This document shows, piece by piece, positions 1 through 64,000 of a stretch of DNA of 64,000 nt. Below the pieces are notes generated by a model, which saw only the letters and a list, made by a program, of their open reading frames with translations, was not told the origin of the DNA and did not search any database. Position 1 is the stretch's first letter. The number at the start of each line of letters is the position of its first letter. This DNA comes from Tenrec ecaudatus (Eukaryota > Chordata > Mammalia > Afrosoricida > Tenrecidae), in NCBI RefSeq assembly GCF_050624435.1, contig NC_134546.1, positions 16,515,001-16,579,000 on the forward strand. Direction: 5' to 3'. The position numbers and the translations under genes are program-made.

Positions 1-299
1 AAGAAATGCTTGCTAAACGATTAAGTATCTTTACTGTCTTCATTCTACAATGCTTCCTCTCTTGGCCCATGGCTTTTCAATTTATTGTATACAGATACAA
101 TATAAAATTCAGTGGCATTCATTACCTTGGCAATTACTACTTATTTCCAAAATATGCTTTATTGCCTCAAACAGAAACACTGTATCCATTAAGCAACAGT
201 ATCCATCTTTTTGGAGGATGTCTTCTAGCTGGAGGTGTGTCAGGCTAGGATCTTCCAAGAAGAAAACCCGACGACACCTGCGGGTGTAGGTACATAGAA

Positions 300-590
300 A
301 GAGGTTTCTATCAAGAATGGGCTCACGCGGTTGTACAAGTGGGGAAGTCCAGTCTGGTTCAAGTCCATGGGTCAGATGTAAACTGGAGGTTTCTCCTGAC
401 TCCTGGCGCTGAGGAGGCAGATGAAGCAGGAAGCCCATGGGCTGGCAGATGCAGAGCGGAATGGATGCTAGGTCTGCCACATAAATCCCACACCGGCAGT
501 CCACCAAAGGCTCCTGGACTCTACAGGTGAGGTCAAGGAGGCCAACGGAGCAGATGCAGAATGCAGACCCCCCAGAAGAAGTGAGCTAGC
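300..590 (+). repeat. Family D interspersed repeat
   Basis: GGTTCAAGTCCATGGGTCAG and GTTTCTCCTGACTCCTGG recur on the minus strand at 10338-10445, and more loosely at 12560-12660. The family was recognised only by comparing these copies; its class is unknown. Confidence 0.45.
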
Positions 591-1084
591 TTCCCCATGG
601 TATCAATCTTTGCTAAGAGCAAGCCACACCCCACCTGAGTCCTCTCCACTGTATCCAGGCTGTGACCAGGTGAAGGTGGGATTCTAGGATGTTCTTCCCA
701 CAACTGCTTGGCTCCGTCACAGAAGACTCCATCGTGGAGTGGATCACACTGTGGTGGATCACCTCAGGGGAGGATCCTGGGCCCATCCAAGCTGGCACAA
801 AACCTATCACGGGGGTGACTAATTCACCACTGGAAATCCATCTGCGGAGAATTATCTTCTGAGTTTTGTAAAAGTTAAATTGGTGCATTCACACCTTTTG
901 CCACTAGATGGCAACCTTTCCCAGGTACTGGACCAATAAACCCACTGCCATCCCCTCAAGGGGGACTCCGGATGGATAAGATTTTCAAGGCATTGATCTT
1001 TTTGAAAGCAGACTGTTATGTCTTTCTCCCTCAAAACAGCTGGTGGGTTTAGACCACTTATCTTTCCACTAGAAGCTGAGGGTT

Positions 1085-1175
1085 TTAAAAATGATGATGG
1101 CAACATATGTACAAATGTGCTCGATACCATTGACGTATGGATTCTTGTGAGCTGTGAGAGCCCCCAATCAATAAC
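1085..1175 (+). repeat. Family A 3' end remnant
   Basis: AATGATGATGGCAACATATG and GAGAGCCCCCAATCAATAAC mark a short, diverged 3' end. The poly-A signal is altered. Confidence 0.55.
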
Positions 1176-1297
1176 ATATGTATATCCTGTACATTATATG
1201 AAGTGACATAGAATTCTTATATACTCAGCTTTCAGTGTTGGTGTTTTCCTTGTAAAATCAAGCAGCTATTTGTTTTTTAAAAGAGAAACAGCACTTT

Positions 1298-1335
1298 AAG
1301 AATTTGTTCACAAAAAAAAAAAAGAATTTGTTCAC
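1298..1335 (+). repeat. 14-bp direct repeat around a bare A10 tract
   Basis: AAGAATTTGTTCAC at 1298-1311 is repeated exactly at 1322-1335 with only ten A between (1312-1321). The left edge is CTTT/AAGA, an L1-endonuclease-like site. This is what a retrotransposition event that kept only the poly-A tail would leave. Slippage or a simple duplication is the alternative. Confidence 0.6.
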
Positions 1336-1699
1336 TTTCACTGGGGGTGGGGGGTGTTACGAGCAGTAAAGGCAACACAAGCAAATACTGTTGTCTACGC
1401 AATCCTGTGCCAGCGGTGATCCGTGAGCAGATGCGTGGCTAGACACCCGGGCTGAGCAGATGTGGGAGACAAACTAGGAGGGCACTCATGAATATTCATA
1501 TTGGCTTGACAAGACGTGTGTGTATTTGCCTTTGCTGTCAAGACAGCCACGTGTGTGGTGGAGCCTAGAGGGGCAACATCATGAAAACCTTAGATGTAAG
1601 AGAGGAGTCGATGGGCCGGGGGCTCATGACATAACCCCGGGGGACACCAATGTCAATTGGCAGAGCAGAGTACAAAAGCCAGTGTTCCACATCCTACTT

Positions 1700-2310
1700 C
1701 TATGAGCAGCAAAAGGGCCTCAAAAGTTCGTGAGGAGATCTCTAAGGTTCAGGTATTGGTCTCCGCGCCTCTGGAGGAAAGGAGAGCGATGACACTGAAG
1801 CTGCGTGGAAGCAGTGCGTCCAAGGGCCTTACTGGACCCCATGGGCATTACTCTCCGCGCCCCTGAGGCCAGAGGAATGCGATGGTCCAAAGGCTCAGAA
1901 AGGGATCACAGGAGAAGGTCCCAGCTAGAGTCGAAGAAAACTGGGGAGGGCAACTCAAAACCATCAAGAAGACCTGACTGATAGAGACTGGTGGAACCTC
2001 CAGGACTCTGGCTCTCAGTTTTCCGACAGGGGTGGAACTGAACTCACCCTCTGTTTGCATCGGCAACCGTTGAAGACCCGAGGGCAGCATCTACCCGAGA
2101 ATGACATTCAGAAGGCTAGGAAAGCAGGAGGAATGGAAACAAGGAATACAGAGAGGAAGTGGGAAACACGGGGGCACATTGAGGAGATTACAGTGGATGA
2201 GTTGAAACAAAAGGAGTACGAATTGTTGAATATAAAATGGAGGATCTATGATGTAAACCTTTACCCAGTTCACCATAAAAGGCTTTAAAGACTACAAACA
2301 CAAAGAAAAC
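1700..2310 (+). repeat. Family B interspersed repeat
   Basis: From 1981 (ATAGAGACTGGTGGAACCTC) it aligns with 16458 onward. The body includes AGGGCAGCATCTACCCGAGA (compare AGGGCAGCATCTCCCCAAGG at 16610), and the 3' end has ATGTAAACCTTTACCCAGTT and CATAAAAGGC. The stretch 1700-1980 is probably the same element. No ORF of note. Confidence 0.55.
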
Positions 2311-2639
2311 AACAAAAGCATACCATGACCAACAACTGACCGTGAAATGTTTTATCACAAATAACAAAGTAGAGGGAAATAGTTTGTTCCATCTTACCTA
2401 GCATTGTATTAGTGCAATTTCTTGCAAACGTGTAAAACTCATGAATGTCTCTAAAATATTCAGTCATTGCTTCATGGTTTGGTTCTTGTAAAATTCCTTT
2501 ACTATGGAACTGTTAAGGTGGAGCTGAGAAAATGATCGAAATTACTCAGGGAGACCAAGTATTTGCTTTGAAAAGAATTTTTTTCTCTAGAACCAATCAA
2601 AGCTTTCTTTGGCCCAGGAGTAGAGTTTGTCAGAATATA

Positions 2640-3300
2640 CTAGCTATTTGCCATTTTAACTATTTTTAAGGGTACGATTTAATGGCATTAATTAGATCCA
2701 CGGGGTTGTGTAACCATCGCCACCATCTATTAAAAAAATTTTGTCATTCCAAATAGAAACTGTAGTCAACAAGCAAGTGACGTCCTTGGCTCCAGCCCTC
2801 CAGTTCCTGGTAACCTCTGATCAATTTCCTGTCTCCATTCATTTATCTGTTCTAAAGATTTGTGTAAGTAGGACCATATACGATTTGACCTTCTGTGGTT
2901 GGCATATTTCAGTTAAGCTCATGTTTTCAAGGTTCACCTTTGTCATAGTATGTATTAGAATTTCATTCCTTTTTATGGTTGAAAAGCATCTATATATGTA
3001 TGGGTCACATGTTCTTTATCCATTCATCTATTGATGGACCCTTGGGCTGTCCCCACTTTTTGGCTATTGTGAACGTAATGTCACCACTAGCATTGACGTA
3101 CAAGTCTACGTTGAGTCTCTGCTTTCAAGCCTTTGGCGTATGTATCCGGAGTGGAATTACTGAGTCAGAGAAAGATTGCATGCTTGACTTTTCAGGGAAC
3201 TACCAAGCTGATCCAGTGCACAATTTCATTTTTCTTCTTTTAACTGGACATTGTGTGCTTTTAATAATTCAGCACCGATCATCAAGAGTAAATTGATAGG
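2640..3300 (-). mobile_element. L1 3' end fragment, minus strand
   Basis: The complement of the classical L1 tail is readable, for example ATCCATTCATCTATTGATGG, TTTTTGGCTATTGTGAACGT and ATGTTTTCAAGGTTCACCTT, which on the minus strand are the end of ORF2 and the 3' UTR. Several indels and stops show it is old and inactive. Confidence 0.65.
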
Positions 3301-3542
3301 CTAACATCTTAAAATGTATAATAAAGATAAAGTATATAAGCGATTTGGGGGAACTTGTGGAGAAGCTGACCCAGATACATAAATTAGAGTGCATAACTGT
3401 CTGTTTACATTTTCTTTCCTTTTTCACAGGACACTTCAGGAAAGTTGCTTAATGTACCATTTCTCATTTGTCATTTCGGAAGTCCTTGATTGGCAAGACG
3501 ATTCTTTTGCCTGATGGCAAACAGTAGCCACACTGCCAGTGA

Positions 3543-3836
3543 TTCTTCTGGACCTCCACGTTGGATAAATCCAGTGTCTTCTGGAGACACGAGTTTCCCT
3601 CTGTATTTCTGAGGTAATGCCTTTATTGTTTCTGCAGAGTCTGGTGGACCGGATGCATCAGCCAATCTGGTGTTCATGTCCCAGAGGACACTGTGACCTT
3701 GCAGAGCCTGCGATGGCATGCCTACTGATCTCAAAGGTTCCGGTCCATTGAGGTTAGGGTTGTCACTTCAATCAGAGAATCTTATTAATGGCGTGTGTGG
3801 CTTAACTACCTGAATGACCCTGCTGGCGGACTCCAT
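3543..3836 (-). pseudogene. MRPS36: MRPS36 (KGD4) processed pseudogene
   Basis: Read on the minus strand from the ATG at 3834-3836, the sequence gives MESASRVIQVVKPHTPLIRF and later GPPDSAETIKALPQKYRGKL and FIQRGGPE. This matches MRPS36, a small mitochondrial protein first named as a ribosomal subunit and now linked to the 2-oxoglutarate dehydrogenase complex as KGD4. No introns interrupt it, so it is a retrocopy. It is broken: an in-frame TGA at 3768-3770 replaces an Arg codon early in the protein, the normal stop after GGPE has become GAA (3543-3545), and the middle third has drifted. The remaining 87-codon ORF from an internal Met is therefore a relic. Confidence 0.9.
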
Positions 3837-4608
3837 CTTGCTCCCCCCCCCCTCGTGACCCCTAAGTAGGGGTAGCTTGCTGGCGAGGCTGACAGTTCTT
3901 TCACATCCTTGTCAACACACATTCTGGGCGTGTTTGCAATTTCTCCTGCTTTAAAACTGGGCCCCCTTTTTATCTGCGAGTTGTAGGGATTCTTCACAGA
4001 GTCTGGATGTCAGTCTCTTCTCAGCTGTATCATTTTCAGCTGTTTTCTCTTTCCACTTTCTTGATCATGTCCTTTGGTGCACCACAGCTGTTAACTATTT
4101 TATCACTAAAAATCCTAAAGTATAGGTCTCACCATAAATTCCATCCAGGTCAAACCCCGCCTGCAAGAGCAGTGAAATCAACCATTCAGCCCATCCCTAA
4201 AGAGTGGAGGAACCTGGAAATTTAACCAGATGACTGTAGTCTTAAAAAAAAACAAACCAATTAGCTGACGGCCAATGAGTTTTCTTTAAAGATGTTTTCC
4301 AATGAGGAAGTAAAAAGAGGTCAGGAGGAGCTAAATCAAGGCTCTAAGGTCACGCCTAATGATTGTCCATCAAAGATCTCTCAAAATCGATAACTTCACC
4401 ACGGGGCCTTCCACCCTAAAACCCTTGCTTTTCTACAAAAGCTTTGGTTAACGTTCTCAAAACACCCTCAGCGTAAGCAAATGTTCTTCTTTGGCTTTCC
4501 CACAACTAGCCAGCATCACGGAGCACTGTTACCACGACCTCTGCTCTTTACTGGTCCGTGATCACGCTGACGGGGTCACTTCAGCCTTTTGGCAGCCCCC
4601 ACTCTATG

Positions 4609-5105
4609 CTTTTTTTTTTTTTTTTTGGCTTTTGTGCGTTTCCCGTGCCCTCCCGTGCCCCCTGGAAAGCTTTGTATCTCAACAAGCCCTTAGTTCGGTG
4701 CCATTTTAACCCCGTGCCGATGGCCTCTGGAATCTGGAAGCCGAGGCTGTGTCTTTGTCCTCTTTGGCTCAGTCAGTGTCCGCACATGATCTTGGAAGTC
4801 GGGTCTCGCTGGCACCCTGCGGCACTTCACAACCAGCCAGGTCTGCGGCTGCGGCTTCGTGGGCAGCCTCTCCTCGTCTGCAAACGAGCTAGCCACTTGT
4901 AAGCGGCTGATTTCTTGGGTGCGCTAGCACGGTCAACTTTCTGTGGAGCATCAGCGATTTCACCAATTTTCCCCTTCGCCAGGAAGTCGACCTCAGTTCT
5001 TGCTGTATCCATTCTCCTAGAATCCTTGTGGCTCTGGTGAGGACTCTCCCAGCCGGCGCCGTGCCCTTCTCAGCACCTCAAACTTGACCCCGTTGGACCT
5101 GTGAG
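4609..5105 (-). pseudogene. Probable processed retrocopy of an unidentified transcript
   Basis: On the minus strand a GC-rich, non-repetitive segment ends in an uninterrupted run of about 18 A (T run at 4609-4626), the mark of a reverse-transcribed polyadenylated RNA. Upstream are two overlapping ORF remnants: MDTARTEVDFLAKGKIGEIA from 5012, with a Lys/Arg-rich continuation, and a second in another frame from 4896 ending in GHRHGVKMAPN at 4690. The switch of frame near 4890 could be a frameshift. The basic composition recalls a ribosomal-type protein, but I could not match it to a family. Confidence 0.35.
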
Positions 5106-5291
5106 AACTCGTTGCTCCGTTCGAGTTCATATTAGTACAAAAAATCTGAAATCTGGACATAGCTTTTCTTCTTCTTCTTTCGGATGCTTGAAAACAACGT
5201 CAACGTTTTACTGTGACCCGGGTGGAGGGTTACAGAGCAGATGGTCAGTTTGGCATTCAAGGGCTCAGACACCTTCTGTTTCTTCTCATTA

Positions 5292-5895
5292 AGACAATCC
5301 CTGGGAGGAGACGAGCCAGTCAGGGCGCAGGGGAGCAACGATGAAACATACAACTTTCCTCTTGTTCTTAAATGCTTCCTCCCCAACCTCCAACCCTACT
5401 ATCATGATCCCAATTCTACCTTGCAAATCTGGCTAGACCAAAGGATGTACAGTGGTACAGATAGCAACTGGAAACACAGGGAATCCAGGACAGATGACTC
5501 CTTCAGGACCAGTGGTGAGAGTGGGGATGCCTGGAGGGTGGAGCGAATGTGGGGTAGGAAGGGGAAACTGATTACAAGAATCTACAGTATAGCCTCCTCC
5601 CTGGGGGAGGGATAGCAGAGAAGAAGGCGGGGGGGGGGGGGGGGAGATGTCAGACAGTGTAATATATGACAAAATAATAATAATTTATGAATGATGAAGG
5701 GTTCATGAGGTAGGGGGGAGTGGGGAGGGAGGGGGGAATGAGCAGCAGATATTAAGGGCTAAAGCAGAAGGCAAATGTTTTGAAAATGATGAGGCCAACA
5801 AATGTACATATGTTCTTGACACAATGGATGTATGTATGGATTGTGATAAGAATTGTAGGAGCCCCCAATAAAATGATTAAATTTAAAAAAAGACA
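5292..5895 (+). mobile_element. Family A retrotransposon 3' end, 604 bp
   Basis: It runs from GGGAGGAGACGAGCCAGTCA through TGTACAGTGGTACAGATAGC, a G-rich purine tract (5620-5750), and ATGTACATATGTTCTTGACA to the terminus GCCCCCAATAAAATGATT followed by an A-rich tail. The AATAAA signal, purine tract and A-tail are like an L1 3' UTR. No coding sequence is visible, so whether it is the end of a LINE or an independent non-autonomous element is open. Confidence 0.75.
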
Positions 5896-5984
5896 ATGCC
5901 CTGGATCTGACATCAGCCACCCCACCCCCACATTCCTGTCTCCATCTCTCCTACTTCCCTAACCTTTTTGAACCTTGTCCTTGG

Positions 5985-6115
5985 GTAAATGGGGGTCCCC
6001 CTTGATCCACCTTCATCTTCCATGTGGAAATGTAGTTGCCCAGCACCATTTGCTGAAGACCCCGATCTTCCCTCCTTGAATATACTCAGGCATGGTCCGT
6101 TTGTGTTCAGGGATA
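5985..6115 (-). repeat. L1 ORF2-derived fragment
   Basis: CCAGCACCATTTGCTGAAGA is the complement of a conserved L1 ORF2 segment that also appears at 12325-12345. Short and diverged. Confidence 0.5.
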
Positions 6116-6324
6116 ATTACAAAGCAGACGTCCTTGGAAGTTCAAGACTTTGACTCCCTCCAGAGCAACTTAGAGATGTCTCTTCATGGAGACATTTGGG
6201 TCGCAAAGCTATTGATTCAGTTATTTCTTTTCCTGGGGAGATTTGCTTACACGCGATGGTAATAAAAAATAGTATTTCTCTTGCAAGATGGTCAAGTTTG
6301 TTAGCAATTTCCTCACAGAATAGC

Positions 6325-6505
6325 CTTGATGTCACTGCCTGGGAAGCATTAGACTGCTGATCTCAAGGTCAGCGGTTCAAGCCCACCAGCTGCTCCCCAG
6401 AAGAGAGTTGAGGTTATCTGCACCTGTAAAGCTTGACAGCCTCAGGGACCCTGTCCAAGGGCCTGTGAGCCAGACTGCCTTCACGACAAGTGGCTGGTTT
6501 TTGTC
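6325..6505 (+). repeat. AfroSINE
   Basis: TAGACTGCTGATCTCAAGGT, AGCGGTTCAAGCCCACCAGC and the 3' part CTTCACGACAAGTGGCTGG. The SINE head comes from a tRNA; this is not a tRNA gene. Confidence 0.65.
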
Positions 6506-6994
6506 TCTAATAAGAGAGGAGGCTTCCTACGTTCGATGATCCTCAACGGGAGCACAGACCCCCTGTGTGCCCACTATCCACCTGGGCCTGCCTTCAGATG
6601 TCCCCACGGCACATGGGGGCCAGGGGAACCTATGCAGACACGAAGCACATGAAGCCGCTTCTAGTTGGGCTTGGTGTCATCTAACCAACTGAATGCATAG
6701 AAGTGCGCTAAGTCAACCTAGTAGCTGTAGTCATCTATCCTGGATCCTGGATTACTTAACAATGATCCATTGGCAACGCTGCCGCGGACCCAAAGGCTGA
6801 TGACTGCCACCTGCCCAGTGGCTCCACGGAAGAAGCACTTGGCAAACCCGCGTCTGGAAAGACTAGGCAGCCTAGAAAACCTTGGGTTAGGGTTCTACTC
6901 GGTGTATGCGTTCACTGTGAGTCAGTTGACTCACAACAACCACAAGAATAGAGGGGAGAAAGCATCATCGTGCCATGTCCTATCGTGATCCTGA

Positions 6995-7190
6995 AGCGCT
7001 GGTGGCGCTGGGGGTTAGGCATTGGGCTGCAAACCACAAGGTCTGAAGGTTCAAATCCAGCTGCTTCTTCGGAGAGGTAGGGGGTGGTCTGCTCCAATAA
7101 TGATTTCCAGTCTCAGAAACCCGATGGAGGGTGACTATGAATTGGAATGGACTCAGGGATGGTAGATGGGGTTGGGGTTTGGGTTATGAC
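6995..7190 (+). repeat. AfroSINE
   Basis: It contains GCGCTGGTGGCGCTGGGGGT, TTGGGCTGCAAACCACAAGG, and ends in GGTTGGGGTTTGGGTT. Tail diverged. Confidence 0.7.
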
Positions 7191-7194
7191 AATG

Positions 7195-8340
7195 GGAAAG
7201 TATAGGAGGTAAAGCGGAACCATGTCTCCATGGAAGGCTCCCAAGACTGGCCTTCCAGACTAATGTGGTTGAGATACTGGAGAGAGTAAGCGAATCCTAC
7301 AGCCACCGTGTCACCGTCCATATTTAAGGTCGTCCTGCCGCTGTAGTCATCATGCAGAAATTAACAGCAAAAGGTTTGATTCAAATCCTACTCAATATTT
7401 ATTTGAGACTTATTTCCTGGTGGCTGGGTCCCCATCTGTCCAGAGAGGCCTGCCATCCCTGCGCCTTGATGACAATGAAGTTCATCATGCCTGACTCTTC
7501 CCCTCTGACTGAAGGCTTTCTGACCTCCGTGGACTTTCCCCACCAGCTTGGTGGACCTTCCTAACCTTGCCTAAACCTAGCAGTGGCCACACCTCAATGT
7601 AAGCTGAAACCCCTGTCCAAAATGTGTACAGGACATCTCCGAGCCAGGCTGTCATGGTAACTTCCCCTGTGCTCTCGGCAGCCGCCCTGTTTCTGCCACA
7701 ACTAGTTATAACTGCAGTCACCCCGGGCCGTCCACACCCATCTGGAGTACTGGCGGACACCAAGGAGGATGTGTCCGTCCCTAAGACCAGAGCTAGTTTG
7801 ATCGGAGGAGGTTTCTGAGGCTCTGCAGCCCACACGACAGCAAGAAATAGATCAGGAAGAAAGGCAGATGTCTTTCGAGTAAAAAATGTTGAAGAAAAAT
7901 GCTTTTCTTCTCATCTGCCATTCTTCAGAGGGTGGTGACAGATGGGAGGGACCACTTCTCCATCGGCCACAGGCTGTGAGAGCATTGCTATTTGATTATC
8001 AAACCATCCTGAAGCTTATGTTAGAATGCAAATGATTACCCTCCGTGCCAAATAAGGTTCCTCTCTGGATGAGCTGCCACAGCATCTTCCTGGTAAGCAA
8101 AACAGATTTGAAGAAGCAAAAAACAACAAAAAATGTTCCTCTTTTGAGACATGGAAAAACAGAAACTGACACTATTATAGATCCATTTCCTGTAGACTGT
8201 TAAACTATCTCTTTATGGAGAATGGGGGTAGAGGGGTAAAGGGTGTCTTGTCTTTGCTCACTCTGCCTGCTCGTTAGGCAGACATGAAGTTCTAGGAGTG
8301 AGAGAACTTGGACATCTCATTCCAAACACAGTGAAGTTCA
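7195..8340. other. Unassigned intergenic stretch
   Basis: Mixed-composition DNA with no recognisable repeat and no gene. The ORFs at 7485-7835 (minus) and 7624-7818 (plus) overlap on opposite strands and match nothing known. Confidence 0.4.
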
Positions 8341-8344
8341 TTGA

Positions 8345-8925
8345 CTAAAGCTGGCTATGGGGGAAGGGGGGGACACCAGAACTGATTGTGATGATGTATG
8401 TGCAGCTCATTTTATAAGGGATTCAACCATGGCAGTATATGATATTTGATTACTGTATCAAGATAATTACTGAAAAAAAAAGAAACCAAACTTGACAACA
8501 GTGACCATGGTGAAGGACTTGACAACAGTGACCATGGGTGAAGGACTTGACAACAGTGACCATGGGTGAAGGACTTGACAACAGTGACCATAGGTGAAGG
8601 ACTTGATAACAGTGACCATGGGTGAAGGGGGCATTGGGTTTATGCTAATGGTGGAATCACTTGGAAAAGATATAACGGTTGTACACACAAGGAGTATAAC
8701 GAACAGCCCTGAAGTGTACAAGTAGAGGTGGTGGAATTGGAGAATGTTTTGTTGTGTGTGTGTCTGCCACAATTAGAAAAAGAATCACACGTGTAACCAT
8801 GAGTACAGGTAGAATAACATGATCTAGAATGGACTACGGTGACAATTGTGCAACTCTTCTTGATATGATTGAATTATTGAAATGTAGGATGTGTGGATGA
8901 CGTGCTAATAAAACGGCTTAAAAAT
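8345..8925 (+). repeat. L1-type 3' end containing the 28-bp minisatellite
   Basis: ATTGTGCAACTCTTCTTGAT at 8846-8865 and GTGCTAATAAAACGGCTTAA at 8902 resemble an L1 3' UTR, and the same motif recurs at 42380-42480. The minisatellite at 8491-8628 splits it. Confidence 0.4.
8491..8628. repeat. 28-bp minisatellite, five units
   Basis: Five head-to-tail copies of a 28-base unit containing CTTGACAACAGTGACCATGG and GTGAAGGA. The first unit is one base short, the fourth has ATAGG for ATGGG, and the fifth has GATAAC for GACAAC. It lies within a segment that looks like an L1-type 3' end (8345-8925). Confidence 0.9.
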
Positions 8926-8934
8926 TGGCTACAG

Positions 8935-9143
8935 TATCAAAGGCCCCCTGCCTGTGAGGCCGTTCTGACTCACCGCGATCCTACAGGACGGAGTAAGTAG
9001 AACTTGTGCAAGGAGCTTAGAGACTAAACCTTTACGGGAGCACTGCCTCAGTTTCCCCCCATAGGGTGGCGTGTGGATTTGAACGCCCTGTCTCGAGGTT
9101 AGCAATCCAGTGCTTAATCCACTGTGCCACCAGGCCTTCTCCC
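8935..9143 (-). repeat. AfroSINE, minus strand
   Basis: TTCTGACTCACCGCGATCCT at the 3' half, and ATCCACTGTGCCACCAGGCC at the complement of the head. Confidence 0.7.
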
Positions 9144-9544
9144 AGCATGAAAAGCAGACCCTAAGCAAAGGCCGAAAGGGTGTACACTTCTCAAGCAAGA
9201 GGCCCATCCAATGCCATGCGGTCCCTTAACTTCTCAGGAGCCCAGGCCTGGGGCCACGCAGGAGATGGTGGTGCTTCTTCCTCTGAGGGAGACCATCGCC
9301 GGCTGCTTGAGGTGGGAGGTTCCAGGTGCGAGGAAAAGAGGTAGCAACCGATGGTCCTAGAGGTGGGTCCTGCGATTGGGCCTGGGCATGATTCATCCCC
9401 AAACAGACCTCTCTTCCTGTCTATCTCTGCGTGGAAAAAAACCAGCCAGAGCTGGTTCCTCTGAGGCAGACAATGTTCCAAATTCTTTTCCACCCCATCA
9501 TCTGTAACATCAACCACTCCTTCCTCTTCCTCTCAGTGGGCTCT

Positions 9545-9800
9545 GTCCTAGTTGGGTTTTGTTTGTTTGAATTTTTAACTTTTTAGTGTGAGTTGAATGA
9601 AGGTTTATAGTGCGAATCATCGGTTTTACATTCAGCAACTCATACATTTTGTTCTGACTCCCCCAAAACAATCCCCTCACTGTGCAATTAACCATTGTGC
9701 TTCTTCCCAGGGTGACCTGTGTCCATGCCCACCCTTTCCTAAACTCCTGACCTTTGTCCTCAGATAAATGCGGCTGCTTTGAGCCCCAATGCTTGATTGT
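9545..9800 (-). repeat. Unclassified retroelement 3' end, minus strand
   Basis: On the minus strand it ends in ATAAACCTTCATTCAACTCA followed by CACTAAAAAGTTAAAAATTC, similar to the family B terminus. The rest does not match family B clearly. Confidence 0.35.
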
Positions 9801-9824
9801 GCCAACCTGGCCAATAAACACATG

Positions 9825-10290
9825 TAGGGTTAATTGAAGAGTGGAGAGATAAGTGGCTCAGTGAGCCTCACCTTTTTAGTTCTTGGGTCTTTTGCTCTCT
9901 GATGGTCAGTAGCTGCCTTAGCCAGTGCCCTGCTTCAGCTGGCAAGACTCACTTCCTGTAAGACATCCCTGAGGAGAAGCCACATGAACCTACCCTGATA
10001 CAGCCTGGGTGCTGGAGCAGTTGTGTGTAGACCCCTGCCAGTGCTGAGATGCTTACACGCTCACTGATTGGCTTTCTTCCTGGAGTCAGCATCATTGCAG
10101 GTGTTTTGTGAGGTTGAGGAGGACTTTGTAGATTGGTGTCGGACATGTGGGCTAATGTTGGACTTGTGGGCTTGGGCAGTACTGGGTTGGGATGCTTTCT
10201 TAATGTACACTTACCCTTTATATAAAACTCTCTCTCTTATACATATGAGTTTCTGTGGATTTGTTTCTCTAATGTACCCACACTAACACA
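9825..10290. repeat. Probable interspersed repeat, single copy here
   Basis: CATATGAGTTTCTGTGGATT and TTGTTTCTCTAATGTACCCA near 10240-10285 resemble a 3' end seen in many mammalian dispersed repeats. No second copy in the window allows its class to be fixed. Confidence 0.3.
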
Positions 10291-10329
10291 GCCATGAACC
10301 TGATTTGGCTGACTTTGAATTCCTGCTCT

Positions 10330-10445
10330 CTGGTTCATCAGCCCCAGCAGCTACATAAGTCAGGACAAGCTTCCGGCTTAACATCTGACCCATGAACTTG
10401 AACCAAGCTGGACTTACCTACTTCTACAACTGTGTGAGCCGCTCT
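10330..10445 (-). repeat. Family D copy
   Basis: On the minus strand it reads GGTTCAAGTTCATGGGTCAG and AGCTTGTCCTGACTTATGTA, close to the copy at 339-400. Confidence 0.5.
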
Positions 10446-10499
10446 TGTAATAGAGGCTGCTTTCTTTCTACCTATGAGAAACATCAATGTCCCTTTAAA

Positions 10500-10752
10500 G
10501 TTGTTTTCTTCTCGTGGGGAAAGCTTTTCTTGATTCTTAAGATAACGTGGTCTCACACCATAGCTGCCCTTTTCACTCGGCAGGATGCCCTCTAGGTTCA
10601 CCCACGTCCGGGTTGGTGGGCAGATTCATCGTTACTCTTAATGTTGTGTCGTATTGCATTGGGTGTACGAACCAAAGTTTGCTTATCCATTTTCCACCTA
10701 TGGCCATTCAGGTCATTTCCATCTTCTTGCTTTTGTGAATCGTGTTTCGATG
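10500..10752 (-). mobile_element. L1 fragment, left of the DNA transposon
   Basis: GCTTATCCATTTTCCACCTA and TTCTTGCTTTTGTGAATCGT are antisense L1 sequence. It breaks at the TA where the transposon begins. Confidence 0.6.
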
Positions 10753-10754
10753 TA

Positions 10755-11616
10755 CAGTAGAACCCCGGACCTTGACACTATCCATTCTAGAAGGAGCGTC
10801 AAGATGTGAAGCAGTCAAATTGCGAATCAAGTCTTCCCATAAGGAATAACTGAAAGCAGATGAATCCGTTCTCAACCACCAAGTTTTTACCCCAACCTTG
10901 ACTTTTTATACAAAACAGTACACAGAAATTTCAAAGTAAATAATTTCAGAGTTGAATAATATAATTTAAATAAGAAATACCACATTTAAAAAGTTTTAAA
11001 CAATTACAGTATAGCCTATACTTTGAAATTGATGAGGCTCTGGATCTGTGGACACGGATGTGGAGAGGAGGTGTGGACAGAGAGAAATTGTTTGGAAGGG
11101 GAATCCCCTCCCATAAAATCAACTGGTAGCTGTTTTTCGGGGTTTTTTGCCCCCTTCTTTGCCTTTTTTCACTAGGACCTGGCTGGCTTCCCACCCTCAC
11201 GCTCCCAAAAATCTGCTATTGGCATTTTCTTAACTTTTCTAAAAGGGTATACTAAATTATCAACAATATCGACACACAGTTAACCAGTTCCTTATCATGA
11301 TGATTCTTATCCAAAAACTCTTAGGACCCATGTTTTTTATCTACAAACCTTACAATAAGCCACACAAACTAAGAAAATTATAGCAAATACTTGGAACACT
11401 GCTGCAAAGGTTTAAAAAACACGCACTAACAAAGCCAACTAATGCCAAGGGACTGAAACACGGACTGCTTTTTGTTTATAAAAATCACATGCATTGGGTT
11501 GGATTTGGATGTTTTGTTCAAGCTCTGATGCAACATTTTTTCCACATTTCGCGTCGAAATCCGATTATGCCGAGGACGGATGTGGTCGAGCACCGGGGCT
11601 CCTTATTCCTTTACAG
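10755..11616. mobile_element. Tc1/mariner-type DNA transposon, 862 bp, inserted into L1
   Basis: The element runs from CAGTAGAACCCCGG to the inverted right end CCGGGG...TTACAG and is flanked by TA at 10753-10754 and 11617-11618. Inner arms are also inverted (TTGACACTATCCATTCTAG against the complement of the stretch before GTGGTCGAGCACC). TA duplication and the CAGT start fit the Tc1/mariner (Tigger-like) superfamily. No transposase ORF remains. The right arm carries about 9 extra bases. Removing the element restores a continuous minus-strand L1. Confidence 0.6.
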
Positions 11617-11618
11617 TA

Positions 11619-12505
11619 AGTACCAAGTAACGGGATTGCTGGGTCATACGGTATTCCTGTCCCCAATTGTTTGAGAACCATGCTTTCCACGGCGGTTGTA
11701 GTTTGACCGTCCCACCAGCACGGTCTGTGGGTTCAACCCTCTCTGCAGCCTCTCCAGCGGTGTTATTTTCCATTCTTTTTAAAGCATTGCTATCAATGTT
11801 GCTTTGTTTTGCATCTCTTGGATGACTAGTGAACACAAGCATTTCTTTGGATGCTTGCTGGCTGCCAGAATGTCTTTTTCGGTGAGCTGCCTTGTTCATG
11901 TCCTCTGCTCATTCTTCAATTGGGTGATGCATCTTTTCCTTGTTGAGGTGTTGAAGCTTTCTATATATTTTAGAGATTCGTCCCTCGGGTGCTCTATTAT
12001 TGCCAAAGGTTTTTCCAAGTCTGTGAGTTCTCAGTGTCCTCTTTGGGGAAAACTTTTAAATTAGATGCACACCATTGTTTATTTTTTAGGATCTCCTAAA
12101 AATCTGGTCATCTATTTGGTCCTCTGCTGTTTGTGTGTTTCAATTATGTTTGATTAAGCCAGGTATTTGTATCCCTAAGTTGGTCTCTATATGTTCATTG
12201 ATGATGTTTATAGTGTTAGGTTTTACATTTAGGTCTTTGAATTTATCTTGAGTTTGTTTTTGTAGCTGGTGAGAGAGAGATGGGCTCTGTTTTATTTTTC
12301 TGCAAATGTTACCCAATGTAGCCAGCACCATTTGTTAAGGAGACGATTTTACTTCTTTCCCATGTAATGATTGGGGACTCCGTGTCAAAGGTCAGCTATC
12401 CAGAGGTGTATCTATTTCTGGGCTCTCAATTCCATTGCATGGGTCCCTGGGTCTGTCACCGTACCAGTACCAGATTGTCTTGGCGACTCTGGCTGTGTAC
12501 CCATC
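11619..12505 (-). mobile_element. L1 ORF2 fragment, right of the DNA transposon
   Basis: Resuming with AAGTACCAAGTAACGGGATT and GCTGGGTCATACGGTATTCC, it continues antisense through TGTCCTCTGCTCATTCTTCA, CCAGCACCATTTGTTAAGGA and CAGTACCAGATTGTCTTGGC, all standard L1 ORF2 landmarks. Many frameshifts; no reverse-transcriptase ORF survives. Confidence 0.68.
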
Positions 12506-12529
12506 TCCCTCTTAACGTTTGTGCCACAC

Positions 12530-12800
12530 AATCCAATGCAGCAGCTCACCAAACTCACAAAACATCAGGCTCATGGGTTGTGGAGGCTGGTAAGTCCCCA
12601 GTTCATAGGGAAGGCAATAGCCAGGTGACCTCTCCTCAGATTGCAGCCTGCAGGGCTGAGGAACTCCTATGGATGTGCCAGATGATAAGCTGCTGGTTCA
12701 CAAGGCTGTGGAAGCTGGCAAATCAGATCATAGACCACTGGCTCAAATCCCAAGGCCAGGGGTCAGACAAAGATAAGCTAACCAGATACCGGATCCAGAT
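12530..12800 (+). repeat. Family D-like diverged copy
   Basis: AGGCTGGTAAGTCCCCAGTT and GTGACCTCTCCTCAGATTGC follow the order of family D but are much diverged. It lies between the L1 at its left and the SPIN-like MITE at 12836. Confidence 0.35.
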
Positions 12801-12835
12801 CAACAGAAACACCTTTGCCATAGCCTTCCTACAAG

Positions 12836-13009
12836 CAGTGGTTCTCAACCCTCCTCATGCCGCGACCCTTTCATACAGCTCCCCATGTGGTGGGGACCCC
12901 CAAAGCATAAAATCATTTTTGTTGCTACTTCATGACTGTCATTTTGCTCCTGTTATGAATCGGGCAACCCCTGTGAAAGGGGTCGCGACCCCCAGGTTGA
13001 GAACCACTG
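12836..13009 (+). mobile_element. SPIN-like hAT MITE, 174 bp
   Basis: It starts CAGTGGTTCTCAACC and ends GGTTGAGAACCACTG, a perfect 15-bp terminal inverted repeat. The inside matches the other SPIN-like copies (CATGCCGCGACCCTTTCATA, CTGTTATGAATCGGGCAACC, GGGGTCGCGACCCCC). The flanking 8-mers CCTACAAG and CTGTATAG do not match, so the target duplication has decayed or the ends were reworked. Confidence 0.82.
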
Positions 13010-13847
13010 CTGTATAGGGATGTAGACAACACCCCCAAGGAAACTAAGGGTCCGGTGACATGAGTCTGAAATCTCTATTAGGCAGCAGCTCAAGATACAA
13101 CTGGCTCTAATCCTGCCTCATTCACATAGTGAACAACGCGCTGCCCAGCGGGGCTATCACCACAAGCACAGGGGCTAGGGTGGACAAGACGGCACGAAAG
13201 GGAGGACTGGTTCAGAGTCAGATGGAGTCATTCACTGCAGCAAGCCCCTTTCTTGCTGTTCTATTCTGCGCCCTCCGTTTTCCAGCTTGACTACACAGGT
13301 CTCCTTCTCAAGAATCCCTCTCGAAAAACTGTCCGATTCCAAAGTTAGCTTCTTGTAGACCTCCAAAATGAGACACTTATATAGAGTTGTCTTCTGCCGA
13401 TCCATGGTTGACGTTTCCGGGGCCAAGTGCTGTCCAGAGATATTTCAATCACACACCCTTCTGAACAGCATGATGAAATCTCACACGGCCCACTCACTCC
13501 CAGGGCCGGCCTCCCCCTCTTCCGCTGGGTGTGAGCCTGGGAACGCCATTGGGTGAGAGCTGTGCCACGTTCTGTCGGTGTCCATCCGCTGGGGTGCTGT
13601 TGCCCGCCTGGGCACCCTGGGCACTTGTTGTAGGACATATAGGAGAAAACAACATCAGAGTGTTCAGGACTACCTGCAGTGTCCAGCATCCGCAGGGGAC
13701 TGGGAATGTACTATGCTAGCTATTTAAGTGGTAGAAATGCGGTTGACTGGGAAAGGGAGCGACTAGATAACAGTTTCATTATTAATCTTTAATTTTGCTT
13801 AAGTGTGATTCGAAAAACAGCCAACACGAATATAGAGTTTATAATAG

Positions 13848-14362
<515 letters not shown>

Positions 14363-14560
14363 AAATCATTTTATTGGGAGCTCTTACAGGTAGTATAGCT
14401 GTCCATAATTCAAATAGATCAAGCATAATTTTACACTTGTTACCACCATCATATATAGTACATATATTTATGTAATATATTATTATTGTCTCTTACACCA
14501 TCCAATGTACACATTCACCTGTAATTCTGTCATTCATTCCCCTCCAGTGGGGTTATACGG
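14363..14560 (-). repeat. Family A 3' end (minus strand) split by the RPS20 retrocopy
   Basis: It begins with the reverse complement of the family A terminus (GAGCTCCCAATAAAATGATT) and continues as a diverged copy (vicinity of CCACCATCATATATAGTACA and ATCCAATGTACACATTCACC). Its first bases repeat those at 13864-13883, so the retrocopy landed inside this older element. Confidence 0.55.
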
Positions 14561-14654
14561 TCATCATTGCTGTCAGCTCCCCCTGCTCCTTCCCCCCAGG
14601 ATAAGCACTTTATACAAAACAAGAACACATGTTCATACACTTCATTCTATAACA

Positions 14655-14775
14655 TGAGGTCGGGACAATTATTAGCCCATTCTACAGATGAGGAAATCAA
14701 GGCACAGAAAAGATATGTGACATTCCTAATGTTATCAGCTAATAAGTGCTGGAACTAGAAATCAAATTCCTATTT
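14655..14775 (+). repeat. MIR
   Basis: CCATTCTACAGATGAGGAAA and AGTGCTGGAACTAGAAATCA are the MIR core. Confidence 0.65.
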
Positions 14776-16440
14776 TTATTTTGGTTTTCTTTGAAAATAA
14801 ATATTTCATCAGTTCTAGTAAGTGTTCAGCGAGTTATTGAAAAGAATGTTTTTTTTCTGTGAAGTATGGAATTCAGTACATAATGGTTCATTCTATTTTA
14901 TGAATACTCTTATTTGGATGACTTTAAAAAATTTTTATCTCTTTATCAAAAACTAAGGCAGCAGAACAGTCTAAAATTGAGTTGTTTCATATTGTAAAGA
15001 TATAAAGTTACGTTCTTTTCCTGCTTTCTTATCTGCTGTTTTTTATGCTCTAGAATTTTTTCATACTTCTCTATATATGTTTTATGCTCTCTCATCCTTG
15101 AAATGTGAAAATCTTTTTCCAGTATTTGCATTTGTTCTCAAACAAGATGAGCTCATTGTTCTTGGCTCCCTGCCTGTCTAGCTGGATGCTGCCAGCATCC
15201 TCCTCTCCGATATGAGGTGGAAAAGCAGGTTCCCTTCCAATGTCTTGGAAGCATTTGGTGGGAGCAATCCCCTGTGAGGTTCCTTCTCCATGTTTTACAA
15301 AGCCACCATCCCAAGGGTCTGAAGGTGGTCTTCCTGGATGGAGAGCAGACTCCGTGGGGCCTGCCCACCCTCCTGAGTTCCTCATCTACAGTATCAGAGA
15401 GGAGACCTGCCCGTAGGGTAAACATTTCTCCTTTCACATGCCCAGCTAGTACTGGGAGTGGAGAGCCAGAAGTCTAGGCTAGCAGTCCCCTTGTTCCAGT
15501 GTGTCCTGACTATTTCTCCATAACCACACCAGGCCTTTATTATTGCTCTCGCTCAGGATTCTGGTAATTGACTAGACTTAGCTAGGTGATTCTCACTCAA
15601 GGTCTCTAAATGGGGCCACAGTGAGACATTGGGTGAGACTGAAGCCATCACAAAGTCTCCCTCATTCACACAGATGGCACCGGACTGAGAAAAACCAATC
15701 CGTTCTGACCTGGAACAGCGAGCCTTCCCAGAATCCCTCATCTTCATCTGCCTGTGCAACACAGGGGTTTCAGGGCACATGTCCGTCTCACGTGGTTGCT
15801 CGGGGTTCTACAGGCATCTGTTCTGAAAAAGAGAACAAGATATGACCCAGCCTTGAAAGTCACCTATCATTTATCCCCTGCTGTGCACTTGCAGGATCCC
15901 ACGTGGACTCCGGGTTGGGGGGCTGGGGGGGGGGGCGGCTTAGAGATGCTGTCTCACAAGTAGAGCGGTGGTAGCACAGCTCTGGGTTTTTTTGAAGAGC
16001 GCGTGAGACTGCTTATACGTGTTGTTGCAGTCATTTTTGAAAAATACCATCTGCCACAGAAATCTTAATGTAGTTTTGTTGAACTAATAAATGATGGTAT
16101 GTCATCAGTAGTAATACTTACTGACAGCTACTTGCTAAGCACTGTTAAAATAAAAATAACACTAAGCCAATGATAGAAACGGACTGAAGTTTATTTAATA
16201 CACAATCCGAAAATCAGGATAGCATTTCTGACTAAAGAGTAAAAAAAAAAATTTCCAAAGAAGAAAGATGATTGGCAGAATGTTGTACTCCATCTTCTCT
16301 CTAATTATTAGACCATGTCATGGAAGAGTCAAGTGTGATACTTTCTGGGATCAATCAATTTTATCTTCCTACCGCTTTGCTGAGTTCTTCATTGTTTTGC
16401 TTTGTTGCTAATATATTTTTGATTTAAACGAGCTCTTTTG
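14776..16440. other. Unassigned intergenic stretch
   Basis: AT-rich to 15130, then mixed, with a G-rich run at 15914-15937. No convincing gene, RNA or repeat was seen. Some parts may be old L1 or L2. Confidence 0.4.
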
Positions 16441-16454
16441 AGACCAAGTTTATT

Positions 16455-16761
16455 GGTGAGATAGAGACTGGTGGAACCCTTGAGGCTATGACCATGGAAT
16501 TCAATCCCCAAACTCCATTTTCAGCCAAACAATACGTGAGTTCTTAAGCGGAAGTGTAACACTAGTGAGAAACGACTGTCTTAGAATAGGCAACTATTAA
16601 GCATCAACAGGGCAGCATCTCCCCAAGGGCAAAGTGCAGGAAGAAGAACAGAAGGAGGAACAGAAATGAGAACACAGGAAGCAAGTGAGATAAGTGATTG
16701 CAAGCTGCCTTGAGATCGCAGTGACTAAGATAAACCCAAACGTGTAGGAATTATTTGATGT
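16455..16761 (+). repeat. Family B copy, left part
   Basis: GAGATAGAGACTGGTGGAAC to TTATTTGATGT, interrupted by the family A insertion. It resumes at 17009. Confidence 0.6.
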
Positions 16762-16776
16762 AAAACTGATGATCTG

Positions 16777-16993
16777 TAATAGTGATTTATAAATTATCGA
16801 GGGTTCATGGGGGAGGTGGAGCAGGGAGGGAAGGGATAAAATGAGGAGCGATACCAGGGGCTCAAGTAGAAAGCAAATGTTTTGAGAATGATGAGGTCAA
16901 CAAATGCACAAAAGTGCTGGACACAATGGCTATGTGTGTGGATTGTGATAAGAGTTGTACAAGCCCCCAATAAAATGATTTAATTAATTTCCA
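16777..16993 (+). mobile_element. Family A copy nested in family B
   Basis: A 217-bp, 5'-truncated copy ends in GCCCCCAATAAAATGATT. It is flanked by AAAACTGATGATCTG (16762-16776) and AAAACTGATTATCTG (16994-17008), a 15-bp target duplication with one mismatch. The break is at TGT/AAAA, close to the L1 endonuclease site. Family B resumes directly after it. Confidence 0.8.
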
Positions 16994-17008
16994 AAAACTG
17001 ATTATCTG

Positions 17009-17066
17009 CTCTGTAAACCTTCACTGAAATCATAATAAAAAGTTAAAATTAAAAAGAAAAAAACAA
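17009..17066 (+). repeat. Family B copy, right end
   Basis: CTCTGTAAACCTTCACTGAA and ATAATAAAAAGTTAAAATTA, then an A-rich tail. It is the 3' terminus of the split copy. Confidence 0.6.
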
Positions 17067-17280
17067 GAGACCCAAAGCCCATCTGTAGACAATGGAACAA
17101 TTCCCCCACAGAGGGGTCACAGGGAAGGGATGCGTCAACCAGGGTGCAGCAAAGCACCGATGAAATACACAATATTCTCTGGTTCCTTGAGGCTTCCTCA
17201 CCCCCACCACCATGACCCCAGTGCTGCCTGTTACTTCAGACTAGAACGAAGTGCGTACACTGCTGTGGCTAAGAGATAAG
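17067..17280 (+). mobile_element. Older family A copy, 5' part (split by nested insertion)
   Basis: CCAAAGCCCATCTGTAGACA and the following sequence align with 42865-43115. The copy is interrupted after TAAGAGCTCAGGA and resumes at 18186. Confidence 0.75.
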
Positions 17281-17291
17281 AGCTCAGGACA

Positions 17292-18174
17292 TGATAGTGG
17301 GGGGGGGGGTGGAGGAAGCATTTAAGAACTAGAGGAAAGTTAAATGTTTCATCATTGCTACCCTGCACCCTGACTGGCTCATCTCCTTCCCATAACCCTT
17401 CAGTAAGGGGTGTCTGGTTGGCTACCAATGGGCTTTGAGTCTCCACTCTGCACTCACCCACATTTTCAATGATATGATTTTGTGTTCCTTGATGTTTGAT
17501 ACCTGATCCCTTCGACACCTCATGGTCACTCAGGCTGGTGTGTTTCTTCCATGTGGGCTTTGTTGCTTCTGAACTAGATGGCCACTTGTTTATCTTCGAG
17601 CCTTTAAGACCCCAGAAGCTATATCTTTTGATAGCTGGGCACCATCAGCTTTCTTCACCACATTTGCTTATGCACACGTTTGTCTTCAGTGATTGTATCA
17701 GGGAGGTGGGCACCCATTGATGTGATTTTTAGAGGATGTACACTGGTACAGATAGCAACTGGAAACACAGGGAATCCAGGACAGATGACTCCTTCAGGAC
17801 CAGCGGTGAGAGTTGTGATGCCTGGGGGGTGGAGGGAGGAGAGAATGTGGGGTAGAAAGGGGAAACTGATTACAAGAATCTAGGTATAGCCTACTCCCTG
17901 GGGGATGGACGGCAGAGAAGAAGGCGGGGAGAGACATAGGACAGTGTAACATATGACAAAATAATAATAATTTATTTATATGAAGGGTTCATGAGGTGGG
18001 AGTGGGGAGGGAGGGGGAAATGAGCAGCAGCTATTAAGGGCTCAAGGAGAAGGCAAATGTTTTGAGAATGATGATGGCAACAAATGTACATATGTTCTTG
18101 ACACAATGGATGTATGTATGGATTGTGATAAGAATTGTAGGAGCCCCCAATAAAATGATTAAAAAAAAAAAAAA
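17292..18174 (+). mobile_element. Family A insertion with 5' inversion, about 883 bp
   Basis: Bases 17292-17732 match family A only as the reverse complement (compare 21870-22300), while 17733-18174 match it in the forward sense and end in GCCCCCAATAAAATGATT plus about 16 A. About 33 bases of the family sequence are missing at the junction. The whole is flanked by AGCTCAGGACA at 17281-17291 and 18175-18185. Inversion of the 5' part with a small deletion at the joint is the twin-priming signature of L1-driven insertion. Confidence 0.82.
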
Positions 18175-18185
18175 AGCTCAGGACA

Positions 18186-18540
18186 CACGCAACCCAGGAG
18201 TAGAAATGGGAAGAGAGACACCAGATGGGAAGGGTGAAGGTGGGGAGGAGGTGAAGAAGGGGAAACTGATCAACACACAGCCACACACACCCCTCCAGGG
18301 GAAAAAACAACAGAAACCATGGGGGAAGGGAGACAGTGGTACATGTGAGACATGGAAATAATTTATAATCTATCAAGGGGTCATGAGGGTGGGGGGTGTG
18401 AAGAGTTGCTCAATAGAAAGTAACTGTCTAGAAAAGAATGATGGCAACATATGTACAAATATCCCTGATACTATTGATGTATGGATTGTAATAAGCCTTG
18501 TAAAAACTCTCAATAAAATTATTTTTTTTAAAGAAAAAAA
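18186..18540 (+). mobile_element. Older family A copy, 3' part
   Basis: It continues the element interrupted at 17280 and ends in CTCAATAAAATTATTTTTTT. The match to the uninterrupted copy at 43115-43515 (for example CAGGAGTAGAAATGGGAAGA against CAGGAGTGGGAATAGTGGTA) shows the pre-insertion order. Confidence 0.75.
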
Positions 18541-18604
18541 ACAGAAGTGCTCTTTTGGGTTCTCAGAGTATTCCTTTTTAAAAATATGATTGCCTGTTTC
18601 TATA

Positions 18605-18800
18605 AAGCCTGACTGGCATTGTCAGGTAAGAGATAGACTGCATACCACCCCCCACCTACTCCCCCTCGCCCCAGCAGCTCCTCAGGAGAAAGTTGAGGTG
18701 CTCTGCCCAGGCTACCTGTAAAGGTTTCCAGCTTCAGAAATGCTATGTGGGGGCTGCCATGAGTCAGAATCAGCCTTGATAGTTGTGGGCGTGTTTATTC
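18605..18800 (+). repeat. AfroSINE
   Basis: CAGCAGCTCCTCAGGAGAAA and CATGAGTCAGAATCAGCCTT. The head is poorly conserved and C-rich. Confidence 0.6.
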
Positions 18801-18959
18801 TATTTTTATGATTGTAACCACTCATTACTCCAAAGAGATCAATAATAGATCTTGCAGAGTTCCTTCCTTCCATATATATTGCTTCTTCCCAAGTTTCCTT
18901 TTATGTTGCTGTTTGCATGTCTCTGGGTCTATTTTGGAAGCCAGAGCCTTGCCTTAAGT

Positions 18960-19085
18960 TCTAATGACGTTTGAGAATGATGATGGCAGCAAATGCACAA
19001 AGGGGCTTGACACAATGGATGGATGGATGGATTGTAATAAGAGTTGTACGAGCCCCTAATGAAGTGATTTGAAGAAGAAAAAAAG
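18960..19085 (+). repeat. Family A 3' end, short
   Basis: GAATGATGATGGCAGCAAAT to GAGCCCCTAATGAAGTGATT with an A-rich tail. A (GGAT)n slip is present at 19015-19032. Confidence 0.7.
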
Positions 19086-19278
19086 GACCCATGTGAGTGG
19101 GGCATTCTAATGATGTTTGGTTGTTTTGCTCTTATTTAAGAATGAGTAGAGTTTCCAGGTATAGCAAAAGAAAATATGAAACCCAGCTTAAACTTGAATT
19201 AAATATGTGACAAATGTGCTGTTGGCATAAATATCTCTCATACACTATTTAGAATATACTTCCAGTGTGTATGAAGAG

Positions 19279-19408
19279 GCATACCTGGAGATATTATGGG
19301 CTCAGTTCTGAACCATGGTAATAAAGTGTGTACCATAATAAATTAAGTCACAAATTTTTGATTTCCTGGTGGATGTAAAAGTTACATATACACTATACTA
19401 TCATCTAC
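19279..19408 (+). mobile_element. Tigger1-like DNA transposon, left end
   Basis: The stretch begins GAGGCATACCTGGAGATATT and runs to TACACTATACTATCATCTAC, tracking the left end of Tigger1 (TcMar-Tigger) as I remember it. It is diverged and cut off on the right by an AfroSINE at 19410. Tigger1 is an ancient placental-mammal element, so the divergence is expected. Confidence 0.65.
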
Positions 19409-19409
19409 T

Positions 19410-19620
19410 AAGGAGCCATGATGGTGTATTGGTTATGCATTGGGCTGTTACCCATGAAGTTAATAGTTCAAAACCACTAACCGATCCATTAACCACAAAG
19501 TGAACAGTTCAAAACCACTAGCCAATCTGAGGGTAAAGATGAGGCTTTCTACTTCCATAAAGAGTTACAGTCTTCTGTGGGGATGGCAGCCCTTAGACCT
19601 TGATTGTGACCCTTGGCTTA
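19410..19620 (+). repeat. AfroSINE with an internal duplication
   Basis: The head GGAGCCATGATGGTGTATTG is intact. A segment of about 40 bases holding GTTCAAAACCACTA occurs twice (19450-19490 and 19491-19530). It cuts off the Tigger1-like element at its left. Confidence 0.7.
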
Positions 19621-20229
19621 GTAAGTATCCAATGAAAGGGGACCCAGAGTCACCACATATGTAATGCCTCAATGCTCTCTTTGCATCAACAAAACAGGTT
19701 TTACTGTTAGCCGAAATCTGCACTTATAAGGATTGATACAGGAATTTTTCCGCTAGCACCAATCCCCATGCTTAGTGTCAACAGAGCTCAATCCATTAAG
19801 AAATCCATCGGTACAAAGCCACAATTCAAGGACTGCAGCTCAAAGTTGGACCATGCTTGCATAAACTCCTCATATCAACAGTCTCTTACATTCTGTGCCA
19901 TTGGAAAAATTATTGGTGTTCTCAGTGTAATCACCTTATACCCCAGCGGGATAACTGACAATGTTTTTCTTTTTTGTTGTTGTTACTTTGGTTTTTCATT
20001 ATTTTTTTTGCCTTTAGTCTGTTTTAGTTATTGTTGTTGTTGTTCTTGTGGGGTTTGTTTTTGTCATCAAATGATGGGCAAAAGTAAACCAGAATTGTTC
20101 ATAACCTGTGGACAAGCAGATGAAGTCTGGGCTCCCACTTAACTCTAGTGCCAATCCAAGAATGGTTTGTTCTTCCCCTGCTTTATACTCGCCTTCATGA
20201 AATGATCCCTGAAGATAAGGGCGTTACAC

Positions 20230-20800
20230 CAAAGTGTGTTAAAGAAAGCAGATGGTGCCCAGTTATCACCTGGTATAGTGTCTGGGGTCATAAAGGCTGG
20301 CATTCAATCAAGCAGCCATCTAAGTGAGGGGTCACCTAAGTCCACATGAGGAAGCACACCAGCCTGTGGGATCCAGAGATGACAATAACAAAATCCAAGT
20401 ATGACAGGGGAAAATATCCGTGCTTAAATGTGAACACCCACTTTGTAGAAGCTGTGGAGGGCAGTGGGCGCCCCCATCCATCAGCAGAGCATCTAGTCAG
20501 ATTAAGCCTCCAGCAGACCCCTCTGAATCTAGGCGAGGGATCTTTGAACAGCGTTACTATCCAACAGGGATTATTGTAAACTTGATTATGGTGGACTGAA
20601 CCATGGTCTAATATGATACTTGGTCAGTTGACCTCCCTCTTGACCCAACCTGAATTTAGTCAAGGCTTTACGTATTTCTCACTTGCTCCACGATAGAAAT
20701 TTCTTCTCTAGCCTTTTAAATATTGATGGCGGTCTTTTCTTTCTTACTCTTTATTTTTATTTTATATTCTTATTATTTTCTCCTTGAAGTTTTATTTTGA
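20230..20800 (+). repeat. Family A internal fragment
   Basis: AAAGCAGATGGTGCCCAGTT, TGTCTGGGGTCATAAAGGCT and AGGAAGCACACCAGCCTGTG belong to the upstream part of family A (compare 42665-42775 and 52060-52150). A GAACAGCGTTACTATCCAAC block and a T-rich tract follow. No 3' terminus is present. Confidence 0.5.
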
Positions 20801-21049
20801 AGTAGTTTGGAGGTAGCAAACTCCACCTTTTCGTTCTGTCTCTACAGTTTCTCGAAACAACCCGGTCTCTGTCTTTGGCTGAAGCAGTGATAGGCGATCC
20901 CAGATCGTATTCCCATTTGTCCAGCCGCCACATGTAAATCCACAGAGAGCTCTCTGCCAGAATTACTGATTTCCTTCTTAGAATTCCTAGACAAAATACA
21001 TGATGCCCATCCATTTAGACGTCAGGTAAACGAGCAGTTTTCTAGTGTG

Positions 21050-21280
21050 GTATGAAAAAAGGCACATCCCATTTTATTGTGCTTCACTTTATTTCGCTTC
21101 ACAGGTATTGTGTTTTTTAGAAATTAAAGGTTTGTGTCAATCTTGTGGTAAGTCCATCTGATGTTGCCATTTTCAGAACAACGGTGTTCACTTCCTGTCT
21201 CTGGATCACATTTAGAAATTCTGACAGTATGTTAAACTCTTTCGTAATGCTGTTGCGCACTTAATAGACTTCCAAACCAA
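21050..21280 (-). mobile_element. Tigger1-like DNA transposon, terminal fragment
   Basis: ATTTTATTGTGCTTCACTTT, TTGTGTTTTTTAGAAATTAA and GTGTCTCTGGATCACATTT follow the reverse complement of the Tigger1 right end. The last bases (TTGCGCACTTAATAGACTTC) match the other arm, suggesting an internally deleted short derivative. It ends at the AfroSINE starting near 21282. Confidence 0.6.
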
Positions 21281-21281
21281 G

Positions 21282-21363
21282 GCAAACTCACTACCAAATT
21301 CTGACTCATGGTGACCCTATAGGACAGGGTAGAACTGCCCCTGTGGGTTTCCAAGACTGTAAC
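21282..21363 (-). repeat. AfroSINE, truncated by family A
   Basis: CCCTATAGGACAGGGTAGAA and GTTTCCAAGACTGTAAC, then the family A tail begins. The rest of the SINE was not found beyond 23220. Confidence 0.7.
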
Positions 21364-22410
21364 GCTTTTTTAAAAAAAATCGTTTTATTAGGGCTCATAC
21401 AATTCTTATCACAATCCATCATACATCCATTGTGTCAAGAACATATGTACTTTTGTTGCCATCATCATTCTCAAAATGTTTGCCTTCTACTTGAGCCCTT
21501 AATATCTGCTGCTCATTTTCCCCCTCCCTCCCCACTCCCCCCTACCTCATGAACCCTAGATAATTTATAAATTATTATTTTGTCATATCTTTCCCTTTCC
21601 GATGTCTGCCTTCACCCACTTTTCTGTTACACGTCCTCCAGGGAGGAGGTCACATGTAGATCCTTGTAATCAGTTCCCCCTTTCCAACCCACCCTCCCTC
21701 TACGTTCCCAGTATCACCACTCACACCACTGGTCCTGAAGGGATCATCCTCCCTGGATTCCCTGTGTTTCTGGTTCCTATCTGTACCAGTGTACATTCTC
21801 TGGTCTAGCCAGACTTGCAAGGTAGAACTGGGATCACGATAGTGTGTGCGTGTGTCGGGGGTGGGGGAGTGAGGAAGCATTTAGGAACTAAAGGAAAGTT
21901 GTATTTTTCATCGTTGCTACGTCGCACCCTGTCTGGCTCATCTCCTCCCCGAGAGCCCGCTGCAAGGGGATCTCCAGTGGCCTACAAATGGGCTTTGGGT
22001 CTCCACTGTGCACTCCCCCCCTCATTCACTATGGTAAGACTTTTTGTTCTGATCATGCCTGATACCTAATCCCTTTGACACCTCGTGATCGCACAGGCTG
22101 GTGTGCTTCTTCCATGTGGGCTTTGTTGCTTCTGAGCTAGATGGCCACTTGTTTACCTTCAAGCCTGTAAGACCCCAGATGCGATATCTTTTTTTTTTGA
22201 TGCGATATCTTTTGATAGCTGGGCACCATCAGCTTTCTTCACCACATTTGCTTATATACTCATTGTCTTCAGCAATCATATCAGGGAGGTGAGCACACAA
22301 TGATATGATTTCTTGTTCTTTGATGCCTGATAACTGATCCCGTCGGCACCTCGTGATCACACAGGCTGGTGTGCTTCTTCCATGTGGGCTTTGTTGCTTC
22401 TGAGCATGAC
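21364..22410 (-). mobile_element. Family A, long copy (3' half)
   Basis: Read on the minus strand, the 3' end lies at 21364-21400 (AATAAAACG, then an A tract). The copy runs about 1 kb further into the family than most others, to a segment that recurs twice inside it (around 22095-22200 and 22345-22405: GTGTGCTTCTTCCATGTGGG). The tract matching the purine region is at 21515-21545. It interrupts an AfroSINE at 21282-21363. Confidence 0.75.
22178..22213 (-). repeat. 15-bp direct repeat around a T tract, inside family A
   Basis: GATGCGATATCTTTT at 22178-22192 recurs at 22199-22213, with six further T between. Other family A copies (such as 17600-17650) have a single copy of this segment, so the duplication is specific to this locus. 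It mirrors, on the minus strand, the tail-only structure at 1298. Confidence 0.55.
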
Positions 22411-23220
22411 GTCCCTCACTGACCCATAGCTTTACAGAGGACAACACCAGAGACACAGTGTGGGAATTGCACCCTAACTGATCCTGCCACACTGAGGCAA
22501 AACACTAAGGGGGTGCAACAGAACAGCAAGGGAATGGAGTGGCGAGGTCCCCAGGGAATGCTGAAGGTGGACTTTGGGGCCAGGGCATGGTGTCCCAACA
22601 GACTGGACTGGAAAACACTCCTAAAGGCCAACAAACAGTCCTTGAACTAACTCCAAGCTCTTCTTTCTTGTTGTGTTTTGTTTTATTGTTTTTTTGTCAT
22701 TGTTTTGTTGTTGTTTTGTTGTATATTGTTGCTTGGTTTTGTTCTGTCTTGTTTTTGTGCATGTTATTATCTCCATAGGTCTGTCTAAATAAGATAGGCT
22801 GGATGAACAATCTGGAGGAAACAACAATGGGCTGACATTTCTGGGGTGACATAGGAGACGGGGAGGTGGGGGAAAGGTAGTGGTGTTAACAAACCCAGAG
22901 ACAAGGGAACAACAAGTGATCCAAATTGGTGGTCAGGAGGGTGTGGGAGGCCTGGTAGGCCATGATCAATGTAATGTAACAAAGAGGAACTGCTGAAACC
23001 CTGGTGGGGACTGAGCATGATAGTGGGACAGGAGGAAAGTCAAGAGAAATAGAGGAACGAGCTGGAAGGCAAAGGACATTTATAGAGGGCTAGGTAAAAA
23101 CATGTATATATGCAAATATATTTATACATGAGGATGGAGAAATAGATCTATGTGCAGAAGGACATTGGGCCTCCACTCAAGTACTCCCTCATTGCAAGAA
23201 TACTTGGCTTGTTGATACCA
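22411..23220 (+). mobile_element. Probable inverted 5' part of the family A copy at 21364
   Basis: The segment includes AGACTGGACTGGAAAACACT, a T-rich tract (22670-22760), AACAATGGGCTGACATTTCT and GGGCCTCCACTCAAGTACTC. From memory of afrotherian repeats, this sequence precedes the segment at 22300-22410 in the full element. Here it runs in the opposite sense to its neighbour, as in 5' inversion. No right-hand target duplication was found, so two adjacent insertions remain possible. Confidence 0.45.
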
Positions 23221-24540
23221 CATGGGACAGAAGAATTGTCCCTCCTAGCCCTGCCCCAAAACAGTGAAGTAAAGGCAAGGCTTTCTGGTTTTCTAAGCCT
23301 GCCTGCCAACATCCCGAGTGAGTGACTTCCAATAGCACCACAGGGGATGCTGCTTTGAGTCACTATGTTTGGGGGTCCTTGCCTAGGCAGTGAGTGTTGC
23401 TAAGCGCGCTGTTTCCTCTCTGGGGAATAGGCTTCCATCTCGGCCCTAACAGTGGGTCGGTGGCAGTTGTACAGCACTGAGGAGCAGCCTGTTTGGGTTT
23501 TTGATTTTGTTTTTTTAACACACTGAAGACAAATCCTCCTCTTCAGACTCAGCCATTTGTTGGAACTCAACCCCAAGAGGAGGAGAGACTCTCTCTATCT
23601 ATAGGTGCTGAGAGATGGAAGAACTAAGGACTTATCGGAGAGCCATCTTTTTAATTGCATGGGGAAAGGAGTGGCTTACGGACCCGGGAAGCAGAACTGC
23701 TTACAGCGGCACATTGGTGGCTGGCTGGACAGGACAGTCTCTGCCGAAGGGAGTCATGCTGGGGAAGCCCTTGCCAAGTTTGAAATGAGGTGGGACCCCG
23801 CTGACACCATGACACCCACCTGCTGGAACGCATTCCAGAAACTTGGGGCTCTTGGCCAAGTCTGTGTATTCCGTTAGGATGGAGGAGGAAGCATTTAGAA
23901 GGCCTCTGGTTATGCCATGGGCCCTGGCTATGGGGGTGGGGGGAGGAGGGACACACTGCAAGTGCCTGCTCAATGGAAGTGTGGTCATTTGGGGACCATT
24001 GACTCCTGTCCCTACACCAGTGTCTGCAATGCCTGAGAGAGCAAGTATCTGTGTATCTGGAGGAGTCCTACGGGATGAATGATGCCGCTTGTCTGCTTTC
24101 CCCACGCCCGCCTTTAGGAGTCAGCTTCCTCAGGGCCTCTACTCAATGATGGCCTGTCATTTCCAGATTCCAAAATTCTGTTTTCTCTGCCCCCGCTCCC
24201 TCTTTCTGGCAAGAATTAAAAAAAAAGACTATCGCTTTCATGAGATTGTCTAGAGAGAACCGGGAAGTTCAGAGGTTAATTTTCCTATCTTTAATTGAAA
24301 GGCTTCTTTGAGTCTTTAATTTCAACAACTACATTAATTTTTAAAATACCCTTAGCCCATGCTCCCTAGAAGCGGAAGGCCGAGCAAGTGCCTTAACGAG
24401 GGAGCATCTCTCGAGAACGCTGTTAAGTAGATGAGAGAGGTGGGAGTGAGCAGAGGAGGAAGCCGAGCAAAGATGCGATTTCTCCTGAAAGGTAGCCTTC
24501 CCCTGATCCCACAGGAGTACTGGAGCAGGAAGAACCTAGG
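23221..24540. other. Unassigned intergenic stretch
   Basis: No repeat family was recognised except possible remnants. ORFs of 90-134 codons overlap on both strands at 23605-24105, without homology I can name. Confidence 0.4.
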
Positions 24541-24544
24541 GGTT

Positions 24545-24745
24545 TATCCCTGGTTGTTCTTCGCGCTCAGCTACTTACTGGAAGGTTGGCAGTTTGAATC
24601 CACGCAGAGGTGCCTTGGAAGAAACACCTGGTGGCGTACTACTGAAACATCAGCTGTTGACAAACACTCTGGAGGGCAGTCTGCTCTGACACACGCATGT
24701 GGGGTCCCTGTGAGTCAGATGACTCAATGGCAATAGTGGCTGACT
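24545..24745 (+). repeat. AfroSINE, second subtype
   Basis: GGTTGGCAGTTTGAATCCAC, AGAGGTGCCTTGGAAGAAAC and GACTCAATGGCAATAGTGGC. The middle differs from most copies here and matches those at 37530, 48690 and 62985. Confidence 0.68.
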
Positions 24746-24837
24746 TTATTTTACGCTCCCTGAAGTTAGCCCTCAAACTCACCAGAGGGCCTTTCTTCTG
24801 AGAGGGGAGACGCAACGCGCTTTTGCCAAGTCAGATT

Positions 24838-25035
24838 TTTGGTTTGACTGGTGGCTTTAAGCTGGGCTGCTAACTGCAAGGTCAGCAGTTTGAAACCACG
24901 AGTCACTCCACAGGAACAAGACAAGGCTTTTTACTCCCGTAAGGAGTTCCAGTCTCGGAAACCCATAGGAGTAGTTCTACCCTGTCCTGTAGCGTGACTG
25001 TCAGTCAGCATGGACTCGAAGGCTGTGAGTTTGAG
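24838..25035 (+). repeat. AfroSINE
   Basis: GGGCTGCTAACTGCAAGGTC, GAAACCCATAGGAGTAGTTC and CAGCATGGACTCGAAGGCTG. It is followed by a (TG)n tract. Confidence 0.75.
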
Positions 25036-25046
25036 GACGGATGTAT

Positions 25047-25069
25047 GGATGTGTGTGTGTGTGTGTGCT
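25047..25069. repeat. (TG)n microsatellite
   Basis: A short TG run at the tail of the AfroSINE at 24838. Confidence 0.85.
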
Positions 25070-25438
25070 TTTTTTATTTTTAAGGGATGCAAATGCTTCC
25101 CACTCTGAGAAAATGAGTTATCCTTATTTTATTTTATTCTATTGCTTACCCTTTAAATAAGCCAATAGTCCAGTGCTTAATCTTAGTACCACCTAGGTGT
25201 AAGGGTTTCTAATCCTGACTGCTGTAACTTGTCTTTGCTTAAAATTAACCAGGGGAAATTAGGGAAGCGAATTAACCACAGTCTCGGTGGACTCCTATGG
25301 CTCTGAGGTTGTTCTCTTAGATACCCAGTGACGCCAAAGGTGCAGTGTTTTTATTAGACCGCTGACTTCTCTGATCACTGAACACAAAGCCTGGTCTTTT
25401 CATGTGTAACCAGGATGCTTCCAGGGCTCCCTGACTTC

Positions 25439-25441
<3 letters not shown>

Positions 25442-25494
<53 letters not shown>
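25442..25494. repeat. (CA)26 microsatellite
   Basis: An uninterrupted CA run next to an AfroSINE, about 450 bases upstream of the CpG-rich promoter block. Apparent ORFs through it are artefacts of the repeat. Confidence 0.97.
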
Positions 25495-25498
<4 letters not shown>

Positions 25499-25668
25499 TC
25501 AAACTCACTGCCATCAAGTCAGTGCTGGCTCACAGTGACCCACCCACCCCTGGGTTTCCAGGGCTGTAACTATTTACGGGCTGGCTCTCTCCCCCAAAAC
25601 TGCTGGCGGTTTCAAACTGTCAACCATGCGGATCGCCGCCCAACGCATGACCAGGACACCACTGTAGT
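25494..25668 (-). repeat. AfroSINE, minus strand
   Basis: AATCAAACTCACTGCCATCA and GCTGGCGGTTTCAAACTGTC. It abuts a (CA)n microsatellite that probably grew at its tail, just upstream of the ANXA4 promoter. Confidence 0.72.
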
Positions 25669-26076
25669 GACAGGCAACACACATCTGCTGGTGCCGGCTT
25701 CATAGAGACCCGTGATAAAGCATCGGTGGAGAGAAAAACAGACTCTTCTTCTCAAAGAGGCCCCGCGTGTGCTGAGCACCTAAGGGCGTAAATGAAAAGC
25801 CATTTTCCCGGAAGGGAGTGGAAGCGCAGGAAACTTTTTGGAATGTATGTTTCCATGTGAAAGGGGACGCGGAGATGTAGGATTGTGAGCCTGCGCTTTC
25901 TTTTTCTCCTTTGCGGGCCAAGAGCTCGGTGGGAGCTGGAGGGGGAGGGCGAGGTGGCGGGGAGGTGGGGGGGGGGGGCGCAGCTCCCGGGGAGGAAGCT
26001 CGGATTTGCAGCGGGACACCAGCCCCCCACCCCGGGCTGGGCGCTGCCGGGCGCGGTCGGGCGTTTGGGAATGGTC

Positions 26077-26088
26077 CGCGCATGCGCA
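26077..26088. promoter_or_regulatory. NRF1-type palindrome CGCGCATGCGCA
   Basis: The sequence fits the NRF1 consensus YGCGCAYGCGCR exactly and is followed 3 bases later by a GC box (CGGGGCGGGA). Both are typical of CpG-island promoters. It lies about 300 bases upstream of the predicted start. Confidence 0.5.
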
Positions 26089-26357
26089 CACGGGGCGGGA
26101 CGCCCAGCACCCTAAAGTCAAACTTCCTCGCTTCTGCGGGACGGAGGCACTGGGCGGCCGGGAAGGGAGCGTGCCAGGCAGAACTGGCCGCTGGTGCGAG
26201 GAGCACCCCACGGCTCGACTCCCAGCCCAGCGTTGCGGCCCGTTCGGGGCGGGAGGCGCCAGGTGCGCTTCGCCCTGGGAGGGATTTTCCGGTCCCGTGG
26301 GCACAGGGACAAGAACTCGGACTCTGTCTCCACCCAAAGTGGGCCGGGCCCGGCCGA

Positions 26358-26365
26358 GATAAAAA
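26358..26365 (+). promoter_or_regulatory. ANXA4: TATA-like box GATAAAAA
   Basis: This A/T run sits inside an otherwise G+C-rich block. If it works as a TATA element, transcription would begin near 26385-26395, giving a first exon of about 50 bases before the donor at 26440. No experimental start can be read from the sequence. Confidence 0.4.
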
Positions 26366-26384
26366 CCCGTTCAGCCCGGAGGGA

Positions 26385-26439
26385 GGAGGGTGTGCGACTT
26401 CGGAGGACACGGCTCTGCACGCTTCCCCGGCGCCGATTG
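26385..26439 (+). other. ANXA4: Predicted ANXA4 exon 1 (5' UTR)
   Basis: The right edge is set by a strong donor, G|GTAAGGAG at 26440, and the left edge only by the spacing from the TATA-like box. No ORF leads from here into exon 2, as expected for a non-coding exon: the start codon is in exon 2. The transcript joining this exon to 50489 is inferred. Confidence 0.45.
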
Positions 26440-26944
26440 GTAAGGAGCTGCCGGCCCTGGAGAGGGGTGCTGGGAGAGGGGGTACCCCAGGCACCTTGCA
26501 AGCGTGCTGCGCCCAGAAGGGTAATCGGGGTGTGGTTTGGGAGTCCTCATCCGGCCAGGGACTGGCTTCTAGGGGACAAGCACGGCCTCCACCCACAGGA
26601 ACGGTCCAGAAAGACCGCCCTACACCGCTTAGGACGCAGTCAGACTACAGCAGTGAATTACACACCTGTGCCAGGCACTGTGCTGGGCTCGGACCTTAAG
26701 AAAAGACTGAGCTCTGGATCTACCCAGGCTGACTTGGCTAAGGTTTACTTGTTTTCTTTCCTTCGCCCTTTAAAAAACTTACAACCGCATTGTTGGTTCC
26801 GGGATAAAGCAGTGCTTGGACCCTGAGAATCTGTTACTGAAGGTCGGCTGTCGATGGCCAGCTGGAGACTTCCGGGGCCAAAAAGGCTATTGAGTTTTAA
26901 TTCTTGGTCTGACTTTAAGTGCCCCCTCTCCCCAATTTGTTGCA

Positions 26945-27092
26945 GGTTTATAGAGGGCTTCCTAGACGGCAGATCTTTACAGGAGCAGACAGCCTCTGCT
27001 TTGGCACACAGAGTGGCTGGTGGAGTTGAACCATTGACTTTGTAGTTAGCAGGCCATTGCGTGCTACCTCAGAGCATCACCGGGGCTCCTTA
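26945..27092 (-). repeat. AfroSINE, minus strand, partial
   Basis: GGCTGGTGGAGTTGAACCAT and CAGAGCATCACCGGGGCTCC, which is the complement of the head. The 3' third is missing. Confidence 0.65.
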
Positions 27093-27169
27093 GTATAGCA
27101 TTAGTGACCTTATTTTGTATGTTCCAGAAAAATCATCAGACTTGGAAGTTGTATTCTCAGACAACCCAA

Positions 27170-27345
27170 ACCAAAAAACCCCAACTCACTGCCATCATTT
27201 GAGGCCATTCTAACTCACCACTCACTCACTGCCTTCAAGTCGAGTCTGACTCACCCCGACAGGGTACAATTGCCCTTGTGAGTTTCTTAGTTTATAATTC
27301 TTTATGGGAGTAGAAAGCCTCGTCTGTATTTTCTAGGCAATTAAG
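27170..27345 (-). repeat. AfroSINE, minus strand, partial
   Basis: CTCACTGCCTTCAAGTCGAG and GGGAGTAGAAAGCCTCGTCT. The tRNA-derived head is missing. Confidence 0.6.
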
Positions 27346-27907
27346 AGGTGAAAACCAGGAGAGGAAGAGGGCAGGGAAGAGCAGTTGACTCGAGACCAGC
27401 TAACTTCCCACAGCCCTGTCTGGCTAAGGTCAGAACCCCTGCTGTCTGAGTAGGTCTCACCTGGGGGTACACACCCCCTCACTGGATCAAGGGCATCTAT
27501 GAGTTTTCGCACCTAAATGTTGTTCCATTTGGTTAGGGATCATTTTTCTCTGAAAGCAACTGAGTGTTTAACACATGCCATCTCATGCCCTGTAGCCAGT
27601 TCCCTTGCTTATGCACAGCCTTACCTTTGTTTCCATCCAATTTGTCTGTAGAGCTAGGCCTCTTTCTATACGAAAACGATCACAGATCTATTTTGGAGCA
27701 GAATCCCAAATTCATGTACCTTTTTTTATATACAACAAAAAGGCGCAGGACATTTTGCTCAGACTTTGAGGCGGAATTCGCCCTACGCCTAGCCCTAGCC
27801 CAGAGGGCTTGCTCTCTCGGTATTTGGGGCCACTGTGGCTTCCGGTTGCATAAGCACTGTCTACCCTGAAGTGCCTTTTAGTAGCAGCCGCTGCCCTCAC
27901 CCGTCTT

Positions 27908-28030
27908 CAGGTCAACCCAAGGCCATTAACCTTGTTTTGCAGATGAGGCCTCCAAGGCCCCAAGCGGTGGTCAGCTGTCAAGGTCAGGCCCTGTATAAAC
28001 TGAGGCTGGAATTCGGAACCTTGATGGTTT
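27908..28030 (+). repeat. MIR
   Basis: TTGTTTTGCAGATGAGGCCT and GAGGCTGGAATTCGGAACCT. Confidence 0.5.
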
Positions 28031-28299
28031 TACTGGGCCCTCATCAGCGCTTGGTTCATAGGGCTTTGGGATGGATGCTTGTGTTTCCTGGCTGATTAGC
28101 TAAGTCGTGGTCCAATGTGTTCTGCTCTCCCACTCGCTTCTTATCAAGCCTCAGTTTAAGCAGACAGATGAAGCACAGGGATGACAGAAAGAACTGGAGC
28201 TTTTGAGATGGGAAAGGGAACACTACAGTGGGCATGGTGTGCAGGGGACCCGTTGCTATGGAGCCGATCCTGCCTCTTAACCACCCACTAACCAAACCC

Positions 28300-28487
28300 A
28301 AACTAGCCTCATGGCCGTATAGTCGGATTCAACTCACAGTGACTCTGTAGGACAGAGTAGACCTGCCCCATGGTTCCAAGGCTGGACAGACTGCCACATC
28401 CTTCTCATGTGGACCTGCTGATGGGTTTGGCCTGTCAACTTTCTGCTTAAAGTTGAGTGCTTTATCTACTGCTCCACCAGGGCTTAT
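28300..28487 (-). repeat. AfroSINE, minus strand
   Basis: GACTCTGTAGGACAGAGTAG and CTGCTCCACCAGGGCTTAT. A second partial copy follows to about 28650. Confidence 0.7.
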
Positions 28488-29276
28488 AGCAACCCTATTG
28501 AAAACAATGGCTCCAAGCGCGCAGCCATTCGGACTGAAAGAGACTGGCTACATAGGACAGGGTTGAACTGACCCCGACTCTTTACACGGGAGCAGGCATC
28601 CCCGAGTGATCGCACTCTCAACCCTTACTCCGCTTAATACGCAAAGCTTTGCTCAAGGATGTTGTGGGTTGGTGTTTTGCACTCTTTGAGATTGAAGTGG
28701 ATTGCTACATTCAGATGAATTTCCGTAAGAATGTAGCGCTTCTCCCTACGGCCTGTCCGTGGCCTTAATGGGACTCATTTGTTCCTATTGGATTGCCTTT
28801 GAACTGGACAGAGACCTTTTGCTATGGCAACCTGAACCGCCACCTTTGACTAATTATTTTTGAAGTTTCAAGTTGCTTGCGGTCAATGAATCACCCTTGA
28901 CACAGAACCCAGAGTGCCGTGTCAATAAGCAGCAGAAGGGACACATCCCGGCAGATGTTCAGACTGTAAACTATGGTGGGCAAAACAAACCAGCCTTCCA
29001 CTCTCCCTCACCAGAATCTCCCATCAACCCTTGTGGCCTTGAAACGATGGAGAGCCTGAACAGCCTGACATGGGACCTGGCAGGAGGCACCCAGAGTGGC
29101 CTTTGGCAAACCTGCACTGCGTGGGCTTCTCTCAGTGTGGGCACTTCCCCACTGGAAGTGTAATACATTAGATTAGTACCTAAAGCTAGCTTAGACGGGC
29201 CCTATGGTGACCGAGGAACAAATCCTTCTGAGGAGGTCCTTTAGCGATATGAACCTGGTGTATAACCAGCACCGAA

Positions 29277-29450
29277 GCAGCCCTGGTGACCCAGTATCCG
29301 GCTGCTAATTGCAAGGTCAGCGGTACCAACCCACCAGCCACCGTGAGGGCGAAAGATCTGGCAGTCTGATGCTGTAAAGAGTGATCATTTTGGGAGGCCC
29401 CTGGGCCTGTTCTACTCTGCCCTGGAGGGTCAGTTGTGAGTTTTGACACT
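29277..29450 (+). repeat. AfroSINE
   Basis: GCAGCCCTGGTGACCCAGTA and GCTAATTGCAAGGTCAGCGG. Confidence 0.68.
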
Positions 29451-30399
29451 TGGCCCCTAACGTAGACCCTCTGAGTCATTCCTGGGAGACTGGGCTCTGC
29501 TTAGCTTCATTCAGCTTCAGTCATTGCTGTTTTGGGTCTCTGCAGTTCCGTGGTCCTCACCCTTGTTGAAGCCACCGTTCCCTTTGAGAGTCTGATTATA
29601 GGTATGGAACCTCTCTCAAGAAAGAAAAGAAAACCCCATAAACGTTTCATGTTTTTCGTATAGCTTCAAGGTATTCGCAGCCGTTCCCTAAACCCATAAT
29701 TAAATACTTCCGGAAGGACACACGGGAACATTATCATAATGTTTGCCTTTGCGGGTGTCAAGTTAAAGGTCTGCTTGAAGTTTTATCATGTTTGTATATT
29801 ATCTTCTAATTTGTTAAATAGAGTTACAGATACCCACATGCCCATTTAACACTGCGGAGAGAGACAAGAAGACAGAAATGAGGAATAATCAATGAGCAAA
29901 TAAACTCTCCAACCTTGAAATTAGCATATAATAATATGCGTTCTGATTTGTGTACGAAGAGGAAAGAGATGCACTTCTGGTCCCATTTCCATGGAGCTAA
30001 AGTAACCAGTGCTCACTGGCCGGGCACTTTAGTTGAGTCGTGCAGTTGTGTGGTATCTGCATCTCGGCTTGTTCCAAACGAGTGTCGGGAGCTTGAAATC
30101 GCATGGTGGGGAAAGTGCTGTTTTCAAATGATCTGACTGGTTTCCGGCGCTGCTTTAGCTACAGATGGAGAGTGCAGGTGGATGGGATAAGTCAGGGCCT
30201 GTTGACTGGCTAGACCTGCTGGGGCAGGGCTGTCTGAGAAAACCTAGCAGTTACCACAGGTCAGGGACACCGAGAGGCTCAGAGCCTGGGTCCCATTTGT
30301 TAACTCACCAGAGGCTTGGTCTCCCTCCATGTGCTGGAACTTCCATGCCACAGGCATGAGTAAGCCCTGAGCCTGGCTGAGTGAGTACCTGGCTTGCTG

Positions 30400-30560
30400 T
30401 TGTCACCTCTATGAGTGCTCTTATTATCACCCCCATTCTACAGATATGGAAACGGAGGCACCAGGGGGGTAAACAATTGGCTCAAGGTTTCACATCAGCA
30501 AATGACAGTGTGAGGATTTGATCTTGGGCCTCTGATTCTGTATCCCGTGCTCTGACACAC
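30400..30560 (+). repeat. MIR
   Basis: CCCCATTCTACAGATATGGA and TGGCTCAAGGTTTCACATCA, ending TATCCCGTGCTCTGACAC. A good full-core match. Confidence 0.75.
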
Positions 30561-33500
30561 TCTGTTTTTACTGCCTGTTGTTTTTGTTGGTAATGTTGAG
30601 TCACATGCCCTGCAGGGTGTTGGTGGCTCTAATCTTAGGAAAACAGATCTCAACTACAGAGACAAAGAGTGGATTTAAACCGCTCACCTCACCTGGACCT
30701 GCAGAGCACCTTATTGGATGTCCTCATGGGTTAAAATGGGGAAGTGGCCCAAGCAGGCAGTGTTAGATGGAGCTGACCCTTTCAGAGAAGAAGTACAATC
30801 TGCATCAAGATGAGCTTGGGTTGACCTGGGTGGTTCCAGCTGTTCGGTGTGCTACAGCAAGATTCTGGTACCCCTTCTGATGGGAGCAAGGCTCAGAGCC
30901 GCACCTGAGGACGCAGCTCAACACCTTGCGGTGGGGGGAGGGGAGGGTCTTCAGGGACTAGCTACGATGAAAGTTACTCCCCCACTCTTTAAAAATGAAA
31001 CAAAAATGAATATACACACCCCAACATTAACACGGAATCAATTTTGACTCAGGGAAACCATGTGTGTCAGAGTGGGACTGTGCACTACAGGGCTGTCCTT
31101 GGCTGTGAGGTGAATGGTCCCTGTCCAGGGGACAGAGGTTCGTTTACTTTTACAACATGATAGGTGCTAGGAATTCAAGCAGGAAACACAGAGCTCTCCA
31201 GGAAATCCACAAATCAAAAGCACAAGATCTCGCGATAGGTGATTTGGTACCCTTTGCACGTACTGCCGTGGGATGCTCAAGGGGCCCCCGATTTCCCCAC
31301 TCCGGGCTGGAAGGTCAGAGGCTGCTTCCGGGAAGGTGGGGGCACCTTTACATTAAGGGTAGGACTGGCACAAAAGGACTTAACGGGCAGAGGAATGAGG
31401 AAGCAAGACCAGGGCACTGCAGAGGCTCAGGGCTGGCTGGTTCCAGGGGACGGGCTCCCACTGGGAATGAAGGCCATGTTCAGGAGGCCTGTGGGCGCCA
31501 GGGCAAGTCAGTTCTGGGGCACAGGTCCAAGAGGTCCAAGGATCCTAGATTAAGAGTCGCCGCCCTGGATTGTAAATCCCTGGTTTCTTTGGCACCGGTC
31601 TCAGTGTATGGCCCAGTGGCTTCATAAAAGTGTTTCCTTAAATGAAAGGGTAAGTGTTCAATACCAGGAAGGAATTAAGGCAGAGATTCAGCCGTGGAGA
31701 AACAAGACCTCCCCGTCCTATGTCCGAATACTGGCCACTTCCTGAAGGACTCCAAGCTTTAGCAGAGAGGCGTCTTCTTACCCAACCCACTGCCTGAGGG
31801 CCCCTCCCAAATGCCCTGGCTCCGCGCTTCTGCCGTCGGACACGTGTCCCACTGTCTTGTCCCAATGACATGCCTTTCTGCCCCATCGGGACTGAGCTGC
31901 ACTGAAGAGAGGGCTACGCAGCACCCCCATGCCCGTCCTCTGGCCTCGCACAGTACCGAGCACATAGTGGGTGCTCACTAGGACTGTCCTGAGGAAACAT
32001 ACAATTCCCCAGAGCCTGGAAAACTTAACGCAACCGCCAAGCGTGGCCTGCCACCAAGTGACTCATTTTGTGAAAAATTCCTCCACCTTGTATCTCCCTG
32101 CCGCCTTCGGGAAGCCCTCAAACTCCAACGGCCAACAAAGGGCTTTTCCAAATGTCCTGCCACTTAGATTCAGAGAGGGCTGTAGTGTTTTGAGCATTCG
32201 CTCTGCCTGAAAACACTTTCCCTATTGAAATCCCACCTGCTTCAGGCAAAGGGGCAGCTCCTTGGAACTCCCAGGGGCTGTGCTGTGTTAACACGTCCCA
32301 CCTGCTGCTTCTGCCCATGGGATTAGATGCTAGCCGGCTTTGTTGCTCTTCCTGAGTTACACGCTCCGTGGCAGCAAGGTCATGTCTCCTGCACCACCGT
32401 GTCTCCCGCTCAGCCTAGTGCGAGGCAGGGCCAGGTAAATATTTAAGTAAGGACTGCCGGAGCATCTGGCATGCCAGCGGGGACACGCACAGCCGCTCGC
32501 TTTCGACCTGAGGTCCGAAGGCCATCTGCGTGAGGACCAGAGCCTGGTCTGGGGGTGGACGAGGCTGAAAAGGATGCGGAGTGGTCGCTCAGCCCCATCA
32601 CCCACGACAGACTTAGGCTCAGAGTCCCGGGTCCCCAAATCTGGTATTTCTAAAACCTCTCCGGGTGTGTTTTGGTGCATCCTCAGGTTGGAGACCACGG
32701 CCAGTTTGCCATAAGGTGGCATCTTGCCTGCAGCCACGATGCTGGCCATTCTGCCACCAGTGTTAACCCACATAGGCAGCGTCTCTTGTGGGACAGTTCC
32801 AGGGAGCTTCTAGACCAAGATTGGTGAGGAAGAAAGAGCTGGCAACCTGTATCTGAAAACCGAATAAAAACTCTTCGGTTCTCAATGGACTCTGTCCAGT
32901 ATGGTGTTGGAAGATTAGCTCCCTGTGTTGGAAGACACAATAAGGAACTTAGCAGATGTGGGCATCGTTTAGTTCTTTTGTGCCCAAGGGGTGTCATATG
33001 AGTCGGTGTTATATGAGTCAGGGTGCAGAGCCGACACCGCACCAACAAAATTTGGGAACTTTCCCCAGCCGTTTTATTCTCTATTAGTACGGACCCCTTT
33101 GGACTCAACCAGCAAGGAGCCTCTCTTAACCAGTAAGGAGGGTACGGTGAGCATGGCTCTTGGGATTGCTAGTCTTCCCAGAAATCCTCTGCGGAAGCCA
33201 ATGCTATCCCTGTATTTTTCCAGAACTCACTACTTCTCAAGTGGGCCCGAGGCCTGAACGCACACAGCAGGGATGGGAACTTGCTCGTAAGCCTGAGCCC
33301 CTGCTGCTGCCTCCAGCCTGTGTGGAGTGATCTCATCGATCCTGCACCAGCTGCCGCGTGCGGAAAGACAGCTTAATGTAGGCCCGACCAAGTAATGTGT
33401 GCTTGCAGTGGGGCGGTTTTAGAACCTTACTGTTTACATAATTCTTGGGGCACTGCCATTTCCTGAGTCATGTTTACGCAGATTTTTTTAATGTTACAAC

Positions 33501-33885
33501 CTCTCTTCCATTAATATAATGATTTGTCCATTTACCTCCCTTTCACTTGTATGGAAGTAAACTGTTGACCGGCAATATCTGCTTATGAAATGGACACAAG
33601 GTGGTCTGGGGACATTTTAGGCATCTGAGAGTTGGACTGTAGATGCCTTACCCTTGAATCAAACAAACAAAGCAGCCAAACGAGTTGCCCAGAGTGCTTC
33701 AGCATTAAAACTGCACACCGTCGGCTTCTCGTATTTAGAAGGAGCTCATCTTCCTTCAGTCGTGCTACTGGCTGGATTGGAACCTCCAACCTTTCGCTAG
33801 TCGCTGAGAGCTAGTTTGCACCACCTGGGACCTTTACCGTGGAGAAGAGGTTGTCAGACTTGAGAGCGAGCGTATTAGAATCACC
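30560..33885. other. ANXA4 intron 1, mostly unique sequence
   Basis: A comparatively repeat-poor 3.3 kb with only a MIR tail near 31950. ORFs at 31157-31627 (plus) and 32357-33108 (minus) show no family signature. If intron 1 holds enhancers, this less transposon-filled block is a natural place to look, but nothing specific is visible. Confidence 0.35.
31925..31985 (-). repeat. MIR tail, minus strand
   Basis: CGAGCACATAGTGGGTGCTC is the MIR 3' signature. Confidence 0.55.
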
Positions 33886-33889
33886 TGGG

Positions 33890-34085
33890 CGCTGTTCTGT
33901 GTGAGTCGGTTCTGACTCAGAGCAACCCTGTTAGTTGGGGAGAACAGCCCCCTGGGGGTTCTAGGCTGTACTCTTCACAGGAGCAGATAGTCAAGTTTGT
34001 TTCTTCTGTGGGGCCACTAGAGGGTTCAAACTGCTGACCTTTGGGCCCCAGCTGAGAGCTGTAACCATTGGGCCACCAGGACTAC
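33890..34085 (-). repeat. AfroSINE, minus strand (cluster 1 of 4)
   Basis: TCGGTTCTGACTCAGAGCAA and ACCATTGGGCCACCAGGACT. Confidence 0.7.
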
Positions 34086-34127
34086 TTCCTTTGTAGTCTT
34101 GGGGTCGGGCCCAGTTTTCCAGCGTGA

Positions 34128-34305
34128 TAACAGTGCAAGCTCACAGCCATTGAGTCAAGGCTGACGCATAGCAACCCTCTGGAGAGTTTTCTGAGCCTGT
34201 AAGTGTTTATGGGAGTAGAAAGCTCAATCTTTCTCCTGGGGAGCTGCTGGTGGTTTCAAACTGCCGACCGTGTGGATCGCAGCCTAAGGCATCACCACGA
34301 CATGC
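34128..34305 (-). repeat. AfroSINE, minus strand (cluster 2 of 4)
   Basis: CAGCCATTGAGTCAAGGCTG and GCTGCTGGTGGTTTCAAACT. Confidence 0.7.
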
Positions 34306-34637
34306 AGCTGCTCGGGAAAACCTCACTTTCAGAAGCACCGCCCCAGAGCACTCAGCACGGTGTGTGTTCACGGGTTCTGCTCCCGATGAGGGGGGCGCAA
34401 AGAGGACGCTGGGATTTGTGTGCGGAGCCTTGTCTGTCTCTTCCAGGTTCTTCTCAACTCGAGCGGGTTGGGTACACCTTCCTGAGGCTGTTCTCTGGTT
34501 TCCCTCTGGGACCCAGGTCTAGGTGTGTCTCTACCCTGGGGCAAGACACATTCCCAGAGTTCCTGGGATGTGAGAAGGTGGAATACCAGATTCCTTTAGG
34601 CCTGGACACCCTTCATTCAGGCCATATACAGGTACCA

Positions 34638-34856
34638 AAAACCAAACATGCCGTCAACTCGCTGTCACCCTGTAGAACAGAGTAGAATTATCCACAGCTT
34701 GTCCAATGCTGTGCTCTTGACAGAAGTAGACTGCCATGGGATTGGTGAACGTAGCATCCTTTGTCTTTGCCAGGTTTTCTCTCTTCCCCTGGTGGTTTCG
34801 CACCACTGGCCTTGCAGTAAGCAAATGAGTGCTTAACTGCCGGGCCACCAGAGTTC
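34638..34856 (-). repeat. AfroSINE, minus strand (cluster 3 of 4)
   Basis: CTGTAGAACAGAGTAGAATT and AACTGCCGGGCCACCAGAGT. Confidence 0.66.
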
Positions 34857-34873
34857 CTGAGCACTCCTCAAAC

Positions 34874-35080
34874 TCTAAAACCAAACTCACTGCCATGGAG
34901 TGGATGCTGGATCCTAGTGAGCCTAGAACAGCACAGGGCAGAACTGTCCTCTTAGGTTTCTGAGACTGTAGCTCTTTACTCATAAGCCTCATCTTTCTCA
35001 AGTGAAGCGGCTGGTGGTTTTGAACAGCCGACTTTGCAGTTAACAGCCCAACACGTAATCACTACTCCACCAGGGCTCTT
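34874..35080 (-). repeat. AfroSINE, minus strand (cluster 4 of 4)
   Basis: ACCAAACTCACTGCCATGGA and ATCACTACTCCACCAGGGCT. Nearly full length. Confidence 0.75.
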
Positions 35081-35249
35081 CAGGCAACCGTGAAAGTGGC
35101 TCTTAAAATCCTGCTGTCGTTACCACTCTGTCTCCTGGGGGCACGGAGGAGCCTGCTCGTATTGACTTATGAGAACAAATACATTTCTAGAGAATTTATT
35201 CATCTAGAGACAATTGTTAAGTAATTTCCAGGTCAAGGTTATTAAAGAC

Positions 35250-35440
35250 AGGTCACTGCCATTGAGTCCACTGCACCGCAGAACAAAACACTGCCCAATG
35301 TTGCCCCATCACAGGATCGATTGCCTCGTTGCAGCTACGGTTTTCATGGGCTAATTTTCCGAAGTAGATCCCCAGGACTTTCTGCCTCATCTGTTTTAGT
35401 GTGGAGGCCCCACTAAGGCCTTGCTACACTGGCTGACTGT
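35250..35440 (-). repeat. RTE-related fragment
   Basis: GAACAAAACACTGCCCAATG and GCCTCGTTGCAGCTACGGTT resemble the complement of RTE-derived repeats. Diverged. Confidence 0.35.
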
Positions 35441-35819
35441 ATGGATAGTGGAAACACAGTAGCAGAGCTTCCAAACTCATAGTAGCCGCTGCAGTATGGC
35501 AGGTAATAAATATTAACTATAAATACTTACCAATAGATTATATTAAAAACAGCTCCTTCTTCTAATTATGTTGCTACCTTTTACTATTGCTTCTGTTCTT
35601 TAGGCTTCTTATGTGTATCCTGTCTCTGGGCTGGAAGTCTCATATAAGGGAGTACAAATACCTGCCCAGGCTTTCCAGTCAATTCTGAACCAAAGCAGTC
35701 TTTGTGAAACCATACTTCCCAGCATGCATTTCTTCTAAGGTTCTCGCCCCAGACCACCTTTCACTTGGTCTACTATCTGCCATGGTTTCCCCAGTCTCTT
35801 GGCTAGTCTGGGGGTGCAT

Positions 35820-36265
35820 GGGGCCAGGACTCAATATGCCCATGGAAGCGGCAGTTAAAGAATGTGGCACACAAAGTTGTCCCTCTGAGGACAGCCGTGG
35901 CATGTTCGGTCACCTCACAGTTGTGCAAAAGCTGCATGATGAATGAGGACGGCTGCAAAGGCACCTCTGCGGTCAGCAAAGCACAATGTCTGTGCCCCGG
36001 ACTCCTAGCACAGGGAGCAAGTCTCGCTTGGCAAAAGTACAGCCGGAACACTCCCAAGAAGCAAGAATGCAAGACTTGTGCTTCGCATACTTTGGGCATG
36101 TTTTCCGAGGACCAGTCCCTGGAGAAGGACATCATTCTTAGAGCCTCAATGAGATCAAGTGACAGAGTGGCAGCCACAGGAACTTATGTATGACGGTGAG
36201 GTTGGCCCAGGACTGAGCCATGTTTTGTTCCCTTTGTACATAGGGTTTCTCTGAGTTGGAATTGA
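35820..36265 (+). mobile_element. RTE/BovB-like LINE, 3' part
   Basis: AAGCAAGAATGCAAGACTTG, TCGCATACTTTGGGCATGTT and CCTGGAGAAGGACATCATTC follow the 3' end of the afrotherian RTE (RTE1/BovB-like) as I recall it, ending in TCTGAGTTGGAATTGACTTG. Reading frames are broken. It lies in ANXA4 intron 1. Confidence 0.6.
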
Positions 36266-36274
36266 CTTGACGAC

Positions 36275-36430
36275 AGTGGGTCTATTGGTGCAACTATTGA
36301 GAGCTTGGCTGTGACCCGAAAGGTGGCCAGTTCAAGTCCACCTGGCTGCTCAGTGGGGGACAGGCCTGACGGTCTGCTCCTGTAAGGGCTACAGCGATGA
36401 AAACCTTAGGGGGCAGTACAGCTGTCCCAG
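36275..36430 (+). repeat. AfroSINE
   Basis: GGCCAGTTCAAGTCCACCTG and TGATGAAAACCTTAGGGGGC mark the body. It directly follows the RTE 3' end; AfroSINEs and RTE share 3' sequence, so the border is uncertain. Confidence 0.55.
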
Positions 36431-36779
36431 GGGGTCAGTGTGGGTCCAGATCCACTGCCCAGCATCTCATAGCAGTAGAGCCGGTGGCTGGCCATCTTCC
36501 AGCCCCTCCCTGCAGTGGGGGAGGGAGGCTTCCCCTGGACCTCCAGAGCTGGCAGGAGGTGGGTTCCACCCTCACGCCTCCTGCGCATCAGCTCCAGCCG
36601 CCTTCCTTCCACACATTGCAGTTCCTCTTTGCTTCTCACATGATCTCGGACCACTTTTAGGCTTTTGTTCTGTTTGTTGTTTTTTTTTTTTTTCACGAGT
36701 TTCTTCCATTCTCTCGCATGCAGTCATGAGGTTTTTAATGAAAAAGTGGGAGAGGCTGCATCCGAAATAGCAATTTTCC

Positions 36780-37520
36780 AATTTGAATTTTTTTTTAATC
36801 CACTCTAGGAGACACTTTCACGGTTATGTTTTTGTGTCTTTCTGCCAGACTCGGCTTGGCTTATGGAGAGGACTGCGTGTCCGGGGAGTGAGAGAGTCAC
36901 TAGTGGGGGGGTGGGGGGGAGAGGTGTTGCCCACCTACAGTGTGTACCTCCGCAGGGCCCGGAAGGCGTCAGAGGGGAAGGAGACAGTTACGAGTGCAGA
37001 GCGTAGTCCCTGCGCATGTCTAGATCTCTCCGAGTTGAGCCTGTGTAAGCGTGTGCAGGGAAGCTCAGCTGCTTTTCCCAGTTCCCGTTTTCCTGGGCAA
37101 ACATAGGTGGTGGTGATGGTGGTGGCGGCAGCGGTGGTAGCGGCGCAGTGGCTTTGGAGCCCAAGGGAAAGGCCTGGCTCGTAATGCCTGAACTCTGAGC
37201 TGTAGGCAAAGAAGTAGCACATCTGGAAGCCTGGCTCACGGCGGCTCCCTTGGTTCTGGTTCTTGAATCTCCCATTTGGGTCTACACTGTTGACTCTCTT
37301 CCAGCCTCACAAGCAAGATTCTGCGTAGGAAGACGGCCTGGACATTAGCTTCTTTGGGAAAGCGTCGAGGGAAAGAGCCGATGCCAGACTCCGTGTTCTC
37401 AGTGGCGTCTGATGGTGCGCTCCTTCCACGGGTGCTGAGCAGCTGCCAAGAGAACGGATCGTTCTCCCAGCGGCTGCGGCGTGGGCCTGTCTGTTGCTGG
37501 GTGATCGGGGTCCTGGGTGG
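36780..37520. other. ANXA4 intron 1, moderately GC-rich segment
   Basis: CpGs are more frequent than in the surroundings, and a (GGT/GGC)n-type run lies at 37105-37150. An alternative first exon or regulatory element is possible but unsupported by a clear promoter-plus-donor pair. Confidence 0.25.
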
Positions 37521-37524
37521 GGGA

Positions 37525-37695
37525 AACGGTTCATATGCTCAGCTGCTCACAGATAGATTGGCGGTCGGAGACCTTGAAAGCCTGGTGATCTACTTCCGCT
37601 AAATCAGCCAGTGAGAACCCTCTGGAGTTCAGTTCTACCGGGACACACCCGGGTCAGAACCGATGCCGTGGCGACAAGTGAGCTTGGCTGTGACC
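37525..37695 (+). repeat. AfroSINE, second subtype
   Basis: GCCTGGTGATCTACTTCCGC and GGGTCAGAACCGATGCCGTG. Confidence 0.65.
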
Positions 37696-38289
37696 CACAA
37701 GGAGAGCCAAGGGTGCCCGGGACACGGTGAGACCCTGGTGACAGGACAGGTGCGAACAGGAATGAATGTTCTCACAGCACACCCGTGGGGGCTTCTGAGT
37801 CTAGGATGGTTTGCCTGTGGTGCTTCTGAACAGGGGACATGAAATCCAGGGGCCGTTGACGCATCCTCGAGGGCCTTTGATTCTAAAATGAAAGTGACAA
37901 TTGTACTACGAGCCAGTATCAGGGTATCTCATGGACACAGGCTAACCCAGCTAGAGAGAGTTCTCTTTGCATAAGGAGTATGCCTGGATTGGCATGAATT
38001 TTCCCCTGATGCTGGGCAAAAGCCACATGGGTCTTTGAGTTCCATTGAATTAGCCTTAGTTCCAAACAACCGCATGCCTCTCCTGAGAGGCCACTGTCAG
38101 CCTGCACAGCTGAGGCCTGCACCCTCCCGGGTGACGATCTATGGGGGCGTGGCTTATATACAGAGAATGTACACATCCTAAGTGTTTCGTGCCATGAGTT
38201 GTGACAAGTATATATAGCTGGTACCACTACCCCACAAGGTATCCTCATACAGTCAGTATCCCCCCAAAAAATCTCTCTCACCCCACAGC

Positions 38290-38442
38290 CCCAGGCCATG
38301 GATCTATACTCGTTAGCATAATATGTTAGCTTTGTTTGCCCTAAAACTTCACATACATACTTCTTGTATGGGTTGTTTCACTCAGAATAATGTTTCTGAG
38401 ATTCATTTGTGTGGTCCCAATATTGCTGAAGAGCAATTCTTT
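38290..38442 (-). mobile_element. L1 fragment, left of an AfroSINE
   Basis: Antisense L1 3' region (TTTCACTCAGAATAATGTTT, GAGATTCATTTGTGTGGTCC), interrupted at 38443 by an AfroSINE. Confidence 0.6.
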
Positions 38443-38645
38443 ATAAGCAGCTCTGGTGGCCCAGGGGTTACCTGCTGGGCTGCTTACCTCCACGTCAGCA
38501 GTTCGAAACTGCCAGGCACCCTGCAGGAGAGAGAGGAGGTTTTCTACTCCCGGAAAGAGTGACAGTCTCAGAAACCCTGGGGCACTTCCACCCTGTGCCA
38601 GGGGGTTGCTATGAATGGGAATTGACTCTGTGGCAGTGAGTCTTT
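38443..38645 (+). repeat. AfroSINE inserted in L1
   Basis: CAGCTCTGGTGGCCCAGGGG, CAGTCTCAGAAACCCTGGGG and TTGACTCTGTGGCAGTGAGT. L1 sequence continues on both sides. Confidence 0.78.
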
Positions 38646-39345
38646 TGAGCATTCAATTATAATTCTTTGTTGACCCATGTACCTGCTGAGGGACATTTGA
38701 GGTGGTCCGGCCTGGCACTACAATGAGTGGATATAGTTCTGTGAAAACTCTGCTGTGAATCTTCTTGGGTGGGAAATATTATCTCATTAAGGTTATGATT
38801 TGCATTTCCTAGATAAGCAACAATGAGCCCCTTTTTATATGCGTGGTGACCATTCATATATCATCTTTTATTAGGTGTCTGTTTGAAACTTAGTTCTTCA
38901 TATATTCCAGAATCAATTCATTTGCCAGATCTATGTACTTACTGTGAATATTTCCCCCCAATCAGTGACCTTTCTATTCATTGTCTTAATGGTTTCTTTT
39001 GTTAAGCAGATATTTCAAGTGTTTATCAATTGTTTGTTCTCCTGGTTAGTGCATTTGTGTGTGTATGTGTGTGTTGTAAGAAACCCTTGTCGATCTTAAG
39101 GTTGAGAGTGTGTTCTAGGAACTTTATAGTTCGGGATTTTATGTTCAGGTCTGTGATCCATTTCAAATGAATTTTCTGTTTATGTTTGGAATGAGAACAG
39201 GGCGGAGGTTCTTTTATTTTAAAAAAATAGGAATAAAACCCAAAACATTCTGTTAGTCCAGCAACATTTGCTAAAACAACTCCCCTGTCTTGACTGGATT
39301 GACTTCATCGGAATGATTGAAAAGGGATTTCCTACCTACCTTTAC
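38646..39345 (-). mobile_element. L1 fragment, right of an AfroSINE
   Basis: It continues the same L1 (TTCTTTGTTGACCCATGTAC, GATTTGCATTTCCTAGATAA, TTATGTTCAGGTCTGTGATC, CAGCAACATTTGCTAAAACA) to about 39345. Inactive. Confidence 0.62.
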
Positions 39346-40123
39346 GGATTGGAAAGCAGCTGATCAGACACCCATCGGTCTATTTCTGTATGTTTTATGC
39401 CTGTCTGCCTCCCTTTACCCCAGCGCAGCCCTGTCCTGATTATTGTAGTCTCCGGGGCAGTCAGCACCGTAGCAGCAGAGTCCACGTTGACAGGAGCCGG
39501 CGCACGCTCTCTGATTTGACCTTTCCCTGCTTCGACTGCCACAGGGGAGAGCTGCCGAGAGCAGCGCCCAGTAGCACCCGGGGGAGGCGTGCACAAACGG
39601 GCCCTGTCTGGGCCGTCAGTCACTGGGCCCGCTGTCTGTGTGTGCATATACCTAGCCCTGCAGTGCCCCTCTTACCGGTGGTTGGTGTGACTGGGAAATC
39701 TGAAACTGGGCAAGGTCAGCCCTAGGGGATCCAAACAGTAGTGTGCTTTTTGTCTGGTGGGCCACTGCCTATCTGAGCACAAGTCAGACCTAGCTGTCCA
39801 AGCCGGCCCAGGCTTTGAGTGCAAGCTTTGGATCATCAGGGCAGAGAGCTATTTATGGATTCTCTCTGCCTCACTTTGCCGTAGCCAGAGTGAGAATAAA
39901 CATAGTCAAGTGAGTCATGATCCTTAGACACTGTGGACACTGGCCTTAGCCTCCCACAGAGTAAGTGACACGTCAGTGGGCCAGTCTCTTGAGTAGCCTG
40001 CACTTTTCATTCTTTCATGTTGTGGGCGGGTCAGCCAAGACCCACCCCCCTGGCCTGCGCTAAGCTGGACCTTTGCACAGGCAGGGGAGGGAACCCAATA
40101 GTGCCTGGATGGAATGCTTACAT

Positions 40124-40289
40124 CAGCGGTTCTCAACCTATGGGTCTCGACCCGAATGACCCTTTCACAGGGGTCGCCCGACTCATCAGAGTAGCAAAAT
40201 GACTGATAAAATAACAATGAAAATAATGTTATGGTTCGGGGGTCACCACCACATGAGGAACTGTATGAGTGGGTTGTGGAGAACCTCTG
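40124..40289 (-). mobile_element. SPIN-like hAT MITE, 166 bp, with perfect 8-bp TSD
   Basis: It starts CAGCGGTTCTCAACCTATGG and ends GTTGTGGAGAACCTCTG, so the ends are inverted repeats. It is flanked by GCTTACAT at 40116-40123 and 40290-40297, a perfect 8-bp duplication. The body holds CCCTTTCACAGGGGTC near the left end and a GAGGAACTGTATGAG motif near the right end, the mirror image of the copies at 12836 and 46226. It is an internally deleted, non-autonomous derivative. Confidence 0.87.
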
Positions 40290-40684
40290 GCTTACATCTT
40301 TCTCAGTGGAGCATGGTCATGTGTCCAGCCAGACAGGCCTCCCGCAGAGCCTATCCAGAGCTCTCCCGCCTGTAGGGCTGTGTTGCTGAACTGGGGCAGG
40401 GGTGTGTGAGAGGTAGAAATGGGCTTCTCTCTTCAAAGAGCCAACAGCCTTGTGTGAAACACTTTTGACTGGGTGCCAGCTGTCTGGCCTGTCAAGTCTG
40501 GGCGAGGGAGTCTCTCTGGGTGGTGATTTTGTGTTTGGGCTTTCTGTGGTCCCAGATATGAAGAACAGAATCCGTTTGACTCAGCGGGACAAGTGCTTAT
40601 CTGAGATTCTCTAATTCCATGACTTTTCTAAACGCTTCTAACATCATTGCCGTTCCTAGGACATAATTATACACAACACGTGCA

Positions 40685-40850
40685 TTCGGCGTGGTGTAAT
40701 ATAAAGCTCTCTAGACTCAGACATGTAGCAACACAGCTCCTACCACTTACGACATGTGTGGCCGTGGGTGCTGTGTTTAACTTCTCTGAAGCAAGTTATC
40801 CTGCCCGCTCCACTGGGCAAGGAGAGAGTGAAATGACCTAAGACCGACAA
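40685..40850 (-). repeat. MIR, minus strand
   Basis: CTCCTACCACTTACGACATG and GTGTTTAACTTCTCTGAAGC follow the MIR core. Confidence 0.55.
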
Positions 40851-41849
40851 ATGATAAAAGACTGGGCAAGGGGAGTGTGAACTGATACAAGACTGACAGA
40901 GGACAAGATGCGATTGAAAGGCCCAAGCTATTTAGAACGAAAAACTCTCCATCCCCAGAGAACACACAAGGAGTATGAAACCGATGCTCAGTTTCCCTTC
41001 GCGGAGGGATCCCCGTAACCCTAGAAGGAAGAGAACCGGAGAACCTTTAGAAAGTTTTAGAAAGAGTCTTTGTGGTGGCGGCAAGCCAACCAAGCCATCG
41101 CCAGCCTCGTTAATGATAGACTATTCTTGGACAGATAGCCTGGACTTCATTTCTTCCTTCATGTTTTACATATCGTCCAGGGACGTGTCTGTGTGAAGGA
41201 TTTGTAAAACATGACGGTAGAAATGAAGTGTGTCCTGTAGCACCGTCCTGGCAGGGGGCAGGCATTCAGATAGTATCTATTGAATGAATGAAGGGTGAAC
41301 AAATGAAACATCAGCAAAGCTACGTCTCAGTCCCATGATAGTGAGCAACTATCAGTGTAACCATGACCCCGACTTCTTGTTTCTGTGGGCCCCGCCTGAG
41401 AGAAGGGGACTCATGCTTGTCTGCAATTTGAAGGCAGCGCCCTTGAGCACAACAACAAACCCCTAGGCAACCAGAACTCCACAGGCCTCTGGCAGCTGAG
41501 ATGAAAGAAAACGGTGTAGGAAATGCTCTAGCACTCTATGCTGAGTAAGCTGAAGATGATACCCAGGGAAAGAAGCCACCCGGGTATAAAATGTATCAGC
41601 AAATATGTCTTTGAATTCTGTCCTAGGTAAAGCTTGTGCCTGGGGAAGCAGGTATTACGTGAAGTAGAAAGACACGTAGGAATGAGAAGGACCGAATTAA
41701 GAGAGGACTCAGCCAGCTCTCTGACACTCGTTCAGGCCACCTACACTCTCCTTCTGTGTCTGTAAAAGGCAGCCCTTGAATCGTTTCTCTTAATATAGAA
41801 TGCACCGCTGTCAACTTTCATTATGAGTCAAGCGTGCCTCAAGTAGCTC

Positions 41850-42115
41850 ATGGGGAAATGGATGAAAAGATGGTGGAATTTTTCCTCGAACCTTTGGAAG
41901 CCCCTTCATATTATCCACCGCTTGTCTTGTCAGTTTGTCGTACCGTGTTGCTGTGGTGGTGGAAGCGCTGTCCCTGGTATTTCAAACACCAGCAGGGCCA
42001 CTCAAAGAGAACAGGTTTCAGCAGAGCTTCCAGACCAAGCACAGACTACGAATCAGGAAGAGCTGCCCGCTTCAGATTGCTTAGCCACGGAAAACCTTAG
42101 ACTGTAGCTAGCAAC
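41850..42115 (+). mobile_element. RTE/BovB-like LINE, 5' region
   Basis: TTATCCACCGCTTGTCTTGT, CAGTTTGTCGTACCGTGTTG and CAGCAGAGCTTCCAGACCAA match the 5' part of the afrotherian RTE as recalled. It fuses with an AfroSINE-like tail ending near 42215. Confidence 0.5.
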
Positions 42116-42364
42116 AGGACTTTGTCAGACGCGGCACCGACCTGGGCAGCGTTTCATCCTGCTGTTCCTCGGATCGCTGTGAGTCAGGACTGACGGGACA
42201 GCACCGATACAACGGTGGCTCTCCAAGCAAAGCTGTGGTATCTTGGTTCCAGCTCCGGGCTAACCAAATGACCTCAGGCAAATTATTTGGCTTTTCTAAA
42301 TCTTTTTAACTCACCAGGTGGAGGTCATAATCATTACTACACAGGTTATTGAGTACCTGAAAAG

Positions 42365-42485
42365 AAAACGTTCTGAAATTGATTGTGAGGATAATGGCAC
42401 GACTCTTCTTAATATGATTGAACAATTCACATATATAATCTGTGAATGAGATGCCAATCAGGATATTATTGTTATTGGGTAGATT
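42365..42485 (+). repeat. L1-type 3' end
   Basis: GAAATTGATTGTGAGGATAA and GACTCTTCTTAATATGATTG parallel 8835-8875. The poly-A signal is degraded. Confidence 0.4.
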
Positions 42486-42589
42486 AATTAAGACCAAGAG
42501 CAGGAGGAGTGTTTAGCAAATATCATGTCCCTCCTTTCCCGTCCCTTTTGGACAAAGAACTTGTGGAAGGAGGGTAAAGGATTGAGAGA

Positions 42590-42997
42590 CTTCGCCATGA
42601 TGTGGGAAGAGCAGAAAAGGGGGTTGCTCCTGGCCCAACCCCTGAGGACAACACGGGTGCATAAGCAAATGTGGTGAAGAAGGCAGATGGTGCCAGGCTA
42701 TTGAAAGCTATAGCATCTAGGGCCTTAAAGGCTTGAACAACAAGCCCACTTGGAAGAAGCACACCAGCCTGTGCGATCATGAGTGGTCATTAGGACCAGG
42801 TAACAGACATCAGAAGTCACATAACAAACAAATAAACAAAACATTTGTTGAGAACGAGGTGGGTTAGAGCAGAGACCAAAAGCCCATCTGTAGGCAGTGG
42901 AACATTCCCCCACAGAGGGGCCACAGGGAAGGGATGAGTCACCACAGTGCAGTAAAGCATCAATGAAACCCACTATGTTCCTCTGGTTCCTTGAGGC

Positions 42998-43045
<48 letters not shown>

Positions 43046-43515
43046 CATGACTCCAGCGCTGCTTCTCAATTCAGACTAGACCGGAGCATGTACACAGGTA
43101 TGGATAAGAGATGGGAGCTCACGTCACACAGAATCCAGGATCAGGAGTGGGAATAGTGGTACCAGAAGGGTAAGGAGAAGGTGGGGAGAGGATGGGAGAA
43201 AGGGGGAACCAATTACAATGATTGACACATAACCCCCACCTCCAGGGGGAAGAACAACAAAACCATGGGAGCAGGGAGACAGCGGTCGGTGTGAGAGATG
43301 AAAATAATAATAATTTGTAATCTATCAAGGGGTCATGAGGGTGGGGGGGGGAGGGAGGGAAAAACGAGGAGCTGATCCCAAGGGCTCCGTAGAAAGTAAA
43401 TGTCTAGATAATGATGATGGTCACATATGTACAAACACGCCTGATGCAGTCGATGTAGGGATTGTAATGAGAGTTGTAAGCGCCCCCAATGAAGTGATCT
43501 TTTAATAAAATAAAA
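42590..43515 (+). mobile_element. Family A, older subfamily copy, about 0.9 kb
   Basis: It has the ordered blocks TGCATAAGCAAATGTGGTGA, CTTAAAGGCTTGAACAACAA, AGCCCATCTGTAGGCAGTGG and ATCTATCAAGGGGTCATGAG, with the terminus GCCCCCAATGAAGTGATCTT. It holds a (CA)20 tract at 43001-43040 and a purine tract near 43340. It is not interrupted, so it shows what the split copy at 17067-18540 looked like before its nested insertion. Confidence 0.75.
43001..43040. repeat. (AC)20 microsatellite inside family A
   Basis: It occupies the position where the related copy at 17190-17215 has a C-rich CTCACCCCCACCACC stretch, so it grew inside the element. Confidence 0.95.
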
Positions 43516-43519
43516 AAGA

Positions 43520-44350
43520 AAGAAAGAGAAGGGGGTAGGATATTTTAAATTGCATGTTAGAACATAGGTGGTTTTTAAAAATTATTTGTAGATTGGCATG
43601 ATTATTGTGATTGTGTCCCAGCAGCCCGTGAATAGGTAGCTAAGATTTAGACTGGAGTGGCTCATGAGTTATTACCGTTTCTGGGATTCACTTAGGAGGA
43701 AGCGCTCAGCAGGCAGGTTCGAAATTTATCTGCACTCATTTGCCTTTGAATAAAAATTTGAAGGTGTGTGGGGCGGGAATTGAAAACATTTCTCCCAATT
43801 CAAATCCCCCAGCCCTGAAACAAAACCTCCTGTGCTTTTAGAAGGACCTAATTTCCAAGGAAAAATAGCTGCTTTCATTTTTTTCCCCTTCCTCTTTCTT
43901 GGACATTTTTGAAAGTCTTCTCTGTTTGCGTGGAGCCCAGCCACACCCTCCCCAAATCCACAGACCAGAAGCTTAACTCTGCCCTCCTGGTGGAAACCTG
44001 GTCCCAAAGAAGTGGTGACTCACTCACATGTGGCCTTTGGAAGGAGGGAGATTCTGCAAGAAAGGGCCACGTGGACAGCCAATCCCTCGTGTGGCTGGCT
44101 TGGGAAACGCCTCTTTGCAGTGTCCCACAGCTAAATGGAGGTTGCCCGGCAAAGCTGGGGCTTCCAGGAGAACACCCAGGATCAGAGTGAATTTACCACA
44201 GAGCAGCGGGTCCAGAGAAATCGTCTTCATCCACTCACCAAAAGGGGCTTTTCTTTGCTTCCTCGGGCTGCCTGACAAAGTACCACAGAGAGGTGGCTTT
44301 CGACAGCAGGCAGTTACAGCTGCAGAGTCTGAATTCAGGGTGTGAGCAGG
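43520..44350. other. ANXA4 intron 1, unassigned
   Basis: No repeat family or exon was recognised. Confidence 0.35.
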
Positions 44351-44351
44351 A

Positions 44352-44515
44352 CAGTTGGCTCTGAACTCTACCTTCCTCATGCTGCAACCCTTTCATACCG
44401 TTCCTCACATGGTGGTGACCCCCCCACCCCCCAAGATAAAATTATTTTTGTTGCTTCTTCATCACTGTCATTTTGCTCCTGTTATGAATCGGGAGACCCC
44501 TGTGAAAGGATCGTT

Positions 44516-44579
<64 letters not shown>

Positions 44580-44607
44580 CTCTCCCCAAAGGGGTCGCGA
44601 TCCACTG
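44352..44607 (+). mobile_element. SPIN-like hAT MITE with a (CA)n expansion inside
   Basis: The body (TTCCTCATGCTGCAACCC, TTTTGTTGCTTCTTCAT, CTGTTATGAATCGGGAGACC) aligns with the copies at 12836 and 46226. The left end is eroded (CAGTTGGCTCTGAAC). After CCTGTGAAAGGATCGTTGGA a (CA) tract of about 30 repeats interrupts the arm before CCCCAAAGGGGTCGCGA. The final inverted repeat is mostly lost, ending in CCACTG. Flanks GAGCAGGA and CGCTAGGA agree at only 4 of 8 bases, so no clean target duplication remains. Confidence 0.75.
44517..44578. repeat. (CA)n microsatellite inside a SPIN-like MITE
   Basis: About 30 CA units lie between GATCGTTGGA and CCCCTCTCCCC, in the arm of the hAT element. Confidence 0.95.
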
Positions 44608-44609
44608 CG

Positions 44610-46215
44610 CTAGGAAGATCCTTCCTTATCTCTCCCAGCTCTGGCAGCTCCCATTCTGCCTTGGCTTGTAGCTGCATCTTCAAAAGAGCAGACTCCCCGG
44701 CCTGTGTGACTCGCCTCGCTTTTTTCGATGGGCTAAAACTCACGGTGCCCCAGCATGACCTCATACGGACTGATGCCATCGTCCAAGGCCCTCTATCCAA
44801 ATAAAGCCATTGATAGAATTCCCCGCACTCTAGTAGTTTGTAGTTAGAGCACACGAGAAACCAAATTCGCGGTCGCGGGTTTTGGGGGGACTATGGATTA
44901 AGGTGTACCACCCCCACCCCAACCAATGTGTGTGACCTTGGCTCGGTCCAGGTTCTCAGTACTTACCCTCCGTCATTAACCTCCATTCTGCAACATGATG
45001 CAATTTTATTGTGTGCCGTTGATCCTAATCTCTGTGATATAATCTCTGTGGGACAGGTGGGACAGGATTCTATTGCTGATAGACACTCCTCGCATGGTGG
45101 TAAGACCTCTCCGGCAGGCCTGCTGCAGCCCAGGAGCCTGGCCTTCTCGCTGGGAGGGCTTTCCATGCGTGTGTTTCGGTGAGAGTTTGCTGAGTTTCTG
45201 AGTCTGACCCTCAGGTGGTGGGGGATCGACTTTCCCTGCTGCCTAGCTTCTGGGTGAGCAGGAGGAGCTCTCCAACTGGGGGCTCCGTCGATGTTGTCAG
45301 GTGCCCTGGTCACCTGGGCTTGATTTCTGCCCACGGGGCGGGTGGAGCAGACCTGCTGTCAGTTCAGGGAGAGTCTGATAAAGAAGACAGACGGGGAGGT
45401 GAGGGAGGTGAAAGGTCGCTTTGATTGACAGCATGCCGGCAAGAGGCAAACTCAGATCAAGGTCTCCCAGCAGGCAAGTCCCGTGCGTTTCTGTTCACTC
45501 CCAGACAAGGCATTGAGACATGCTCCCAGGATTCTGAGGAAAGCCCGGGCATCTTAGGGGCTCCTTGACATTTCCGGGGCTGCAGCGTGCACAATGTGTG
45601 TGTCAGAGTGTGCGCAGAAGCGGCTGGAACCCCTTCTTAGAGGTTTTACATCGTTCGCCTCTGAAGCCCTTCTGCAAGCTTTTCCGATTCCCTCATCCCA
45701 TGAAGAGGCTTTGGTCAGGACTGGCATTGGAGGGGGCGTCTCGGAGCAGCCTCAACAGGAGTGAGTTCCCAGGCCAGGTCTTCTGTGAGGCTGCTGGCCA
45801 TGTGCAAACTGCCCACCTTCCGGTTAGCAGCCAAGCGCTTCACTGTCCTGCCACTGGGGCTCTGGATGGATGGATAGACAGATAGCCTGAGGGAATATGG
45901 CTTCATGTCAGAAGTCCTTGTTTCATATGCCTGCAGTCTACCGTCGGGACAAGAGAAACCCCATATTTGATTCAGCATGTGGGATGCCAAGAACATTTCT
46001 GGCAGTGCCACACCAGGACCATTTGTGTACTATGATCCCGCTGGGCATCCGACCAGAAAACATTCTGGACATTTCCAGTTTTCCCTTTGTTCCTTGTAGG
46101 TTGTTTCTCTGGCTGAATATAAGCTTATCAATTGGACTTACTTATAACTCATTATCCCCATAGTAACCAGGTGGACATGAAGTCCCATGTACCGAGTTCC
46201 CATCTGACTGTCAGT
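44610..46215. other. ANXA4 intron 1, unassigned
   Basis: Only an AfroSINE head fragment near 45800 was recognised. Overlapping ORFs on both strands look like chance. Confidence 0.35.
45795..45865 (-). repeat. AfroSINE head fragment
   Basis: GGTTAGCAGCCAAGCGCTTC and GTCCTGCCACTGGGGCTCT only. Confidence 0.5.
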
Positions 46216-46217
46216 CA

Positions 46218-46225
46218 CTCTAAAA
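46218..46225. repeat. hAT target-site duplication CTCTAAAA
   Basis: Identical to 46781-46788 on the other side of the transposon. A perfect 8-bp match means the insertion is recent enough for neither copy to have mutated. Confidence 0.9.
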
Positions 46226-46780
46226 CAGTGCTTCTTAACCTTCCTCATGCTGAGACCCTTTCATACAGTTCCTCATGTGGTGGTGACCGCCAACTGTGAA
46301 ATTCTTTTTGTTGCTACTTTATAACTGTAATATTGCTACTGTTATGAATCGTCATGTAAATATCTGATAGGCAGGATGTATTTTCATTGTTACAAAATGA
46401 ACATAAGTAAAGCATAGTGACGAATCACAAAAAACAATGTGTAAATATATAATTATATTGTGAAATATTTATTTCTAATGACAAATCAATGAAATCTTTT
46501 CTTGAAGCATGGTGTAGCATGGGTAACAGTCTTAATATAACAGTAAACTACATTGCTACATTTTGCAAAAATATGCATAAAAAGCCAACATCAGTGTGAA
46601 GATTGAGATAACTTCTTGCTCACCAGATCAGCATACCCGCCTGGAGACAGATAGAGGAGCGGTGTCTAAGAACATCAGAAATACTGGTATGTGTTTTTCT
46701 ATGGTCTTAGGTGACCCTTCTGAGAGAAAAGGCTTCTTTGACCCCCAAAGGGGTCAGGACGCACAGGCTGAGAACCGCTG
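46226..46780 (+). mobile_element. SPIN-like hAT transposon, 555 bp, with perfect 8-bp TSD
   Basis: The left end CAGTGCTTCTTAACC and right end GGCTGAGAACCGCTG are imperfect inverted repeats of the type CAGYGGTTCTCAACC. The element is flanked by CTCTAAAA on both sides (46218-46225 and 46781-46788), the 8-bp duplication made by hAT transposases. The interior is AT-rich and has no transposase ORF, so it is non-autonomous. The right end carries CCCCCAAAGGGGTC, as in SPIN elements. The interior resembles a hAT repeat I remember from rodents and other mammals. The SPIN assignment rests on recall of the terminal consensus. Confidence 0.85.
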
Positions 46781-47559
46781 CTCTAAAACAATGTCTTATA
46801 AACGTCAAGGGTCGTTGAAAAGCCCGTGGTCACAGTTCTTCCTCCTCTGACCCATGAGTCAGCTTGGACTTGCTGGAAACCGGGCTGGCTTATTTGGTGG
46901 GGACGGTTGTCGAGGGCCAGGTGTTGTGCCGGGAGGCATTGGCCTGGGCTCCTTTCATATGCATAATCTGGTTTCTAGTGGAAGAATCAAGGGGCGCCCT
47001 TTTCTGCATCGATTTCTAGAATCCACGTAGACATCACTTTAGAACTAGCAAGGAAAAATCCAGCGGCCGTCTCTCTATAAATGGACTTTTGCTGTGTGCT
47101 GTCCAAGTTTCCAACCAACTGGCCAGAAGAACCCAGTGTTCAAGTATGAACGTTCTTTTCCTGCGGTCAGACACTTTCGGCTCACTGAATAATAACTCTC
47201 AGTATTTCCAGGAGGCTTTGCTCAAGTACTCTTCCCACTTACTGGCTTGGGGAAAGGGGTGGAGATACTGATATAAAAGGCTGGCTTTGGGGTGAGGTGC
47301 GGGGAGGAGGGGAGACAGAGCCATCGATTCTAAAAGCCATGTCACCGGGTTTGCCCGGCAATCAGCAGCCACTCAGTCAGTTCACCTCTCCTATGAGTCA
47401 CACGTCGGCATCTGGATACATTTGGTGAGTCATAGGATGTGGACCAGGGCCTCAGATGAAGGCGTGCCCACGACCAATGAAAGGGGAAAGAGCTCCAGCA
47501 TGACTCCCCTAGTGCATTTTGGGAAAATGAGAGGGAGGGAGCACCACGGCAGATGGCCC

Positions 47560-47830
47560 TGTCCCTGCTCCAGCCTCCAACCATACCAAGCTCACCCTCA
47601 TTTCCACTTTTGTCCATCCTTCAACCCGCCCCCTAAGTTCATTCCTACCTAGGGACCTTTGCACGGATAGCTGCCTCTGCCTGAAGCCCTACTTCTCCAA
47701 CTTTGAGTGACCAGTCCCTCCTCCTTGGTCCACAAATGTCATTGTCCCCAAGGTGCCTTCCTGGATCACTCTATCCAGGCCAACTCCTTCCCACTGGGGC
47801 CTCCTGTCTTCCAGGGCTCCGCGCACCTCT
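47560..47830 (-). repeat. L2-like fragment, minus strand
   Basis: CCTAGGGACCTTTGCACGGA, TGCCTCTGCCTGAAGCCCTA and AGGTGCCTTCCTGGATCACT follow the complement of the L2 3' end. Confidence 0.5.
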
Positions 47831-48076
47831 TCTGTGAAGGGTTAGGTAGAAAACACTTAGATGTCTATCACAACCACTTGCTCCAGCCCATGGAAACAGC
47901 CGTGGTCAGTATACAAGCAAGTGGGAGGGGCCGCGCTCCCAGGTTACGCTATTTGAATTTCATGTAATTCATACATGCCAGGAAATGTTCGTCTGCTTTT
48001 TGTTGGCCATTTGAGCTGTAAAGGCTATTGTTAGCTCTTGTTAGCCACTATTGAACCAGGCCCCCAGCTCATGGTA

Positions 48077-48077
<1 letters not shown>

Positions 48078-48118
<41 letters not shown>
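48078..48118. repeat. (GT)20 microsatellite
   Basis: An uninterrupted GT run in ANXA4 intron 1. Confidence 0.95.
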
Positions 48119-48120
<2 letters not shown>

Positions 48121-48307
48121 CGCCAGGTCTTGCTGCCACGGAGCCTTTGGGCGGGCAGGCCTTCACAAACCTCTGTGCCAGCCAAGCTCTCTGTAAGCCA
48201 TACATAAGCAGGATTTGGTCCATGCCAATCAATGCCCTATCATCCATCCCAGTTTTCATCTTACTGGTATCTGAAACTCTCTTGTTTATTTGTTCTTTCC
48301 CTCCTAG

Positions 48308-48375
48308 TTGACTGTAAGCGCCTCGAAGGCAGGCACTTGGTCTTATTCATTGCATCGACTACAGCAATCATTGGT
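48308..48375 (-). repeat. MIR/L3-type tail, minus strand
   Basis: TGTAAGCGCCTCGAAGGCAG and TTGGTCTTATTCATTGCATC. Confidence 0.45.
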
Positions 48376-48689
48376 TGATTGACTGGCTCAACCTACGTAG
48401 CGTACATGACTCACCTGAATCCTGAAAATTCTTCCTTCCAAACAGCGTATGCATGACACCTGGCAGAGTCTGCTCCCTCTCCGGGTCTTTGCCCCTACCT
48501 GACTACCCCCCACCTGCTTTCGCTGCCCTACCTCTGAGCCTTCTTTGGAATAAGCCCTCTGTCCTAGCAGCCTCTTCTCCTAGTAATCCCTGAACCACGG
48601 CTCTTTCTCTCCTCTACCCCCTTGCTTAGGCCATGCCCCACAACCAACTGGCATTCCCTTAGGAAGGACATGAACCTCTCTAATATGAG

Positions 48690-48890
48690 ATGGCATGCTT
48701 GGGTGATATAAACAGATAACACACTCAGCTCCTAACCAAAAGGTTGGAGGTTCAGGTTCACCCAGACGCACCTCAGGGGAAAGGCCTGGAGATCTACTTC
48801 CAACAAAACCATCCATTGAGAACCCCGTGGAGGCCAGTTCTACTCTGACACACGAGGCGTCCTGAGTTGGAGTGGACTCACCAGTCGCTG
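48690..48890 (+). repeat. AfroSINE, second subtype
   Basis: GCCTGGAGATCTACTTCCAA and GAGTTGGAGTGGACTCACCA. Confidence 0.68.
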
Positions 48891-49217
48891 CGCTGTGTTT
48901 GTCACTGGCGATGTAAGTCTGCGGTGAAGGAGGGGGAACCGTGGGAGTATGGAGTGGGGCCTGCGGAGAGCTGGAAAATGAAGAGAGAATGTATCCAACA
49001 TGGCTCAGGTGTCAGTAAAGTGAGTGAAGAAGGATTTTGTTATTCTGGGGAGTTACCAGAAAGTGCTGCTTGGTAGATAGGGTTGTGTAGGCCAGTGATT
49101 TCAAACTACTGTAAAACGTGTATCTTAGGAATCTTCTTAAAATGCAGAGGTTAAGGTCCTTAGGTAGGTCTGAGGTGGTGCCTGAAAGTCTGCATTTTTA
49201 ACAAGCTCCCAATCTCT

Positions 49218-49425
49218 AGAGCCCTGGTGATGTAAGAAGCTATGCACCAACTGCGAACCACAAGGTCAGCAGTTCTAATCTACCAGTTGCTTCATGAGAG
49301 AAAGTTAAGGCTGTCTGCTCCCGTTAAGATTTAAAGTCTGGGAAATCCAAAGGGGCAGTTCGAACCTGCCCTACAGGGATTCTCGGAGTCAGAATCAGCT
49401 TGATGACAGTGAGTGAGAACAAGCC
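49218..49425 (+). repeat. AfroSINE
   Basis: GAGCCCTGGTGATGTAAGAA, ACAAGGTCAGCAGTTCTAAT and TGATGACAGTGAGTGAG. Nearly full length. Confidence 0.75.
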
Positions 49426-49475
49426 CCAGGTGATGCTTGGGTTCTGGTTGGAGAACCATCCTTTGAAGAGCGAGG

Positions 49476-49668
49476 CTCTCACTCACTGCCATTGCATCTT
49501 TCTAACTCAGTGACCCGATAGGGCAGGGCAGAACTGCCCCTGTGAGTTCTGAGAATACAACTGTGGGAGTAGAAAGCCCTGTCTTTCTTCTATAGAGTGG
49601 CTAGTGGTTTTGAATGGCGAACCTTGTAGATCGAGCCCAACCCACAACCACTACGCCACGAGGGCTCC
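49476..49668 (-). repeat. AfroSINE, minus strand
   Basis: GGGCAGGGCAGAACTGCCCC and ACCACTACGCCACGAGGGCT. About 50 bases from the plus-strand copy, so the pair could form an inverted repeat in RNA. Confidence 0.75.
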
Positions 49669-50017
49669 AGTGGGTTCGAGCTAGAGGCTCAGGAGGGGAG
49701 CCTTGTTCTTGTGACTCAGAAACAGGAGGAGGTTCGTGTGTCATGTGAACTCCCCCAGATTTCTACACCAGCCTGAAGATGTTGCCTGCCTTCTGAATGA
49801 CTGAATAAGTATGTTCCAACTGATTGTAGCACCTTCTTGACAAAAGAGCGGGTGCTGAAGAGAACTGAGGACCAAGTTGTGGGTGTGTGAGGCTGCCGGT
49901 CACAGGGAAGGAGCCCCTCCAGGTCCTGAGATGACGGCAGTGGAAGTGTCCGTTAGGAAAATGAAATGAATCTACTGTTGGCTGAGGCCTCTAGCTTGTT
50001 TTGTCCATTCCCGCTCA

Positions 50018-50018
<1 letters not shown>

Positions 50019-50104
<86 letters not shown>
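50019..50104. repeat. Compound (CTGT)n(CT)n(CA)n microsatellite
   Basis: Three adjoining simple repeats about 385 bases upstream of ANXA4 exon 2; likely length-variable. The CA part is about 20 units. Confidence 0.95.
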
Positions 50105-50108
<4 letters not shown>

Positions 50109-50488
50109 GCTGGAGTACAAAGCCCATTTCCCTGATGTAACATTTGGATCCTCTACAGTACAGTGTTCAGGATCAGTGTTTGTCTTGAGGACAGATACTG
50201 TTACTTCACCCTAACAAAACAAGAGCAGCAATTTCTGCAGTGCTTGTCTCCAAGTAGAAGAGCAGATGAGAAAGTTATCTTTCTGGTGTACTCAAGTTCC
50301 TTGTTCCAATAATTGTCAACAGCTATTAACCTGCTTCTTGTATCTTTGACTCACAAAGAACTTTTCATGAAGATGGGTATCACTTCCTCATGGTTAAAAC
50401 TCATGTGAAGGAAAGGTTATCCTGATTAATGATTTCAGGACTGTTTCCCTTATCACTGTAATTCCCCCCCTCTCTGCTTTTATTACAG

Positions 50489-50543
50489 AGGGACTTCTGC
50501 CCCGGTGACGGAACTCTGACCCTGACACTGAATCATGGCCATG
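50489..50543 (+). CDS. ANXA4: ANXA4 exon 2: end of 5' UTR plus start codon (residues 1-3)
   Basis: A pyrimidine-rich tract ending in TTTTATTACAG leads to the acceptor at 50487-50488, and the donor ATG|GTAAGT is at 50544. Coding begins at the ATG at 50535 and gives only Met-Ala-Met before the intron. A tiny initiating exon ending in MAM is the arrangement of mammalian ANXA4, where the protein begins MAM followed by a Thr-Lys-Gly-Gly stretch. The ATG sits in a fair Kozak context (AATCATGG). Ending at a codon boundary (phase 0), it joins exon 3 in frame. Confidence 0.88.
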
Positions 50544-50964
50544 GTAAGTTGTAGAGCTCCGCCCCCTGCCCGGTGCCAGGCTGAGACAGGTACAAGGTGT
50601 GTATCCAGGCATGTGAGTTTGTACAAGGGGGTGTTTGCTCAGCAGAGGAAAAGAAGGAAAGGAAAAGACGGTTTATGCTTTCCTTGTTTTTTTAATATCA
50701 CTTTATATGCTTTCTGGAGTGGCAAGTCGCTCGATCCTGAAACTTTATTCGAAGACAGACTGAAACTTTATTCTGACCTTCTCACAGTGTTAGAAGCAAG
50801 TTAACGTTCTCTCTGCAGAAACCACTCCGTGTTCATTATGGACAATGTAGATACATTAAAAATAAAATGACACACTAGATCCCACGGAGTGAGTGTGTCT
50901 CCAGGAGATGTCCTCTGCGGTGGGTATTTTATATTCTTGGGCATTGCTCAAGCAGAAGGTCAGA

Positions 50965-51130
50965 GAACTGGAGGAGGACCCTCAGGGAGATGCATCAGCC
51001 GGGTGGCTGCAACGATGGTCTCCGACGTAACGAACCTTGTGAGGAAGGCCCGGGACCGCGTGGTGCTTCATTGTGTTCTGCACAGAGATGCCGCGGGCAG
51101 GGACGGACTTGATGACACATCACAGCAACT
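50965..51130 (+). mobile_element. RTE/BovB-like LINE, 3' end, in ANXA4 intron 2
   Basis: GTGGCTGCAACGATGGTCTC and TGCTTCATTGTGTTCTGCAC parallel the 3' region of the element at 35820. Confidence 0.5.
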
Positions 51131-52039
51131 GTGGTTTCAGGCCTTTTAGGAAGGGCGTTTCTGGTGGATCAGGGCATGCCATCTGCCTCTCGTTCTCACC
51201 AGCTGTGGTCCTTGGAGCTCGGTTATCTGATCTTTGGAACAAGCAGGAAATCCAATTCCTCTGAGATTACGATACAATTCAGTGCTCAGGTAGAAGCCGA
51301 GCTTCTCACCTGGAAAACATGGCTCTGCCAGGGCCAGCCATCTGCTCTGGAATAATAGCAGGAGATAGAATCTTACACCTGGAGAGGAATTGAAAAGCCC
51401 ACCCCCTCTAGCCACCTGCTTTAGGAAGATGGTGGTGTAAAGTAAACTGTCTTGGGCAAATGGTTATATTCTCTTTCTACTTAAAAAAACAAACAAACAC
51501 ATTCTACAATTTTCTTCACCAGCCTTGACAAAGACTCAGTCACATCTGCCCGAAATCTCTCATGCTTCTGTTTAAAATCCATTCCTGCGTGATTGAGTCT
51601 CCCCCGAGGACCTAGAGAATATTTTTCCAGAAATGTTGGTGGCTTCCAGTTTGTGCTGGATTTAGATGATGGGGACTCAAAAATGAATGGGCTGCCCATC
51701 CTGTTTTCAAGAAACGCATCCTTCCCACACGTGAAGACTGTAACCAAGCTGCACACAGGTGTGTTTCTGCCCTAGCTAAATTACTTTGGCTCTTGGAGCT
51801 TTTATCTCAAAACCTGTTTTTCGATCGTGACTGTTATTGATCAGATAAAGGAAGAGGAAACCGTGCAATATAGTCACCATATTGTCATTCCCAGCTATTT
51901 TGCATCATTTTATTTTAGACCCTCCTCAGATATGTAATGATTTACAAATAGTGGTAGTGAGAGCATAAAAAGCAGTTTGTTCTTCAACTTTTTCACTTCA
52001 TATTGGAAAACGTTCGAGATGGAATGATGCTGTGCCTGG

Positions 52040-52680
52040 CTATCAGGAAAAAAGAGTCTGGGGTCTTAAAGGCTTGTTGGAAATCAAGCAGCCATCTAAG
52101 GGAGGCATCAGCCACGTCCCCAAAGAAGAAGCACACTAGCCTATGCGATTCAAGGTTTGTAAATAAGATCCAGATCCAGAGGAGGGAATGGTACTAATGC
52201 CTAAATTCTAAACAGCCAGCTTCGGAATGCTGTACAGAAGAGTAGAAGCTCAAATCCATTTGTAGGGTCTCTGTGTGGATTGAGCGTCTGGTGAAGCCCC
52301 CCTGCCCATAGTCTAGACACGTGGACAGTCCTCCTGTCAGACAAAGCGCACTGTGAAGTGGAATTTAGCAACTGTACTTAAGCTTGAATGTCACACCTTG
52401 ACATTTGATCGGACCAATTTTTCATTCTAAATTTTTAATATTCTTTGCTTTTTTTTTAGATTGGGGTCTTTCTCTGTTTTATATGTTCATTGTTGCTAGG
52501 TCCTTTTTTGCATGTTTTGTCCTTGTTTCATATATTTTTCTGTAGAGGGGAGCGGGCTGGGTGGATTTAGGAAGTGAGTAGCCGGATGACTGACGCCTGG
52601 GGGCACCAGAGGGGAGGGTGGGGCCATAGGGAGTTAACACCAGAGGATCCAAGAAGGAAGAAGAGTTTCTCAAGCCGACG
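52040..52680 (+). repeat. Family A internal fragment in ANXA4 intron 2
   Basis: GGGTCTTAAAGGCTTGTTGG and AATCAAGCAGCCATCTAAGG match 20290-20330, and AGAAGCACACTAGCCTATGC matches 20350-20370. A T-rich stretch at 52425-52560 occupies the same relative position as in the 20230 copy. Confidence 0.5.
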
Positions 52681-52689
52681 GTGGCGATG

Positions 52690-55600
52690 ATTTCACAGCC
52701 CTTCGGGATCTAATCGAACCTATCGAACGGGATGATACGTTACCGCTCCGTGAAACTTCAAAACATAGAACGATACATGAAAAGTGCAGGATACAAAAGC
52801 CCGTATTTAAATTAATCTCATTAGGCTCGCATGCTTCTATTGCGTTTTATATCATAATTCAATTATTTACTATCGGTGGTAGATTTGTGAGTGGTTTCAT
52901 TGTCTCTTTTTTGTCGTTTCTAAGTTCTCTACCACAAGCATGTGATAACATTTCTTTAAAAGCAAAGAAGACTTTGTAAAAGCCACTGTAGCCAAGAACG
53001 AAAACCTTTGTTCTTCTCTTCCCATCAGCCCCCACCCTTCTCCCGTTCCTCCCGACAGGCAGCCGCTGCGCTGCGTGCCAGCACTGTGGGTTAGCCCTGC
53101 TCTTCCTGAACGCACTGCGGATGGCATCGTGCAGGTGTCTGCTTTGGTTGATTCCTTTGGCCCTTTTTTATTGCTGGTTAAGATTCCGTTATAGTTTTTG
53201 ACATTTGTTGTTTCCACTATTTAGGATGATAGTGGAGACATTTACTATGACACCTCCACTATTTACAGATACTATGACTGGCGAAGATATCCTCGGTTGT
53301 GCGACAGTGCCTCTTTGCAGTTACTGTTGTGGTGGGCATTCTTCCCGACGTCCGTCCCGTTTCCCCGTGGTCTCCCGGGTGCCCTCCTGGAGTGGACCCT
53401 CTGCCTTCCCAGCAGCAGATTACGGCACATTATGCCCTGGAAGTTAATCAATACAGATGCCTTAGGGCAGAAAGGGAGCACATTTTTCCAGCTTATCTTT
53501 TTCCAGGAAGAAGAGTCACTGATAATGCTAATTGATAACAGGAGCCACTCCCGCCAAGCTATTGATTTCCCTTGTTAGATATTAATTTCAATCTCATCCT
53601 AGTGGCCCTCAACAGTGCTGTCTAAATTATACACAGTGGCTGAGCACCATTCCCCACCCGCCCCTGTAAATTGCAAAAGAATTGACAAAGCTGTGTGACT
53701 CCGTGGCTGTCTCCTGCTGGTAACACCAGGGACTGAGCTAGGCAGGGTTGGAATTTGGGCAATGAATTACCAAGTTACTTATGTTAAGGACCTCACATAG
53801 AATGGGGCTTCAAAACATTCATGGAAAAATGGAAGTGAAAGACACTGAAACTTCTTGAACCCTCCCAGGCATGCGCACGCATGCACACATGCACACACAC
53901 ACCAGTAAAAGAAAGAACGTGTTCAAGGAGGTTTATGTGACAGACTTTTACTTTCTCGACACCGTCAGGTAGAGAGGGGCGTAGGATGACTGAGTGCTAT
54001 GCACCGGCCACCTGCAGGGTCTTTCATCAGGCAAGACTGATGGGATTTAGCCAGTTCGCCCCAGTTCAACAGAACCGATGTGTAATTTTTTAATTGAGTT
54101 CGGTGAACTGGATGTTAAATGGGCCCTTGCAATCTGGGTTCTTTCTAAGGTGGGCAGCCAGGTAACCACTTAATGTGGAAATCACACATTGACATTCCTT
54201 ACAGATTTTCAGGTTCACCTGTGCACCCGTGTGTTCTCTGCACCCAGAGTGATGCCCGTTCTGCTCCTCGGTGTACACGATTAGATGGAACGATGCCTGT
54301 GATACTTATTCCTGTGATAAAGCTCGTTAAACTCTAGATGAGACACTACTTTTTTATTCCCTTGCGTGTGTTACTTCAGTAACAGAAGTGCCAAACCACC
54401 AGAGGATGGCACGCTGTCATCCTGTGAGACATGACGAGTGAATTGGCAGTTTCTGAAAGTGTCCCACGAGCTAAACATTTTGTTGGAACAATTTCTGTAA
54501 GTTCACAGAAGCAGAAGGGGGTTTTGCAAAGATCAACAAAATACGTTCAGCGAAGAGAAGCCGCCTGTGTCTTGTATGTAAAACACAATGGCTGTGGGCT
54601 GCGTGGCCGACCCGACTCCACAGTGGAAAGGTGGATCCGATGACCCACTTGTAGTTTGGCTAAAAGTGAAGGGCAAGCGAGGATGCCGATCAAGAAGCAA
54701 CCTGGAACTATCTTAGATGACCGATTTATTGGGTTTTTGGTCAGGTATTATTTAATATTTTTCATTAACATTTTAAAACACTTTCTTACAACATGATTGA
54801 GTTTTGCGTACCCCTTTTATTGTTCTTATTTAAGTACCAAAGTGTCAAGCAATAAACGGACTTTCAGTATTTCGGTTTTCTTAAATACTTAACACTACTT
54901 AACACAGTTCTTAGGGCAATGACCCGGTTAAATTATTTGCATCCCCCCCCACTGGGTCAGACCCATAACCTCTGCTACCTCAGAGGACCAAGACTAGCCT
55001 GGCTCATAGAGAGTGGCTGAAAGGTATGATGATTTTCTGTTCCTTTAAGTGGCCCTGGTTGCATTCTGAGAGCACACGAAATCATCAGAGAGCCTTAAAT
55101 TATAACACTATGTCTGCCACCTTACACGAATAACCTATTACACATTCTGCTCTGATGTCATCCCGTAGGCCTGTGCTGAGGACCAGTAAAATAAACAGGC
55201 ATTCCAACCTCTGCCTTTACTGTGACGAGGTGATTGATGTTACACTTAACATCACGACGGCCCTCACGTGTGAGAGCTTGCCGTTTGCTGGGCTCTGTGC
55301 TACGTGGAGTCCTCTCTCTGCGTGTGCGTCTCTCTGTACACGAACACCTTGTGCCCAGTGAAAGAGCCCGATGCATATTAAATTCCATTGGTATGAAGCA
55401 TCTAGACTTGGTGGACCTGAGAGTGACTCCCTGTTGATAAAACGAGCTTTAGGGGGTGGGGGTGGAATGCCTCAGGACCAGTTCCCGGTGGTGGTTGGGA
55501 AACACTGTCAATGTCTCATTCTCACTGCACGGTAACACATTAACCGTGGAAACGGTTAATGGTTAACTTTAAGTGACACGGATGTCCCCTCTTTAGAAGA

Positions 55601-55750
55601 TCCAGGACGCCAGTGTCACACCCACAAAAGTCCCTTCACGCCATCAGATAGCGAGTCAGTGTTCAAATTGCCACTCGCCTGACATTTTTGAAAACTCTCT
55701 TTGGATCCAGGACCCAAGTGAGGCCCACACAATGTGATTATTGAGATGCT
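52690..55750. other. ANXA4 intron 2, mostly unassigned
   Basis: There is a CA/GCAC-rich run near 53870-53900. A 62-codon minus-strand ORF at 54090-54278 contains CKECQCVIS and an HLRK motif but has no recognisable zinc-finger spacing. No exon with good splice sites was seen. Confidence 0.35.
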
Positions 55751-55771
55751 TGTAAAACCTGTGCTAAGCGA

Positions 55772-56312
55772 GGAGGAGGAGATGAGTCACTCGGGGTTCA
55801 GTGTAGCAATAATGGAACTCATAACCTTCCTCTAGTTCTTAAACGCCTCCTCCCCTCCAACTATCCTGATCCCAATTCTACCAGAGGATGCACAGCGGTG
55901 CAGATGGGAACTGGAAACACAGGGAATCCAGGACAGATGAATCCCTTAGGACTAGAGGGGAGAGGGATGATACCTGGAGGGAATGGGAAATAGAAAGGGG
56001 GACCGATCCCAAGGATCTGCATGTAACCTCCTCCCTGGGGGATGGGCAACAGGAAAGTGGGTGAAGGGAGACACTGGGCAGTGTAAGATTAAGATAAATA
56101 ATAATTTATAAATTATTAAGGGTTCATGAGGAAGGGGGAGCGGGGAGGGAGGAGAAGGGGAAAAAGGAAAATGAGCTGATTCCAGGAACCCAAGCAGAAA
56201 GCAAATGTTGAGAACGATGAGGGCAACGAATGTGTAGGTGTGTTTTACACAATTGATGTATGTGTGGATTGTGATAGGAGTTGTATGAGCCCCAATAAAA
56301 TGACTTAAAAAA
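55772..56312 (+). mobile_element. Family A copy, 541 bp, with 18-bp TSD
   Basis: It runs to GAGCCCCAATAAAATGACTT and then an A tract. Flanks AAAACCTGTGCTAAGCGA (55754-55771) and AAAACCTGTGATAAGCGA (56313-56330) match at 17 of 18 bases, cut at TTGT/AAAA. It sits in ANXA4 intron 2. Confidence 0.85.
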
Positions 56313-56764
56313 AAAACCTGTGATAAGCGACGGTCTCCCTCCTTGCCTCACTTTCTAGTTGAAGAAACCAGATCACTCCGGCAGGGGTGCTGCTCAGAGT
56401 CTCGATTTTCAGATTGCCACCCTGCGGTGCGCTCTTATCGGTTACTCCCCCTTCCGTTTCTGGTGCCTCCTGGTTTGACCTTGAGGATTGGATCAAGTTC
56501 AGGGGAGAGATCAATTCATAGGGATGCTTTCCCCTCTCTCACCCTTTGTCTTTGCCAACCCCCCTGAGCCCTGATTCTCCTTGTGGAAGTGAGCTCCTGC
56601 CTCTGGGCCTTTGCTGTAGGTGTCCTGGGCCATTAAGTAACACTCTGAGTCTCCCAGGCCAGCTCCTGCATGCTGTTCCTGTCTCTGCCTGAATGTAGCT
56701 CCTCAGGGCAGCCCCTCTCAAACCTCTCTGTCTGCTCGCAGCACCTCTCCCCACTGCACACTTT

Positions 56765-57345
56765 CTTTTAAAAAAATCATTTTACTGGGGGCTCGTACAA
56801 CTCTCATCACAAGCCACACATCCATCCATTGTGTCAAGCACATCTGTACATTTGTTGCCATCATCATTCTCAAAAACATTTTCTTTCTACTTGAGCCCTT
56901 GGTATCAGTTCCTCATTCTGCCCCCTCCCTTACAAACCCTTGATAATTTATAAAGTATCCTTATTTTGTCATGTTTTACACTGTCCGATGTCTCCCTTCA
57001 CCCACTTTTCTGTTGTCTGCCCCAGGGAGGGGGTTAAGTGTAAATCCTTGTGATAGGTTCCCCCTTTCTCTCCCCCACCTTCCCCTTCCCCTCCTGGTAT
57101 CTCTGTTCTCATTGTTGGTACTGAGGGGTGTATCTGTCCTGGATTCCCTGTTTCCAGCTCTTATCTGGACCAGTGTACATCCTCTAGTCTAGCCATATTT
57201 GTAAGGTAGAATTGGGATCATGATAGAGGAAAGCTGTATGTTTCATCGGTGCTACGCTGCCCCCTGACCAGCCTGTCTCTTCCCCAAGACCCTTCTGTAA
57301 GGGGATGTCCAGCTGCCCACAGATGGACTTTGGGTCTCCGCTCCG
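56765..57345 (-). mobile_element. Family A copy, minus strand, in ANXA4 intron 2
   Basis: Its 3' end is at the left (AAAAATCATTTTACTGGGGG). It runs through the pyrimidine tract at 57060-57100 to GGACTTTGGGTCTCCGCTCC. It ends about 200 bases before exon 3. Confidence 0.75.
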
Positions 57346-57552
57346 AGGCACACTGGACAGTTTCTAGAATGGAATTGGCTGACCCCTGAGTAGAACGCCC
57401 CCTCCATGGGAGCAGGAGCCGGGTCTCTCATGCTCATGCTCACTGCCGCGTTCCCTAGAAGGCTGTCTGTGCCCAGCTACACGGCGCTCCCGTGGGGCCT
57501 CGCGTGGGTGAGGTCACTTCACTCCCTGTCATGTCACTCTCTGTGCACGCAG

Positions 57553-57640
57553 GGAACCAAAGGAGGCACCGTCAAGGCTGCGTCAGGCTTCAGCGCCCTG
57601 GACGATGCCCAGGCCCTGAGGAAGGCCATGAAAGGTCTCG
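57553..57640 (+). CDS. ANXA4: ANXA4 exon 3: residues 4-32, N-terminal tail and start of repeat I
   Basis: The acceptor is GCACGCAG at 57545-57552 and the donor is CTCG|GTGAGT at 57641. The 88-bp exon reads GTKGGTVKAASGF, then helix A of annexin repeat I, ending in KGL plus the first base of Gly33. Residue 4 is Gly (GGA), where human, as I recall it, has Ala. The Thr-Lys pair after it is the region reported as a protein kinase C site in annexin A4 (family knowledge). Length and phase (0 in, 1 out) match other annexins. Confidence 0.95.
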
Positions 57641-57824
57641 GTGAGTGTCCCACCAGAGGAGAATCCTCCCTTGTGTGGGCGTTGTCCAGCAAAGACCCCC
57701 CGGTTGGTCACTTGCAGTGGGAGGGGCCCAGAGGAGGGAGGGTGTCCAGAGACTTGCCGATTGCAGACATACCTCGCCCACTGTTCCCTGTGAGTTGGTC
57801 TCACGCTGATAAAGTACAGCCGCG

Positions 57825-57876
57825 GGACACAGATTGGGTGGGAGGGCAGCAGGACACAGATTGGGTGGGAGGGCAG
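57825..57876. repeat. 25-bp exact tandem duplication in ANXA4 intron 3
   Basis: The 25 bases at 57825-57849 (GGACACAGATTGGGTGGGAG and five more) recur exactly at 57852-57876, two bases later. Confidence 0.92.
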
Positions 57877-57919
57877 GAGGCGTTCATTTGGCTGCAGTTT
57901 TCTTTTTCGTGTACTGGGT

Positions 57920-58125
57920 CCCTGATGGGCTCGTGGGTCGTGGTTACTCATTGGGCTGCTAACTGCAAGGCCAGCCATTCAAATCCCCCATCGGCCCTGT
58001 GGGAGGAAGTCGAGGCTCTAGCCCATCAAGAGTGACGGTCTCGGAAACTCACAGGGGCGGTGCCCCCGTGTCCTCCAGAGTCACTGTGAGTCGGCATCGA
58101 CCGGAAGCAGCGAGCTGGTTTTTGC
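57920..58125 (+). repeat. AfroSINE in ANXA4 intron 3
   Basis: TCATTGGGCTGCTAACTGCA, GGTCTCGGAAACTCACAGGG and GTGAGTCGGCATCGACCGGA. Confidence 0.75.
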
Positions 58126-58205
58126 TGACGAGAAAGCTGGGGTTCAGGGAGGTGGGCCCACGGTCACAACTAGTCAGTTCTAGAGTAAGGATCCCCTTTC
58201 AGCAG
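58125..58205 (+). repeat. MIR fragment in ANXA4 intron 3
   Basis: GGTTCAGGGAGGTGGGCCCA and CACAACTAGTCAGTTCTAGA. Confidence 0.4.
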
Positions 58206-58525
58206 TGTGATTCCAGAGCTGGAGCCGAGGCCTCCCCGTACCCTGCTCTCAAATGCCCACATCTGAGCGGAACACTGTCCCCATCCAGGTGCCCCTCTCA
58301 TTTGCCTCCTCAGCAGTAACATGCAAACTATGCCGTGCCTCCGTGTGTGCAGGGTCACCATCGTTTGCTGAGATTTCATAGCAAGCGCCTGTAGTTCAGA
58401 AAGTGGGCCGCGTGGCCTTTGAACTCTCCAGGGAGGAGCTTGTGTTTGGGTTACCCCAGCGGCTGCTGAGGAAACGGCCTCTCTCGGTCACGGTCACGCT
58501 CACCGCCTCTGCTCTGCTCCCCCAG

Positions 58526-58620
58526 GCACCGACGAAGATGCCATTATCAGTGTCCTGGCCTACCGGAACATTGCCCAGCGCCAGGAAATCAGATCAGCCT
58601 ACAAGTCCACCATCGGCAGG
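58526..58620 (+). CDS. ANXA4: ANXA4 exon 4: residues 33-64, repeat I type II Ca2+-loop
   Basis: The acceptor is CTCCCCCAG at 58517-58525 and the donor is CAGG|GTAGGC at 58621. The 95-bp exon completes the G-T-D-E loop of repeat I (KGLGTDE across the exon junction), whose backbone carbonyls bind Ca2+ in the annexin family. It continues through helices B and C (AIISVLAYRN and QRQEIRSAYKS) and ends with IGR at a codon boundary. The sequence is close to human ANXA4 throughout, with no stop or frameshift. Confidence 0.95.
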
Positions 58621-59582
58621 GTAGGCCACCGTCTCTTCTCTGCGGTCAGCCTGGCATGATCTTCAGCCTGGGGTTTGCGGGACGCCGGGCCAGCTCGTGG
58701 GCCAGGCCCTGAATGAGGAAGCTTGTGATATAAACATCCCAGTCGAGGCAGCAATGACATTTTAAAAACTCTGATGGAATATGGGCTCGTCCAGATAAAA
58801 AGTGGCCTACTTAAAGACTGGCTGGTCTTCTGACGGTGGTCTGGTCGTGTAGTTCTAGAAGGAAACATGACTGTATCTCTTTAGAAGGTAGCCAGCTCTT
58901 GGGGCAAATAGTTACATTTCTTTTTTAAGAACGGAGCCTCAAAAAAATGAGATCTGAAGACCCTGTGTCCAAATGGAGAACACCCACAGGTCTAGGATCA
59001 TAACTAAAAGCCTTATCCTTGTGTCTAGACCAACCGAAAAGTAGACAGAAGGTGCCCTCCGAGCCCGGGCTGCTGCGACACAAATTCCACACGTGACTGG
59101 CTTTAAAAAGCGGAAATTTATTTGCACGAAGTTTAAATCCAAATCGGGGTCCTGGCCCTGCCCTTTCCTCCCCAGGTGTGCCCCAGTCCCTTGGTGATTC
59201 TCATGTGCCTTTATCCCGGTGTCGAATCAGCTCTTTTTATAACTCGAAGTGATGAGGTTTAGGACCCACCTTCACTAACAGGACCGCCCTAACATCACCA
59301 AGGTCCTTGGGTGCCACACACCGTTCCATGCAGCCAAAAGGTTGGTGGGACAGTGCCCCCCAGAAGCCCCTCAGGAGACAGTCCTGGGCTGTGTGTTTGA
59401 TACATGACAGCCTGGACTGTCCTAGCCAGCAGTTCGGCTCTGCATGCAGGGTGCTGTGACAAGTCAGCATGGACTCAGTGGACATTCTTAACGACAATGT
59501 GAAAAAGAGAGTCCTATTCCCAAGTGGGTGACACCACAGACAGGTCCTAGCACACATTCCGGTGGGTGCAAGTCAAATCGTA

Positions 59583-59792
59583 ACCAAACCGAACCCAGCC
59601 AGCCTCAGTGCCATTGAGTTGGTGCCGACTCATGGCATCCCTGGAGGACAGGGTAGAACTGCCCCGTGGGGTCCGAGACGGTAACTCTTTCCGGAGGAGA
59701 AAGCCCCGTCTTTCTCTCAGAGCAGCTGGTGGTTCCTAACTGCTGACGCATGGCTAGCAGCCCGACGCTTCAACACTATACCTGCAGGGCTC
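59583..59792 (-). repeat. AfroSINE, minus strand, in ANXA4 intron 4
   Basis: GGTGCCGACTCATGGCATCC and GAGGACAGGGTAGAACTGCC. Confidence 0.75.
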
Positions 59793-60683
59793 CCCAGTCC
59801 CTAGCAGGTACTGGCTAAAGAAGTTCTGTCATGTCCCGTCTCTAGAAACACTCTACAGCTACTAGCAATGTCTTAGGTAAATATAATCAGGACAGGTCAT
59901 TGCATGAGACAAATGCAGTGAGGTCACCCTCGACAAACTTTCCTTCTTGTGACCCCTTTGCACCCTTAGATTAATGCGGGCCCCAAAGAGCATTGTTTTT
60001 GTGGGTTCTAATGATATTTAGCTAAATGTGAGATAAAAATTGAGAACATTAATATATATACATTTGAATTTATTATTAAAAATAGCAAACCCATTACCTA
60101 TTAATATAAATAAAACAGATATTAAAAGAACAATCGACTCCAAAGCAGAAATTTTTAAAATTAGGCGAGGAGATTGGCCTTGTCCTCCAAATTTTATAAA
60201 TCTCCTTAATAGGAGGCATGGCACATGTCTCGCTTCGTCGAAGGCAGCCAGCCGAGCTGTGCTAGCCGTTTCTGCCTTCCCGTCGTTGGGATATGTTGTC
60301 TCAGCTGCACTGTCTGAGGAAACCTGGCCTCGGTAGAGCAGGTATTTGGGGAAGGAGAGTGCTTTCAGCCCTTTTCAGATGTCAAGTCGTCTTTGGAAAC
60401 TGCGCTGTACACTCGCGAGAGGATGCCAGTGCACCGCGGAAGAATCTTGGCGTTATTGTGTATCCTATGTCTTTGGTAGGAAAACAGTTCTGACCTTAGA
60501 GACCCCTTCGGCATCCTGAGGCTGCAGCTCACACTTGGAGCTTGGCTACCGTACGCTCTTGCCCCTAACAGCCTGCTTCTGTCGGGATCCCAACCCCTGG
60601 GGGCAGCTCTCCGTGGTCCCCGTGAGTCAGAACGGGTCTCGGTGTTGTGGACGCACTGGAGCCCGAGTCTGCTTGTGTTGCAG

Positions 60684-60797
60684 GACCTGATAGACGACCT
60701 GAAGTCGGAGCTGAGTGGCAACTTCGAGAAGGTGATCGTGGGGATGATGATGCCCACCGTGCAGTACGACGTGAAGGAGCTGAACAGGGCCATGAAG
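60684..60797 (+). CDS. ANXA4: ANXA4 exon 5: residues 65-102, repeat I helices D-E
   Basis: The acceptor is TGTGTTGCAG at 60674-60683 and the donor is ATGAAG|GTGGGC at 60798. The 114-bp exon (38 codons, phase 0 to 0) reads [20 protein letters not shown], then a linker into repeat II ending in RAMK. Glu73 in the KSELSG motif is the acidic residue that caps the repeat I Ca2+ site in annexins, about 38-40 residues after the GTD loop. Three consecutive Met residues occur at 85-87. Confidence 0.95.
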
Positions 60798-60904
60798 GTG
60801 GGCACGCCTCTCAGCCTGCTCCCCGACACGCCCTGGCGGCAGCCTCTCAGAGAGGAAAGGGTCCCCTGCGTTTATGACACCTTAACTTACCACACGACAC
60901 TCTC

Positions 60905-61103
60905 CAAAACACACCCATGGCCAGCGAGTTGATCCTCACAGCGACCCTAGAGGACAGAGTACAACTGTCCTGTAAGTGTCCGAGGCTGCAAATCCTTCTG
61001 GGAACAGAAAGCTTCATCTTTCTTCCGTAGAGCGGCTGGTATGCTTGGCTCCCCAAGCTTGGGGTTAGCAGCCCAGTGCTTAACCCTATGCACCACCAGA
61101 CTC
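60905..61103 (-). repeat. AfroSINE, minus strand, in ANXA4 intron 5
   Basis: CCCTAGAGGACAGAGTACAA and TGCACCACCAGACTCC. Confidence 0.72.
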
Positions 61104-61117
61104 CTTACCTTATACCG

Positions 61118-61325
61118 TCAACCAAACTCCCGGCCATCGAGCAGATTCTGAGACATAGCAGCCCTACCTGACAGGGTAGGACTGCCGCTGTGGGTTTGGA
61201 AGTTGTCAGGTTTACCAGGAGCAGACAGCCTCATCTTTTTCCCTCAGAGTGGCCGGTGTGCTTGAACCACCAACCTTGAGGTCTCCTGGTTGCATCGTAT
61301 TGTAATCATTAAGCTATGGGATCAT
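61118..61325 (-). repeat. AfroSINE, minus strand, in ANXA4 intron 5
   Basis: ACCAAACTCCCGGCCATCGA and CCTGACAGGGTAGGACTGCC. In tandem with the previous copy. Confidence 0.72.
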
Positions 61326-61780
61326 TTGCTCTGCCTGTGTTTCGGGAAGAAAGTATTAGAGCAGTACATCTGGTGCAGTTCCAGAAAGTTTGTGTTAGCT
61401 AATTTTGACTAACACCCTGGGGGCCTTCAGGTCCCCTGTAGGCTTAGAACTGGCTCAAAAGGATTCTCAGCCTCCACAGGTGACCCACCCACAGTGCACT
61501 AGCCCAAGGCCTGCTGGTTTGTAATGACCAACCAGGAAATCAAACATAGCTCCCTTCCTCAGGCAAAATCTGCTGGCAAAGACTTTGTTGGGGCTTTGCT
61601 TTCTCAGAGTCCAGCCCCAAACCATCCCTGAGGGAGAGTGTTTATCAATGATTCCTGTTAACATGTTTGATAAACTTGTTAGAACGCAGAGGGTTACCTT
61701 GCTCCTCTGCGGATTCCTTGTTGCGCCCCTCTGCACATGGGGGCCCAGCACTGTGAATGGGCTCTGTGTTTCGTGTGTAG

Positions 61781-61871
61781 GGAGCTGGCACGGACGAGGG
61801 CTGCCTGATTGAGATCCTGGCCTCCAGGTCCACCGATGAGATCCGCCGCATCAAAGAGACCTACCAGCGAC
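61781..61871 (+). CDS. ANXA4: ANXA4 exon 6: residues 103-132, repeat II Ca2+-loop
   Basis: The acceptor is TTTCGTGTGTAG at 61769-61780 and the donor is GCGAC|GTATGT at 61872. The 91-bp exon begins GAGTDEG, the repeat II GXGTD loop (residues 103-109 with Lys102 from exon 5), then CLIEILASRSTDEIRRIKETYQR. It leaves one base (C) of the Gln133 codon for the next exon. A 91-bp exon with this phase is a fixed feature of vertebrate annexins. Confidence 0.95.
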
Positions 61872-61938
61872 GTATGTAACGTGGGCAGTGGCCCTGGCTA
61901 AGGCGCCACCAGATTTGAGGGCAAGACTAGCAGGGTGG

Positions 61939-61977
61939 AGGGTGTGTGTGTTTGTGTGTGTGTGTGTGTGTGTGTCT
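61939..61977. repeat. (TG)n microsatellite near ANXA4 exon 6
   Basis: A TG run with one TTTG interruption, starting 68 bases after the exon 6 donor. Confidence 0.92.
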
Positions 61978-62484
61978 GACACCAATTAGAACTCTTCTCA
62001 GAGAAACTTTGACCTTGAGAGGGCCTCCATTCAAGGCTCTGCTACAAGGCAGGTGCCTCTCTAAGCAAATCAGTGTTGGCTGCTGGAGACTTCTCAGGCA
62101 AGGACAGCCCTTGACTAAGGGACCTGGGATGTGTTTCTTTTCATTACCCTGAATTCTGGAACACTGTTCTGCATCAGGACTATGAAAGGGCTTCAGTACT
62201 GACAACAGCAAATCTCGGCTCCCATAGAATGGCCTCACTTGTTCCCTCAGATTAGCCTGTGTGTCCCCCATCCATCTCCGGCCATTCGTTTACCTCGCAT
62301 GCATCTGCACAGCACACGTCTGAAAACATTTGAAATATGTGTGTCTTCTTGCCATAATGTTTTGATCCCAGTGTTTATTCAGGGTTTAATCCCAGTGTTC
62401 ATTCAATTAATTGCTTACATTAAGCGGAAAATGTCCAGTAGTAGTGGACTGGCTACTGGATAAGTATTTGAATAAGTCAAAAAG

Positions 62485-62800
62485 CAAATCATCGAAGGGG
62501 GAGATAGGGAGAACCAATCTCAGTGATCAATTTATAATCCCCAAGAGGGGCGAACAGAAACATGGGTGAAGGGAGACAGCAGATGCTGTAAGATATGAAA
62601 GTAAGAATCATTTATCATTTCTCAAGAGTTCACGAGGGTGGAGGAGGGAGGGGAAAAAGAGGAGCTGGTACCCAGGGTTCAAGTAGAAAGAAAATGTTTT
62701 GAAAATGATGATGGTGACATATGTACAAATGTGCTCGATGCAATTGATGGATGGTGTAAGAGCCCCCAATAAAATGATTTATTTTTTAAAAAGGAACAAA
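62485..62800 (+). mobile_element. Family A copy in ANXA4 intron 6
   Basis: It runs from AGGGGGAGATAGGGAGAACC to AGAGCCCCCAATAAAATGAT and an A-rich tail. Flanks CAAATCATC and CAAAATCATC may be a decayed target duplication. Confidence 0.7.
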
Positions 62801-62984
62801 ATCATCAATTAGTATGTTGTGATCCTGTTTCTTTAAGAAGAACGTATATCTTTGAAGAAAACACTCAAAGGACATTCTGATACAAGGATCTCATTTCCTC
62901 AAAAATGATCAGATAAACTTAATTTGATCATTTCCCAGAATTTAGTTTTTAAAAATCAAACAATAAAACCCCCACCTGGGTGAA

Positions 62985-63140
62985 CTCCCTGAGTGGCATG
63001 AACAGATAACGTCCTTGGCAGCTACCTGTGAGGTTGGCGGTTCCAGTCCAACCAAGGAAAACCCTGCAGAGCAGTTCCTCTCGGAGACACACGGGGGTGC
63101 CCTAAATCAGAGTTGCCTTGAGGGCAGCAGCAGGTAAAAG
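62985..63140 (+). repeat. AfroSINE, second subtype, in ANXA4 intron 6
   Basis: GTGAGGTTGGCGGTTCCAGT and CAGAGTTGCCTTGAGGGCAG. It ends 138 bases before exon 7. Confidence 0.62.
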
Positions 63141-63278
63141 GCTGTGTGTTCAGTTGAAAATCCCACAGAGAGGCTGCTTCCATGAGCAGGCTGGTTCTGG
63201 CGAGGTCAGTGTGCTGGGGAGGGTGTCACTGGCATGAGACAGGCCTCAATTTGATGTCACTAACTGCTCTCTCTCCAG

Positions 63279-63358
63279 AATATGGACGGAGCCTGGAGGA
63301 TGACATTCGTTCTGACACGTCGTTCATGTTCCAGCGGGTGCTTGTGTCCCTGTCGACT
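63279..63358 (+). CDS. ANXA4: ANXA4 exon 7: residues 133-159, end of repeat II
   Basis: The acceptor is CTCTCTCCAG at 63269-63278 and the donor is CGACT|GTGAGT at 63359. The 80-bp exon completes Gln133 and reads YGRSLEDDIRSDTSFMFQRV and then LVSLST. Asp145 in IRSDTS is the acidic cap residue of the repeat II Ca2+ site. The exon ends in phase 0 and should join an exon starting GGRDEGN to the right of the window. Residues 158-159 are Ser-Thr, where human, as I recall it, has Ser-Ala. Confidence 0.95.
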
Positions 63359-63539
63359 GTGAGTGGTGTCCTCTGTTGTCCGCTTCTGGGGGGGTGAGGG
63401 GAAGGGGTCCCTGACTGAGTGCCCACTCCCCATCCCCTCCACCGGCCTGTCTCATCCTCAGATCGCTCGCTCCCTCCCTCGGAGACAATGACGGTCCTGT
63501 TTGCTCATTTGTTCTCACTGCACTTAGGAGAGGTCGAGG

Positions 63540-63815
63540 TTAGACGCCATTGAGTGGACTCTGACCCACAGGGACCGTGCACACAGAAGGACACACTGCC
63601 CGCTCCTGTGCCATCCTAGCTCCTGGTGGCAGCCACGGTGTCCCTCCACCTCGGGCTGGCCTTCCTCTGCTTCACTGGCTCTCTACGTGGCCAAGCTCGG
63701 TGCCCTTTCCCAGGAACTGGGTCTCTCCTGACCCGTCCAAAGTATGGAAGGCAAAGTCTCGCCGTGGTTGCCTGGAAGGCGTATTCTGGCCGTAGCTCAT
63801 GCATCATGGGGAGAA
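63540..63815 (-). mobile_element. RTE/BovB-like LINE fragment in ANXA4 intron 7
   Basis: ACACACTGCCCGCTCCTGTG, GCAGCCACGGTGTCCCTCCA and CCGTCCAAAGTATGGAAGGC are the complement of the RTE 3' region. An AfroSINE 3' end joins at 63816. Confidence 0.55.
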
Positions 63816-63912
63816 AGAATCTGTTTTCTGCCCCTGTAAAGGTTCCCCCGGCCTCAGCAACCCCACGCAGAGCCACCGTGAGTCTGAATGGACTCAGTGG
63901 CAGTGGGGTTGG
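63816..63912 (+). repeat. AfroSINE 3' part
   Basis: CCACGCAGAGCCACCGTGAG and GAATGGACTCAGTGGCAGTG. Confidence 0.55.
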
Positions 63913-64000
63913 TTGGGTTTGGGCCATATGTAACGGGGCTCCTTCTCATGGGGTGCGCTGAGAGGGATAAAGATGATGAAGAGGTGGCCCTGTGCCTTAA

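Follow-up and report, generated by a model that had tools for sequence, protein, structure and literature searches.

With high probability, positions 46226–46780 hold a fossil SPIN transposon, non-autonomous and belonging to the Buster group of the hAT superfamily, in the genome of an afrotherian. It lies in a window of 64,000 nt from Tenrec ecaudatus, which is the whole stretch of DNA analysed here. The element and its flanks are the following:

46218–46225, strand not applicable: left target-site duplication, CTCTAAAA, which fits nnnTAnnn (flank sequence)
46226–46780, + strand: 555-bp non-autonomous hAT element, long form, very probably of SPIN type, with terminal inverted repeats (TIRs) at 46226–46240 and 46766–46780
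46781–46788, strand not applicable: right target-site duplication, CTCTAAAA (flank sequence)

hAT elements typically have an 8-bp duplication and CAG...CTG ends. Here the end sequences are CAGTGCTTCTTAACC at 46226 and GGCTGAGAACCGCTG at 46780: short terminal inverted repeats starting with CAG, which agree in 12 of 16 bases. The same 8-bp sequence, CTCTAAAA, is found on both flanks. The direct repeat around the element spans 10 bases, not just 8, because the first two bases of the element (CA) happen to equal the CA of the right flank. For two 8-mers drawn at random from the window, the probability of being identical is 3.0e-5. Identical 8-mers at a spacing of 563 bases are found at only 6 of 63,400 window positions, and we read three of these six as the 10-bp repeat of the element itself. 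Such a match by chance at the exact spacing is rare, therefore the CTCTAAAA duplication is real. A preliminary description, made from the letters of the window, had claimed hAT-like ends and an exact 8-bp duplication at 46226–46780: Both are confirmed at these positions.

Three further copies in the window had been overlooked in the preliminary description. They were detected by BLAST of the element against the window, which gives three places with E 0.008 or better. A profile made from the four copies recovers the same four (E 2e-57 to 7e-46, the copies themselves having built the profile). These sister copies, all supported by BLAST, profile and alignment, and the duplication around one of them are the following:

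12836–13009, + strand: short-form copy, 174 bp, both ends kept, without a recognisable 8-bp duplication
40116–40123, strand not applicable: target-site duplication of the 40124–40289 copy, ATGTAAGC on the strand of the copy (flank sequence)
40124–40289, − strand: short-form copy of 166 bp, in which the alignment shows a 14-base gap close to the left end
40290–40297, strand not applicable: target-site duplication of the 40124–40289 copy, ATGTAAGC on the strand of the copy (flank sequence)
about 44366–44605, + strand: decayed short-form copy, ends lost, broken by (CA)n

Perfect 8-bp duplications are thus present in two of the four window copies, 46226–46780 and 40124–40289. A duplication was also sought at the flanks of the 12836–13009 copy (CCTACAAG / CTGTATAG) and was not found. 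If up to 3 mismatches are allowed, the motif of the ends, GGTTGAGAACCGCTG, appears 9 times in the window, while 1.7 are expected, and six of these nine matches are the ends of the element and of two sister copies. The earlier claim of a real hAT insertion is upheld by the ends, the duplication and the sister copies. BLAST of the element also gave four short window matches (14–29 bp, E 0.35), which have been set aside as chance, as has a profile match at 20367–20327 (E 0.24, with the internal segment included in the profile). We should also note that a (CA)30 microsatellite at 44518–44577 has grown inside the decayed SPIN-type copy at 44366–44605.

The long copy and the three short ones differ in an internal segment, as seen in the alignment:

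46352–46708, + strand: internal segment of about 357 bp, which the long copy has and the three short copies lack

In the three short copies, ...TCG runs straight into GG..ACCCCTGTGAAAG, at the place where the long copy has about 357 extra bases. The deletion junction is found after ATCG, and the alignment places its 3' breakpoint within one or two bases. The junction ATCG/GG is common to the three short copies, one of which has a G instead of the second A of the preceding motif. A single junction in three short copies suggests, from the sequences compared, that one deleted element was amplified. No second copy of the 357-bp internal segment was found within the window, either by BLAST or with the profile. 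We consider it quite unlikely that the 555-bp long form represents a non-autonomous subfamily related to SPIN and not yet described, or else a sister lineage of hAT which tenrecs acquired separately.

Stop-to-stop open reading frames of at least 20 amino acids which overlap 46226–46780 number 24, the longest of them (89 amino acids) extending past the element. A Pfam scan of all 24 frames did not find a transposase domain in any of them, and for this reason a coding potential of the element has been rejected. One sub-threshold match, DUF4880 (E 0.079), corresponds to a frame of 22 amino acids and is taken as chance. The long copy thus is also non-autonomous, and its transposase would have to come from elsewhere.

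When compared with the majority consensus of the four copies, the K2P distance of 46226–46780 is 0.130 (21 differences over 176 compared columns), the other three have distances of 0.075, 0.121 and 0.068, and this four-copy consensus understates divergence. Pairwise distances among the four copies range from 0.141 to 0.308. The ends of the element, compared with the best sister-copy ends, have 2 changes in 15 bases at the left and 1 in 15 at the right. Given the consensus distance of 0.130 and the altered ends, the copy is therefore moderately decayed. The preliminary description had considered it hardly decayed, which does not agree with a 13% K2P distance from the consensus and 3 changes in 30 terminal bases. 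As a scale, OposCharlie1 (OC1), a transposon discussed below, has an average distance of 8.1% from its consensus in tenrec (PMC3621081).

The SPIN name is very likely for this element. A provisional SPIN/URR1-like sequence, composed by us and not taken from a library, is 89.5% identical to the element at its left end, over 153 bp, and 81% at its right end, over 80 bp, and the left alignment extends 27 bp past the short-form breakpoint. The same provisional sequence matches all four copies, with 79–90% on the larger pieces. It was composed with the letters of the element already known, and its middle part is a hybrid that mixes them in, so this comparison is a lead, not an independent test. The SPIN-like character claimed earlier is retained as very likely, on a comparison limited to this provisional sequence. 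The target sites point in the same direction. The two perfect duplications, CTC-TA-AAA and ATG-TA-AGC, both have the nnnTAnnn pattern of the Buster group. TA makes up 4.5% of the dinucleotides in the window, so a central TA in both duplications would appear by chance with a probability of about 0.002, from very small numbers. Two passages in PMC3499496 give nnnTAnnn as the target rule of TcBuster and group SPIN in the Buster family. The sequence directly shows the ends, the duplication, the sister copies with their common junction, the decay and the lack of a transposase domain. We infer the name SPIN, the host, mobilisation in trans and a horizontal origin for the family.

Other collections were also searched. 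Exact-pattern scans of viral and genome contigs, and BLAST against plasmids and phages, gave no related copy in these non-animal collections. They do not correspond to animal genomes, so this result says nothing on the distribution of the family. A literature search for a SPIN reference by sequence fragment gave only unrelated titles (hepatitis C virus, Asian citrus psyllid, a viral protein).

The element might instead belong to a different hAT family, lineage-specific or spread horizontally, such as OposCharlie1 (OC1). This would change the name of the family and leave the mechanism of insertion as it is. hAT ends of this kind are common to many families. Tenrec also contains such families: A table in PMC3621081 counts 6837 tenrec copies of OC1, likewise a DNA transposon spread by horizontal transfer, at an average distance of 8.1% from its consensus, and further hATs also transferred to tenrec are mentioned in a passage in PMC5857283. 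Against this reading, the provisional SPIN/URR1-like sequence matches both end regions of 46226–46780, and OC1 would have a different end sequence. We give it a very low probability.

It is still harder to accept an old pan-placental hAT-Charlie relic of the MER5/MER20 type, common to elephant and other mammals, a reading that we consider highly improbable. The ends of 46226–46780 do resemble the general Charlie pattern. However, provisional MER20 and MER5A consensuses, the only two tried, do not match the element at E 1e-3, and a relic of this type has been rejected on this basis. Distances of 7–13% K2P from the window consensus appear too young for such a relic, and the same may be said of perfect duplications in two of four copies, but a consensus made from four copies underestimates divergence, and pairwise values go up to 0.31. 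The best match to an old pan-mammalian hAT, which the preliminary description had named as evidence against itself, is unlikely, from the two consensuses tried. Elsewhere in the window, 48 bp at 49164–49211 match the provisional MER5A consensus (83%) and may be a hAT relic of greater age.

Finally, a chance resemblance or an assembly artefact, without any insertion, has a practically negligible probability and is refuted by the sister copies and by their ends and duplication: These copies carry the same ends as 46226–46780, and the chance of finding the same 8-mer on both flanks is close to 3e-5. Nothing in particular speaks for this reading.

If the element is a SPIN copy, as we prefer, its insertion may be described as follows. 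SPIN transposase produced at another place in the genome would have recognised the TIRs of an internally deleted copy and moved this copy by cut-and-paste. At a central TA it would have made cuts in the target staggered by 8 bp, and gap repair would have left the CTCTAAAA duplication. The copy, without coding capacity, would have been mutating since its insertion, presumably without selection.

The rest of the window allows us to place the element. Residues 3–31 of annexin A4 are encoded at about 57,556–57,642 on the + strand (best match Annexin A4, 9ga6, E 8.4e-14). An exon near 60.7 kb (60.69), also on the + strand, matches Annexin A4 chains (E 7e-19), and it also matches Annexin VI (E 4e-23), which is longer and is matched in two stretches. 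Two more exons, one near 58.53 kb and one near 61.80 kb, are presumably part of annexin A4, to which we assign them by provisional annexin motifs. Annexin A4 exons span 57556–61880 and anchor the window to the ANXA4 locus. A CpG-rich stretch is found at 26001–26500 (GC 0.70, CpG observed/expected 0.8), a candidate promoter, possibly that of ANXA4. Downstream of the element at 46226–46780, the first ANXA4 coding exon found is about 10.8 kb away from its end, and upstream of it is the CpG-rich stretch at 26.0–26.5 kb, so the element probably sits in ANXA4 intron 1.

Some other features are present. At 13962–14321 there is an intron-less, retrocopy-like frame of uS10, open for 119 amino acids (Pfam Ribosomal_S10, E 1.5e-29), which we take to be ribosomal protein S20 in its full-length form. 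A minisatellite with a 28-bp unit is found at 8490–8628, with 5 copies and 96% matches. The regions 5217–5615 and 17231–17644 are on opposite strands, their translations both contain GSNDET(Y/F)NFPLVLKCFL, and they correspond to a dispersed repeat. tRNA and Rfam scans of the whole window did not find anything.

AfroSINE-like repeats are abundant in the window. A provisional AfroSINE consensus has 24 BLAST matches, of which some are fragments of a single copy, whereas five shuffled windows give no match. The provisional AfroSINE 3' end gives 7 matches, while 0.04 are expected. The original SPIN report is said to have found nearly 100,000 copies in tenrec, and with such a number it would be no surprise to see several copies in 64 kb. 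As for the hosts, a passage in PMC5857283 dates the arrival of SPIN to 15–46 Mya and names as its recipients galago, murine rodents, opossum, tenrec and vespertilionid bats. SPIN together with AfroSINEs makes a tenrec the probable host. It had been suggested that a SPIN element beside AfroSINEs would single out tenrecs within Afrotheria. Tenrec is indeed named as a SPIN host in that passage, in agreement with the suggestion, but the passage is silent on other afrotherians lacking SPIN.

In summary, 46226–46780 is an ordinary member of a family described in print, and an ordinary example of a published case of horizontal transfer. On its own it has little importance. The insertion near ANXA4 is nevertheless clean, its empty site can be predicted exactly, and it could be used as a presence/absence marker for tenrecs and other afrotherians.

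Several known systems may be compared with this element. The closest ones are SPIN_NA_1_Et and SPIN_NA_6_Et, whose suffix _Et we read as Echinops telfairi. Going by the traits of the family, they would share with our copies the hAT ends, an 8-bp duplication with a central TA and the presence of short internally deleted derivatives in several copies. The probable host is a further likeness. On the other hand, the long form with its 357-bp segment is not assigned to any named subfamily. SPIN_NA_1_Et is named in a passage in PMC3183009. SPIN_NA_6_Et is named in a table in PMC3017861, where the genus appears as Echinops, mislabelled as a plant, and the same table also names URR1_Xt of Xenopus. URR1, a rodent element, is also similar: The provisional URR1/SPIN-like sequence aligns with 79–90% identity to the larger pieces of all four copies. 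The internal deletion of URR1 would be a different one. OposCharlie1 resembles our element in being a horizontally transferred DNA transposon in tenrec (passage in PMC3621081), and would differ from it in its end sequence. TcBuster, the Tribolium member of the Buster group, has the same 8-bp target duplication, nnnTAnnn (passage in PMC3499496). It is an active insect element, whereas 46226–46780 is a non-coding fossil in a mammal.
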